Virus record (IMG/VR): IMGVR_UViG_3300010391_000129
Span: 1-39,396 of that record
Source of the DNA: a virus
DNA: 39,396 nucleotides
Reading direction: 5' to 3' (one strand)
Shown: one piece after another, positions 1 through 39,396 of the stretch
How positions within the stretch are numbered: the first letter of the stretch is position 1
Layout: every line of letters begins with the position of its first letter
The notes under the pieces: model-generated
The model's database searches: none
Seen by the model: the letters and a program-made list of their open reading frames with translations, nothing else
Told to the model about the DNA's origin: nothing
Program-made: the position numbers and the translations under genes

Positions 1-99
1 AATGTACGGGGATTTGACGAACAATTAACAGGACACGGATGGGAAGACTGGGATATGTTTCACCGTCTTGAAGCATACGGAAAATCTCTTGCATATATA
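1..99. repeat. Terminal direct repeat, left copy (contig circularity)
   Basis: These 99 bases are identical to 39298..39396. The glycosyltransferase reading frame continues from the right end into position 1 without a break, so the two copies are the same locus seen twice. A single repeat of exactly 99 bases at the ends of a contig is what a de Bruijn assembler gives for a circular or circularly permuted molecule. The P22-like packaging genes fit headful packaging, which produces such molecules. Confidence 0.95.
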
Positions 100-249
100 A
101 ACACTCCGATTATTCATCTTTGGCATCCAAAGAATTATGACTTTAATATTTATGATGCTGCGGAACGAAATGGTAAGATTTCAGAAGCTAATATAAAAGT
201 CGGAAAGTATATAGCTAATATGGACAATAATAATTGGGGTACTATATAG
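1..249 (+). CDS. Glycosyltransferase family 2, C-terminal part (gene spans the contig junction)
   Basis: This is the 3' part of the gene that starts at 38713. Removing the duplicated 99 bases gives one 277-residue protein. The part here begins at residue 196 and contains GWEDWD (residues 208-213), the conserved acidic motif of the C-terminal half of GT-A family 2 enzymes, where an acidic residue acts as catalytic base. It ends with TAG at 247-249. A methyltransferase gene follows after 7 bases, inside the plus-strand glycan operon. An ATG at 55 is internal and not a start. Confidence 0.9.
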   Translation, partial: NVRGFDEQLTGHGWEDWDMFHRLEAYGKSLAYINTPIIHLWHPKNYDFNIYDAAERNGKISEANIKVGKYIANMDNNNWGTI

Positions 250-256
250 TATTAAT

Positions 257-889
257 ATGACTAAAGACTGGAAAGAACTTCAAATTCAGGAAGCAAAAAC
301 TTGGCTACTTGAAGACCCCAAAGAATTTCAAATTAAAATTAATCGTGAAACTGCCCGTTATCCATTAATGGCAAAACAAATGGGCTTAAATATTATCCAT
401 ACTATGGATATGACCGTCGTTGATGTTGGCGGTGGCCCAATCGGTCTTTGCCACTATATTCCTGCTAAAAAAAGAATCGTACTTGAACCATTAACAGACG
501 AATTTAAAACTATGTTCCCATGTACGAATCATTTACAAGGTATTGGGGAAGACATGCCGTTTGAAGATAACTCGATTGACCTTGTAATAATTACTAATGC
601 TTTAGATCATTGCGAAGACCCGACAAAGGTCTTAGGTGAAGCTACGCGGGTTCTAAGGCCATATTCAGGATGGCTTGCCATACATTCGGCTATTAACAAT
701 GCAATCACCAATCCACATCCAGCGCATGCAATTAATATCAATCCTATATGGTTACATGAATTTGTTGATGATAAATATGAAACTGTCTGGGGACTGGAAT
801 ATCCTGAAGTTACATATTCTTTTCAAATGTTTAACGGCAAGATAGGGCAACCAGCGTTTACCTACTTGGGTAGAAAAGCTATTAAATGA
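257..889 (+). CDS. Class I SAM-dependent methyltransferase (Methyltransf_11 type)
   Basis: A 210-residue protein with a Rossmann-type methyltransferase core: motif I VVDVGGG (54-60), an acidic residue in LEPL (76-79) that should bind the SAM ribose, the GEDMPFEDNSIDLV strand (97-110), and RVLRPYSGW (131-139), the post-III segment typical of Methyltransf_11. The substrate cannot be read from sequence; between glycosyltransferases, a sugar or glycolipid acceptor is the simplest inference. No Shine-Dalgarno is visible. The stop overlaps the next start (ATGA at 886-889), so translation is coupled. The third methyltransferase of the plus-strand island. Confidence 0.85.
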   Translation: MTKDWKELQIQEAKTWLLEDPKEFQIKINRETARYPLMAKQMGLNIIHTMDMTVVDVGGGPIGLCHYIPAKKRIVLEPLTDEFKTMFPCTNHLQGIGEDMPFEDNSIDLVIITNALDHCEDPTKVLGEATRVLRPYSGWLAIHSAINNAITNPHPAHAININPIWLHEFVDDKYETVWGLEYPEVTYSFQMFNGKIGQPAFTYLGRKAIK

Positions 890-1587
890 AATTTGCATCA
901 CTTTGTGTTCTCGCATATAAACGCCCCGAACTTTTAGAGCGTTGTCTTAAATCTCTTAAAAAGACCGCTGATTACCCATACGAGTTAATCGTTAATTACG
1001 ATGGGCTAGATAGTTTGAACGATTGGCGTACTCCATTCCCAGGACAAATCTCTAAAGAGATATTCAATTATGGTAAAAATCGCGGGGTAGGTAAATCATT
1101 CCAAAATTGTCTGGGGCTAGTAGAAGGAGAATACATTGTAAAAATAGACACAGATTTGATATTCAAACCACATTGGCTCTCTACTATAATTAGTATTCTT
1201 GAAAATAACACTGAGGTAGCAGCAGTTTCTCCTTTTGACTACAACCACTACGACCCAAACGACGAGAGATTCAAACCGGAAGTCTGTCATTTGGGCGATC
1301 GTAATAACTGCATTGTCGTCAAAGACTTCGTTTCCTCTATCTACGCATTCAGAACTTCAGACTTAGATGTCTTTCATGATGAGCACGGGGCGATGCTAGA
1401 AGATGGTAGCCTAGCAGACGATGGATTCCACACTAGTTTGTCAAACCATAGAGGTGATCTCGCAATAACTAAAGAGGATTATTGTACAAATGAAGGGTTC
1501 GGAGTCGGTAAAAGTGTATATATTTCAGGAACTGCCGATCATCCAGTCAAAACGCCTACGTTTAACGAACCTTTAATATTTTCTTGA
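886..1587 (+). CDS. Glycosyltransferase family 2 (GT-A fold)
   Basis: A 233-residue nucleotide-sugar-dependent transferase. The N-terminus (SLCVLAYKRPELLERCLKSL) is the first strand and helix of the GT2 fold, and GEYIVKIDTD (81-90) carries the DxD metal/nucleotide-sugar motif at 88-90. The C-terminal half has DDGFHTSLS, a possible acceptor-side acidic segment, but lacks the clear GWED motif of the neighbouring enzymes. ATGA coupling to the upstream methyltransferase. It is the last gene of the plus-strand operon and converges on the minus-strand early region. Sugar and acceptor are unknown. Confidence 0.85.
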   Translation: MKFASLCVLAYKRPELLERCLKSLKKTADYPYELIVNYDGLDSLNDWRTPFPGQISKEIFNYGKNRGVGKSFQNCLGLVEGEYIVKIDTDLIFKPHWLSTIISILENNTEVAAVSPFDYNHYDPNDERFKPEVCHLGDRNNCIVVKDFVSSIYAFRTSDLDVFHDEHGAMLEDGSLADDGFHTSLSNHRGDLAITKEDYCTNEGFGVGKSVYISGTADHPVKTPTFNEPLIFS

Positions 1588-1739
1588 GAATATCTTTTAT
1601 GTCCTAGCGGACAAACCCATAAGCCCTTTTCAACCTCAATCATTATTTGTTCACATTCAAAAAGCCGTCTCTTCCCTAGTAAATTCCCATTTTGGTTTGG
1701 TATCTTTGTTTTTGAGGTTAAAGCAATACAAGTAATCAC
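1539..1739 (-). CDS. Small hypothetical protein with CxxxxHK-type motif (GTG start)
   Basis: A 66-residue reading frame starting with GTG, overlapping the 3' end of the convergent glycosyltransferase by 49 bases. The C-terminal half contains LWVCPLGHKRYS, a lone Cys/His cluster with an earlier FECEQ, possibly a small metal-binding site. The GTG start is favoured because an extended -10 box, TGATATAAT, ends 8 bases upstream, the arrangement seen at other leaderless starts here. An internal ATG at 1643 would give 34 residues. Function unknown; the gene is likely but not certain. Confidence 0.45.
   Translation of the reverse strand: MITCIALTSKTKIPNQNGNLLGKRRLFECEQIMIEVEKGLWVCPLGHKRYSQENIKGSLNVGVLTG
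1576..1593 (+). terminator. Possible weak terminator at end of glycan operon
   Basis: A 7-8 bp imperfect inverted repeat (ATATTTTC / GAGAATAT, one G-T pair) overlaps the stop of the glycosyltransferase and is followed by CTTTT on the plus strand. The stem is AT-rich and the T run is short, so it may work poorly. It lies where plus and minus transcripts converge. Confidence 0.3.
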
Positions 1740-1747
1740 TTTAAATG

Positions 1748-1756
1748 ATTATATCA
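1748..1756 (-). promoter_or_regulatory. Extended -10 promoter, TGATATAAT
   Basis: On the minus strand TGATATAAT matches the extended -10 consensus. No good -35 hexamer is seen 17-18 bases upstream. The same 9-mer precedes the starts at 22454 and 24780. Predicted transcription begins at or next to the GTG at 1739. Confidence 0.5.
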
Positions 1757-1777
1757 CTTCATACTTAACTTAATGGG

Positions 1778-2023
1778 TCATTTTAATTTTTTAACTTTTA
1801 AGATAGTTCCCTTTGGTATTCTTTGGTGATGCATAAAAGAACCACTTTTGGAACTTTTAGAAGAAACTAGAGTCAGCATTCTTTTATCTTCGTGTAATAT
1901 CCATCCGACAGATTCACAGATGTATTCTGAATCTTTAATAAAGTCCTGTGATTCTTCTTTACCGTGCCAGTAACAACTAGCAGGGTGAAAAGCATCTTCC
2001 CAAATTACTAGAACTAATTTCAT
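1778..2023 (-). CDS. Small phage protein, WxDA...SVGW...IPKG pattern
   Basis: An 81-residue protein. It begins VLVIWEDAF, then has ESVGWILHEDKRMLTLVSS and ends RIPKGTILKVKKL. This order (short strand with WxDA, SVGWxxxED, IPKGxIxxI) is familiar from many short phage and bacterial proteins of unknown function that look like small beta-barrels. I recognise the pattern but cannot name a family. It lies 13 bases downstream of the DNA methyltransferase gene in the early minus operon. Confidence 0.7.
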   Translation of the reverse strand: MKLVLVIWEDAFHPASCYWHGKEESQDFIKDSEYICESVGWILHEDKRMLTLVSSKSSKSGSFMHHQRIPKGTILKVKKLK

Positions 2024-2036
2024 TTAAGTTAATAGG

Positions 2037-2696
2037 TCATTGATTAGCTTTATAAAAAGCAAGTGCAAATCCCCTTGGTGTTATTGCCCTTCTTGCTGAC
2101 TGTTTACTTCCGGTAATATCACTAATGCTTGGTAACTTACGTGAGTTTGTTGACATAAGTTTTAATTCTTCTTGGTTAAGATCAATGGGTTTTTTAATCG
2201 GTTCATTAAAATACCCCCAAAGATCGGTGTTTTTAGTATATCGTTCACCAAAATCGGACGGATGAAAGTTAAATGGTGGTTTGCCTAAAAATTGCCTAAG
2301 ATAGCCCATTGGATTTTCTAAAGCCCAAAAGGCCAATTTTGTTTGCTCTCTAACCTGCCAAATAATCTGTAAACATTTCTTAACTAACTCCATACCCTCA
2401 CCAAAGTCTCGTGGTTTCTTTGCCCTTGTTCTTGCTAAGCTAAACATAGTGCAAGGTGGAGCAGCTAAAATACCGTAAATATCTTTTATTGATATTTCTA
2501 TATCACCTCTGGAAAACTTCGGTTCAAATCCTACTCTGTACTCTCCGGATAAAAACCGCAACCGATCTCCTCGTCTTATATAATTTCTAATATCATAATC
2601 CGGCAAGGTAACATTGATAACTTCATAGCCATTTTCTTTGTAGGGTGCTGACCAAGCACCCGTACCTCCACATAAATCTAGAATAGTCTTTTTCAT
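2037..2696 (-). CDS. Putative C5-cytosine DNA methyltransferase (orphan, short)
   Basis: A 219-residue protein. Motif I is ILDLCGGTG (5-13). APPC (79-82) matches motif IV with catalytic Cys82. ENP (127-129) stands in for the motif VI ENV. A C-terminal RRAITPRGFALAF resembles motif X. TKNTDLWGYF (154-163) resembles the K-T-x-LW segment of short phage C5 methylase-like proteins. It is about half the length of full Dcm-type enzymes with little room for a target recognition domain, so specificity is unclear. No restriction gene is nearby, so self-protection against host restriction is the likely role. The residues shown support the fold; activity is inference. Confidence 0.75.
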   Translation of the reverse strand: MKKTILDLCGGTGAWSAPYKENGYEVINVTLPDYDIRNYIRRGDRLRFLSGEYRVGFEPKFSRGDIEISIKDIYGILAAPPCTMFSLARTRAKKPRDFGEGMELVKKCLQIIWQVREQTKLAFWALENPMGYLRQFLGKPPFNFHPSDFGERYTKNTDLWGYFNEPIKKPIDLNQEELKLMSTNSRKLPSISDITGSKQSARRAITPRGFALAFYKANQ

Positions 2697-2711
2697 TTAA
2701 CTAACTTAACG

Positions 2712-2746
2712 GGATAGTCCAAGTCTTCTAGTAACCTGAACTATCC
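2712..2746 (-). other. 13-bp stem RNA hairpin between secreted-protein and methyltransferase genes
   Basis: Arms 2712-2724 and 2734-2746 pair over 13 positions (two G-U pairs on the minus transcript) around a 9-base loop. No T run follows on either strand, so it is not a standard terminator. It may separate expression of the strongly translated secreted protein from the methyltransferase, by processing or partial attenuation. Confidence 0.6.
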
Positions 2747-2766
2747 GCAAAGTTAATTACACCTCG

Positions 2767-3387
2767 TTACGGATCTATAATCACACTTTCAACTAGACAA
2801 TTATCACGCCAAGAAAGAATCTTGACATTAATCGACTTGTTTGGTGCTAAATCGTTTATTGTCCATTCTTCTACGTTACCAATGTCAACAATGCTGAAAT
2901 CAAACCCACCTCCCACATATCCGTAAAGAATAGTGTTGTTTGTTACATCGTTTCCGTTAGCCCATTGAACACGAACTGAATCCTCATCAATCCTATCAAC
3001 GTGCCTAAATGCTGCTGGTTTCGTTAAAATCCCATTACAAGTAGATTCGTTGTAGCTACCGCTTGTTACTTCTGGCGGATTGCTTGGTTCAGGTGTCGGA
3101 GTCGGACAACCTTCTTCAGTCTGTTCACAGGGAATGGGTGAAGGGGAAGGAGTTGGTGTCGGAGTTGGTGAAGGACTTGGGCTGGGTGTGTTGCATGGCC
3201 CCAAATAGTCTCCATGTGCCAAATGTGCCAGAACTGCCGATAAATTAACCGATAACGTCAAGTCGGGATTGCTTATAGTATGGCAAATTGTAATCTGCGG
3301 ATTAAAAGTTGCGTTGGCTTGTGTTGCAAAAGCCAATCCACCTACTAAAAGGAAAAGTCCTAATACTATAGAAATTATTTTATTCAT
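2767..3387 (-). CDS. Secreted protein with Cys region, Pro/Ser/Thr linker and Fn3-like C-terminus
   Basis: A 206-residue protein. Residues 1-26 form a clear Sec signal peptide ending near ATQANA. A short Cys-containing region follows (ICHTISNPDLTLSVN, then AHLAHGDYLGPC), then a linker of alternating Ser/Thr and Pro (about 68-86). Residues about 105-206 look like a beta-sandwich of fibronectin type III style (VRVQWANG, WTINDLAPN). This region and linker style is frequent in Patescibacteria, mainly Microgenomates. The start has a very strong Shine-Dalgarno, AGGAGGTGA, that doubles as codons of the upstream gene, with ATGA overlap. A surface or superinfection role is inference. Confidence 0.75.
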   Translation of the reverse strand: MNKIISIVLGLFLLVGGLAFATQANATFNPQITICHTISNPDLTLSVNLSAVLAHLAHGDYLGPCNTPSPSPSPTPTPTPSPSPIPCEQTEEGCPTPTPEPSNPPEVTSGSYNESTCNGILTKPAAFRHVDRIDEDSVRVQWANGNDVTNNTILYGYVGGGFDFSIVDIGNVEEWTINDLAPNKSINVKILSWRDNCLVESVIIDP

Positions 3388-3578
3388 TTATTCACCTCCT
3401 GACTTTTAATAATTTTGTCTAAAATATCTATAAGTTTGTAGGGATCAATTATTACTTCGGGTAAATAATGTTTTTTACGTCCTTCGCCTATTGCTAGAAA
3501 AACTTGACCATCATCGAAATCACCAACATAAAGCGTTTCTTTGGCAGCACAATCACATTTCAGTTTATAGTCTTTCAT
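3384..3578 (-). CDS. Small hypothetical protein with CDC motif
   Basis: A 64-residue protein beginning with KLKCDCAAKETLYV and ending in a helical segment with many Ile and Lys. The N-terminal Cys pair could bind metal. Its last codons (CAG GAG GTG AAT AAA TGA) form the ribosome binding site and start of the secreted-protein gene, so the two are tightly coupled. Start is ATG overlapping the stop of the gene before it. Function not recognised. Confidence 0.7.
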   Translation of the reverse strand: MKDYKLKCDCAAKETLYVGDFDDGQVFLAIGEGRKKHYLPEVIIDPYKLIDILDKIIKSQEVNK

Positions 3579-3766
3579 TTATCTGCCTTCTCTTTCATAA
3601 ATCTTTTAAAATCATGGTAGCCTCTTGAATATGCTTCTTCCTCTACTTGTTTTATAAAGGCTACAATATCCTCAGTTATGGTCGTATAACTCATCATTTT
3701 ATTGTAAGTTGCTACTGCATAAACTTGGTGAAACTTCTTACCAAACTCTTCTTCCCAATTTGTCAT
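3575..3766 (-). CDS. Small hypothetical protein with EEAYxRG motif
   Basis: A 63-residue, mostly helical, charged protein. It contains EEEAYSRGYHDF near the C-terminus, similar to LEEAYERGWED in the next gene upstream (3767..4114) and more weakly to FTKGFRAGYN in 4107..4424. The three look like diverged copies or members of one small helical family. The ATG directly abuts the TAG of the upstream gene. Function unknown. Confidence 0.7.
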   Translation of the reverse strand: MTNWEEEFGKKFHQVYAVATYNKMMSYTTITEDIVAFIKQVEEEAYSRGYHDFKRFMKEKADK

Positions 3767-4114
3767 CTATCTGCCTTTTAGCTTTTTACTTCCTCTTACT
3801 GTAGGCCAGAAAGTTCTATCTTCCCAACCCCTTTCATATGCTTCTTCTAATTCTTTTTTAAAAAGGGTTTCAAGTTGGTTTCGTAATCGTTGCCCATCAT
3901 TTTCATCACTATCAATTAAATGAGCATAATAATTAGGTATCCATTCTTTAATAAAAGGATTTACTATTTCTTCTATTTCTTCCCTTAAAGTAGAAGATTC
4001 TGTAAGGGTAGGGGTAGAAATATTGGTATTCAAACACTTGGAACAAATAAAGCGTTCCGAGTTTATACATTTAACTAAATCTTCATGTTTACATTTCTCC
4101 GATGTCTTAATCAT
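3767..4114 (-). CDS. Small protein with N-terminal zinc-ribbon-like Cys cluster and EEAYxRG helix
   Basis: A 115-residue protein. Residues 8-33 contain CKH, then C, then RFICSKC, a plausible Cys/His zinc site. The rest is predicted helical and ends with LEEAYERGWEDR. It overlaps the upstream gene by 8 bases (ATGATTAA). It sits with 3575..3766 and 4107..4424, which share the C-terminal helix motif. No family recognised; a nucleic-acid-associated or regulatory role is possible but unsupported. Confidence 0.7.
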   Translation of the reverse strand: MIKTSEKCKHEDLVKCINSERFICSKCLNTNISTPTLTESSTLREEIEEIVNPFIKEWIPNYYAHLIDSDENDGQRLRNQLETLFKKELEEAYERGWEDRTFWPTVRGSKKLKGR

Positions 4115-4424
4115 AATTTTGGTTTAGTTTAGCTATAAAAGTGTCATTAATATGTTCTTTAACTCTTTTCCTTTGTAAGTTATACCCCGCTCTAAATCCT
4201 TTAGTAAATTGTTCATTTCTGTTTGAGACATATCTTCTTTCATCGCCCATTTTTAATGTTGTTCCAAGAAACCTTAAAAGTCCTAAATCTTTTTCTTTTC
4301 TTACCTTTTTTGTGTGGTTGTCTATTAAGGCTGAAAGCTTCTCAACATATTCATCTCGAATGTCATAATCTTCAGGGTCAAATATATCTAATATCTTTTC
4401 TATTTCCTTTTTAAGCTTTGTCAT
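4107..4424 (-). CDS. Small hypothetical helical protein
   Basis: A 105-residue charged protein (acidic N-terminus, basic middle). The segment EQFTKGFRAGYNLQRKR resembles the AYxRG helix of the two genes downstream. The ATG at 4424 lies in the sequence ATATGACAAAG, where the TGA ends a 13-codon remnant (see the 4422..4462 repeat). Function not recognised. Confidence 0.7.
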   Translation of the reverse strand: MTKLKKEIEKILDIFDPEDYDIRDEYVEKLSALIDNHTKKVRKEKDLGLLRFLGTTLKMGDERRYVSNRNEQFTKGFRAGYNLQRKRVKEHINDTFIAKLNQNYD

Positions 4425-4462
4425 ATTTTTAAAATAGGTGTACTTCCACCTGCGTCTTTCAT
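4422..4462 (-). repeat. Diverged 41-bp copy of a gene end (pairs with 4836..4876)
   Basis: These 41 bases match 4836..4876 at about three quarters of positions, with the first 17 identical. Read on the minus strand this copy encodes MKDAGGSTPILKI then TGA overlapping the next ATG. The other copy encodes MRDAGGSSPILKI at the C-terminus of the 79-residue membrane protein, with the same ATGA junction. A tandem duplication of a gene end plus junction, since decayed to a 13-codon fragment, explains this best. Confidence 0.75.
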
Positions 4463-4581
4463 ATTAAATATTCAATTAAAGTAAAAACTAGATTAACAAA
4501 GCCGCTAATACTAAAGACAAATAAAGCTATACATATTAAAAGTAGTAGTCCTGTAAGTAGTTCTTGAATAAATAGTTTCAT
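4459..4581 (-). CDS. 40-residue single-pass membrane protein
   Basis: A short frame starting with ATG at 4581 in an ATGA overlap with the lipoprotein gene stop. It encodes a mainly hydrophobic peptide with one or two membrane segments (ELLTGLLLLICIALFVF, then ISGFVNLVFTLIEYLI). The coupling and the dense packing of neighbours support a real gene. Function unknown; small membrane proteins of this kind can be holin-like or exclusion factors, but nothing decides that here. Confidence 0.65.
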   Translation of the reverse strand: MKLFIQELLTGLLLLICIALFVFSISGFVNLVFTLIEYLI

Positions 4582-4838
4582 ATATTTTCTATCTTAAAAT
4601 TACCGCAATAACTACCCTTTAAATCTCTTGATTTGTTTAGTGAATCAGGATAAGTATGATAAACGTAAATACAACCACCTTTCACCTTATAAGTATTACC
4701 AATTAATTCTCCGTCGGACGTGATAACTTTAAAGCCTGTAACTCCTTGTTCTTCTGCTCTTTTAAACTCATAATTATTGTTGGACGAACATCCGGCTAAT
4801 ATTAAAGCTAAAAATAAAATAATAATTATCTTTTTCAT
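4578..4838 (-). CDS. Small lipoprotein
   Basis: An 86-residue protein with a Lys-rich start, a hydrophobic stretch and the lipobox LAGC (residues 14-17), followed by Ser and Asn, so it should be lipid-anchored at Cys17 after signal peptidase II cleavage. The mature part is short and polar with Cys residues late (GGCIYVYH, GSYCGNF). ATGA overlap with both neighbours. Phage lipoproteins are often superinfection exclusion proteins; it is far from the lysis genes, so a spanin is less likely. Role inferred only. Confidence 0.8.
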   Translation of the reverse strand: MKKIIIILFLALILAGCSSNNNYEFKRAEEQGVTGFKVITSDGELIGNTYKVKGGCIYVYHTYPDSLNKSRDLKGSYCGNFKIENI

Positions 4839-5074
4839 ATTTTTAAAATAGGGCTTGATCCACCGGCATCACGCATTTCTTGTAAACAACTTTTGTATCC
4901 GAAATCGTCTTTTGTTGATGTTGCGTAGGTAGACTGGCAAAATTTAACAATTTCCTGATATGACATTGTTTGTGGTTTAGATTTTATTTGACTAGCCTGA
5001 TAAAGTAGGTAGATGCCCATTAAACCTAAGCCGATAAAAACAATTGTAAAAATAATATCCAGTAATTTTCTCAT
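4835..5074 (-). CDS. Small membrane-anchored protein
   Basis: A 79-residue protein with one N-terminal membrane helix (about 6-26) and a polar tail holding two Cys (KFCQSTY, KSCLQEM). The last 13 residues, MRDAGGSSPILKI, recur as an isolated fragment at 4422..4462. ATGA overlaps on both sides place it in a run of tiny envelope proteins (4459..5509). Function unknown. Confidence 0.75.
   Translation of the reverse strand: MRKLLDIIFTIVFIGLGLMGIYLLYQASQIKSKPQTMSYQEIVKFCQSTYATSTKDDFGYKSCLQEMRDAGGSSPILKI
4836..4876 (-). repeat. Intact copy of the duplicated gene end (pairs with 4422..4462)
   Basis: Encodes the last 13 residues (MRDAGGSSPILKI) of the 79-residue membrane protein and the ATGA start of the lipoprotein gene. 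The other copy is a short decayed fragment. Confidence 0.75.
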
Positions 5075-5169
5075 TTTTTATCTATAATTTTATCCCAAAA
5101 TATATCTCCCAGCTTTCTGCCTGCCTGAAAAGATATAAAACATAAAAACAACAATAAAATAATTTTCAT
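5071..5169 (-). CDS. 32-residue membrane peptide
   Basis: ATG at 5169, ending in a TGA that overlaps the next ATG. It encodes a hydrophobic N-terminal helix followed by a short amphipathic tail (QAGRKLGDIFWDKIIDKK). Both ends are joined to neighbours by ATGA overlaps, which is the main evidence. Function unknown. Confidence 0.65.
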   Translation of the reverse strand: MKIILLLFLCFISFQAGRKLGDIFWDKIIDKK

Positions 5170-5309
5170 TTGATCTCTTTATAACTTCTTTTTAGAAGTT
5201 CGTGTGCAAAATAAGCATTACAAATATAACAATTGTATTGAAAATCTTTGCACTTTTTCCCGAATTCTTTTCTAATTATTTTCTTTAATTCTGCAAGATA
5301 AGTTTTCAT
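5166..5309 (-). CDS. 47-residue protein with Cys cluster
   Basis: ATG at 5309, stop overlapping the next start (ATGA). The peptide is basic and contains C-x6-C-x2-C (KKCKDFQYNCYICNAYF), a possible metal site of the type seen in many short phage proteins. Upstream and downstream ATGA couplings support it. Function not recognised. Confidence 0.65.
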   Translation of the reverse strand: MKTYLAELKKIIRKEFGKKCKDFQYNCYICNAYFAHELLKRSYKEIK

Positions 5310-5509
5310 TTAAGTAAAGTGATGACAGCTCCAAGAGGATCACCAAAGTTGCCGCAATTGTGCAGGATATAAGATGTAAGCAAGAGATATGTTATGAGCA
5401 GGATCAAATAAACTGGAAACCTTGGGGGTTTGAATTGATTAGGGGCATCTTTAATCGCCTTGTATAATCGCTTATAGTCTTGGATTGGGTAAGAACCTAA
5501 TTTCGTCAT
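5306..5509 (-). CDS. Small membrane protein
   Basis: A 67-residue protein: a polar N-terminus (about 1-30, with PPRFP) followed by one membrane helix (YLILLITYLLLTSYIL) and a short tail. The ATG directly abuts the stop of the upstream gene and its own stop overlaps the next start. Part of the run of small envelope proteins. Function unknown. Confidence 0.7.
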   Translation of the reverse strand: MTKLGSYPIQDYKRLYKAIKDAPNQFKPPRFPVYLILLITYLLLTSYILHNCGNFGDPLGAVITLLK

Positions 5510-5686
5510 TCAACTTTCCCTTAGCTTTTCTTCATATGTTGAATAAAAACCCGCCATTGTTTGTGCGTCGTCAAGTGTCGGGGCGTAACCCATTAACTTC
5601 ATTTCTCCGTCAACTAACTTATAAACTTCATAAACGGTATCTTCGCCACGTCTTGCTTCTTGTATTTCTATTTCTACTTTTTTCAT
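5510..5686 (-). CDS. 58-residue hypothetical protein
   Basis: ATG at 5686 in an ATGA overlap, stop TGA directly abutting the next ATG. It reads as a beta-alpha protein: strand (KVEIEIQEARRG), strand (VYEVYKLVDG), then a helix (TLDDAQTMAGFYSTYEEKL). The pattern 'xVYKLVDGExxxxGYAPTLDDA' suggests a small soluble phage accessory protein. No family named. Confidence 0.65.
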   Translation of the reverse strand: MKKVEIEIQEARRGEDTVYEVYKLVDGEMKLMGYAPTLDDAQTMAGFYSTYEEKLRES

Positions 5687-5889
5687 TTACGGTGTTTCCT
5701 TCCTTCGTATTGTGCAATTCTTATCAGAAAACGCATAAGACTAAATATTTCAGTTTTTGTTAAACATATTGCCCCCATTGGGCCTTCGTGTTTCGTTCCG
5801 GCATTATGAACCTTAAAAAGATTTAATTCTTTTGCTAGAGGATTAAAACCAAAGTTAGTATTTTTTAGGTGTTTAGTTAAATTAGGCAC
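5683..5889 (-). CDS. 68-residue hypothetical basic protein
   Basis: A basic protein ending GRKHRK. It has no membrane segment; the C-terminal half (TKTEIFSLMRFLIRIAQYEGRKH) is predicted helical. It overlaps the LexA-type gene by 13 bases and the next gene by an ATGA. Function unknown; perhaps regulatory given its neighbour. Confidence 0.65.
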   Translation of the reverse strand: MPNLTKHLKNTNFGFNPLAKELNLFKVHNAGTKHEGPMGAICLTKTEIFSLMRFLIRIAQYEGRKHRK

Positions 5890-6092
5890 GTTATCCCCCT
5901 TGCGTAATTATGGTCTCTTCGTATGTAGCCTTTTTTTTCAATTAAATCCAAGTGTCCCCAAATAGCACCTTGTGAGATACCAATGGCTTCTGCAATTTCT
6001 CTCTGGGTTGGTGAGAATACTTGAGGGTATTTTTGTATATAACTTTTAATGAAGTCATAGATTTCTTTTTGTCTATCGGTTAGTCTTATCAT
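5877..6092 (-). CDS. LexA-type winged-helix DNA-binding protein (no protease domain)
   Basis: A 71-residue protein that is almost only the LexA N-terminal DNA-binding domain: LTDRQKEIYDFIKSYI (4-19), SPTQREIAEAIGIS (27-40) as the helix-turn-helix, the recognition segment GAIWGHLDLIEKKGYI (42-57), then the wing RRDHNYARGI. The S24 self-cleavage domain is absent, so any repressor activity would not be switched by RecA in the usual way. It is the most obvious candidate to bind the palindromes inside the promoters at 7037..7066 and 8277..8306. That link is inference. Confidence 0.85.
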   Translation of the reverse strand: MIRLTDRQKEIYDFIKSYIQKYPQVFSPTQREIAEAIGISQGAIWGHLDLIEKKGYIRRDHNYARGITCLI

Positions 6093-6460
6093 TCTCTATT
6101 CAAATCCTTCATAAACCAGTTAGTCATAAATTTAATCTTTTCGCTTAAGTCTAATTTGGATTCAGGATTAGGCGGTTCAAATTTATACTTCAGTTCCATA
6201 AACCTGATTGCCATTTCCTGTGAATGTTGTCTTTCAATCCGATAAGATCTTTCAACTTGTTCACCCTTATATTTATCGTTGTTTATCTCAACCTGATCTG
6301 CCTGCATTTCGTTTAAAACTTCTCCTTTGGCCTCACCAATGGGTTTCTCGCGACATCCGTATGTCGGGCAAGCCCAAAAGGCCTTATAAGGTCTACCGTC
6401 CTTTTTAGAAAACCCGGCAGGTCTTAGTATAAATTCAACTTTATGTATTGGACAAATCAC
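6089..6460 (-). CDS. Protein with N-terminal zinc ribbon (topoisomerase-like finger)
   Basis: A 123-residue protein. Residues 3-37 (CPIH, then RPYKAFWACP, GCREKP) form a four-ligand finger of the kind that reads CPxHG...GxPYxAFWxCP in phage proteins tied to single-strand binding or recombination. A helical region follows (about 70-123). The start is GTG in a GTGA overlap with the gene upstream. A DNA-binding role in replication or recombination is probable but inferred. Confidence 0.7.
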   Translation of the reverse strand: MICPIHKVEFILRPAGFSKKDGRPYKAFWACPTYGCREKPIGEAKGEVLNEMQADQVEINNDKYKGEQVERSYRIERQHSQEMAIRFMELKYKFEPPNPESKLDLSEKIKFMTNWFMKDLNRE

Positions 6461-6699
6461 TTAAATCTCCTAATGCTTTCCGCTAAATTAACAATTGCCG
6501 ACAAGTGACTAATTACGGGCCGGTTTTTAACTACCGGTATATTTTTAACTCCCGCCAGTCTTTGATTTAAAAGTCTTTTCATAATATGTAATTCGTCTCT
6601 AGTATAATTTTCTACTAATTCGTTAGTTAAGTTTTGGAAAGTATCTTTCCTAAGTATTATGTTTAAAGCTTGGTCAAGTCTTTTAATTTCTTCGTTCAT
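6457..6699 (-). CDS. 80-residue helical hypothetical protein
   Basis: Charged and helix-rich (EEIKRLDQALNIILRKD, TRDELHIMKRLLNQRLAG), no Cys and no membrane segment. ATGA overlap with the 53-residue gene upstream and GTGA overlap with the zinc-ribbon gene downstream, so it is part of the early replication operon. Function unknown. Confidence 0.7.
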   Translation of the reverse strand: MNEEIKRLDQALNIILRKDTFQNLTNELVENYTRDELHIMKRLLNQRLAGVKNIPVVKNRPVISHLSAIVNLAESIRRFK

Positions 6700-6857
6700 G
6701 TTTCTTCTTTCGTGTTTGCGTAATAATCTCCACGGTCTCCTTCGTCTTGTGCGAACTTAATTAATTGTTCGTCAGTCCAGCCTTCAAATTGTTCGGCTTC
6801 CCATACCCCTTCTTTAATACCAAATCCAATATATTGTTTTGCTTCTTTAAGGGACAT
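6696..6857 (-). CDS. 53-residue acidic hypothetical protein
   Basis: ATG at 6857, stop overlapping the next ATG. A very acidic helical peptide (EGWTDEQLIKFAQDEGDRGDYY). It overlaps the end of the upstream 60-residue gene by 11 bases in another frame. Acidic small early proteins sometimes mimic DNA, but nothing specific shows that here. Confidence 0.65.
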   Translation of the reverse strand: MSLKEAKQYIGFGIKEGVWEAEQFEGWTDEQLIKFAQDEGDRGDYYANTKEET

Positions 6858-7029
6858 TTAAAAGTTCCTTTAAGTAAGTTTTAGCGTCTTTGTATTTCTT
6901 TTCGTTTAAATATGTAAGGACTAAAAGTAATTGGGCTTTGTAGAAACGGTTGTTGGAAATGTTGTCCATTTCTTTTTCTTCCTGAACCTTGTCTAGTAAA
7001 TTGAAGTAATAATCGCTGTGACCGTTCAT
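6847..7029 (-). CDS. 60-residue helical protein, first gene of a leaderless transcript
   Basis: A short helix-rich protein (SDYYFNLLDKVQEEKEM, then YKAQLLLVLTYLNEKKYKDAKTYLKELL); the second part looks like one helical hairpin of TPR style. The ATG at 7029 lies 7 bases after a -10 box, so the transcript should start at or next to the codon. A second frame on the same strand (6881..7066) is less convincing. Confidence 0.7.
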   Translation of the reverse strand: MNGHSDYYFNLLDKVQEEKEMDNISNNRFYKAQLLLVLTYLNEKKYKDAKTYLKELLNVP

Positions 7030-7036
7030 AATAGGT

Positions 7037-7066
7037 AGTATATAACCATACTATTATGGTTGTCAA
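7037..7066 (-). promoter_or_regulatory. Leaderless promoter with embedded operator palindrome
   Basis: On the minus strand: TTGACA (7061-7066), 18 bases, TATACT (7037-7042), 7 bases, ATG (7029). Between the boxes lies an inverted repeat with 7-base arms, AACCATA (7044-7050) and TATGGTT (7055-7061). A repressor bound there would block RNA polymerase. The box sequences are seen; the regulator is unknown. Confidence 0.75.
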
Positions 7067-7074
7067 GCCTCAAG

Positions 7075-7434
7075 TTAGTTTTTGTTAAAACCACCCTTTA
7101 AGGCATAGTAAAGAATATTAACCAAGTCTTGAAAGTCTAAAAAGGCAAAGTTTCTATTTAAGTTATTCTTTGACCATACTACTACCGGAATTTTATTTGA
7201 TCCTATGTTGTTATCGTTTTCCGCTTGTCTATACCATTCTTGAAAGGACGTATTTTCTTGGTTCTTGCATTCGATAGCTAACGGCAACTTAGTTAAAATG
7301 TCTTGTTTTAAGCCCTTAATAGCCCCGCTAAGCGGCATACGCATAGCATATTGATCCAAACCGCTATCTACTAGAATTTTGGCTACTTCCTTTTCAAGTC
7401 TTGTACCTTTGGCTTTAGCCGATCTTGTTTTCAT
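7075..7434 (-). CDS. Holliday-junction-resolvase-like PD-(D/E)xK nuclease
   Basis: A 119-residue protein with the layout of small archaeal-type resolvases and phage RecB-like nucleases: KGTRLEKEVAKIL with Glu14, RMPLSGAIKGLKQDI with Asp45, then the signature AIECKNQE with Glu55 and Lys57, and VVVWSKNN as the later strand. These give the expected E...D...ExK active site. It likely resolves junctions or trims branched DNA before packaging. It overlaps the upstream gene by 20 bases. Family fit is good; the exact substrate is inferred. Confidence 0.8.
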   Translation of the reverse strand: MKTRSAKAKGTRLEKEVAKILVDSGLDQYAMRMPLSGAIKGLKQDILTKLPLAIECKNQENTSFQEWYRQAENDNNIGSNKIPVVVWSKNNLNRNFAFLDFQDLVNILYYALKGGFNKN

Positions 7435-7774
7435 TTATAGCCCCACAACTACATCTTAATTTAAAATTATGTTGATGGATTTCTTCTTTTGGGGTAGTTA
7501 AATACTTTTGAATAACGTCTTTCCAGCCTTCATGTTTCCCAAGCTTATCGGCTATTTCGGGCTTTCTAGCAAAAGCAACCATATATTGAATGCTTCTTTT
7601 TGAACGCTCCAAATACTGTGCAACCAGTTGCACGTCTAAGTTATTTTCAAGAATCATAGTACCAACCCGCAAGTAAGTGCTAATTAACAAACCTCGTGCT
7701 GCTGTTTCGCCCTCTACTATTAAATCTTTAATTTCTTCTAAAACATTATCAGAATTGTTTACCTGTAAGTTCAT
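7415..7774 (-). CDS. Hypothetical early protein with C-terminal CxC motif
   Basis: A 119-residue protein. The helical middle (LISTYLRVGTMILENN, VAQYLERSKRSIQYMVAFARK) reads like a helix-turn-helix bundle of a type found beside phage replication genes. The C-terminus has HQHNFKLRCSCGA, a possible zinc site. It overlaps the initiator gene by 26 bases and the nuclease gene by 20, so the three are one translational unit. Function likely linked to replication; not recognised precisely. Confidence 0.65.
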   Translation of the reverse strand: MNLQVNNSDNVLEEIKDLIVEGETAARGLLISTYLRVGTMILENNLDVQLVAQYLERSKRSIQYMVAFARKPEIADKLGKHEGWKDVIQKYLTTPKEEIHQHNFKLRCSCGAINENKIG

Positions 7775-8270
7775 AGGCTTTATGTTTTAGTTCCCTAATT
7801 CTTTTTAAAGAATTTTCTTTATTATTATTAATTCTTGTTAAGTAATTATTATTCGTGGCCGTATTTGTTACTAGTGGTGGTACATAATTGTTACTAGTCT
7901 TAGCATAATTGTTACTAGTTGCTTGAGTAGTAACAATTTGTGACTGGTCTGTACTTTTGGGCTTATTTTTTAATAGTTGATATTTATTAACTTTTCCTGA
8001 AGATCTTTTAAGGTTAATGTATCCTGTCTCTTTTAGTTTCTTAATTGATCTTGTTACTTGCATTCGAGACAGTTGACTTTCTTCTGACAAGGTAGTTAGT
8101 GAAGGAAATGCCTGTTGATCTTTACCATTTGCAAAGTAAGCTAATGTACCATAAAGAACCTTATCTGAAGCTGTTAATCTTTTATCTCTCCATACATATC
8201 TTTCAACCCAAAACCAATCACCATTTCTAGCATCACGGATCTCTATTGGTGCATCCCAATTGTATGGCAT
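7749..8270 (-). CDS. Replication initiator-like winged-helix protein (HTH_36, lambda O-like)
   Basis: A 173-residue protein. Residues about 25-95 form a winged helix: LTASDKVLYGTLAYFA, AFPSLTTLSEESQLSRMQV, SIKKLKETGYINLKR, typical of phage and plasmid initiators that bind iterons. A polar linker with TSNNY repeats follows, and a basic C-terminal helix ends it. The linker DNA contains three iterons and an AT-rich tract (7801..7940), as in lambda O. The leaderless ATG is 6 bases after a -10 box. With no phage polymerase present, it presumably recruits the host replisome. Origin binding is inferred. Confidence 0.75.
   Translation of the reverse strand: MPYNWDAPIEIRDARNGDWFWVERYVWRDKRLTASDKVLYGTLAYFANGKDQQAFPSLTTLSEESQLSRMQVTRSIKKLKETGYINLKRSSGKVNKYQLLKNKPKSTDQSQIVTTQATSNNYAKTSNNYVPPLVTNTATNNNYLTRINNNKENSLKRIRELKHKAYELTGKQF
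7801..7940. other. Candidate replication origin (iterons plus AT-rich region) inside initiator gene
   Basis: TTGTTACTAGT occurs at 7865-7875, 7888-7898 and 7909-7919, spaced 23 and 21 bases, about two helical turns. The last two copies share 16 bases (CATAATTGTTACTAGT). An inverted half copy, AGTAACAA, is at 7929-7936. Next to them, about 7801-7855, lies a long AT-rich tract with ATTATT runs, suited to unwinding. The copies encode TSNNY with identical codons, so selection on DNA or recent duplication is likely. Confidence 0.65.
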
Positions 8271-8276
8271 ACTCTT

Positions 8277-8306
8277 AATATGACATCAAATTTGATCCTC
8301 TGTCAA
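8277..8306 (-). promoter_or_regulatory. Leaderless promoter of replication operon with palindrome
   Basis: Minus strand: TTGACA (8301-8306), 18 bases, CATATT (8277-8282), 6 bases, ATG (8270). The spacer holds the perfect 12-base palindrome ATCAAATTTGAT (8285-8296). The half site ATCAAAT is also in the spacer of the rightward promoter at 32618..32647. Repressor control of both is plausible. It starts just after the late terminators. Confidence 0.75.
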
Positions 8307-8321
8307 GATACATATTTAAAC

Positions 8322-8367
8322 AAAAAAAGCCCTTCGGAACTTCTGCCCAAAGTTGACCGAAAGGCTT
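8322..8367 (-). terminator. Rho-independent terminator, second of a tandem pair
   Basis: Arms at 8357-8367 and 8327-8337 pair over 11 positions (one G-U) and an inner 5-bp stem (8350-8354 with 8338-8342) extends the hairpin. On the minus strand it is followed by a run of seven T. It insulates the early promoter at 8277..8306 from late transcription. A further 7-bp hairpin lies at 8373-8391. Confidence 0.85.
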
Positions 8368-8417
8368 GACTCAAATGCGTATTGCGCATTTCCGAATCTC
8401 CAATTTAATCTTACCAC

Positions 8418-8460
8418 AAAAAAGCACTAAGACTTATATTGTTTAAATTGCTTAGTGCTT
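8418..8460 (-). terminator. Rho-independent terminator of the late operon
   Basis: Perfect 10-bp arms, AAGCACTAAG at 8422-8431 and its complement at 8451-8460, with a 19-base loop, followed on the minus strand by six T. It ends the late operon just after the acidic-peptide gene. Confidence 0.8.
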
Positions 8461-8472
8461 AAACTTGAAAGG

Positions 8473-8553
8473 TTACGCTGCTGCTGTTTCTCCTTCTGCG
8501 GGAGTTTCAACAGGAGTTCCTTCGGTTTCGTCGGTCTTTTCGTCCGGTTCCAT
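8473..8553 (-). CDS. 26-residue acidic peptide with strong ribosome binding site
   Basis: ATG at 8553 preceded by AAAGGAGG at a 10-base distance, one of the best Shine-Dalgarno sites in the genome. The peptide is Glu/Thr/Pro/Ala-rich (MEPDEKTDETEGTPVETPAE) with no hydrophobic residues beyond a few Val/Ala. It is the last gene before the late terminators. The 143 bases upstream (8554-8696) are gene-free and can fold through ACAGGATTC / GAGTCCTGT. Strong initiation suggests abundant synthesis; function unknown. Confidence 0.6.
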   Translation of the reverse strand: MEPDEKTDETEGTPVETPAEGETAAA

Positions 8554-8696
8554 AACACTTATCCTCCTTTCAAAGATATTTTACTATATTTGCACTAAAT
8601 ACAGGACTCGAGGTATAGTTAGTAAGCACTTCGCTTCCTGTTCAACAATTCTTCCACCGAATCCTGTTTCACTACTTCCTCATAGGGTAAGGAAGC

Positions 8697-8918
8697 TTAT
8701 TTTCCTACTTTATTTACTAAAGTATTTACTGCCGTTCCTGAAAGTGATGCAATAATGCCTTGTTCAACCCCGTCTACTCCAAATAACTTAAAGTATCCAA
8801 GCCCTGCACCAAGAACTAAACTCACCCCAAAAGCGACAATACCTGCTACCTGTGGAAATTGTTTTTTAACTGCACCGACAATTGCGTAAATTACTGCGGC
8901 TGCGGTAATAGTATCCAA
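8697..8918 (-). CDS. Putative holin (TTG start)
   Basis: A 73-residue hydrophobic protein with two membrane segments: about 5-14 plus 24-42 (AGIVAFGVSLVLGAGLGYF) and a weaker one at 52-68, ending with Lys residues. Length, two-helix layout, GI..SL.GTAVN pattern and place directly after the endolysin gene fit small phage holins. It starts with TTG, which follows GGAGGTGA at 7 bases; the stop of the amidase lies within that Shine-Dalgarno. The weak start codon may hold back holin synthesis relative to the amidase. The holin call rests on context and topology. Confidence 0.7.
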   Translation of the reverse strand: MDTITAAAVIYAIVGAVKKQFPQVAGIVAFGVSLVLGAGLGYFKLFGVDGVEQGIIASLSGTAVNTLVNKVGK

Positions 8919-8925
8919 ATAAATC

Positions 8926-9825
8926 TCACCTCCCCCAAAGCTTTTTAAACCAATTAATTATATTACGGAAAAAAGATGCAATCGGGTCAGGTCTCTCCAC
9001 CACTTTTTTGTCCTCTGTGGGGCTACTAACGCCGCCAGAAGGGCTAGGACTACTGGAATCAACACTATCTCCCACTGGTACGTCTGTAGGGCTTGTTTCA
9101 GGATCAATAACAGAAGACTCAATAATAGGGTCACTACTAATATCTGTAAGACTTTCAGGAAAAACAACTGGTTCCGTTTCAGGGGTACTTGAGGGGGTAT
9201 TTGGACTGGTGGGGGCTGGCCCAAAGTAAATAACATTATCCTTAATTCTTGACTTCATGTCAACCGGCCATGAAGAACCTGGGCAGGCTGTTACTGTAGT
9301 ATTACCTAGTACCTGAGCACAATCTTTATGTCCTATTACGTCTTCCCAACGGTTTATATTAGTAAGTAATGGAAAGTTAAAAAGAAAGTAAGTACAAAGA
9401 TCATGTGCGGAATTTATTTGAATGTCAGTAGGTAAATGTTTGGTAAAATCCCCAACCAAGTTAATCCCGATAACCTTTTCATTGTGGTTGGCAACATTAG
9501 CCCTTCCTGTTCCAATATCCCCGACATAAGCAACAATCCCATGTGAAGTAATAACAAAGTGATATCCAATTCCACCCCAGCCCTTAGCCTTATGGATAGA
9601 AGCTATCTCATCAACCTGTTCCTGCCATGTTTTCTCTCTTTTAACGGTACCGGTTGGGTTAAAAATATAAGGTGAAGTTACAGAGTGGTGGATAACAAGA
9701 TATTTAACTTGTGAAAGGGTACGGTTAAAACTCCAATTAAAAGAATCACCCCATACCCTTTTTCTATCATCAACAAAGCGGTTGCTTAAAGATTGTCCTA
9801 TGTCTGTAAGGGTAGTATTAGCCAT
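8926..9825 (-). CDS. Endolysin: N-acetylmuramoyl-L-alanine amidase (Amidase_2) with cationic amphipathic tail
   Basis: A 299-residue zinc amidase that cuts the amide bond between N-acetylmuramic acid and L-Ala. The domain spans about 38-195: VIHHSV (zinc ligand His46/47), GYHFVI (87-92), NLVGDF (122-127), IGHKDC with His166, and ACPG with Cys181. Residues about 205-275 are a Pro/Ser/Thr linker. The last 19 residues (281-299) form an amphipathic cationic helix rich in Phe, Trp, Lys and Arg (FFRNIINWFKKLWGR). No signal peptide, so holin-dependent release is expected. The gene sits between two small membrane proteins. Confidence 0.92.
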   Translation of the reverse strand: MANTTLTDIGQSLSNRFVDDRKRVWGDSFNWSFNRTLSQVKYLVIHHSVTSPYIFNPTGTVKREKTWQEQVDEIASIHKAKGWGGIGYHFVITSHGIVAYVGDIGTGRANVANHNEKVIGINLVGDFTKHLPTDIQINSAHDLCTYFLFNFPLLTNINRWEDVIGHKDCAQVLGNTTVTACPGSSWPVDMKSRIKDNVIYFGPAPTSPNTPSSTPETEPVVFPESLTDISSDPIIESSVIDPETSPTDVPVGDSVDSSSPSPSGGVSSPTEDKKVVERPDPIASFFRNIINWFKKLWGR

Positions 9826-9939
9826 TTAAAAGATTACAAACCTACTGGTTATTTCCTTTAAAAGTAAATATAGAACTACGACAATACCCGCAAGTAAAGC
9901 TATCTGAATAACTAAAAGAATGGGGGTCTGGTCTTTCAT
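9826..9939 (-). CDS. 37-residue single-pass membrane protein in lysis cassette
   Basis: ATG at 9939 after GGGATGA. The peptide has one strong membrane helix (ILLVIQIALLAGIVVVLYLLL) and a short charged tail (KEITSRFVIF). Its TAA directly abuts the amidase ATG. Length and position suggest a second holin, pinholin or holin regulator; this is inferred from context. Confidence 0.65.
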   Translation of the reverse strand: MKDQTPILLVIQIALLAGIVVVLYLLLKEITSRFVIF

Positions 9940-9981
9940 ATTTCATCCCTGATTTAGTAATAAACCTTTTTAATAATAAAA

Positions 9982-10203
9982 TCAATCTTCACTATAAACT
10001 CCGTATTTTTGTTCTATTAATATGTTCTTCATTCTTAATTTTTCCCCTTCTTTAAATCTGTGTCCCTGTAAATAAACTTCTCCTTCCCAATTACTACCCC
10101 GTTGCTGGGCCTTATAAATGGTTTCTAAGGTTCTTTTACCTATTGAACCTCTATACCAGGAATCATTTTCAAGAATTACCAATACGTCAAATCTTTCCTG
10201 CAC
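9982..10203 (-). CDS. Hypothetical 73-residue protein (GTG start)
   Basis: A soluble protein with a beta-rich N-terminus (FDVLVILENDSWYRGSIG) and the segment RGSNWEGEVYLQGHRFKEGEKLRMK. The GTG directly abuts the TAA of the upstream gene. It sits between XhlA-like and lysis genes. No family recognised. Confidence 0.65.
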   Translation of the reverse strand: MQERFDVLVILENDSWYRGSIGKRTLETIYKAQQRGSNWEGEVYLQGHRFKEGEKLRMKNILIEQKYGVYSED

Positions 10204-10410
10204 TTAAAGATTCCTTCGTAGTTTTATAATCATTTCTGTATATTTCTTAATTGTTTTATCAGGCTGTACTTCGGCTATCATTGTCCGGCAGTTAGAAATA
10301 TGTTCTACCTTAAAAGGTTCTATCTGTTCTAAAAAGCGATTAATAATAGTTAAACCTTCCGTACGGACTTGTTCCATCTGCTCATGCTTAGTTAAAACAA
10401 TCTCTTTCAT
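10204..10410 (-). CDS. Hypothetical 68-residue helical protein
   Basis: Mostly helical and charged (EQMEQVRTEGLTIINRFLEQI, DKTIKKYTEMIIKLRRNL). No membrane segment and one Cys. Start codon overlaps the stop of the XhlA-like gene (ATGA at 10407-10410). Function unknown. Confidence 0.65.
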   Translation of the reverse strand: MKEIVLTKHEQMEQVRTEGLTIINRFLEQIEPFKVEHISNCRTMIAEVQPDKTIKKYTEMIIKLRRNL

Positions 10411-10610
10411 CTTGTTGCCTGTACTACATAAGAAATTAAATTAGGTAATCTCTCAATCACCGCAACCACTAAAAGTATGATCATTATTAGAAACCGTTTC
10501 TCAAGGTTTTCAATCCGCTTATCAAATCCTTTAATATCTTCTTTGATATCAAGAATAGCTTGTCTAGTCGTGCCTCGGAATTCGCCGTATTCTCCGTTTG
10601 TTTTTGTCAT
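10407..10610 (-). CDS. XhlA-like protein (coiled coil plus membrane helix)
   Basis: A 67-residue protein: a charged, coiled-coil-like segment (DIKEDIKGFDKRIENLEKRF, 22-41) followed by one membrane helix (LIMIILLVVAVIERLPNLI). This is the layout of XhlA/hemolysin-type proteins that assist holins. It leads the lysis group behind its own promoter-like TATAAT at 10625-10630. Fit is by topology, not by a strict motif. Confidence 0.65.
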   Translation of the reverse strand: MTKTNGEYGEFRGTTRQAILDIKEDIKGFDKRIENLEKRFLIMIILLVVAVIERLPNLISYVVQATR

Positions 10611-10624
10611 TATTTTAATTTAAG

Positions 10625-10662
10625 ATTATATTTTTCTTACTAAAAAGCAAGGGAAGTTGACA
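10625..10662. promoter_or_regulatory. Divergent promoter-like region before lysis genes
   Basis: Minus strand: TATAAT at 10625-10630, 14 bases before the ATG at 10610. The 11-mer CTAAAAAGCAA (10640-10650) is followed on the plus strand by TTGACA (10657-10662), heading to the small gene at 10685. The same 11-mer followed by TTGACA occurs in the main divergent promoter at 32603-32623. The plus-strand -10 spacing is poor here (TATAGG only 13 bases from TTGACA). Confidence 0.5.
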
Positions 10663-10684
10663 ACAGATTGTAAACTATAGGTAA

Positions 10685-10789
10685 ATGAGTTGGCTGTGGG
10701 CGATTGTAGGAATATATTGGATTATTACAATTATTGTTGCTTATGAAGCGGGTCGTAAATTTGAACAAAGTCATTCTGATAATGAATAA
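10685..10789 (+). CDS. 34-residue membrane peptide on the opposite strand
   Basis: ATG at 10685, TAA at 10787-10789. It encodes a Trp-rich membrane helix (SWLWAIVGIYWIITIIVAY) followed by a polar tail (EAGRKFEQSHSDNE). The last 19 bases overlap the 3' end of the polyvalent protein gene on the other strand. It would be the only plus-strand gene inside the late region. A good topology and an upstream TTGACA support it; the promoter is incomplete. Confidence 0.5.
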   Translation: MSWLWAIVGIYWIITIIVAYEAGRKFEQSHSDNE

Positions 10790-13700
10790 CCCAAGTCTAT
10801 AAGTTCGTCATAAGTTTTCTCTGTTAGTATTTTCTTCTTTTTAAGATCTGCTAAATATTGTCTATGTTCTGACGCATCCATCTCACCAAGCCGATCACGA
10901 ATGTAAAGCGCGCGTTCTTTAATTGGTAAAAACTTAACTGATCTTTCTCCCGCATTTAATCCAACTTCGTCCGCCTCTTGCATATCCTTTACCCGATTAA
11001 AAATATTCTCGTTTAATACACGGTCTTTTTTAAGTTGTGAAAGTTTTGGTTGCCACTGGTCGGACGGTAATTGTTTGAGTTCACCGTAAATACTTTCTGC
11101 CGCTGTTTTTTCCTGATCGGTCCGTACTGCGGATTTTTCGCGGTATTGTTTTGTCTTTTGATAAAGCTGTTCGTCTAACTTTCCTGCCGATACCCGTCCT
11201 AAACGGCGTTTAATATCCTCAATTATTCCCCGCCCACCAATTTCCTCAGGTTTAATTATTCCTGCCGCAGCCATTCCTTTATCAATTGCATTCAAAACCT
11301 GTAATCCAACCCCTCCTGAGTAAGACGAAACAAAATTCTGTAATTTAGCAGGTGAGTATTTTAAGGTCTCTCCAATTTTCTTTATAAAAGCTGAGGTATC
11401 GTAACGGGATTGCATCCCTGGCGGTAAATTCTCCTTCGACCTAGGAACAATTGGTGATCCTGTAAATAGTTTTTTGTTTGTAAAAGCCTCAAGAATTGGC
11501 GTTAGTGCGGTCGGAGTTAGCCTTGAGATCGTCGAACCTGGCGTAGAAACATCAACGGGTGAAATTTCCCCTATCGTATCCCAAAGTGTTTGAGCAATAG
11601 ATTCAGGATTAGCCTTAACCAAATGCTCAATTGCTGACCTAACGGGTATTACAAGTCCCCTAAAGCCCTGTGGAAGTGGTATTTTAAGTGCATTAATGTA
11701 ATTTCCTTTTTCGTCTTTTGTTGGATTTGGGGGTAAAATGATAAGATTCGTGTTACGTTCCCAGTCATTAATGTCAGCATATGCCTGTCGTCTTTGTTCT
11801 GTCGCTGTGTTCCACAAGGTAGCAAGAGCAACCGGTGTATAAAGAGTTGTAATTAACTTCAAGGCAGTTCCTTTTGGATCAGTTTTAATGGCCCGTGCCA
11901 TTGTCCTTGTGCCTTGTATTCCGGCATTAAGGTAAATGAAGGCTGAATTAAGAACATTTTTATATGCACCACCCTTAGCAAAATCCACCGAATTTTCCCT
12001 ACCTGCTTTAGCAGCTAACAATAATTCTCTAGTTGGTGCGGCAAAAGGATCGACCCTAACATTCGGTTGTCCGCCTAAAGCTAGCCTCGTTCCCCTAAAT
12101 TGCTGGACACGGGTAGCCTCTTCGGCAACCGATACCAAGTCTTCTGTTGCCGCTAACCATTGTGACGGGTGTTTGATAACATTGGTAATTTTTTGGTTAG
12201 ACGGACTAGCTAATTGTTTAAGTGTTCCTTGTGCCTGATTGCGCCCAACCTGATAAAAGGTTGACCATCCGCCACCTGCCGAAATAAAATCATCGTAAGA
12301 ATCCTTATGTTTTATGGTATCAAATAAAGCCCGTGTCCAATTAAAAGGATTTAAAATTGATGTTTGTTTAACATTCTTACTGGTTAAAATCGTGGTAATC
12401 TGATCACGAGGGAAGTTAGTAATGATAAATGGTAGATTACCGCCTGTAAAACCAAATCGTGCTGTTCTTGTCGGTACTGCTAATGTTTTAGTTAGAATAT
12501 CCAAACTTTGTTGATCCAAATTCTTGGCAGCTACTGCAAACTCACGGGGAACTTCAAAGAATTGTTTCTTACCATTAATAAAAGCAGATATAGTCGTATT
12601 ACTTGATTTAGGTGTTGATCTAATTACATCCTCAAACCCCGGTAATTTACTAAGATTGGCAATTGATCTTGCCACGCCATTAACCTCAACCTCACGTGCT
12701 GCCTCAGTAGTCTTTTGAAGAATTGATCCTAAAGGTGATTCAATTTGTCTTTCTGATCCTTTTAAGCTTTTAATTACGTTTTGACTTGAAAGTGATCCAA
12801 CCGCCTTTTTACCAAAACCACGCAATCCTTCTTGTTCGATAGCCTCAAAAACACGATTTAATGGTACATAATTTGGATATCTTTTAATCAACGTATTGTA
12901 AAGATCGTTTGAAATTACTTGTCCATCTTTCATATAACGTAGGACATCTTGTGTGTGTTTTGTTACTTGCTGCGCCTGTTGTTCAAATTGGGGGGAAAGT
13001 TCATTAAGAAATCTCTGGGCTTTAGCGGAATCAATTCCTGTTTTAATACCCCGTTTTGATACGTCAATTGCTTGTCTTGCGGCAAGATACTGGTCAAATA
13101 ACTCAACATTCTTTGGACCAATTTGCTTTAATGTCGGCTCAAGATTCTTCTTAATCATCTCACTTGCAATACCCTGTGATCCTAAAACTCTGTTTCTTAA
13201 AAGTCGGGGATCAGCAGTTGGGAGAAGAACAAATTTACCTTTCTTTTCAATAGCGTTAATAGTATCTTCAATTGGTGAAAACGAATCAACTAATTTTTGT
13301 TTTAATTCTTGAAGTACCTCTTGTGATTTAACTAGCTTACTGCCCTTGGCTGGTGGCCCCACTCTTGAGCCAACATGCTGTGCAGCTTCTTCAAATGATC
13401 CGGGTGGTGCGGCAACAGGTTTTTTCGATTCTGGCCCTGAACGAATAAAACCTTCTTTTAATAACCCTTGGCCCTGTTTCCCCGACTCAAATCCGGGTGT
13501 AGGGCGCAATGTTTTTAATAGTCTTTCTGAAGTTAAGGCACCCGATTCAACCTTTAAAGGCCTCAATAATTTGCTATCGAATATAACCGTCCCGAATGCT
13601 TTATCGTCACCAACAATCCCTTGATAACCTAGACCTATTGCATGTTCAGTCTTTATTCTTCCAATAGCTTCTCCTTCTGAAAACTTACGGGAATAGTTCA

Positions 13701-14532
13701 TGAACTTTTTCATATTATTATCAATTGCTTTGGTTGTAAAAAGTGACTCTTGGCTAGGATCGGAAAGATCTAAGAGTTTAGCCCGATGATCAATGGCAAA
13801 GGGCCGAATGTCTTTACCATAACGGGCCACATTTTCTTTATTAAATGCACCATAAGTACCTTTACCTAAAACACTTTGCTTATTTGTACTATCAACAGCA
13901 CGATAAAGTATTCTGGGCTGTTGTCCCGGTATTTTCGCAAATCCTGATTGAAATAATGGCTTTAGAAGTTGTTTACCGGCTACTTGAACTCCTCTGGCAA
14001 TCACAGGAACCGCTGCGCCAAAAGCCGCACCTGTCGCTGCTCCCATCAATCCTTGTTTTCCTGCCTCTGTAAATTGTTGTCTAAAAGTTGGAGCTTCCCG
14101 TGCTTCTGACACTCCTCGTAATGCCCCGAATCCTCCTCCATATTTAGCACCCGTGATTGCACCTTGTCTTGCGAGTTGTCCAAGTCCAACCTTACCTGCT
14201 TGTCCGGCAAGTTGTCCACCTGCACCAAATGTAGCTAAGGTTATTGGTAATTCTGCTGCACCCGCAATATTTCCAAGTAATTGTTGTGGTGTTCTTGAAG
14301 TAGGAATTCTAGCTCCTGCTTGAAGAGAACGAGAAGGTATGTTTAAAAAATCTTGTGCGACAGTCTTAGCAAAACCTCCAACGGTCTTTGGTTTATCGGG
14401 AGCAAATTTAAACTGAGGAGGTTTCTCGACAAACCGTTGGGCAGTTCCTAGTTTCTGGGCAAACTTAGATCGCCAAAACTGATCTGCGGTATTTTGAAAC
14501 TTTTGTTTAAACTGAGTAAGAAGGTTTGGCAT
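10771..14532 (-). CDS. Large polyvalent / internal virion protein with ART-like and LPD38 domains
   Basis: A 1253-residue protein, the largest here. A Gly/Ala-rich hydrophobic N-terminal stretch (about 85-190) could insert in membranes. Residues about 207-330 (RILYRAVDSTNKQS, GKGTYGAF, VARYG) resemble an ADP-ribosyltransferase-like fold. Helical regions follow. Around 900-1075 (IPLPQGFRGLVIPVRSAIEH, LFTGSPIVPRS, LKYSPAKLQNFV) the pattern fits the large polyvalent protein domain LPD38. Such proteins are packaged and ejected with the DNA in podoviruses. The two helical proteins upstream are likely partners. ART activity is inferred from pattern only; no full R-S-E triad was verified. Confidence 0.75.
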   Translation of the reverse strand: MPNLLTQFKQKFQNTADQFWRSKFAQKLGTAQRFVEKPPQFKFAPDKPKTVGGFAKTVAQDFLNIPSRSLQAGARIPTSRTPQQLLGNIAGAAELPITLATFGAGGQLAGQAGKVGLGQLARQGAITGAKYGGGFGALRGVSEAREAPTFRQQFTEAGKQGLMGAATGAAFGAAVPVIARGVQVAGKQLLKPLFQSGFAKIPGQQPRILYRAVDSTNKQSVLGKGTYGAFNKENVARYGKDIRPFAIDHRAKLLDLSDPSQESLFTTKAIDNNMKKFMNYSRKFSEGEAIGRIKTEHAIGLGYQGIVGDDKAFGTVIFDSKLLRPLKVESGALTSERLLKTLRPTPGFESGKQGQGLLKEGFIRSGPESKKPVAAPPGSFEEAAQHVGSRVGPPAKGSKLVKSQEVLQELKQKLVDSFSPIEDTINAIEKKGKFVLLPTADPRLLRNRVLGSQGIASEMIKKNLEPTLKQIGPKNVELFDQYLAARQAIDVSKRGIKTGIDSAKAQRFLNELSPQFEQQAQQVTKHTQDVLRYMKDGQVISNDLYNTLIKRYPNYVPLNRVFEAIEQEGLRGFGKKAVGSLSSQNVIKSLKGSERQIESPLGSILQKTTEAAREVEVNGVARSIANLSKLPGFEDVIRSTPKSSNTTISAFINGKKQFFEVPREFAVAAKNLDQQSLDILTKTLAVPTRTARFGFTGGNLPFIITNFPRDQITTILTSKNVKQTSILNPFNWTRALFDTIKHKDSYDDFISAGGGWSTFYQVGRNQAQGTLKQLASPSNQKITNVIKHPSQWLAATEDLVSVAEEATRVQQFRGTRLALGGQPNVRVDPFAAPTRELLLAAKAGRENSVDFAKGGAYKNVLNSAFIYLNAGIQGTRTMARAIKTDPKGTALKLITTLYTPVALATLWNTATEQRRQAYADINDWERNTNLIILPPNPTKDEKGNYINALKIPLPQGFRGLVIPVRSAIEHLVKANPESIAQTLWDTIGEISPVDVSTPGSTISRLTPTALTPILEAFTNKKLFTGSPIVPRSKENLPPGMQSRYDTSAFIKKIGETLKYSPAKLQNFVSSYSGGVGLQVLNAIDKGMAAAGIIKPEEIGGRGIIEDIKRRLGRVSAGKLDEQLYQKTKQYREKSAVRTDQEKTAAESIYGELKQLPSDQWQPKLSQLKKDRVLNENIFNRVKDMQEADEVGLNAGERSVKFLPIKERALYIRDRLGEMDASEHRQYLADLKKKKILTEKTYDELIDLGYSLSE

Positions 14533-14549
14533 GTCATAAACTTCCCTAT

Positions 14550-15311
14550 TTATAGACTTTCAAATACTGATTTAGTTTTTGGTTTTGTTGTCTTTGCCTT
14601 AGCCTTAGCTCTCTCTTTTGCCCCTAAATATTTATCTTCATAAAATCTTTTTGATTCATTTACATCTTTAATTGTAAAACCGTCCCTTGGAATTCTAATT
14701 GCATCCTGCAAAATGTCAGAAACCCAGAATTCTTTCCCTTTCTCAGGCATAACTTCAGTCCAATACTGAGCGGCCTTAGCGTCCTTAAATCCTGCTTGTC
14801 TTTCCCGTTTTGTTAATCTGCCAAGTGAAATAGTTCCGCCCCCCTTACCTTTTGCTTTTGTTCCTTTGGTAACTTTCTTAGTAATCTTTTCACTATCGGC
14901 TTGTTCTTTGGCTAGTTCTTTATAAATCTTTAATGCCTCATCAATTTGATCCTCAATATCTCCTTGTCGCTGACGATACTTCCCTGCAATTCGTCTTGTT
15001 TCTTGATAACCGGTTCTTGCCGGGCCACCGGCAATTATTCTTTCACGAGCCAAGGGGTGTTCAATAAAAAGATTTGATTGTTGACCACCATAGCTTGTTG
15101 CCAGCTTTTGATCCATACTGGCAATTTGTGCAAGCTGACTTTCGTAGTTACTTTTAAGTCCTGCAAGTTGTGTGTCTTGTCCATAAGCTGCACCGGATAT
15201 TGCCTGCCGTCCTCCAATTGCTGCTGACTGTTGCATAGAAGCACTATCACCAAAAGGAAGATTTGATTTCTCCAATACGCTTGTTAAATCGTTGATTGAA
15301 AAATTCGCCAT
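14550..15311 (-). CDS. Putative ejection / internal virion protein
   Basis: A 253-residue Ala/Gln/Lys-rich protein. N-terminal half helical with Gln-rich repeats (ESQLAQIASMDQKLATSYGG), a coiled segment (RQRQGDIEDQIDEALKIYKE), a Lys/Gly stretch near 143-160, and a compact region with AAQYWTEVMPEKGKEFW. No enzyme motif. Its place just upstream of the polyvalent protein gene and its composition match podoviral ejection proteins (compare P22 gp7/gp20/gp16 by position). Name given by context. Confidence 0.6.
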   Translation of the reverse strand: MANFSINDLTSVLEKSNLPFGDSASMQQSAAIGGRQAISGAAYGQDTQLAGLKSNYESQLAQIASMDQKLATSYGGQQSNLFIEHPLARERIIAGGPARTGYQETRRIAGKYRQRQGDIEDQIDEALKIYKELAKEQADSEKITKKVTKGTKAKGKGGGTISLGRLTKRERQAGFKDAKAAQYWTEVMPEKGKEFWVSDILQDAIRIPRDGFTIKDVNESKRFYEDKYLGAKERAKAKAKTTKPKTKSVFESL

Positions 15312-15312
15312 A

Positions 15313-16002
15313 TTAAGTTAGTCCCGCTCCTGCTACAAATTTCTGATAGGCACGATCGCCCCTAAGATTAGATAGTTCTCCAGCTTCTTTTCTTCGTCTT
15401 TGTTCTGCTTCAAATTCATCCCGCCTTTGTTGTTCAGGTAAATCAAATTCTTTTCTTGCTTTCCCTACACCAGTTGTTTCAAGATATCTTGAAAGGTCTG
15501 TTTCAATACCTTGTTTCCTAACACCGATATCCTGTTCCAGTCTTGCCAAATTAACATCAGGAATACCAAACCCTGTAGGTTGTGCTTGTTGTGTAGGCGT
15601 TTCAAAGGCTGACTTTTGGTATAGCCCCCTTGCCAATGCATTAGAAACTATATCTTCTTTTCCCCGCTCCTCTTGTGTTGCAAGTGCTTGTCTGGCAACA
15701 CCCGTATCCTCACGCTTAAATCTTGCGCCCCGTTCGTAATCTTCACTTAATCTTGCAAGTGCTAAGTTTAAATCACCCCTAGATTCTTTAAGTATACGAT
15801 CGTAATACGGTCCTAATTCTCCATAAGCTTTTTGTGCTTCCGCTTCATAGTCAAAAGAAAAACTAGGTACCCCACCACCGCCACCACCTTCTCCACCATA
15901 TCCCACTGGCGCTTGGCCGCTATGCCCAAAGTAATCCCATAGTTCCTGTCTTTCACCTTGTGATAAGTTTTGTGGAATGTATGAACCAGGTGTAATTGCC
16001 AT
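15313..16002 (-). CDS. Putative internal virion / ejection protein with Gly-rich segment
   Basis: A 229-residue, highly charged, helix-rich protein. A Gly run (GYGGEGGGGGG) near residues 34-44 joins a short N-terminal part to a long Glu/Arg/Gln helical region (LALARLSEDYERGARFKRED, RRDEFEAEQRRRKEAGEL). One base separates it from the LamG gene upstream and one from the next gene downstream. No enzymatic motif; function inferred from position between tail and polyvalent proteins. Confidence 0.6.
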   Translation of the reverse strand: MAITPGSYIPQNLSQGERQELWDYFGHSGQAPVGYGGEGGGGGGVPSFSFDYEAEAQKAYGELGPYYDRILKESRGDLNLALARLSEDYERGARFKREDTGVARQALATQEERGKEDIVSNALARGLYQKSAFETPTQQAQPTGFGIPDVNLARLEQDIGVRKQGIETDLSRYLETTGVGKARKEFDLPEQQRRDEFEAEQRRRKEAGELSNLRGDRAYQKFVAGAGLT

Positions 16003-16003
16003 A

Positions 16004-16696
16004 TTAAATTAAACTCCCTGAAAAACTTCTACCCACAAAAGGAACATCAGTTGAGAATACGGGGGATCCAATTGCTGTTAAAGTTTGTGCATTAGTAGTC
16101 TCGTCTACATAACTATTATTTAATTTCCAATAACCAACAAGATTAGTTTCATTTCCTCTTAATTGTTTATTGTAAAAAGCGGCTATTTCTTGTGCTGTTC
16201 TGATATCATTCCAAAGACGGACATCCTCAGTTAATCCATCCAAAAAAAACTGTGCTACTCCACTATCTTTTTCAGCACCGATTATAAAATCCGTATCATT
16301 GTCGTGAATTGAGGTGTCTAATGAAGATCCAGTTCCATCCGCAACCCCATTCAAATAAAAAGCACAAGTCCCAGCACCAGCATTATAGGTAACGGCAGCA
16401 TGAGTCCACGTACTGGTAGAAAAAGCAGTGGTGCTAAACTTTGCGGTTTTGCTTGTACCATCATTAGATACAACAAAAGACAACTTACTATCAGTATGGA
16501 ATGCAAAACGGTAGGATCTTTTATTTAATCCCGAATCATATTTGGAAACAATATCATAAGGAGTAGCAGGAGCACTTTCTAACTTAATCCACGTTTCTAT
16601 TGATAAATCACTAAGAATAGACAGATTTGCATTATCTGCTCTTTGTGCGTATTGAGAACTTCCAGCTTCTAAATCTAACGAATGTGTATTTAACAT
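16004..16696 (-). CDS. LamG/concanavalin-A-like virion protein (receptor or glycan binding)
   Basis: A 230-residue protein that is nearly all one LamG-like jelly-roll: SLDLEAGSSQYAQRAD (start), LSIETWIKL (32-40), WTHAAVTYNAGAGTCAFYLN (central strands with the HAAVTY...FYLNG motif), FIIGAEKDSG, FFLDGLTEDVRLWNDIRTA (the conserved xGxIDDVRIxNRALS counterpart). Such domains bind glycans or proteins. In a virion operon it is likely a tail appendage or a receptor-binding accessory. Closely similar LamG proteins are frequent in Patescibacteria. Three bases from the fibre gene upstream. Confidence 0.8.
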   Translation of the reverse strand: MLNTHSLDLEAGSSQYAQRADNANLSILSDLSIETWIKLESAPATPYDIVSKYDSGLNKRSYRFAFHTDSKLSFVVSNDGTSKTAKFSTTAFSTSTWTHAAVTYNAGAGTCAFYLNGVADGTGSSLDTSIHDNDTDFIIGAEKDSGVAQFFLDGLTEDVRLWNDIRTAQEIAAFYNKQLRGNETNLVGYWKLNNSYVDETTNAQTLTAIGSPVFSTDVPFVGRSFSGSLI

Positions 16697-16699
16697 AGA

Positions 16700-17263
16700 T
16701 CAAGGCTGGCTGCACTCAAGGACAACCGTTAGGTCAACGCCAGCTACAGTTGATCCTACTTGGTCAATATCTAAGTCAAGATAATCACCTGCGGCAAGAG
16801 CGGTAGTATTAAAAGTAGTAGTATTACCAGAAGTAGCGGCAGCAGCAATAGTTGCCCGATTTGCTTGTGTTGACCAGATTGTTGAACCATTTTTATTAAG
16901 ATCTATTAATATTGCAGCCCCCGTGGGTGCGGTTCTAACAATTAACCAGCATTTAACAAGCGTTAATGCTTGAGGTGCTACATAACGTGGGCCAAAGTTC
17001 GTTCCAGTTACTAAATTACCTTCTACATACCATGCAAAAGCACGATTAACTGCAATTAATTTAGCATCAGTTCCATTATGTGCATGTCCTGTAGAAGTAT
17101 TAAAAGCTACTTTTGATTCGGCAATAGCGGCACCTGAGGAAATATTGGCATTAGAAATCGAGCCGTTAAATTCATTAACAATAGTATTAAAATTTCCGTT
17201 AAATTGTGCAGCTGTAGGAACTGTACCGTCTACAAATGATGTGCTTAAAGTTATACTACCCAT
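16700..17263 (-). CDS. Tail fibre/appendage-like protein
   Basis: A 187-residue protein. The N-terminus (FVDGTVPTAAQFNGNFNTI, ISNANISSGAAIAESKVAF, STGHAHNGTDAKLI) is the classic tail-fibre N-terminal pattern that leads into a trimeric shaft. The C-terminal half is beta-rich (LVKCWLIVRTAPTGAAILID, DLDIDQVGSTVAGVDLTVVL) like a small jelly-roll tip. It stands apart from the large spike at 24800..27802, so the virion may carry two appendage types. Confidence 0.75.
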   Translation of the reverse strand: MGSITLSTSFVDGTVPTAAQFNGNFNTIVNEFNGSISNANISSGAAIAESKVAFNTSTGHAHNGTDAKLIAVNRAFAWYVEGNLVTGTNFGPRYVAPQALTLVKCWLIVRTAPTGAAILIDLNKNGSTIWSTQANRATIAAAATSGNTTTFNTTALAAGDYLDLDIDQVGSTVAGVDLTVVLECSQP

Positions 17264-17294
17264 TTATTTCAAATTAACAATTATCATATATACG
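17264..17294 (-). promoter_or_regulatory. Intergenic TTGACG element before fibre gene
   Basis: TTGACG overlaps the TGA stop of the upstream gene and lies 29 bases before ATG at 17263, the same distance as in the three TTGACATTWA elements of the late operon. The second box is weaker (ATTGTTAA). Probably a diverged member of that element family. Confidence 0.4.
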
Positions 17295-18836
17295 TCAAGG
17301 TGTAACTGCCTTTCTTAATCCTCTAACACGGTAATGAATCGTAAAAGAACGAATCTTTAACTTAATTATTGACGATACTGCCTCAACTTTAATTTGCACT
17401 GTAGTGCCATCAGTATCTCCGCCGTAGTTTGAAAAAGGTATAGGCCATTTGACAAATCCGCCAGAGCCCAACTTATCTACTCCAAGTATCCAGTCAACGC
17501 CTAATTTTTTATTTCCTGTTCCCGACAAATTAATATCGGCAAGTTTTACATAGTAGAATCGGTCAATCGAAGCGTAATACTGAATATTATGATTACCAAT
17601 AACAGGTGCAAATTGATGAGAAAATCTGAATCGTTTTTCCTGATCGGGAGCTCCTAAGTCATAAATTTTAGATTCATATTTTGAGGTTATCGATTGGCCA
17701 TTATCACTTGTTCCAATCCATTCATAAACTTGTCCATTACCGGTTCTTGCATCAAAAAGAAAAAGTTTTTGATCGCCACTTTCTTGAAAAATAGTAGCTC
17801 GTGCAATATTCCAATTAGTAAACTTAGTCCAACCACCATGATCATCATTGGCTAAAGTATCCCAAACCAAAACTATTGAATTATAATCATCAACACCATT
17901 AGGGATAAAAAACATAACAAATTTATCAATATAGACTGATGACGATTTACGAATTTGCACACGATTTAATCCTGCAATTGTTGCTTGGATACTGGCGGAA
18001 CGTAATCCTCCAAACGGTGTATCCTCAACGGTTCTATAAAGCGAGCGGATATTTCCTTCTAAATCAACAACCCATACATCATTTTTAACCTGAATTATTG
18101 CTTCATGTGAAGCACAACCAAACTCATAGGTTAATCCCGTTAAAACAAAGTTTGATGAGGACGTCCCCGTTACATACCACCATGATCGTTCCTTCCCTAC
18201 AAAAAGACGCCCTGTAGCCCCACCAACTCCTTTTAAGCCAACCCCTTTTGAATAGTCACCTAAATTGACGTTGATAAAATCAGAGCCTCCATAAGTCTCA
18301 GGATCAGCCGCATTTGAAAAATAAAGTCTATCAGGTGTTGCACTAACTCCAATTACCCAAAGAAAGTTACGCCACCATTCAAGTGCAGTACCAATAGGAA
18401 TCGCGGCAATTGTAGTTATTGCACTACCACTGTACTTGATAGCAAGATCAGTCCCATTAACACCATAAATATTGTCATTAGCTTGAACAAAATTCCAAGT
18501 TAAATTTGTTGTTCTTGATCCGCCACCTGAAACATCCGTCCAAGTAACACCATCGTCAGAATGCTGAAACTTAGCGGCATTTGCCGCACCATTTGTAACT
18601 CTCAGTAATTTTTTAGTACCATTTGCTTTATAAAGAACAGTTGCACCCAAGTTAGTTTGTGCAGGTGAAGCACCACGGGCGGTTAAGCCTTTACGCATTT
18701 CTATTTCACCGGAATTTCTAATTATGAAATTCTCTACATTTTGACCATAAAAATTAGGAATGACTTGTCCGTCGTCTCTATCGATCATTGAAAAAAACTT
18801 GGAGTGTTCAAAAGAGCGGAGCGGATTTACTAACAC
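17295..18836 (-). CDS. P22 gp10-like tail hub / DNA stabilisation protein
   Basis: A 513-residue beta-rich protein with propeller-like repeats. Typical segments: EIEMRKGLTARG near the start, LEWWRNFLWVIGVSATPDRL followed by YFSNAADPETYGGSDFINV, and later WVVDLEGNIRSLY and FGGLRSASIQ. This pattern (RVYFSDAGDPETW type) is seen in podoviral head-completion or tail hub proteins placed after the adaptor. Start is GTG, one base past the stop of the 58-residue gene; an ATG at codon 17 would cut residues that look native, so GTG is preferred. Confidence 0.75.
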   Translation of the reverse strand: MLVNPLRSFEHSKFFSMIDRDDGQVIPNFYGQNVENFIIRNSGEIEMRKGLTARGASPAQTNLGATVLYKANGTKKLLRVTNGAANAAKFQHSDDGVTWTDVSGGGSRTTNLTWNFVQANDNIYGVNGTDLAIKYSGSAITTIAAIPIGTALEWWRNFLWVIGVSATPDRLYFSNAADPETYGGSDFINVNLGDYSKGVGLKGVGGATGRLFVGKERSWWYVTGTSSSNFVLTGLTYEFGCASHEAIIQVKNDVWVVDLEGNIRSLYRTVEDTPFGGLRSASIQATIAGLNRVQIRKSSSVYIDKFVMFFIPNGVDDYNSIVLVWDTLANDDHGGWTKFTNWNIARATIFQESGDQKLFLFDARTGNGQVYEWIGTSDNGQSITSKYESKIYDLGAPDQEKRFRFSHQFAPVIGNHNIQYYASIDRFYYVKLADINLSGTGNKKLGVDWILGVDKLGSGGFVKWPIPFSNYGGDTDGTTVQIKVEAVSSIIKLKIRSFTIHYRVRGLRKAVTP

Positions 18837-18837
18837 G

Positions 18838-19014
18838 TCAATAATTCGGGTACGACTCTAAGTCGTCCAAAATTTTCTCCTTATCTTCAGTCGGACAACT
18901 TTGACCATCAAGCCAACTTGATATTGCACCATAAAAATCTTCCCGATTCTTTGTCGGATCAGCAATTAAATTATCTATCTTATTTGCAATTTGTGTTCTT
19001 GTCGGTATTGCCAT
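18838..19014 (-). CDS. 58-residue hypothetical protein between adaptor and tail hub
   Basis: ATG at 19014 overlapping the TGA of the adaptor gene (TGATG), stop at 18838-18840 just before the GTG of the next gene. Acidic helical peptide (TQIANKIDNLIADPTKNRED, CPTEDKEKILDDLESYP). Tight coupling on both sides indicates a real gene, perhaps a small head-completion or chaperone protein. Confidence 0.65.
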   Translation of the reverse strand: MAIPTRTQIANKIDNLIADPTKNREDFYGAISSWLDGQSCPTEDKEKILDDLESYPNY

Positions 19015-19742
19015 CAAAATCGCATAGGATCGCCTACCAGCGGACTATTTGCCGATATTTCAACTGCATTAATACCATCGTTTTCTGTCATTTCACTTTC
19101 AGCTGCAATAGCAACCTCTTCAAGTTCCCGTAGGAACTTACGTTCGGTAATTTCACCTTGAGAATAATCCTCGTTTGTAGCCTCAATCGCTTTAGCCTGG
19201 ACATAATTAACAACCGGATATTGAAATCTGTAAGGAATGTCAATTACATCAGTCCCTGCCGTTAACTGATATGGTCGTTGTACGAAATCAATATATGCAA
19301 TTGCTCCTGCTTCTGGCGGTACAGGGATAATTCCGATAGACCCGCCTTGTATATAGTAAAGCGGTTCGGTTTTAGAACGATACGAAGTTGAAACATTATC
19401 GATATTATCCCAAAAAGCCTTAGTCCTCATTCTTTTTGCTTTGTTTCTTGTATCACCACTAGCACCATACTTAATGGCGACCTCAATTATTCCACCGAAT
19501 CTTGGAATTGATCCTGTTATAGAATGTTCAAGTGTGCTTTGTGTAAGTGATATTGTTCCGGCAACACCAAAAAGTTCTTCTTTTGTTTGTTGATTTGTAT
19601 TGGCAAGTGCTTGATAAGTTCTTTGATAAGCATAAGAAATCCAAGGAAGATAAGTAGCGGTTGAAATACCGGGTGTTGCGAGTCTTGCTTCTACGTCGGT
19701 GATTATATCGGAAGCAGTAACTGACGGGTTATTGGAACTCAT
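19014..19742 (-). CDS. Head-to-tail adaptor protein (podoviral gp4-like)
   Basis: A 242-residue protein. N-terminal helices (ASDIITDVEARLATPGIS, YLPWISYAYQRTYQALA), a beta section in the middle (GGSIGIIPVPPEAGAIAYID), and a C-terminal helical part after VIDIPYRFQYPVVNYVQAKA. The 'xVIDIPxRFxxxVVxY...A' pattern is common in podoviral adaptor/connector proteins that dock on the portal. Gene order (before the gp10-like hub) agrees. Fold assignment is by pattern and synteny. Confidence 0.65.
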   Translation of the reverse strand: MSSNNPSVTASDIITDVEARLATPGISTATYLPWISYAYQRTYQALANTNQQTKEELFGVAGTISLTQSTLEHSITGSIPRFGGIIEVAIKYGASGDTRNKAKRMRTKAFWDNIDNVSTSYRSKTEPLYYIQGGSIGIIPVPPEAGAIAYIDFVQRPYQLTAGTDVIDIPYRFQYPVVNYVQAKAIEATNEDYSQGEITERKFLRELEEVAIAAESEMTENDGINAVEISANSPLVGDPMRF

Positions 19743-19776
19743 GACTTTAGCTTATTAAAAATTAGCTAAATGTCAA
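19743..19776 (-). promoter_or_regulatory. Late intergenic element TTGACATTTA-N7-TTTAATAA
   Basis: Minus strand: TTGACA at 19771-19776, 11 bases, TTTAATAA, 9 bases, ATG at 19742. An inverted repeat TTAGCT (19747-19752) / AGCTAA (19764-19769) lies inside. The same two boxes at the same spacing occur before 20154 and 30725. Confidence 0.55.
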
Positions 19777-20154
19777 TTATTGTCCTTCTTTAACAATGAG
19801 GCGAAGTTCTCTTGCGGGATTCTGATTTGTTGGGGCTGCTGCCGTACCTGATCTAATTCTTATAAATCTAAGCGGTGCTATAGCAGCAGCATGAGCGGCT
19901 GTCGGCGTAACAACACGATTTGCGGCAACTGTCCAATTAACTTCAGTTCCTCCTGAATCATAAACATCATCCCAATCTTCTGTTGATTCAGCGGATGTTG
20001 CTGATCTTTCGGCCTTACACTGGAAAGTAATTACTGTTCCCGCCCATCCTTCAGGCATTTCAATTGCAACTAAGCCATGACTACCAAGGTCAATTGCACC
20101 GGAAAGTGCTTGATTAGGGGGAATTTGTACACCAAGAACTGAACTTTTTGCCAT
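19777..20154 (-). CDS. Virion protein, IDLGxxxLVAIxMP family (possible decoration protein)
   Basis: A 125-residue beta-rich protein. It begins VQIPPNQALSGAIDLGSHGL and VAIEMPEGWAGTVITFQCKA, and ends with PLRFIRIRSGTAAAPTNQNP. This 'L(S)GAIDLG..LVAI.MP..W....LTFQ ... IRSGTA..P..Q' pattern is widespread in tailed phages among head and tail genes, usually unnamed. A capsid decoration or fibre role is possible. No enzyme motif. Confidence 0.65.
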   Translation of the reverse strand: MAKSSVLGVQIPPNQALSGAIDLGSHGLVAIEMPEGWAGTVITFQCKAERSATSAESTEDWDDVYDSGGTEVNWTVAANRVVTPTAAHAAAIAPLRFIRIRSGTAAAPTNQNPARELRLIVKEGQ

Positions 20155-20189
20155 TTATTTTATGTTATTAAATTCTCACTTAATGTCAA
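20155..20189 (-). promoter_or_regulatory. Late intergenic element TTGACATTAA-N7-TTTAATAA
   Basis: Minus strand: TTGACA at 20184-20189, 11 bases, TTTAATAA, 10 bases, ATG at 20154. Matches the elements before 19742 and 30725 in both boxes and spacing. Confidence 0.55.
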
Positions 20190-20192
20190 GTC

Positions 20193-20891
20193 TTATACTT
20201 GCTTAATACTGTGTACACCATTGTTATTATATTTTTCACCCAAAGTAATAAGTTCAAATTGACTAGCCCGATAGTTTTCTAAACAAACTGGCTTATATCC
20301 TGCTTTACGAATTCTTGTATAAAAATCGACATCTAATCCTCCGTAAACGTACGGGTCAAGAACCTTATCAATTTGTTTAGTTTCTTCATTGTAAATTTCA
20401 CGGGGTTCAATTGCCTCGAAGTCCGTAACTGATTTTCCATTGGCAACGTATCTTTTTTTGTTTTTATACCGATGATCGGTACGGAAGTATGGTCGCCCCA
20501 AAGTTTCAAAGACCTCGCGCTTAATAGCAATGAGCCCGAGGCCCGACCATAAGATCTCGCCTTCTTCATTTACATGCATGATACCATGAGTCATACCATT
20601 GCGATCATTATAGTTGACAATTGTAATTGGGTTGTCTGCCGTTGCCACAGCAACAAAGGTTTGTGAATCAGCATACATATCCTCCTCAACTATCATAATC
20701 TTTGAAACTGATTTATCAGCCATTGCCGCCTCAACTACAAAATTATGACAATCGGGAATGGGTAAATTATGAGAAGCAAAATATTTAGTTGCAACTCCTA
20801 AAGAATTCAAGGCTTGCATGCCTTCTATTACAGATTGCATACAACGTGAGAAAACAAGTCCCCTAGATGGAAGACATATGGCGGTAAGCAT
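20193..20891 (-). CDS. Glycosyltransferase-like protein inside the structural operon
   Basis: A 232-residue protein of GT-A type. IMIVEEDMYADSQTF holds an acidic E-E-D in place of DxD; GLGLIAIKREVFETLG and GGLDVDFYTRIRKAGYKPVC match the acceptor-side strand and the D-x-D-F...G segment of family 2 enzymes. Start of protein MLTAICLPSRGLVF is the usual first strand (S/T-R-G). It lies between small basic virion genes and a likely decoration protein on the late strand, so its target may be a virion protein or the host surface late in infection. ATG overlaps the TAA before it (TAATG). Confidence 0.75.
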   Translation of the reverse strand: MLTAICLPSRGLVFSRCMQSVIEGMQALNSLGVATKYFASHNLPIPDCHNFVVEAAMADKSVSKIMIVEEDMYADSQTFVAVATADNPITIVNYNDRNGMTHGIMHVNEEGEILWSGLGLIAIKREVFETLGRPYFRTDHRYKNKKRYVANGKSVTDFEAIEPREIYNEETKQIDKVLDPYVYGGLDVDFYTRIRKAGYKPVCLENYRASQFELITLGEKYNNNGVHSIKQV

Positions 20892-21055
20892 TAATATTCA
20901 CTTAATAGTTTTTGCCGTTCTTTAAGAACTCTTGGTAAATCAGCTATCGTTCCTCGCCTTATAGATTTTACAGGTTTAAGTGATTTCTTTTTTTTAGTAA
21001 ACATATTTTTAATAGTCCCCGCTGTATCACGTATAGTTGTTCCCCTATATGACAT
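20891..21055 (-). CDS. 54-residue basic protein with GTTIRDTAGTI N-terminus
   Basis: ATG at 21055. Lys/Arg-rich (NMFTKKKKSLKPVKSIRRGT). Its first residues, MSYRGTTIRDTAGTI, match MPYKKIGTTIRNAAGTI of the protein at 21181..21525, so the two share an N-terminal module. One of four short basic proteins downstream of the capsid, which could bind DNA in the head. Stop overlaps the glycosyltransferase start. Confidence 0.65.
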   Translation of the reverse strand: MSYRGTTIRDTAGTIKNMFTKKKKSLKPVKSIRRGTIADLPRVLKERQKLLSEY

Positions 21056-21072
21056 TTATTATCACCAGCTTT

Positions 21073-21174
21073 CTAATATTTACCTCTCATAGCCATCTTG
21101 TGCCCTTTTTTAGTACCTCTAAGTTTCTTTGGTACTTTAGATGTCTTACCTTTGTATGATCCTTTATGTGGAAT
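21073..21174 (-). CDS. 33-residue very basic peptide, probable ATT start
   Basis: The open frame has no ATG, GTG or TTG until its 27th codon. It has ATT at 21174 preceded by GGCGGTGATGTAAT. The gene before it starts with ATG preceded by GGCGGTGAGACAAG, so ATT sits exactly where ATG stands in that copy, and the following codons are alike (CCACAT versus CCATAT). The product is Lys/Gly-rich (HKGSYKGKTSKVPKKLRG). ATT start is the favoured reading; the frame also continues from 21181..21525 past its TGA. Confidence 0.45.
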   Translation of the reverse strand: MPHKGSYKGKTSKVPKKLRGTKKGHKMAMRGKY

Positions 21175-21180
21175 ATTACA

Positions 21181-21525
21181 TCACCGCCCAAGTTTAAATA
21201 CTTTTCGTTTTTCCCCTACTTGAATATTCGTTCGAATTCTTTTCTTTCTAATATCAACATCAGCACCACCATGAAAAACCTTACCAGTAGTTACATCAGC
21301 ACCGCCGGATTTTCTTTTTATATCAAAGCCAGCACCTATATGAACTTTGCCCTTACCAACTTGGACTTCGGCTCCTCTAAACTTTCCACGTTCGCCACGT
21401 GTAGTCAATAAAGTACCACCTGGAATTTTTCTTAAAGTATGACCAGAAAGATCTTCGTAAGTTTTCCTTTCTAGTATGGTCCCCGCAGCGTTTCGAATAG
21501 TTGTTCCAATTTTTTTATATGGCAT
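21181..21525 (-). CDS. Basic Gly-rich virion-region protein with beta repeats
   Basis: A 114-residue, Lys/Gly-rich protein. The N-terminal module (KKIGTTIRNAAGTI) is shared with the protein at 20891..21055. The rest has short repeats around G-x-G/G-A-D (VQVGKGKVHIGAGFDI, GGADVTTGKVFHGGADVDI) suggesting stacked beta strands. Start has SD GGCGGTGA at 7 bases, which is also the end of the upstream gene. A role in the head or in DNA binding is a guess from charge and place. Confidence 0.65.
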   Translation of the reverse strand: MPYKKIGTTIRNAAGTILERKTYEDLSGHTLRKIPGGTLLTTRGERGKFRGAEVQVGKGKVHIGAGFDIKRKSGGADVTTGKVFHGGADVDIRKKRIRTNIQVGEKRKVFKLGR

Positions 21526-21531
21526 CTTGTC

Positions 21532-21663
21532 TCACCGCCTTTTTTTGGGTTTCCATGATGTAAATTTTTGAAGACTCCCATAAACATAAGCGTCTGCCCG
21601 TTTACCCATAAATCCTTTTTTCTTTGCTTGGGCTTTCAACTTTCTTTCCAATACTTTAGGCAT
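21532..21663 (-). CDS. 43-residue basic protein (MPKVLERKLKAQAKKKG type)
   Basis: ATG at 21663. MPKVLERKLKAQAKKKGF, then MGKRADAYVYGSLQKF and a basic end KPKKRR. The 'ERKLKxxAxKKGxxGKRADAYVYGxL' pattern is familiar from short proteins near capsid genes in many phages, function unknown. The start overlaps the stop of the upstream gene in the octamer ATGCCTAA. Confidence 0.75.
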   Translation of the reverse strand: MPKVLERKLKAQAKKKGFMGKRADAYVYGSLQKFTSWKPKKRR

Positions 21664-21925
21664 GTTCTTTTAGTTTTGGCCACAGTTCTTTTGGTTGGAT
21701 TGGTATAATGTTACTGCCAACAACAACTTCTTTTTTACCATTAATCATAACTATTTTCCTTGATCTAATATGATCTTGCCACTTTTTATCACTTTTGTAA
21801 AATACTAACTTTTGTTTTTCCCAGGCAGTTAGTGGTCTACGTCTTTTTTCGGCTTGATATGAGTCACAGTCACGACAATACCATTGGCTATTAATATAAG
21901 TTTGGCGTGGGTGTGTACAATTCAC
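21656..21925 (-). CDS. 89-residue protein with CxxC zinc-like motif
   Basis: N-terminal NCTHPRQTYINSQWYCRDCD gives a Cys/His zinc cluster (C3, H5, C17, C20). The rest is basic (AEKRRRPLTAWEKQKLVFYK) with a short beta segment. It follows the homing endonuclease gene and overlaps the 43-residue gene by 8 bases. No family recognised; DNA or RNA binding is possible. Confidence 0.65.
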   Translation of the reverse strand: MNCTHPRQTYINSQWYCRDCDSYQAEKRRRPLTAWEKQKLVFYKSDKKWQDHIRSRKIVMINGKKEVVVGSNIIPIQPKELWPKLKEHA

Positions 21926-21941
21926 ACCTTAAATATAACAA

Positions 21942-22454
21942 TTAAGAGGTAAATTTCAAGCCTTTGTTCCAAGAGGGTTTGCCACGTCGGGCTGACCATA
22001 GTTTTTCCATACGTTCATTAGAGTATTCTTGAACCCCATGTTTGTTTTTATTCCACGGAACTTGACCCTTATTAGCTTGACTAATACGTTGTTTTTTAAT
22101 ATCCGAAGATGGTTTAGTTGTATAACCAAATTTATCCCTATTCCAAGGAATATTCCCTTTCAAGGCGATAGCATTAGCTAACCCAATATTCTTTTTATGT
22201 GCTTCAGTTAATGTAGTTCTTTGTTTATTTAGAATTACTAGGTTTTGTCCTAAGCCATCTTTAAGAACATGACAACGGCGACAAATAGGCTCCCAGTCAC
22301 TTTCTTCTAATAAGTAAAAGCCACTATTATTAGATAAATCTAATGGTTTTTCTTCATTACAACGCACACATTTTTTCGGTTTCTTAATAGTTGCTCTTGC
22401 CCATAAATGGGCTCTTTGATAATGCTGTGCACTTACATTCAGTGTATCATTCAT
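21942..22454 (-). CDS. HNH-type homing endonuclease with NUMOD3 repeats
   Basis: About 170 residues. A Cys-rich HNH-like core: CVRC, then W-x-PICRRCHVLKD. Three NUMOD3-like DNA-binding repeats follow (TEAHKKNIGLANAIALKGN; IKKQRISQANKGQVPWNKNK; RMEKLWSARRGKPSWNKG). The ATG at 22454 is preferred over 22460 because a -10 box ends exactly 6 bases before it. It has its own promoter and sits right after the terminator that follows capsid exon 2. An endonuclease beside an ORF-less group I intron suggests that it moves that intron. Nuclease call is sure; its target is inferred. Confidence 0.85.
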   Translation of the reverse strand: MNDTLNVSAQHYQRAHLWARATIKKPKKCVRCNEEKPLDLSNNSGFYLLEESDWEPICRRCHVLKDGLGQNLVILNKQRTTLTEAHKKNIGLANAIALKGNIPWNRDKFGYTTKPSSDIKKQRISQANKGQVPWNKNKHGVQEYSNERMEKLWSARRGKPSWNKGLKFTS

Positions 22455-22460
22455 GGTCAT

Positions 22461-22489
22461 ATTATATCACGCAAAGCCCCACAATGCAA
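22461..22489 (-). promoter_or_regulatory. Promoter of homing endonuclease, TTGCAT-N17-TATAAT
   Basis: Minus strand: TTGCAT (22484-22489), 17 bases, TATAAT (22461-22466) preceded by TG (extended -10), then 6 bases to the ATG at 22454. A near-consensus sigma-70-type site with a leaderless start. Confidence 0.8.
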
Positions 22490-22495
22490 ACCACT

Positions 22496-22520
22496 AAAAA
22501 ACCCTCTGATCAGGAGGGTT
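22496..22520 (-). terminator. Rho-independent terminator after capsid gene
   Basis: Stem AACCCTC / GAGGGTT (22500-22506 with 22514-22520) and, on the minus strand, a run of six T right after. It lies 32 bases past the stop of capsid exon 2 and isolates scaffold-capsid transcription from the homing endonuclease. Confidence 0.85.
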
Positions 22521-22551
22521 AATTAGTTTTGTTGTAGATAAATCTCAACGA

Positions 22552-23676
22552 TTATTCGTCGTCGGATCTAAAATCTACTCCAAAAGCATCCATTTTGTTA
22601 CTTTAGCTATAAGCTAAGGTTAGGTCATTTCTGCCTAACTCTATATGTCGCCATATAGACCGGACTATATCTTCAACCTTTCTGGTTGCTTCGTGCATAG
22701 TCTCTACACCTTCCTTTAATTTCTTAAAGGCTCGGCTCGGTATTGTCTTAATTTTGTTAAGGTGTTCACCGAATTCTCGAAGTTTTAATACCGCCATGCT
22801 ATAATCCCAACGGTATTCGGCAAAGCCCCATAGCGCATCCGTAGTTGCAAGAGTACCTAAGTATTCCTGTTTGTACTGAAATTGCATTCGAGGTTTAAGC
22901 TGCATACCTAACGCAAATGCTTCCTTATGAAACAAAAGGTTATGTATCGTGTCAGAAGTTCCTGACTCCTCAGTCAAGTTGGTCGACATGTAAGTCTCAA
23001 GATTGTAGATAGTACCTACAAATCCATTTGGCCCAATACGTCTAACAACTGATCCGCCGTTTGCTAATCCTCCTGATGTTTGAACGCTTGGAACTATTCC
23101 AAGTGCATCAAAACGGGAGAACTTATCAATCTGCCGGATATGGGCTAATCCCGCCGGCTTAATGACAAAATATCGTTCTGTTTGAGGCGCATCAGCATCA
23201 TCAAGATACTGAATAGCCCTAACAATATTAGCGTCAGTTATATCGGTTGTTGCATTACCAACTGTTTGAGAAAGACCCGAGTAGAGTCCCGCTACGTCAG
23301 TATCAATTCTCTGACCAATAGCGTAACCTGCTTTACCGCTGTACTGCTCCATCAAGTTGTATTTAGATTGAGCCTTCAATCGGTCTTCAACCAAATACGA
23401 AGCTTCAAAGTGACGGTTAATGTTCATTGTGAACGCCGTCTCAGTTGGAGCATTCAAGGTAACTTGAGTATTAGCAGCTTTAGAATTAGCGGTTAAGTTG
23501 GAAACAAGTGGGACACGAAGCAAATCTCCACCGTCAGTTAATTCTGAATCAAATCTCTTAACAAGATTTGCAAGAACTAATGCGGCTTCTGTTGCACGTT
23601 GAGTTTCTCTAGACCATACTTCGGGCAAAAATACATCACCCGTAGTGATGGTCATATCTAATGTACCTAGTGGCAT
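22552..23676 (-). CDS. Major capsid protein, HK97-like fold, split by a group I intron
   Basis: Exon 1 is 22810..23676 (289 residues), exon 2 is 22552..22590 (12 residues); spliced length is 301. Segments typical of the fold: EVWSRETQRATEAALVLANL (helix after the N-arm), GDLLRVPLVSNL, YLDDADAPQTERYFVIKP, LLFHKEAFALGMQLKPRMQF, and the end LWGFAEYR joined to DAFGVDFRSDDE, a normal 'G.aeyRD.FGV' capsid C-terminus. Without splicing the frame runs 68 codons into the intron (TAA at 22603-22605), giving an odd basic tail. SD AGGTGA is 9 bases before ATG. Scaffold gene lies directly upstream. Confidence 0.88.
22591..22809 (-). ncRNA. Group I self-splicing intron in the capsid gene (219 nt)
   Basis: Minus-strand pairings: P1 exon 22817-22810 with 22794-22787, with the required U-G at the splice site; P10 22800-22796 with exon 2 at 22589-22585; P3 22782-22778 / 22693-22689; P4 22773-22768 / 22741-22736; P5 22761-22757 / 22751-22747; P6 arms 22730-22724 / 22719-22713 with GAAA loop; P7 22702-22697 / 22668-22663 with the AAGATATAGTCC signature; P8 22688-22684 / 22678-22674; P9 with GCGA loop (22659-22640); two more hairpins; terminal G at 22591. 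Splicing keeps the capsid frame. It encodes no endonuclease. Confidence 0.9.
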
Positions 23677-23734
23677 GTAAAAGAATCACCTACTTTCCGA
23701 CGATTATTCCTCTACAACCTAACTAAAAAGAGAA

Positions 23735-24409
23735 TTACTTTGCTTTTGCTTTAATGGAGGCTAAAATGTTTTCGCGTTGTTCTTCCCATTCAGGATCTGT
23801 TGCTGTTTTTGCTAATTCTGAAACATCTAATTCTTGTGGACTTTTACCTTCTCCACCTGTCGGCTTTTCACTTTCAGGAACTTCAGGTGCATTTCCCAGA
23901 TTTTTAGCCTCAAGATTTATTAAAGTTTGCCAATGCATTTCCCGGTAAGCTACCTCTAAGTTATCTCCCAAATTATGTTTTGTAGCATATGCTTTAACTT
24001 CAACGGGTTCAAATTTTGGTGTACCATCTGCCCCATTATATTTTTGGCTAAGACGTTCAAAGTCTGTTGCCATTCGATCTACTCTTAAATCCTCCTGAAT
24101 TTCATTTTTAGTTGCATAACCACGCTTCTTAAAGGCCTTCTCGATTTTATCAAGAGCTAATAATTCATCTGAATTTAGTTCTTCGTCACCCGTTTCCTCT
24201 TGTCTTTGATTAACCTGGCTTTTTAGATCTTCAATTTGTGTTTGTAGATCTTCAGCTTTATCCTCAGCTACTTTTGCTCTATCTAAAACTTCCTTAAAGC
24301 GTGGATGTTCAGGTGTTAATTTATCTGAAGCGTCAGCTTTTCCTTCTTGAGTTTCCTCTTTTTGGTTAGATTGTAAAGGTGCGTCTTGATCTTTTAGATC
24401 ATTGTCCAT
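23735..24409 (-). CDS. Capsid scaffolding protein
   Basis: A 224-residue very charged protein (Glu/Asp/Lys/Gln) with a coiled coil at about 40-75 (RAKVAEDKAEDLQTQIEDLK), a disordered acidic N-terminus and Gly/Pro-rich part before the C-terminal helix ending in KAKAK. Composition, length and position directly upstream of the capsid gene are standard for scaffold proteins, which guide prohead assembly and leave. Start ATG follows AAAGGAG at 7 bases. Its promoter and a leader hairpin lie at 24432..24515. Confidence 0.85.
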   Translation of the reverse strand: MDNDLKDQDAPLQSNQKEETQEGKADASDKLTPEHPRFKEVLDRAKVAEDKAEDLQTQIEDLKSQVNQRQEETGDEELNSDELLALDKIEKAFKKRGYATKNEIQEDLRVDRMATDFERLSQKYNGADGTPKFEPVEVKAYATKHNLGDNLEVAYREMHWQTLINLEAKNLGNAPEVPESEKPTGGEGKSPQELDVSELAKTATDPEWEEQRENILASIKAKAK

Positions 24410-24431
24410 GTGATTCTCCTTTCTGCTTGTG

Positions 24432-24467
24432 TTTCGTTTTTAACAGGTACGACCTGCGCTAACGAAA
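24432..24467 (-). other. Leader hairpin of scaffold-capsid mRNA
   Basis: In the 5' leader, TTTCGTT (24461-24467 region on the plus strand AACGAAA) pairs with AACGAAA on the other side (24432-24438), enclosing an inner stem CAGGT / ACCTG (24444-24448 with 24452-24456). It ends about 10 bases before the Shine-Dalgarno. Leader stems like this often stabilise abundant late mRNA. Confidence 0.6.
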
Positions 24468-24487
24468 AGATACAAGGACTTAATTTA

Positions 24488-24515
24488 AGAATATAGAAAG
24501 TAAACTATTTGTCAA
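24488..24515 (-). promoter_or_regulatory. Promoter of scaffold-capsid genes
   Basis: Minus strand: TTGACA (24510-24515), 16 bases, TATTCT (24488-24493). Transcription would begin near 24481, giving a leader of about 70 bases with a hairpin and a strong ribosome binding site, unlike the leaderless promoters elsewhere. Confidence 0.65.
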
Positions 24516-24558
24516 GTCTTTTACTTTTTATGTTTTTTGGGGGTTCTTCGAAGTGGTA

Positions 24559-24780
24559 CTATAATAATCCTTCTAATGCATCCTTTGCCGTTTTAACTTG
24601 AGATTCGACACTTGCCTGTGCTGTTTTTGATGCAGCGGTTCTAATATCATTTAAGTATGTCTCAAGTATCTGTTGTCGCCACTGTTCCCGTGTAGCATCT
24701 TGGAGTGCGGTAAGGGTTCCGTAAGCCGTGCGTAGTCTTGTTGAAAGTTCGTCTGAGATTGTAATTGTTATCGTAGGCAT
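24559..24780 (-). CDS. 73-residue small phage protein following the tail spike
   Basis: TITISDELSTRLRTAYGTLT, then REQWRQQILETYLNDIRTAA and a Lys/Ala-rich end (VKTAKDALEGLL). The 'ISDELSTRL..AYG......REQWR.Q.I..YL..I' pattern is recognisable from short proteins next to tail genes in other phages; function unknown. The ATG is 6 bases after an extended -10 box, so it can be expressed separately and without a leader. Confidence 0.75.
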   Translation of the reverse strand: MPTITITISDELSTRLRTAYGTLTALQDATREQWRQQILETYLNDIRTAASKTAQASVESQVKTAKDALEGLL

Positions 24781-24786
24781 AAAAAT

Positions 24787-24795
24787 ATTATATCA
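24787..24795 (-). promoter_or_regulatory. Extended -10 promoter TGATATAAT, leaderless
   Basis: TATAAT at 24787-24792 with TG at the extended position, six bases before the ATG at 24780. No -35 match. Same nonamer as before 22454 and 1739. Confidence 0.65.
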
Positions 24796-24799
24796 TGTT

Positions 24800-27700
24800 T
24801 TATCTATCGCTTCGCCATCGTACTACGTCCACACTCACGGCTTTTACCACATTTGCCAACGTCTCGATATAGATACCAGGGGAAACGAGGTTTGCTGCCG
24901 CCCAGATTCCGGTTGTGATATAAGTCCCCACGAACGAGCCGTCAAAGTAGGCCGTCAACCGATTGCCTCGCGAGCAGTAAGCGGCGAACGTATGTACTCC
25001 TGTCGTAGCGGGAGTCTGTACAACAATATCCTGTACGGTTGCGCCAGTCTTCATTATCAAATGAAAGTTAGCATCGAGGCTGGTATCTAGTTCAAGAAAG
25101 AGACCATCAGTCGGCCGCGCCATATTCGTCACCCACCCAGCGTAATCTCCGAGACCGATTCGATATTCGATAGCTGCTACTGAAGTTAGGTTGAACCTTG
25201 CTTCTGTGCCAGGGCGTTTCCCAGACCCCTGAACAACACCCTGATTGAAGCGAATCCCCCTATCGTCGTTAGCAACTCCGAGCGTAGTGACTGTGACGAG
25301 GCCTCCAGCTGCTCCCCCACCATAAGTAGCACTTCCAACGACAATTTCCTCCCAATCGTTTGGAATCGCATTGTCGTCAAAATCCTCAAAACGGTCGTAA
25401 GCAAATATCTGCAATTCGGGGAGGTCGGTGTTGCCGAACGCATTGCTGAGGACGCCGAGGCTCTGAAACTGTCGCCACGGATACGGAGCTACGGAGGGAG
25501 CACTACCAATACCAGTATTTCCGAAGGCGGTAAAGTCGGTAGAAGCTCCTCCTATAAGGTAACAAGTTCCTGCCGTAATACCCGAAATCGCGTAGCCCAA
25601 GTTGCCGACTACGTTATTGAGACTCGAGCCCGCTGGTAGCGAGACTACCGTATAGACAGCAGATGCGTTGTTGGGCGCGGCATTTAAGATCAACAAGTTG
25701 TTCCCAATGGAACTACCCGAACCTGTAGCATTAATCGCGTTGAGGATTGTTGCATTTGTCCCTACCGCAGTTCGGATTAAATTTCCTGCCACGACGCAAC
25801 GACCAGACACGTTGATGCCGTTATAGGTCGATGCTGCCGGAGTTCCTGAGTTGAAATTGATATAGTTGCCGGCAATGTTCGAGAGAAGCTGAGCGTTGAT
25901 TCCGCCTAAGGCATTTGATAGGGGAACGCTTACTACGTTCGCACTAATGACCCCTCCGAGTGCATTGCTCGCCTCATCGATGATGTAACCCGACTCTGCA
26001 TTGGCGACGTTCGCATTGCCGATGACAGAATACTGCGCGGCGGTACTGTATATTTTGATGAAATTCTGGTTGCTGAGTAACTGCCCGAAGCAGGCGGTGA
26101 CACGCTGGTTGCTTCCCCGTACCTCAAACGGGGCGGTTGCTCCGCTCCCGGCAGCAACAGCGGCGCAGTTGAGGATCGCACTACCGGAGGAGGCAGAACC
26201 CATGTTAATTCGCCCGCTGGCGTTTCGTACCTGACAACCCACGGCAATATCAGATATCCCTACAAGACCCAAACTAACACCATCCATTTGGATTGAATCA
26301 AAGACTACTCCGTTCTTGTTGCAGGTCAACCCCACCCGAAAAATGGCATCAGAGCCATCATCGCCGATAATGACGTTCACGTTGTCAGTAGTTGCGATGG
26401 TCAACGCAGATGTATCGCCGGGATGCCGAACAAGAATGCTTCGATGACCTGCCGTAACCGCGTCTCTCAGCCGAACGTAAACGGGCTCTGGGAATTGAAT
26501 AAGGTAGGTCGAAGTCGCATCCGGCTGTGTAGTCCAAGCAGCGGATACTGTCAGTTGGGTTGCCGTATTAGAGGAGATCGTGCGAACCTGATTTACCCCC
26601 GTACCGCCAAAAATGATGACGGTGCATCGAGCATATTGATTCGTACCCCAAGCTTGCCCCGAATCATCGAGGGTTGCGCCAACGGCCAGCCCAGATGCGC
26701 TAGAAAGGCGATCCGCCGGTCCAATAGCATAGACAGTCGTACCATCAGGATTGACAGTCCACGGCGCAGAAATTGTAAGTGCAGTCGCCGTATTGGACGA
26801 AATCGTCCGTTCTTCTCCTGCTGTTCCCGTACCAGAAATAACTTTGACAATGCAACCCAGATCAGACCAACGATTCGTCGTCCAGCGTGCAAAAGTATCT
26901 CCAAGAGTCGTAGCGGCACTCCCAGTCGCAAGACCGTAATAATGCTCCGTCGTCTCACGATCAACAATGGCATCAGGAACTCCATAACCTGATCGAAGAA
27001 CTGTCTGTGTATTTAATGCATCCTCTACCGCTGATAAATACTGTCCACGAATATCAAGTGTTGTACGAGCGGTAAGTGCGACGCCCTCATCTTCAATCGT
27101 TGCATATCCGCTTCCCCCCGCATGACTATGTAGCGTCGTGGCACCAGCGTCAGTTAAATCTATCCAATCAGCATCAGTTGTTTCTACTACCGAAGCCGGT
27201 AAATCAGCAGAAACCATTGATCTAAAAGTTGGATCAGCCGCACCGCCAGTTGTTGGACCGGCAAAAACTTGATTCGCACTTTGGGAGTCAAGCGTAAGTT
27301 GTTGGACCGATAAGCCCAATATCGTGTCAATATCAGCCGCAAGCGAAACAGCCGCATGATGTGGTGAAGAATCACCAACCGCCGTATGTTCCGCCGGAGT
27401 TTGATATTCAGGATGTAAATCACCAGATGCAAATGTGCCATGTTGAGCGCTAGTGATAGCGCCTGTATGATCCGCACCGTCAATAGCATGGGCTTGATTA
27501 TGATGAGCATTAGGTAAATATCCTGATCCATGAGCATGGACGTGATCACCTCTTGGCGTTGTTTCTGAAGTTCCTGCTGCTTCTGCTGATGCTACATCGG
27601 CAATTTCGGTTGTTGCAGATGAATGATCTATTTGATTATGTGCTTGAGCATGATGTTGGTTAGCCGTTACATTAGTTAAATCAGCATGCGATGAAACTCC

Positions 27701-27802
27701 TGCACTACCACTTGACCCTACACCTTGAACTTTTGGGTGGTCGTGGGGATGGTCGTGTAGAAGGGGCTTATTTAAAAGCTTGTCAAATCTAACCTTACCC
27801 AT
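24800..27802 (-). CDS. Tail spike / receptor-binding protein (chimeric, beta-helix)
   Basis: A 1000-residue protein. Residues 1-165 are His-rich (HDHPHDHPK, HHAQAHNQ, TPRGDHVHAHGSGYLPNAHH, LHPEYQ), as in metal-binding fibre shafts, and attach to the virion. Two related repeats near 310-420 (ISSNTATALTISAPWT and ISSNTATQLTVSAAWT) follow. About 440-760 has the Asn/Gly ladder of a right-handed beta-helix (VIGNAN, VVAGNLI). The last 200 residues form a jelly-roll-like domain (YDRFEDFDDNAIPNDWEE, GLFLELDTSLDANFHL). Bases coding from about residue 260 on are GC-richer than the 5' part, which suggests acquisition. It likely binds or degrades host surface glycan. Confidence 0.8.
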   Translation of the reverse strand: MGKVRFDKLLNKPLLHDHPHDHPKVQGVGSSGSAGVSSHADLTNVTANQHHAQAHNQIDHSSATTEIADVASAEAAGTSETTPRGDHVHAHGSGYLPNAHHNQAHAIDGADHTGAITSAQHGTFASGDLHPEYQTPAEHTAVGDSSPHHAAVSLAADIDTILGLSVQQLTLDSQSANQVFAGPTTGGAADPTFRSMVSADLPASVVETTDADWIDLTDAGATTLHSHAGGSGYATIEDEGVALTARTTLDIRGQYLSAVEDALNTQTVLRSGYGVPDAIVDRETTEHYYGLATGSAATTLGDTFARWTTNRWSDLGCIVKVISGTGTAGEERTISSNTATALTISAPWTVNPDGTTVYAIGPADRLSSASGLAVGATLDDSGQAWGTNQYARCTVIIFGGTGVNQVRTISSNTATQLTVSAAWTTQPDATSTYLIQFPEPVYVRLRDAVTAGHRSILVRHPGDTSALTIATTDNVNVIIGDDGSDAIFRVGLTCNKNGVVFDSIQMDGVSLGLVGISDIAVGCQVRNASGRINMGSASSGSAILNCAAVAAGSGATAPFEVRGSNQRVTACFGQLLSNQNFIKIYSTAAQYSVIGNANVANAESGYIIDEASNALGGVISANVVSVPLSNALGGINAQLLSNIAGNYINFNSGTPAASTYNGINVSGRCVVAGNLIRTAVGTNATILNAINATGSGSSIGNNLLILNAAPNNASAVYTVVSLPAGSSLNNVVGNLGYAISGITAGTCYLIGGASTDFTAFGNTGIGSAPSVAPYPWRQFQSLGVLSNAFGNTDLPELQIFAYDRFEDFDDNAIPNDWEEIVVGSATYGGGAAGGLVTVTTLGVANDDRGIRFNQGVVQGSGKRPGTEARFNLTSVAAIEYRIGLGDYAGWVTNMARPTDGLFLELDTSLDANFHLIMKTGATVQDIVVQTPATTGVHTFAAYCSRGNRLTAYFDGSFVGTYITTGIWAAANLVSPGIYIETLANVVKAVSVDVVRWRSDR

Positions 27803-28201
27803 TTATATATATTCAATTGTTATCCGTTGACTCCATTGATTATCAAAATTGCCATTACCATTTGCCCATTTAATTGTTGTTAAGTTCCCTTGGTCATTAA
27901 TACGTTTAATTCTCCAAACGGGATCAATGTCATGTGAGCCAATGGCTGCTTCACCAATGTAAGTTTTCCCGGAAGGGGTCTCATCTACTTTGGTTAAGTA
28001 AATTTCACCGTTGGCTGTAGTTAATTGTTCTAGTTTTTTAATGAGTGGCTCTATGTCGACTTTTTCGATAATAACTTTAGTAGTTTCAACTTTAATAACA
28101 GGTTGAGGAATATCTTTAAGGTTTTTAACTATTACTCGTGGAGTTTCAAGATTAGCAAATTCTTTTCTCTTTCGACTTTGATCTAAATATTTGTTGCTCA
28201 T
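27803..28201 (-). CDS. 132-residue virion-associated protein between portal and spike
   Basis: A basic, partly helical N-terminus (SNKYLDQSRKRKEFANLETP), then a beta-rich half: TYIGEAAIGS, PVWRIKRIND, IKWANGNGNFDNQW, RITIEY. The 'YIGxAxxGS...VWxIxRI....WA.G...FDN.W..R' pattern is known from phage genes near tail fibres. Possibly a spike adaptor. ATGA overlap with the portal gene and TAAATG junction to the spike. Confidence 0.7.
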   Translation of the reverse strand: MSNKYLDQSRKRKEFANLETPRVIVKNLKDIPQPVIKVETTKVIIEKVDIEPLIKKLEQLTTANGEIYLTKVDETPSGKTYIGEAAIGSHDIDPVWRIKRINDQGNLTTIKWANGNGNFDNQWSQRITIEYI

Positions 28202-30084
28202 TCATTTAAAGGTGGTGGTGGTAATTCTTCTTGCAATGGTCCTTGTGGCATTTCCTGTGGTGCTTGTGGTGGTGCGCCCTGTGGAGGCATGCCTTGTGGA
28301 ACTTGAGCTTGTTGAGTCTGTTGAGCCTTTAATTGTTCCATTTGCATATCAGCCAAAGCTTCATCAGCTATTCTCGTAAATACATCCTCAGTATTTGGGA
28401 ATTCAATATTTTCAAGTAAAAATTTAAGTGGTAATCCAGCCTCTACAAGTTTAAAAAGTAGGTTCATTCTTGCCTCTTTGGTTTCACCAAGTTCACTCGT
28501 TACCGATACCTTAACATTATTATCGGGCAAAATATTACATACATCACAATACCCGCCATTATCTTCCATATAATATGCTTCTTGCTCTGTTTCAGGATTA
28601 ACAGGTAAAGTTTTCCCCATCCTACCCAATGCTTCCTGACCAATAATGGCAAACTTTTGTGGGCTCATCTGTGAGGGATTATTTTGATCTTCGACCTCCT
28701 CGTCCATAACTACACCATCCTTTTCAAAAAGTGAATACATTTTAAGAATCCACGCTGCTTCTTTAGCAAGTGCGTCTTCGAAATTATCCCTTAGGTCACT
28801 AATATTATTTGAATCTCCTAATTGTAGCGCCTCAATCGCAGCGCCGGATGTCACCCTTGCAGGAGTAGTACCCATGGATGCATCATGTTGACCACCAATG
28901 TCCTCAATATAATCATTAGCGTGACCTATCTGTTGAATTAAAGCAGGATTAATCGGAGGCGGACTTAAAGATGTTACTTGTTTACCGGGATTCTTTTCAA
29001 TAATTTGTCCTTCTTTAGCATAAATTACTTTAAACCCTGCGTTCTTATCTTTTATAAAACGTCCCCTATTTACTATATGGTTGTATTCTAAAAGTTGGGT
29101 TTCAAGTAAATTCAACATTCTTTGTGGTGAAATTACATGCTTCATATGTCCTTCGGGGAAAAGCTCATTGGGAGTAGTTTCCGATTCATATGCAATGAAT
29201 GGGTATTCCGTATAAGGTGTTTCTTCAAAATCTAATATACCAGTATCGGTGAAAGTGCATTTATTAATAAAGCCACCATTTTTATTCTGTTTAAATATCC
29301 GATACCAGCATTCCTTACCAATCATGGTTTCTTCGTCACCTGTTAAGGCTGAAGAATAAGTAGCGGGATAAAGAATTTGTAAAGACAAACGCTTATATTC
29401 GTCAGCAGCTATTTCATTATCAGGAATAATAAGTGATTCAGCCTTAGGGAAACGATGTTTCATGTATCCTACTGTTCTAACAAAAGTCTTAATAAGATAA
29501 GGAGCATCTTCTGCTTTCCCTGTTTTTGACCCTATTAAAAGATCAAAAGGATCTACCGTCCAGCGTATAGCAACCTTTTTCTTTGGATCATAACCGATTT
29601 GTCTCCATCCAATCCCATATTTAACACCATAATATACCCACTCTTTATTTATTCTTCTAAAGTTATTGAGTTGGTTATCTCTATCTAGGAGTTTTTGTGC
29701 TCGTCTTGCGTAAGTTCTGGCTCCTTCTGTAGATTCTGTAGGTTCAACTTCAATAGTTGGTTTATGTCTTGTTACAAACGCCCGGACTGCACGAAATGTT
29801 GAAAATATTTTATTGATCGGATAGTTAATGGTGTCGGAGCGTTGAGTAACAACTACCGTATTATCGTTAGGATTACCCCTGACATTATGATTTCCTCTGA
29901 GGAACTGATCGATTACAAACCATTCCCAATGTTTTTTGCGGGCTGCTTCATCTGAAAATGTATACCACCCTGTTAAGGTTGAAAGTGGTAATGCGCCCGA
30001 TTGCTCATAACCGGCATCTCCCATATCTTTTTTCTTGGGCGCGGCATAAGAAACTTCTTTTGGTTTATCTTTTATCTTAGGCAT
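28198..30084 (-). CDS. Portal protein (podoviral, P22-like)
   Basis: A 628-residue protein forming the dodecameric ring at the packaging vertex. Conserved segments: YPINKIFSTFRAVRAFVTRH (early helix), EWVYYGVKYGIGWRQIGYDP (wing region), ETQLLEYNHIVNRGRFIKD and DIGGQHDASMGTTPARVTSG, then NNISDLRDNFEDALAKEAAW, a typical P22-type portal helix. The C-terminus is Gln/Pro-rich (QAQVPQGMPPQGAPP) and probably disordered. SD GGAGATGG overlaps the last codons of the HNH gene, and the start shares ATGCCTAA with that gene's stop. Confidence 0.88.
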   Translation of the reverse strand: MPKIKDKPKEVSYAAPKKKDMGDAGYEQSGALPLSTLTGWYTFSDEAARKKHWEWFVIDQFLRGNHNVRGNPNDNTVVVTQRSDTINYPINKIFSTFRAVRAFVTRHKPTIEVEPTESTEGARTYARRAQKLLDRDNQLNNFRRINKEWVYYGVKYGIGWRQIGYDPKKKVAIRWTVDPFDLLIGSKTGKAEDAPYLIKTFVRTVGYMKHRFPKAESLIIPDNEIAADEYKRLSLQILYPATYSSALTGDEETMIGKECWYRIFKQNKNGGFINKCTFTDTGILDFEETPYTEYPFIAYESETTPNELFPEGHMKHVISPQRMLNLLETQLLEYNHIVNRGRFIKDKNAGFKVIYAKEGQIIEKNPGKQVTSLSPPPINPALIQQIGHANDYIEDIGGQHDASMGTTPARVTSGAAIEALQLGDSNNISDLRDNFEDALAKEAAWILKMYSLFEKDGVVMDEEVEDQNNPSQMSPQKFAIIGQEALGRMGKTLPVNPETEQEAYYMEDNGGYCDVCNILPDNNVKVSVTSELGETKEARMNLLFKLVEAGLPLKFLLENIEFPNTEDVFTRIADEALADMQMEQLKAQQTQQAQVPQGMPPQGAPPQAPQEMPQGPLQEELPPPPLNE

Positions 30085-30460
30085 TCCATCTCCTATAATT
30101 AACTATACGACTTACATTACATTGATGAATACTAAATAGTTGAGCTATTTTAGGTTGATTCAATTGTTTTGTTCTATATAAATTTCTTATTTCTTCTATT
30201 TGTTTATTATTAAGTTTTGTTACTTTGCTTCTATGAATATTCTCTTGGGCTGTAACAGCTTCTAAATGCAAAGGGTTTACACATATTTTATTCCGACATA
30301 AATGATCTATTTGCCAGTTTTTAGGTATCTCACCTTTATATTTTCTGTAAAAATACCTATAAGCAGCCATATTCGGATAGCCATTGTCCATAATTTTGCC
30401 AGTCCAAATCCAGCAATTATTACTTATTATTTTATAATTAGTTTCCCAGACTTTCGGCAT
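30077..30460 (-). CDS. HNH endonuclease with C-terminal helix-turn-helix (free-standing)
   Basis: A 127-residue protein. NNCWIWTGKIMDNGYPNM and AYRYFYRKYKGEIPKNWQID lead to the HNH core IDHLCRNKICVNPLHLEAVT (His, Asn, His in order). The C-terminal 45 residues (QIEEIRNLYRTKQLNQPKIA, LFSIHQCNVSRIVNY) form a helix-turn-helix for target recognition. It lies between a membrane protein gene and the portal gene, overlapping the first by 23 bases and the portal by 8, as though inserted at their junction; AATGCC flanks both ends. Confidence 0.85.
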   Translation of the reverse strand: MPKVWETNYKIISNNCWIWTGKIMDNGYPNMAAYRYFYRKYKGEIPKNWQIDHLCRNKICVNPLHLEAVTAQENIHRSKVTKLNNKQIEEIRNLYRTKQLNQPKIAQLFSIHQCNVSRIVNYRRWNA

Positions 30461-30725
30461 TAGTATATTGGTCTTCCTCGTCTTGTTTTGTTACAGTAAC
30501 TGGTTTAGTAAAATCAGGTGTCCACTGGTCAAGAGGAACGGTATTATCGGCATTTTCGGGAGTATATTGGTCTTGTATTACTTGTGGTTGATTTTCTAAC
30601 TCACGTTTTTGTTCAAGATTAGTAAACTGTTTGGTCAAAAGTTGAATAACCAAGTAACCAAACACAATACCTAAAGTAGCGATAACTACCATAAGGCTAG
30701 AAAGGATTACAATTACAAGCTCCAT
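30438..30725 (-). CDS. Membrane-anchored small protein between terminase and portal
   Basis: A 95-residue protein with one strong N-terminal membrane helix (VIVILSSLMVVIATLGIVFG, about 4-33) and a polar acidic tail rich in Gln, Asp and Pro. The C-terminal SLGN may be extra, made by insertion of the HNH gene. Placement between packaging genes is unusual; the membrane helix suggests a role at the host envelope. Function unknown. Confidence 0.7.
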   Translation of the reverse strand: MELVIVILSSLMVVIATLGIVFGYLVIQLLTKQFTNLEQKRELENQPQVIQDQYTPENADNTVPLDQWTPDFTKPVTVTKQDEEDQYTNAESLGN

Positions 30726-30760
30726 TATTCTTACTTTATTAAATTAAACGTAAATGTCAA
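30726..30760 (-). promoter_or_regulatory. Late intergenic element TTGACATTTA-N7-TTTAATAA
   Basis: Minus strand: TTGACA at 30755-30760 (overlapping the terminase stop), 11 bases, TTTAATAA, 10 bases, ATG at 30725. Boxes and spacing match the elements before 19742 and 20154. Confidence 0.55.
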
Positions 30761-32202
30761 TCAAGATACGATGCCACGTCAACTGGTGTTAATTGATCTT
30801 CGTCTTCTTTAGGCTTTCTATCTTCAACATAAAGAGGCGGAGGAAATATAATAGGGAAAGTAGTAGTTCGTTTCGCTTCTTCCTGCTCAGGCGCTGTTGG
30901 TTTTGAGTAACACATATATCTTAATGCGTCTACTAAATGATCATTTACCTTTCTTACTTTCTCAGGGTCATCGATTACACCTTTTTGTTTATCAGGCATT
31001 TCTTTCCATTGATATTGTAATAGTTCGTCTATTAAAAGCTGGCATCGTGGGTGAATATGAATCATATTATTCTTAAATAATTGCCTTACGAAGTTAATAC
31101 CTGCCGTTACTTCATTATTAGCTGGAACAAGCGGTAAGCCTGCTTCAATATATTCATCGGCTATTGACCAAATCATGTCACCCTTCTGTTGATTCTTGGC
31201 AAAGCCTGAAGGATCTCCATAGCCTGTATACTTCGAAATATCCGCATATATTTTAAGCATCTGTTTTTCATTCTCTATATGTGTTTGAGCAGTTTCCGAT
31301 TCTTTCTTGTAGTTATCAAGAATATATACATGGCCATCCGGTTTAACCACTCCTACTATCCCTGCCGTAAAACCTCTAACTGCAAAGTCTTGGCCGAAGT
31401 AATAGTCACCATGCTGGTTAAACTCATGTGCAAACTCATGTACATGGCGAGTCATTTCAAACTCTCTGAATATAAGTCCTGAGAATCTGGTAAATAATGC
31501 TAAATATTCTTGATTATATGCATCCTCCGTTAATTGTCGTCTCGCTGTCTCGATCTCATCATGCGGTATATATCCCCCGTTATGCTCTCTACAATTTTGT
31601 TCTGCTTGGAAGCGATAAGTAATAAAATCTTTGTCTAAATTTGCTTGTCCTAAGTTCTCGGTAATTATTTGGTTGTGATCTCCTAGCATTGCAAGATCAT
31701 AAAAATGATTAAAGCCTCTTGGTTTAGAGATAAAGATACTAGGAGATTCATAGTCGCCAAGCATAGGCCTTAGCGTATTTTGCCAAAGTGTTTGCCAGTG
31801 GGAGATTGCAGATATCTCATCAACTATTAACGCTCCTAAACCAATTCCTTCAAGTGATACGGGATTATCAGCACCTTTTAAAACTAATTTAGAACCAGTT
31901 ACTAAGTTAATAGATAGTTCTGTTTCGTTTGGTTTCTTTGCCCAAAGCTGTTGTGGTACATACTTAAGCAACATATCCCAAGCAATAGTTTTAGCTTGAT
32001 GATAAAAAGGTGCTACATACCAATATGGAATTGGTAATTTTCTTGTTAAGGAGAGTTTAATTAGTTCATTAACTGCAAATGTTGTTTTACCTACACGCCG
32101 TCCTGCTACTATTGTTCTAAAGCGGTGAGGATCGTTATGTAATTGCCTTTGGTAAGGCAGGGGTTTATAAGGGATAATAACCTCATTTGATTTCTGAACC
32201 AT
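30757..32202 (-). CDS. Terminase large subunit (packaging ATPase/nuclease)
   Basis: A 481-residue motor protein. ATPase: Walker A GRRVGKTT (34-41), Walker B ALIVDE (124-129) and the coupling motif SKPRG (159-163). Nuclease: GQDFAVRG with Asp272, GYGDPSG with Asp330, and the late acidic DHLVDALRYM, giving the RNase H-like three-metal-ligand set. It pumps DNA through the portal and cuts it. The start overlaps the small subunit gene by 20 bases. Confidence 0.95.
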   Translation of the reverse strand: MVQKSNEVIIPYKPLPYQRQLHNDPHRFRTIVAGRRVGKTTFAVNELIKLSLTRKLPIPYWYVAPFYHQAKTIAWDMLLKYVPQQLWAKKPNETELSINLVTGSKLVLKGADNPVSLEGIGLGALIVDEISAISHWQTLWQNTLRPMLGDYESPSIFISKPRGFNHFYDLAMLGDHNQIITENLGQANLDKDFITYRFQAEQNCREHNGGYIPHDEIETARRQLTEDAYNQEYLALFTRFSGLIFREFEMTRHVHEFAHEFNQHGDYYFGQDFAVRGFTAGIVGVVKPDGHVYILDNYKKESETAQTHIENEKQMLKIYADISKYTGYGDPSGFAKNQQKGDMIWSIADEYIEAGLPLVPANNEVTAGINFVRQLFKNNMIHIHPRCQLLIDELLQYQWKEMPDKQKGVIDDPEKVRKVNDHLVDALRYMCYSKPTAPEQEEAKRTTTFPIIFPPPLYVEDRKPKEDEDQLTPVDVASYLD

Positions 32203-32578
32203 CTATCCATTTCACCTCTAAGTTATTTGTATTAAATTGTTGGAGAATTTGTGATCCGTCACTTAATCCGTGATTTGCTTTTAATAGAAAAATAGCCATC
32301 GCCGCATTTACTTCTTTACCTCCGTACATCCCATCATTCATCAGTTGTATTTTTTGTTTATCTACCAGCTTTTTTAATGTCAAAGAAAAGTCAGGATATG
32401 TTTTTGACCATTGTCTTATCGTTTCGCTTGTTACATCAAGATAATCTGCTAGTCCTTCTACTGTTGGAAGTTCTGTTTGTTCACGGCCGGTAGTTATTAG
32501 ATATTCTTCTATCTTAGCAATAGTTATTTGTTGATCATATTTAGTAGGCCGACCATTAACATGTTTTTGTACATCCAT
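32183..32578 (-). CDS. Terminase small subunit (P22 gp3-like DNA-packaging protein)
   Basis: A 131-residue protein. GRPTKYDQQITIAKIEEYL, LPTVEGLADYLDVTSETIRQ (helix-turn-helix), WSKTYPDFSLTLKKLVDKQK and IFLLKANHGLSDGS follow the gp3 family order exactly. It recognises the packaging site and fits headful packaging, as the circular contig suggests. First gene of the late minus operon. Confidence 0.88.
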   Translation of the reverse strand: MDVQKHVNGRPTKYDQQITIAKIEEYLITTGREQTELPTVEGLADYLDVTSETIRQWSKTYPDFSLTLKKLVDKQKIQLMNDGMYGGKEVNAAMAIFLLKANHGLSDGSQILQQFNTNNLEVKWIDGSEIK

Positions 32579-32602
32579 TACTTTTATTGAATACTTTTAA
32601 AC

Positions 32603-32613
32603 CTAAAAAGCAA
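32603..32613. promoter_or_regulatory. CTAAAAAGCAA motif in main divergent region
   Basis: This 11-mer lies between the minus-strand late operon start (ATG 24 bases away) and TTGACA on the plus strand. The same 11-mer followed by TTGACA occurs at 10640-10662, where it also faces a minus-strand ATG. It may be a late-promoter recognition element. Confidence 0.45.
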
Positions 32614-32617
32614 ATGC

Positions 32618-32647
32618 TTGACAAACTCTTATCAAATCCTTTTATAT
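32618..32647 (+). promoter_or_regulatory. Rightward leaderless promoter of the glycan operon
   Basis: TTGACA (32618-32623), 18 bases, TTATAT (32642-32647), 6 bases, ATG (32654). The spacer holds the half site ATCAAAT that makes up the palindrome in the leftward promoter at 8277..8306. The only obvious promoter for the whole plus-strand operon. Confidence 0.75.
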
Positions 32648-32653
32648 AAATAT

Positions 32654-32803
32654 ATGGCCCTGTCTTACGCTGAGATTAGAAAACGTGATAAAAGGATATT
32701 AGATCTTTATTTAGTTGACAAAGTTTCTGCATGGCAGATTGCTAAACTGTTTAATCTTACTCCTGCACGGATCCACCAAATAATTAAAAATGGCAAATCC
32801 TGA
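32654..32803 (+). CDS. 49-residue helix-turn-helix protein, first gene of glycan operon
   Basis: MALSYAEIRKRDKRILDLYL, then VSAWQIAKLFNLTPARIHQI: a helix-turn-helix of sigma region 4 or small-repressor type. The start is chosen at 32654 because the -10 box ends 6 bases before it; an earlier frame extension would lie inside the promoter. As first gene at the divergent switch it may regulate early versus late transcription (Cro-like by position). Overlaps the next gene by 14 bases. Confidence 0.75.
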   Translation: MALSYAEIRKRDKRILDLYLVDKVSAWQIAKLFNLTPARIHQIIKNGKS

Positions 32804-33110
32804 CATATCATTTACCTTTCCTTACCGTTGGCTTAAAGAAAAAGAATATTTAGTTAAAAACTTAAAACGTCAGGTTGAGGGTGGAGAATCTAAAATCTCT
32901 TTCCATGAAAGATTAAACAAGCCTAAGTCTTCATATCAGATCGTTCTTAAGTGTCATGCTTGGCAACCGGTTAGAATTCCTAAGAAGGAAATTGAAGAAG
33001 CTATGAAGCAAGTCTTCCCTACCTTACAATTTGGAGGTTTTAGCAGTTTCTTTGTTCAAAAAAATAATCCTAATGTATTACCGGTCTTAGAAATGGAGGT
33101 CTATTTTTAA
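32790..33110 (+). CDS. 106-residue hypothetical protein
   Basis: Basic with aromatic residues: FTFPYRWLKEKEYLVKNLKR, PKSSYQIVLKCHAWQPVRIP, LEMEVYF. Probably alpha/beta and soluble. Start overlaps the HTH gene and its TAA overlaps the next ATG (TAATG). No family recognised. Confidence 0.7.
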   Translation: MANPDISFTFPYRWLKEKEYLVKNLKRQVEGGESKISFHERLNKPKSSYQIVLKCHAWQPVRIPKKEIEEAMKQVFPTLQFGGFSSFFVQKNNPNVLPVLEMEVYF

Positions 33111-33298
33111 TGAACTGTTGTTCCAACTCAAAATTTACATTAATAAAAAGTGAGAAGTTGAGTCATTATGAAGATACTAGAACTTACATTAAAGGGTTAA
33201 AACAACCCACCAAAGGATCATGTCTCAATAGGGAGTTTCAGCAATATATAATTTACTGTACCAATTGCGGTCATCTAGAAAGAAAAGGAGAATTTTAG
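33110..33298 (+). CDS. 62-residue zinc-ribbon-like protein
   Basis: NCCSNSKFTLIKSEK at the start and IIYCTNCGHLERKG at the end give two Cys pairs, a probable zinc ribbon. It is coupled to both neighbours (TAATG and TAGTG). Function unknown; the AAGGAG before its end is the ribosome binding site of the next gene. Confidence 0.7.
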   Translation: MNCCSNSKFTLIKSEKLSHYEDTRTYIKGLKQPTKGSCLNREFQQYIIYCTNCGHLERKGEF

Positions 33299-34071
33299 TG
33301 GTTTCGATTATGATACCAACTACTATCGGGGGTTTAATGCATTTGGCAATATTAATGCCACTTTTATCCGAGGAAAAAGATTGCGAGATAATTATAATTG
33401 ATAATGCTTCTCGTGACGGGACATGCAATTATCTTTCACAATATGAATGTACTATTAAAGTTAATAAAAATAACTTAGGTTTTTCTAAAGCACATAATCA
33501 AGCAGCTAAAATTGCTAAGGGTGAATATCTCTTACTTTTAAATAATGACACCCGTATTACCCCGGGATTTATTAGTGAAATGATTAATACTTTTGAATGT
33601 GATCCTAAAATTGGTATAGTAGGTTGTCTTATCTACACAATGGATAATCCCAAAAAAGTCCAGCATGCAGGTATTTGTTTTACCCAAGACTATGTACCAT
33701 ATGAATTAGGCCTTGAAATACCATCTATCTCACCGGGAATTCCCGTTAATGATGATCGTGTTCGCTCTGTACGACCAGTTCCTGCGGTAACTGCCGCTTG
33801 TATGATGGTTAAACGTGAGGTTTGGGATGCAGTTGGGGGACTTGACGAAGAATATATTAATGGCTGGGAGGATACCGATTTTGTACTTAAAGCCCGTGAG
33901 TTAGGTTATAAAGTCTGGTATACAGGCAACACTCATATCTTTCATAAACACTTTGGATCAGTAAATGCTGGCCGTTTTAAACATGAACAAGCAAATCGGG
34001 CAAGATATGATGATATTTGGGTTCATACAGGCAGGGCGCAAGCAGCATTGAAAGGATGGCGCAATGGGTAA
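33298..34071 (+). CDS. Glycosyltransferase family 2 (rhamnosyltransferase-like), GTG start
   Basis: A 257-residue GT-A enzyme. DNASRDGT (35-42) is the nucleotide-binding loop, NNDT (82-85) the DxD equivalent, then MMVKREVWDAVGGLDE and GWEDTDFVLKARELGYKVWY, and HIFHKHFGS. This order is typical of the WbbL/rhamnosyl-type GT2 group. Start is GTG overlapping TAG of the upstream gene, 6 bases after AGGAGA; the frame extends upstream but without a better site. First glycosyltransferase of the island. Donor sugar is not determined. Confidence 0.9.
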   Translation: MVSIMIPTTIGGLMHLAILMPLLSEEKDCEIIIIDNASRDGTCNYLSQYECTIKVNKNNLGFSKAHNQAAKIAKGEYLLLLNNDTRITPGFISEMINTFECDPKIGIVGCLIYTMDNPKKVQHAGICFTQDYVPYELGLEIPSISPGIPVNDDRVRSVRPVPAVTAACMMVKREVWDAVGGLDEEYINGWEDTDFVLKARELGYKVWYTGNTHIFHKHFGSVNAGRFKHEQANRARYDDIWVHTGRAQAALKGWRNG

Positions 34072-34459
34072 TGCTAATCGTGAATATTATTTAAAAAATA
34101 GAGAAAAGATTTTAGAAAAAGGAAAGATTTATTATCAACTCAATAAAAAACGCCTTTACCCTACTAAATTAGCCTGGCAAAGAAGGAATAAAGACAAAAC
34201 GAAATTATATCGATCAAGAATTACCACCGAGAAAAAAACAGAATATAAATACACCTATAGAAACAAAGATGTGGAAAGGCGTAAAGCACACTATAACTTA
34301 ACTTATCATGTAAAAGTTGGCAATATAAAAAAGGACTTTTGCATTGAATGCGGTGAGACAAAAGTGCAGGGGCATCATTATCTTGGTTACGCTAAAGAAA
34401 ACCAATTAAAAGTTTTATGGCTTTGTGATTCCCACCACAGAAAGGTGCATTATGCCTAA
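34064..34459 (+). CDS. HNH endonuclease inserted in glycan operon
   Basis: A 131-residue protein. A basic helical N-terminus (REYYLKNREKILEKGKIYYQ) as in many free-standing phage HNH enzymes, then CIECGETKVQGHHYLGYAK and KVLWLCDSHHRKVH, the Cys-supported HNH core. It overlaps the upstream glycosyltransferase by 8 bases and the downstream methyltransferase by 8 (shared ATGCCTAA), so it sits exactly at the gene junction. Likely a selfish homing gene rather than part of glycan synthesis. Confidence 0.85.
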   Translation: MGNANREYYLKNREKILEKGKIYYQLNKKRLYPTKLAWQRRNKDKTKLYRSRITTEKKTEYKYTYRNKDVERRKAHYNLTYHVKVGNIKKDFCIECGETKVQGHHYLGYAKENQLKVLWLCDSHHRKVHYA

Positions 34460-34952
34460 TTGGCCACATGGTTCAAAACTGGACTTGGGAGCGGGTTTTA
34501 ATAAACTTGATGGTTATACCGGGATAGATATTGTCAAATCCGATATTGTTTATGATTTAACTCAAATCCCATACCCTACTAACGATAATTCTGTTGATCG
34601 TTTATTTTGTAGGCATACATTAGAACATTTTGACTGGGCAACCGTTATAAAAATAATGAATGAATGTTATCGCATTTTAATGCCAGAGCATGAAATGGAA
34701 ATAATAGTGCCATTATTCCCTGCTGATTCAGCAATAGATGATCCTGCTCATCATACTTATTTTGGTAAAGAAACTTTTGGTAGGTTTGAACCAGAAAATA
34801 AATATGCTTATGAAATGGAAGTTATCAATAAGTGGCGACGACTAAAAAATAACTGGACACCAGAAATTGAGGTTACAGAAACATCACAAGGACTTCAGTG
34901 GTTATTCCCAAATAGACGAGAATTACATGTCGTTTTACAAAAATTACCATGA
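34452..34952 (+). CDS. SAM-dependent methyltransferase (COG4627-like)
   Basis: A 166-residue protein. Motif I LDLGAG (10-15), GIDI (24-27), YDLTQIPYP (34-42), then HTLEHF (55-60), MNECYRILMPEHEMEIIVPL. The N-terminal helix normally before motif I is missing, a mark of the short COG4627-type enzymes commonly found next to glycosyltransferases. Start at 34452 is preferred over an upstream ATG at 34425, which would lie deep inside the HNH gene. Ends in ATGA overlap with the next glycosyltransferase. Confidence 0.85.
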   Translation: MPNWPHGSKLDLGAGFNKLDGYTGIDIVKSDIVYDLTQIPYPTNDNSVDRLFCRHTLEHFDWATVIKIMNECYRILMPEHEMEIIVPLFPADSAIDDPAHHTYFGKETFGRFEPENKYAYEMEVINKWRRLKNNWTPEIEVTETSQGLQWLFPNRRELHVVLQKLP

Positions 34953-35803
34953 AATTAAGTGTAATTATTCCAACACGCTCACGATACTTTAATCTCAAAA
35001 GTGTACTCGAGTCTCTCTTTAGTCAATCATTAGACAAAAACGAGTACGAAGTAATTATTTCAGACGATAATTCAACTGACGACACTCAATCAGCGATTAA
35101 TACCTTCCGAGATACAGGTAGACTCAAATATATATTTAACAATGTTCCTAAACTCCATACTTGGAATGCCTCAGTCCCCCGTAACCTAGGGGCTTTAGTT
35201 GCTGAAAGCCAAGCATTCGTGTTTGTAGATTCAGATGTCATTCTTCCCCTGAATGCACTCCAAAACTATATTGAGGATCTAGAAGCAGATCCTAATCGGG
35301 TAATCATTGGGCCTTATGATTTCTACGCAGAAGGGAATGAGAGGATTCAAATTCAAGATGTCCGTAACAAGAAGTTTGAAGAAACAACTGTAGATCAAAC
35401 ATTTGACACCGTCCACGATGGCCTAGCTTGCTTTGGGGGTAATATTTGTATTCCAAAGGATATATTCTGGTCAGTCATGGGTTTCTCAATAGATACCCAC
35501 ATTGGACTTGAAGATGGAGATATGGGCCTGAAGCTTTGGAAGAAACATACTAAATTTAGTTATGATAATCGTACTCGAGGTAAACACCAATGGCATCCAA
35601 CACCTCCTGACCGTTTCCCCCCTGATATGAGAGATCATATAGATAGATTAAATGAAAAGCATTTTCACAGTCGCGAGCCAGACTATGGAATCATCGAGGC
35701 TTCTCGCGAAACCTACGCCTCATGGGGTATAACTGGATGGGAACCCCCTAAAGAATGGAATCAGAATAAAAAAGAATTTATGTTAAAGGTAAATAAAAAA
35801 TGA
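34949..35803 (+). CDS. Glycosyltransferase family 2
   Basis: A 284-residue GT-A enzyme. KLSVIIPTRSRYFNLKSVLE (start), SDDNSTDDT (38-46), FVDSD (92-96) as DxD, GGNICIPKDIFWSVMGF and GLEDGDMGLKLWKK as catalytic-side motif. The C-terminus has KHQWHPTPPDRFPPD, a His/Trp/Pro pattern shared with the enzyme at 37853..38716 (LHQWHPHLPPDEW), showing relatedness of the two. ATGA coupled to both neighbours. Confidence 0.9.
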   Translation: MKLSVIIPTRSRYFNLKSVLESLFSQSLDKNEYEVIISDDNSTDDTQSAINTFRDTGRLKYIFNNVPKLHTWNASVPRNLGALVAESQAFVFVDSDVILPLNALQNYIEDLEADPNRVIIGPYDFYAEGNERIQIQDVRNKKFEETTVDQTFDTVHDGLACFGGNICIPKDIFWSVMGFSIDTHIGLEDGDMGLKLWKKHTKFSYDNRTRGKHQWHPTPPDRFPPDMRDHIDRLNEKHFHSREPDYGIIEASRETYASWGITGWEPPKEWNQNKKEFMLKVNKK

Positions 35804-35889
35804 AAGGTCTAGCTATTTGGATTACTGCAATCAATTTAACAATTCTTTTAATCTTTAAGTTTCTAAATTGGAAAAATGGCACGTCTTGA
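35800..35889 (+). CDS. 29-residue membrane peptide
   Basis: ATG overlaps the TGA of the upstream gene (ATGA); stop overlaps the next gene by 14 bases. A single membrane helix (GLAIWITAINLTILLIFKFL). It may tether the glycosyltransferase complex to the membrane; this is speculation. The coupling supports translation. Confidence 0.6.
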   Translation: MKGLAIWITAINLTILLIFKFLNWKNGTS

Positions 35890-36346
35890 TTTGGGTGGAG
35901 GGACAAATAATACTAAGGCCCCTGGTCATGTAAATATTGATATTTGTGAAGGAGCAGATATTCATTACGATTTAAACAAAGGTTTGCCTAAAGATTATAC
36001 AGGAGAACTTAAAAAAGAGGTTCGTAATTGTGAGGGTATTCGCTGTCATCAGGTTATCGAACATTTAACTACTATTATCCCTTTAATGAATGATTGTTAT
36101 GAAGTGCTAATTCCAGGTGGAATTATGGAAATCTCAACACCTAGAGCAGGAACCGATGCGTTTTGGCAAGATCCAACACATATAAAAGGCTACATCCGAA
36201 GAACTTTTGATTATTTTTGTGACGACCCTACAACTGCCGATGCCAGAGAAGAGTATGGAATCACAGCTAAGTTTAAAGTTATTTGGGAATTGTTAGAATT
36301 TGGTTGGAATCTCCAGTTACATTTACAAAAACCGGATGTCAAGTAA
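35876..36346 (+). CDS. SAM-dependent methyltransferase (short, COG4627-like)
   Basis: A 156-residue protein. Motif I LDLGGG (4-9) begins at once, NIDI (20-23), YDLNKGLP (31-38), then CHQVIEHLTTIIPLMNDCYE and GGIMEISTPRAG. The conserved C-terminal WQDPTHIKGY and a NLQLHLQKP end match predicted sugar or lipid methyltransferases of this group. It is a paralogue of 34452..34952. Substrate unknown. Confidence 0.85.
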   Translation: MARLDLGGGTNNTKAPGHVNIDICEGADIHYDLNKGLPKDYTGELKKEVRNCEGIRCHQVIEHLTTIIPLMNDCYEVLIPGGIMEISTPRAGTDAFWQDPTHIKGYIRRTFDYFCDDPTTADAREEYGITAKFKVIWELLEFGWNLQLHLQKPDVK

Positions 36347-36518
36347 ATCTATAAAACAACACTATATTGGTTCAGGTATTGAGGAATACCATTTAGTATT
36401 AAAAGATAAACCTGATCGTCAGGCGGTATCTATTAAAACCAATGGTAAAAAAGTAAGTGAAATTAGAATAATTAAAAAACTAGGCAAACACGAATTAATT
36501 GTTGAAATATTAGAATGA
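36336..36518 (+). CDS. 60-residue hypothetical protein
   Basis: Start ATG at 36336, 11 bases inside the end of the methyltransferase gene. A beta-rich short protein (IEEYHLVLKD, RQAVSIKTNGKKVSEIRII, KHELIVEILE), possibly a small barrel. Ends in ATGA overlap with the CgeB-like gene. No family recognised. Confidence 0.65.
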   Translation: MSSKSIKQHYIGSGIEEYHLVLKDKPDRQAVSIKTNGKKVSEIRIIKKLGKHELIVEILE

Positions 36519-37366
36519 AAAGCCTCGTAGTTTTTTTTAACTTGGATGGGTTCGCAATAAATCTCAAGAATCACCTTGAGGACGCATTAGATGAGCTTCA
36601 GATAGAGTGGAGAGAATGTTACTATCAAGACCTTCAGCAAGCTTCTGAATCATTCCATCCGACAATGCATATATTCTTTCATCCCAATAAATCAATACTT
36701 GAACACCTTGAGGTAATTCAAAAACTATCGGGCCACAAACTCTTGTGGAGTATGGAGGATCCTTATGAGTCAGACCTGACTTTTGATCTTTTGCCATATT
36801 TTTATTATATCTTTACCTCAGATAAAGCAACAGCAGAGGCACTTGAAAAAGAATCAAAGGATAATGTCATTCAATATATTCCCCATGCCTGTAATCCTAA
36901 GGTACATAAACCCCAAGAAGTCTCTTGGGAATATAAATCAGATATTGCTTTTATTGGGAATGCCTACGAATCACGGCTTAAGTTCCTACAAAGTCATGCC
37001 GAAGAATACAAAGACAAGATATTTACTTTAGTTGGTGTTGGCTACAGGGGACTTGATAGTTATCAAAACCAACATGTTATTCATGGGCATATTAGTGAAG
37101 AAGAAATGGTCAAATACATAAACGGTACTAAGTTTGCCCTTAACCTACATAGACAGAATGAAGATCTTGATATGGCAAATAGCCGAGGAATTAAACCAGA
37201 CTCATACAACAACCGTTTCTATGAAATCTGGGGATGTAATAAAACACAAATTGTCTGGGGACGTGGGGATCCGGCAACTCTTAGCGACAACTACCAGATA
37301 GCCCACAAAGACCATTCATACAAAGCAAGATTGGTTAAATACTATCTCCCTTTATTAAAAAAATGA
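36515..37366 (+). CDS. CgeB-like glycosyltransferase (GT-B, DUF3880/Glyco_trans_1_2)
   Basis: A 283-residue enzyme of a fold different from its neighbours. LWSMEDPYESDLTFDLLPYF, then FTSDKATAEALEKES, IQYIPHACNPKVHKP (the 'YLPxAxDPxxHxP' motif), SDIAFIGNAYESRLKFL, and RFYEIWGCNKTQIVWG near the end. The stretch between the EIWGC motif and the final basic helix is shorter than in typical CgeB proteins (usually above 300 residues). Such enzymes glycosylate spore coats or surface polymers. ATGA coupled on both sides. Confidence 0.85.
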   Translation: MKSLVVFFNLDGFAINLKNHLEDALDELQIEWRECYYQDLQQASESFHPTMHIFFHPNKSILEHLEVIQKLSGHKLLWSMEDPYESDLTFDLLPYFYYIFTSDKATAEALEKESKDNVIQYIPHACNPKVHKPQEVSWEYKSDIAFIGNAYESRLKFLQSHAEEYKDKIFTLVGVGYRGLDSYQNQHVIHGHISEEEMVKYINGTKFALNLHRQNEDLDMANSRGIKPDSYNNRFYEIWGCNKTQIVWGRGDPATLSDNYQIAHKDHSYKARLVKYYLPLLKK

Positions 37367-37860
37367 TCACCTACGGAGAAGGTACTGATCAAGCGAATAA
37401 AATTGACTGCTATGAAGGCGTAAAACTAACAATAGGTAAATATTGTAGTATAGGTTCAGGACTACAAATATTAAGCGGTACTCATCCTCCAATCGAACAT
37501 CCTGAAGTTGTTTCTCAATATCCCTTCCATGAAATGTGGAACGTTGATTATCCTCCAAGCACGATGAATGGAGTAGTGATAATACAAAATGACGTATGGA
37601 TAGCAACCGATGTTAGTATTCTTGAAGGAGTAGTAATCGGACACGGATCAATTATCGGTGCGAAATCTGTAGTGACAAAAGATGTAGAACCTTATTCTTT
37701 TATTGCTGGTAATCCTGCAACAAACAAGTATTACAGATTTGAAAGACGTATAAGAGAGAAATTATTGAAAATTGAATGGTGGAATTGGGATGAAGAGGAA
37801 ATTCAAGAAGCTATACCGTGGATGAAAGACGTTAATATATTTATTAAAAAATATGGCTAA
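37363..37860 (+). CDS. Hexapeptide-repeat O-acetyltransferase (CatB/Vat-like)
   Basis: A 165-residue left-handed beta-helix enzyme that moves acetyl from acetyl-CoA to a hydroxyl, often of a sugar. Hexapeptide repeats: LTIGKYCSIGSG, NDVWIATDVSILEGVVIGHG and SIIGAKSVVTKDVEPYSFIA, followed by GNPA. His41 in GTHP is the likely catalytic base. The C-terminal WWNWDEEEIQEAIP segment is standard for this family. It is part of the glycan island, coupled by ATGA to the CgeB-like gene. It probably decorates the same glycan. Confidence 0.9.
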   Translation: MITYGEGTDQANKIDCYEGVKLTIGKYCSIGSGLQILSGTHPPIEHPEVVSQYPFHEMWNVDYPPSTMNGVVIIQNDVWIATDVSILEGVVIGHGSIIGAKSVVTKDVEPYSFIAGNPATNKYYRFERRIREKLLKIEWWNWDEEEIQEAIPWMKDVNIFIKKYG

Positions 37861-38716
37861 GACTACACTTTTGATAACTCTTTTCAATCGTGGTGAACTT
37901 CTAAGAAATTCTCTTGACCGATTAACCCATTTGACTATCCCTGATGAGATTATCATTTTACAAGATGGTGGCACTGATAATACACCTGAAGTGTGTGAGT
38001 CTTTTAAAGATCGTCTGCCAATTAAATATGTTTATAACCATGACCCTAAACCCGCTATCTGTTCTATGGGTCGTAACATTGGTATCAAAATGGCAATCGG
38101 GGATATTATTATTACCTCAGAGCCGGAATTAATATTCGTATCAGATATTATTAAGCAAATGCTTGAAGAACATAAAAAGCATAAAAGACAAATTATATCT
38201 GCCGGCGTTATCTATCATGCCCAAGAGCATACTGTTTTTAATCCAGGGCTAATCACTGATCCTATAGAAGCTTTAAAAAGTGAGATTGTAGAAGATTATC
38301 AGATTGAACCACGCTCCTATCACCCTAGTGGATATTGTAAGACTAAAAATATGCAAGCGACTTTCGCTGCCCTTTATGAAAAAAAATGGTTAATGGATAT
38401 TGGTGGCTGGGATGAAGGATTCCCTGGTGCATGGGGGTGGGAGGATATTCAGATTTGTACACGCCTAAGAATCAACGGTATTAATCAACATATTTGTCCT
38501 AAAATGGAGGCTTTACATCAATGGCATCCACATCTTCCGCCGGATGAGTGGGGCAAAGCATCTTTAATGAATGAGCATTACTTTCAGTCACAGCATTTGG
38601 GTGAAGTAGAACTTGAAATCCAAGAAAGTAAAAAGGCCGGGACATACAAAGATATACACCCTAAGTTAATAGCTAATAAAAATCAGCCGTGGGGTCAACT
38701 TATTTCTCGACCATGA
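37853..38716 (+). CDS. Glycosyltransferase family 2 with GT27-type C-terminus
   Basis: A 287-residue GT-A enzyme. TLLITLFNRGELLRNSLDRL (start), QDGGTDNT (37-44), RNIGIKMAIGDIIITSEPE (74-92) where an acidic SEPE stands in for DxD, GGWDEGFPGAWGWEDIQICT (catalytic side) and LHQWHPHLPPDEW. It overlaps the acetyltransferase end by 8 bases and the next glycosyltransferase by 4 (ATGA). Close relative of 38713..39396/1..249, with which it shares the 'RGKNIGIRAA / RNIGIKMAIGD' region, so they probably arose by duplication. Confidence 0.9.
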   Translation: MAKTTLLITLFNRGELLRNSLDRLTHLTIPDEIIILQDGGTDNTPEVCESFKDRLPIKYVYNHDPKPAICSMGRNIGIKMAIGDIIITSEPELIFVSDIIKQMLEEHKKHKRQIISAGVIYHAQEHTVFNPGLITDPIEALKSEIVEDYQIEPRSYHPSGYCKTKNMQATFAALYEKKWLMDIGGWDEGFPGAWGWEDIQICTRLRINGINQHICPKMEALHQWHPHLPPDEWGKASLMNEHYFQSQHLGEVELEIQESKKAGTYKDIHPKLIANKNQPWGQLISRP

Positions 38717-39396
38717 GTGTATCACTTATAATAAACTGCTTTAATAGACAAGAACAATTATCCCACGGTCTTAATTCCATCCTCTCCAAGCCGACCAAAC
38801 CAGATCAGATAATTATTGTTGATGATGGGAGTACAGACGGAACAGAATTCACGGTTCTTTCTTTTAAAGAAAATTACCCTGATATTGATTGGCAATATAT
38901 TTATATCCCTTATAAAGAAAAGAAAACTTCTTCTAATATTTCTTGTCGTGGTAAAAATATTGGTATCCGCGCGGCGACAGGTAGTGTTCTGGTCTTTAGT
39001 GATCCTGAGATTATTCATGTAGAGGATACACTTGAAATTCTTTTAAAACACTTAGAATCAAATCTTTATTCTATCCCAATTGCTACCCAAATATGGACAA
39101 TGGGTGAACGCATCTACAAAAAGTTAAGTCAAGATAATTTTGATAGGCCAATTACTATTATTCAGCATCCTTATGCACAATTAACGAATGCAGAACACCC
39201 TGATAATACGAATGCCCCTGACTCTGACTTTGCCATTACCGGTAGTAATAATTGTTTTGCAGGATGTTTCTTTGCTTGTCTTAAAAAAGATATGGTTAAT
39301 GTACGGGGATTTGACGAACAATTAACAGGACACGGATGGGAAGACTGGGATATGTTTCACCGTCTTGAAGCATACGGAAAATCTCTTGCATATATA
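38713..39396 (+). CDS. Glycosyltransferase family 2, N-terminal part (continues at 1..249)
   Basis: ATG at 38713 overlaps the previous TGA (ATGA). VSLIINCFNRQEQLSHGLNS, VDDGSTDGT (36-44), RGKNIGIRAATGSVLVFSD with DPE (95-99 region, FSDPE) as DxD equivalent, and ATG..: the frame runs off the contig end and continues at base 1 once the 99-base repeat is collapsed. Full length 277 residues, ending at 249. The break is an assembly cut, not a truncation. Confidence 0.9.
   Translation, partial: MSVSLIINCFNRQEQLSHGLNSILSKPTKPDQIIIVDDGSTDGTEFTVLSFKENYPDIDWQYIYIPYKEKKTSSNISCRGKNIGIRAATGSVLVFSDPEIIHVEDTLEILLKHLESNLYSIPIATQIWTMGERIYKKLSQDNFDRPITIIQHPYAQLTNAEHPDNTNAPDSDFAITGSNNCFAGCFFACLKKDMVNVRGFDEQLTGHGWEDWDMFHRLEAYGKSLAYI
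39298..39396. repeat. Terminal direct repeat, right copy
   Basis: Identical to bases 1..99 over all 99 positions. Collapsing the two gives a 39,297-base circle with one intact glycosyltransferase gene across the joint. Confidence 0.95.

Follow-up and report, generated by a model that had tools for sequence, protein, structure and literature searches.

The major capsid protein (MCP) gene on the minus strand of the window, the whole 39,396-nucleotide stretch of phage DNA analysed here, is interrupted near its 3' end by a group I intron (22591..22809, minus) of 219 nt that lacks an ORF and very probably splices at exactly these ends. Splicing as such is regarded as near-certain by analogy, the activity being taken from what is known of the group I family, and removal of the intron would correct the predicted C-terminus of the phage capsid protein.

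Group I intron and its boundaries

A match to the group I intron model RF00028 was found on the minus strand at 22873-22641 with 63.8 bits (E 4.6e-14) against a gathering cut-off of 50 bits. It spans the full model (1-253) and is the sole Rfam match in the window, and a second, separate search with the RF00028 model gave 62.7 bits. The match bears out the sequence-only reading, in which a group I intron was placed towards the end of the MCP gene. The 5' boundary given by Rfam is a loose fit in the P1/P2 region and the exact ends were taken from P1, P10 and the terminal G, which reproduce the coordinates of the earlier reading to the nucleotide.

P1 is formed between the end of exon 1, AAUACCGU (22810..22817), and the internal guide sequence GCGGUAUU (22787..22794) through seven Watson-Crick pairs and a U.G wobble involving U22810 at the splice site. 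The adjacent P10 guide segment AGCAU (22796..22800) makes five base pairs with AUGCU of exon 2 (22589-22585), and the terminal G of the intron is G22591. P3, P4, P5, P6, P7 (GACUAU/AUAGUC), P8 and P9 are each present and paired in the intron. On the same minus strand, the P7 5' strand GACUAUG lies at 22696..22702, J8/7 with the P7 3' strand (GAAGAUAUAGUCC) at 22662..22674 and the P9 hairpin (UCUAUAUG/CAUAUAGA) at 22640..22659, followed by two further hairpins, GUUAGG/CCUAAC and UUAGCU/AGCUAA, at 22603..22639. P2 was not seen in the intron, nor does anything large separate the P7 5' strand from the P3 3' strand. The intron region folds into a more stable structure than dinucleotide shuffles of it (z -3.4), with 2 of 200 shuffles folding as well. 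A blastn comparison with phage records returned 72 records in which the core matches known phage introns. A pattern search for another occurrence of the intron's 3' domain found none.

Once transcribed, the intron would fold into a group I ribozyme in which an external guanosine bound in P7 would attack after U22810 of the P1 U.G pair. The 3' OH of exon 1 would then attack after G22591 under the guidance of P10 and join CGT to GAT, and the mature mRNA would encode a capsid protein of 301 aa.

The capsid C-terminus

As read unspliced, the MCP reading frame runs on the minus strand from 23676 to 22603 and encodes 357 aa. Exon 1 (22810..23676, minus) consists of 289 codons ending in AEYR; it matches PHROG 267, a family of major head proteins (E 1.3e-29), and is 69-78% identical to the relatives L001-L003. 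Exon 2 (22552..22590, minus) consists of the 12 codons DAFGVDFRSDDE and a stop, and identical or near-identical tails occur in L001, L002, L009 and L011. The intron interrupts the gene after codon 289, where it separates the Arg from the Asp of a motif conserved at the C-terminus, and its removal joins AEYR to DAFGVDFRSDDE, giving a predicted 301-aa product that ends in AEYRDAFGVDFRSDDE. The predicted spliced junction in DNA is GAATACCGT|GATGCTTTTGG, with the codons CGT|GAT. Because the intron begins with T and exon 2 with G, any shift of the junction would alter the product.

MCP homologues were collected from IMG/VR, and the C-terminus was readable in 31 loci (L008-L038), some of which are near-duplicates of each other. 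The insert is absent from all 31, each of which has a short tail, with the proteins running on for only 11-13 codons beyond the aligned part of exon 1. The end of L011 is identical to the predicted AEYRDAFGVDFRSDDE over 16 residues, and those of L009 and L012 are nearly so. Even homologues with no more than 30-36% identity keep Arg-Asp or Arg-Ser at the junction (for example IRDDHGV and NRDTSGV), and one locus, L036, has Arg-Asn. The junction predicted from these homologues agrees independently with P1, P10 and the terminal G, and the in-frame join to a normal capsid C-terminus proposed in the sequence-only reading is thus upheld. None of the seven close relatives (L001, the same as L008; L002, L012; L003, L014; L009; L010; L011; L013) has an intron in the MCP gene. 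The L003 record has a sub-threshold RF00028 match of 16.7 bits, located away from the MCP gene.

The basic tail of the unspliced frame is the intron itself read in the exon frame, amounting to 68 codons with a pI of 9.5. This frame is open for 68 of the 73 intron codons and runs through the ribozyme core. An equally long open frame in the same frame was obtained in 0.1% of dinucleotide shuffles (p about 0.001), a value that serves only as a guide since the shuffle ignores the conserved sequence of the ribozyme. An early in-frame stop is usual in phage introns; it is missing here, so that ribosomes could enter the core, and among about a dozen phage introns inspected only the upstream frame of the window crosses P7.

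Two readings in which the tail is translated were weighed. According to one, the insert is retained, the MCP is truly a protein of 357 aa with a 68-residue basic tail, and the resemblance to a group I intron is a degenerate relic. The long open frame, matched by so few shuffles, is what this reading would explain, but the ribozyme retains all its core helices together with an intact P1, P10 and terminal G, the tail occurs in none of the 31 homologues and a domain search placed no Pfam family above cut-off on it, and we consider the reading extremely improbable. The tail was likewise rejected as a true capsid domain, nothing having been found in its support. The other reading accepts that the intron splices and supposes that some mRNA is purposely left unspliced, so that a minor form of the capsid protein carries a basic extension at its C-terminus. 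It would account for the basic character of the tail and for the upstream frame through P7 that sets the window apart from the other inspected introns, although the tail derives trivially from the ribozyme helices, and the window is a single sequence with no second intron at the R|D site in which conservation of the frame could be compared; its chances appear slim. The corresponding proposal that selection keeps the intron frame open, so that a spliced 301-aa and an unspliced minor 357-aa capsid protein would both be made, is likewise held to be quite unlikely. If true, the selected open frame would make this a phage structural gene with regulated retention of its intron. Splicing of the intron, with a 301-aa product, is the preferred reading.

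The region downstream of the capsid gene

The MCP stop codon is followed by a terminator-like hairpin (22500..22520, minus), and a similar hairpin occurs at the same place in L001. Next comes a weak sigma-70-like promoter match, TTTGCA-18-TATAAT (22461..22490, minus), promoter-like sites being no more frequent here than in shuffles, which lies just before the gene of a putative free-standing HNH-like/NUMOD3 homing endonuclease of 172 aa (21942..22460, minus). This gene starts 91 nt past the MCP stop, while the intron itself contains no endonuclease ORF. The N-terminus of the 172-aa ORF is HNH-like and rich in Cys, and the ORF also contains a NUMOD3 motif; in Pfam it passes NUMOD3 only (25.1 bits) and matches no HNH model, and its homologue in L014 scores below the HNH cut-off (14.9 vs 21.4 bits). 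A small zinc-ribbon-like gene comes after it. Two more HNH-like endonuclease ORFs are found in the window, at 30077-30460 (minus) and 34064-34459 (plus), one of which immediately precedes the portal gene and the other lies among glycosyltransferase/methyltransferase genes.

The same slot 3' of the MCP gene holds an HNH-like/NUMOD3 ORF 36% identical to that of the window in L003 (L014), a LAGLIDADG+NUMOD3 ORF in L002 (L012), and is free of endonuclease ORFs in L001 (L008), L009, L010, L011 and L013. Two kinds of endonuclease gene have thus landed at the MCP 3' flank, once together with an ORF-less intron. A peptide-word search found no relatives of the 172-aa ORF in viral contigs, and a search of phages found none; the relative in L003 came to light only when the MCP flank was read.

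When a free-standing enzyme cuts at an intron site, the layout is called collaborative homing (PMC3984707, PMC10448857). When a co-infecting relative lacks the intron, the NUMOD3/HNH-like enzyme encoded in the window may cut its allele, and repair would then copy the intron and the endonuclease gene together. Such homing is plausible because an intron-less phage has a relative of the endonuclease gene in the same place, and we put the role proposed for this neighbour at about an even chance. The presence of the related gene in L003 without an intron also means that the two are not strictly linked. Hence it is a serious possibility, falling somewhat short of even, that the endonuclease gene is unrelated to the intron and that such genes simply tend to land at the MCP 3' flank: both L002 and L003 have endonuclease genes there without an intron, and endonuclease genes generally cluster near capsid genes (PMC10448857). 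On the other hand, homing of an ORF-less intron requires some endonuclease, and the Lysinibacillus phages LysYB1/LysYB2 have both elements as well. With its varying endonuclease genes and one intron, the MCP 3' end offers a natural test bed for the partnership between introns and free-standing endonucleases.

In the L002 record, the large terminase gene (L040, 550-2694, minus) is a single frame of 715 aa, into which about 265 residues are inserted in frame between NDHL and CDVLRYI. The insert is intein-like, starting with CFCRHTKILT and ending in VIVSN before a Cys, and no Hint domain was reported in it by Pfam.

The sequence-only reading had also remarked on the case of a Patescibacterium host. 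This is left unsupported, as neither the MCP alignment nor the portal alignment found a relative in 84,980 bacterial and archaeal genomes scanned by a peptide-word method, which misses distant relatives. Hits in phage collections are distant and come from phages of many different hosts.

Capsid introns in other phages

Exact matches to a 17-base word taken from around P7 were found in 17 IMG/VR contigs. In at least ten of these (eight distinct) the intron lies in an MCP gene, and PHROGs identified a major head protein in eight of the nine downstream exons scanned (L053, L055, L057, L059, L060, L061, L065 and L068); L062 and L066 nearly duplicate L060 and L061. The RF00028 cut-off was passed in L055, L060-L064, L066 and L068, L065 lay outside the Rfam scan, and the assignment of the other contigs comes from the 17-base word and a core read by eye. 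The introns of L055, L060, L061 and L068 are group I introns in MCP genes of the same family (phrog_267) as that of the window, but they are inserted in the N-terminal part, before PDITINDYEIGQ, and some apparently carry an HNH ORF. This N-terminal site is apparently shared by the phrog_267-type MCP genes of L055, L060, L061, L062, L066, L068 and L069, the intron of L069 being recognised by the core word only; an HNH ORF is apparently present in some of them and absent in others.

These counts indicate that small group I introns are frequently housed in the capsid genes of uncultured phages, where automatic gene callers misread them as split or extended capsid genes. Given that phage capsid introns are both published (PMC3706429) and common in IMG/VR, the novelty that the sequence-only reading attached to such an intron was overstated. 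The intron of the window is of a known and frequent kind at a new insertion site, namely the conserved R|D codons, which is hereby recorded for a large capsid family.

Splicing of the MCP intron of mycobacteriophage LittleE has been proven by RT-PCR and protein sequencing (PMC3706429). Like the intron of the window, it has a U before the 5' splice site and a terminal G (PMC3706429), whereas it occurs in another capsid family at another site, is about 820 bp long, contains an endonuclease ORF, and meets a stop codon after 30 bp (PMC11855218). The lactococcal phage Tuc2009 is cited in PMC3706429 as having a group I intron in a capsid gene; going by that description, the two are alike as capsid group I introns and the phage group differs. 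Small introns with a similar core are found between two capsid CDS in Pelagibacter phage HTVC120P and in the split capsid genes of the uncultured phage KM23-C739. Both phages differ from the window in being T7-like and in their insertion sites. The evidence for HTVC120P comes from blastn only, with the stretch below the Rfam cut-off. KM23-C739 (L007) has two RF00028 hits (2443-2623 and 3152-3332) at two annotated capsid CDS.

In LysYB1/LysYB2 (OP628075, OP628076), as in the window, the intron is situated near the MCP 3' end with an HNH nuclease gene next to it, and the 3' domain of the LysYB1 intron is 81% identical to that of the window. The differences are a length of 327 nt, another capsid sequence and site, and an early in-frame stop. 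This group I intron is unannotated (L049, 2261-2587; L052 in LysYB2), scores 58.2 bits with RF00028, and is entered for 43 nt by the annotated MCP ORF. Joining after CTATACGGGGT and before ACCAGTTC gives a plausible MCP end, and the annotated MCP C-terminus in OP628075/OP628076 is probably wrong.
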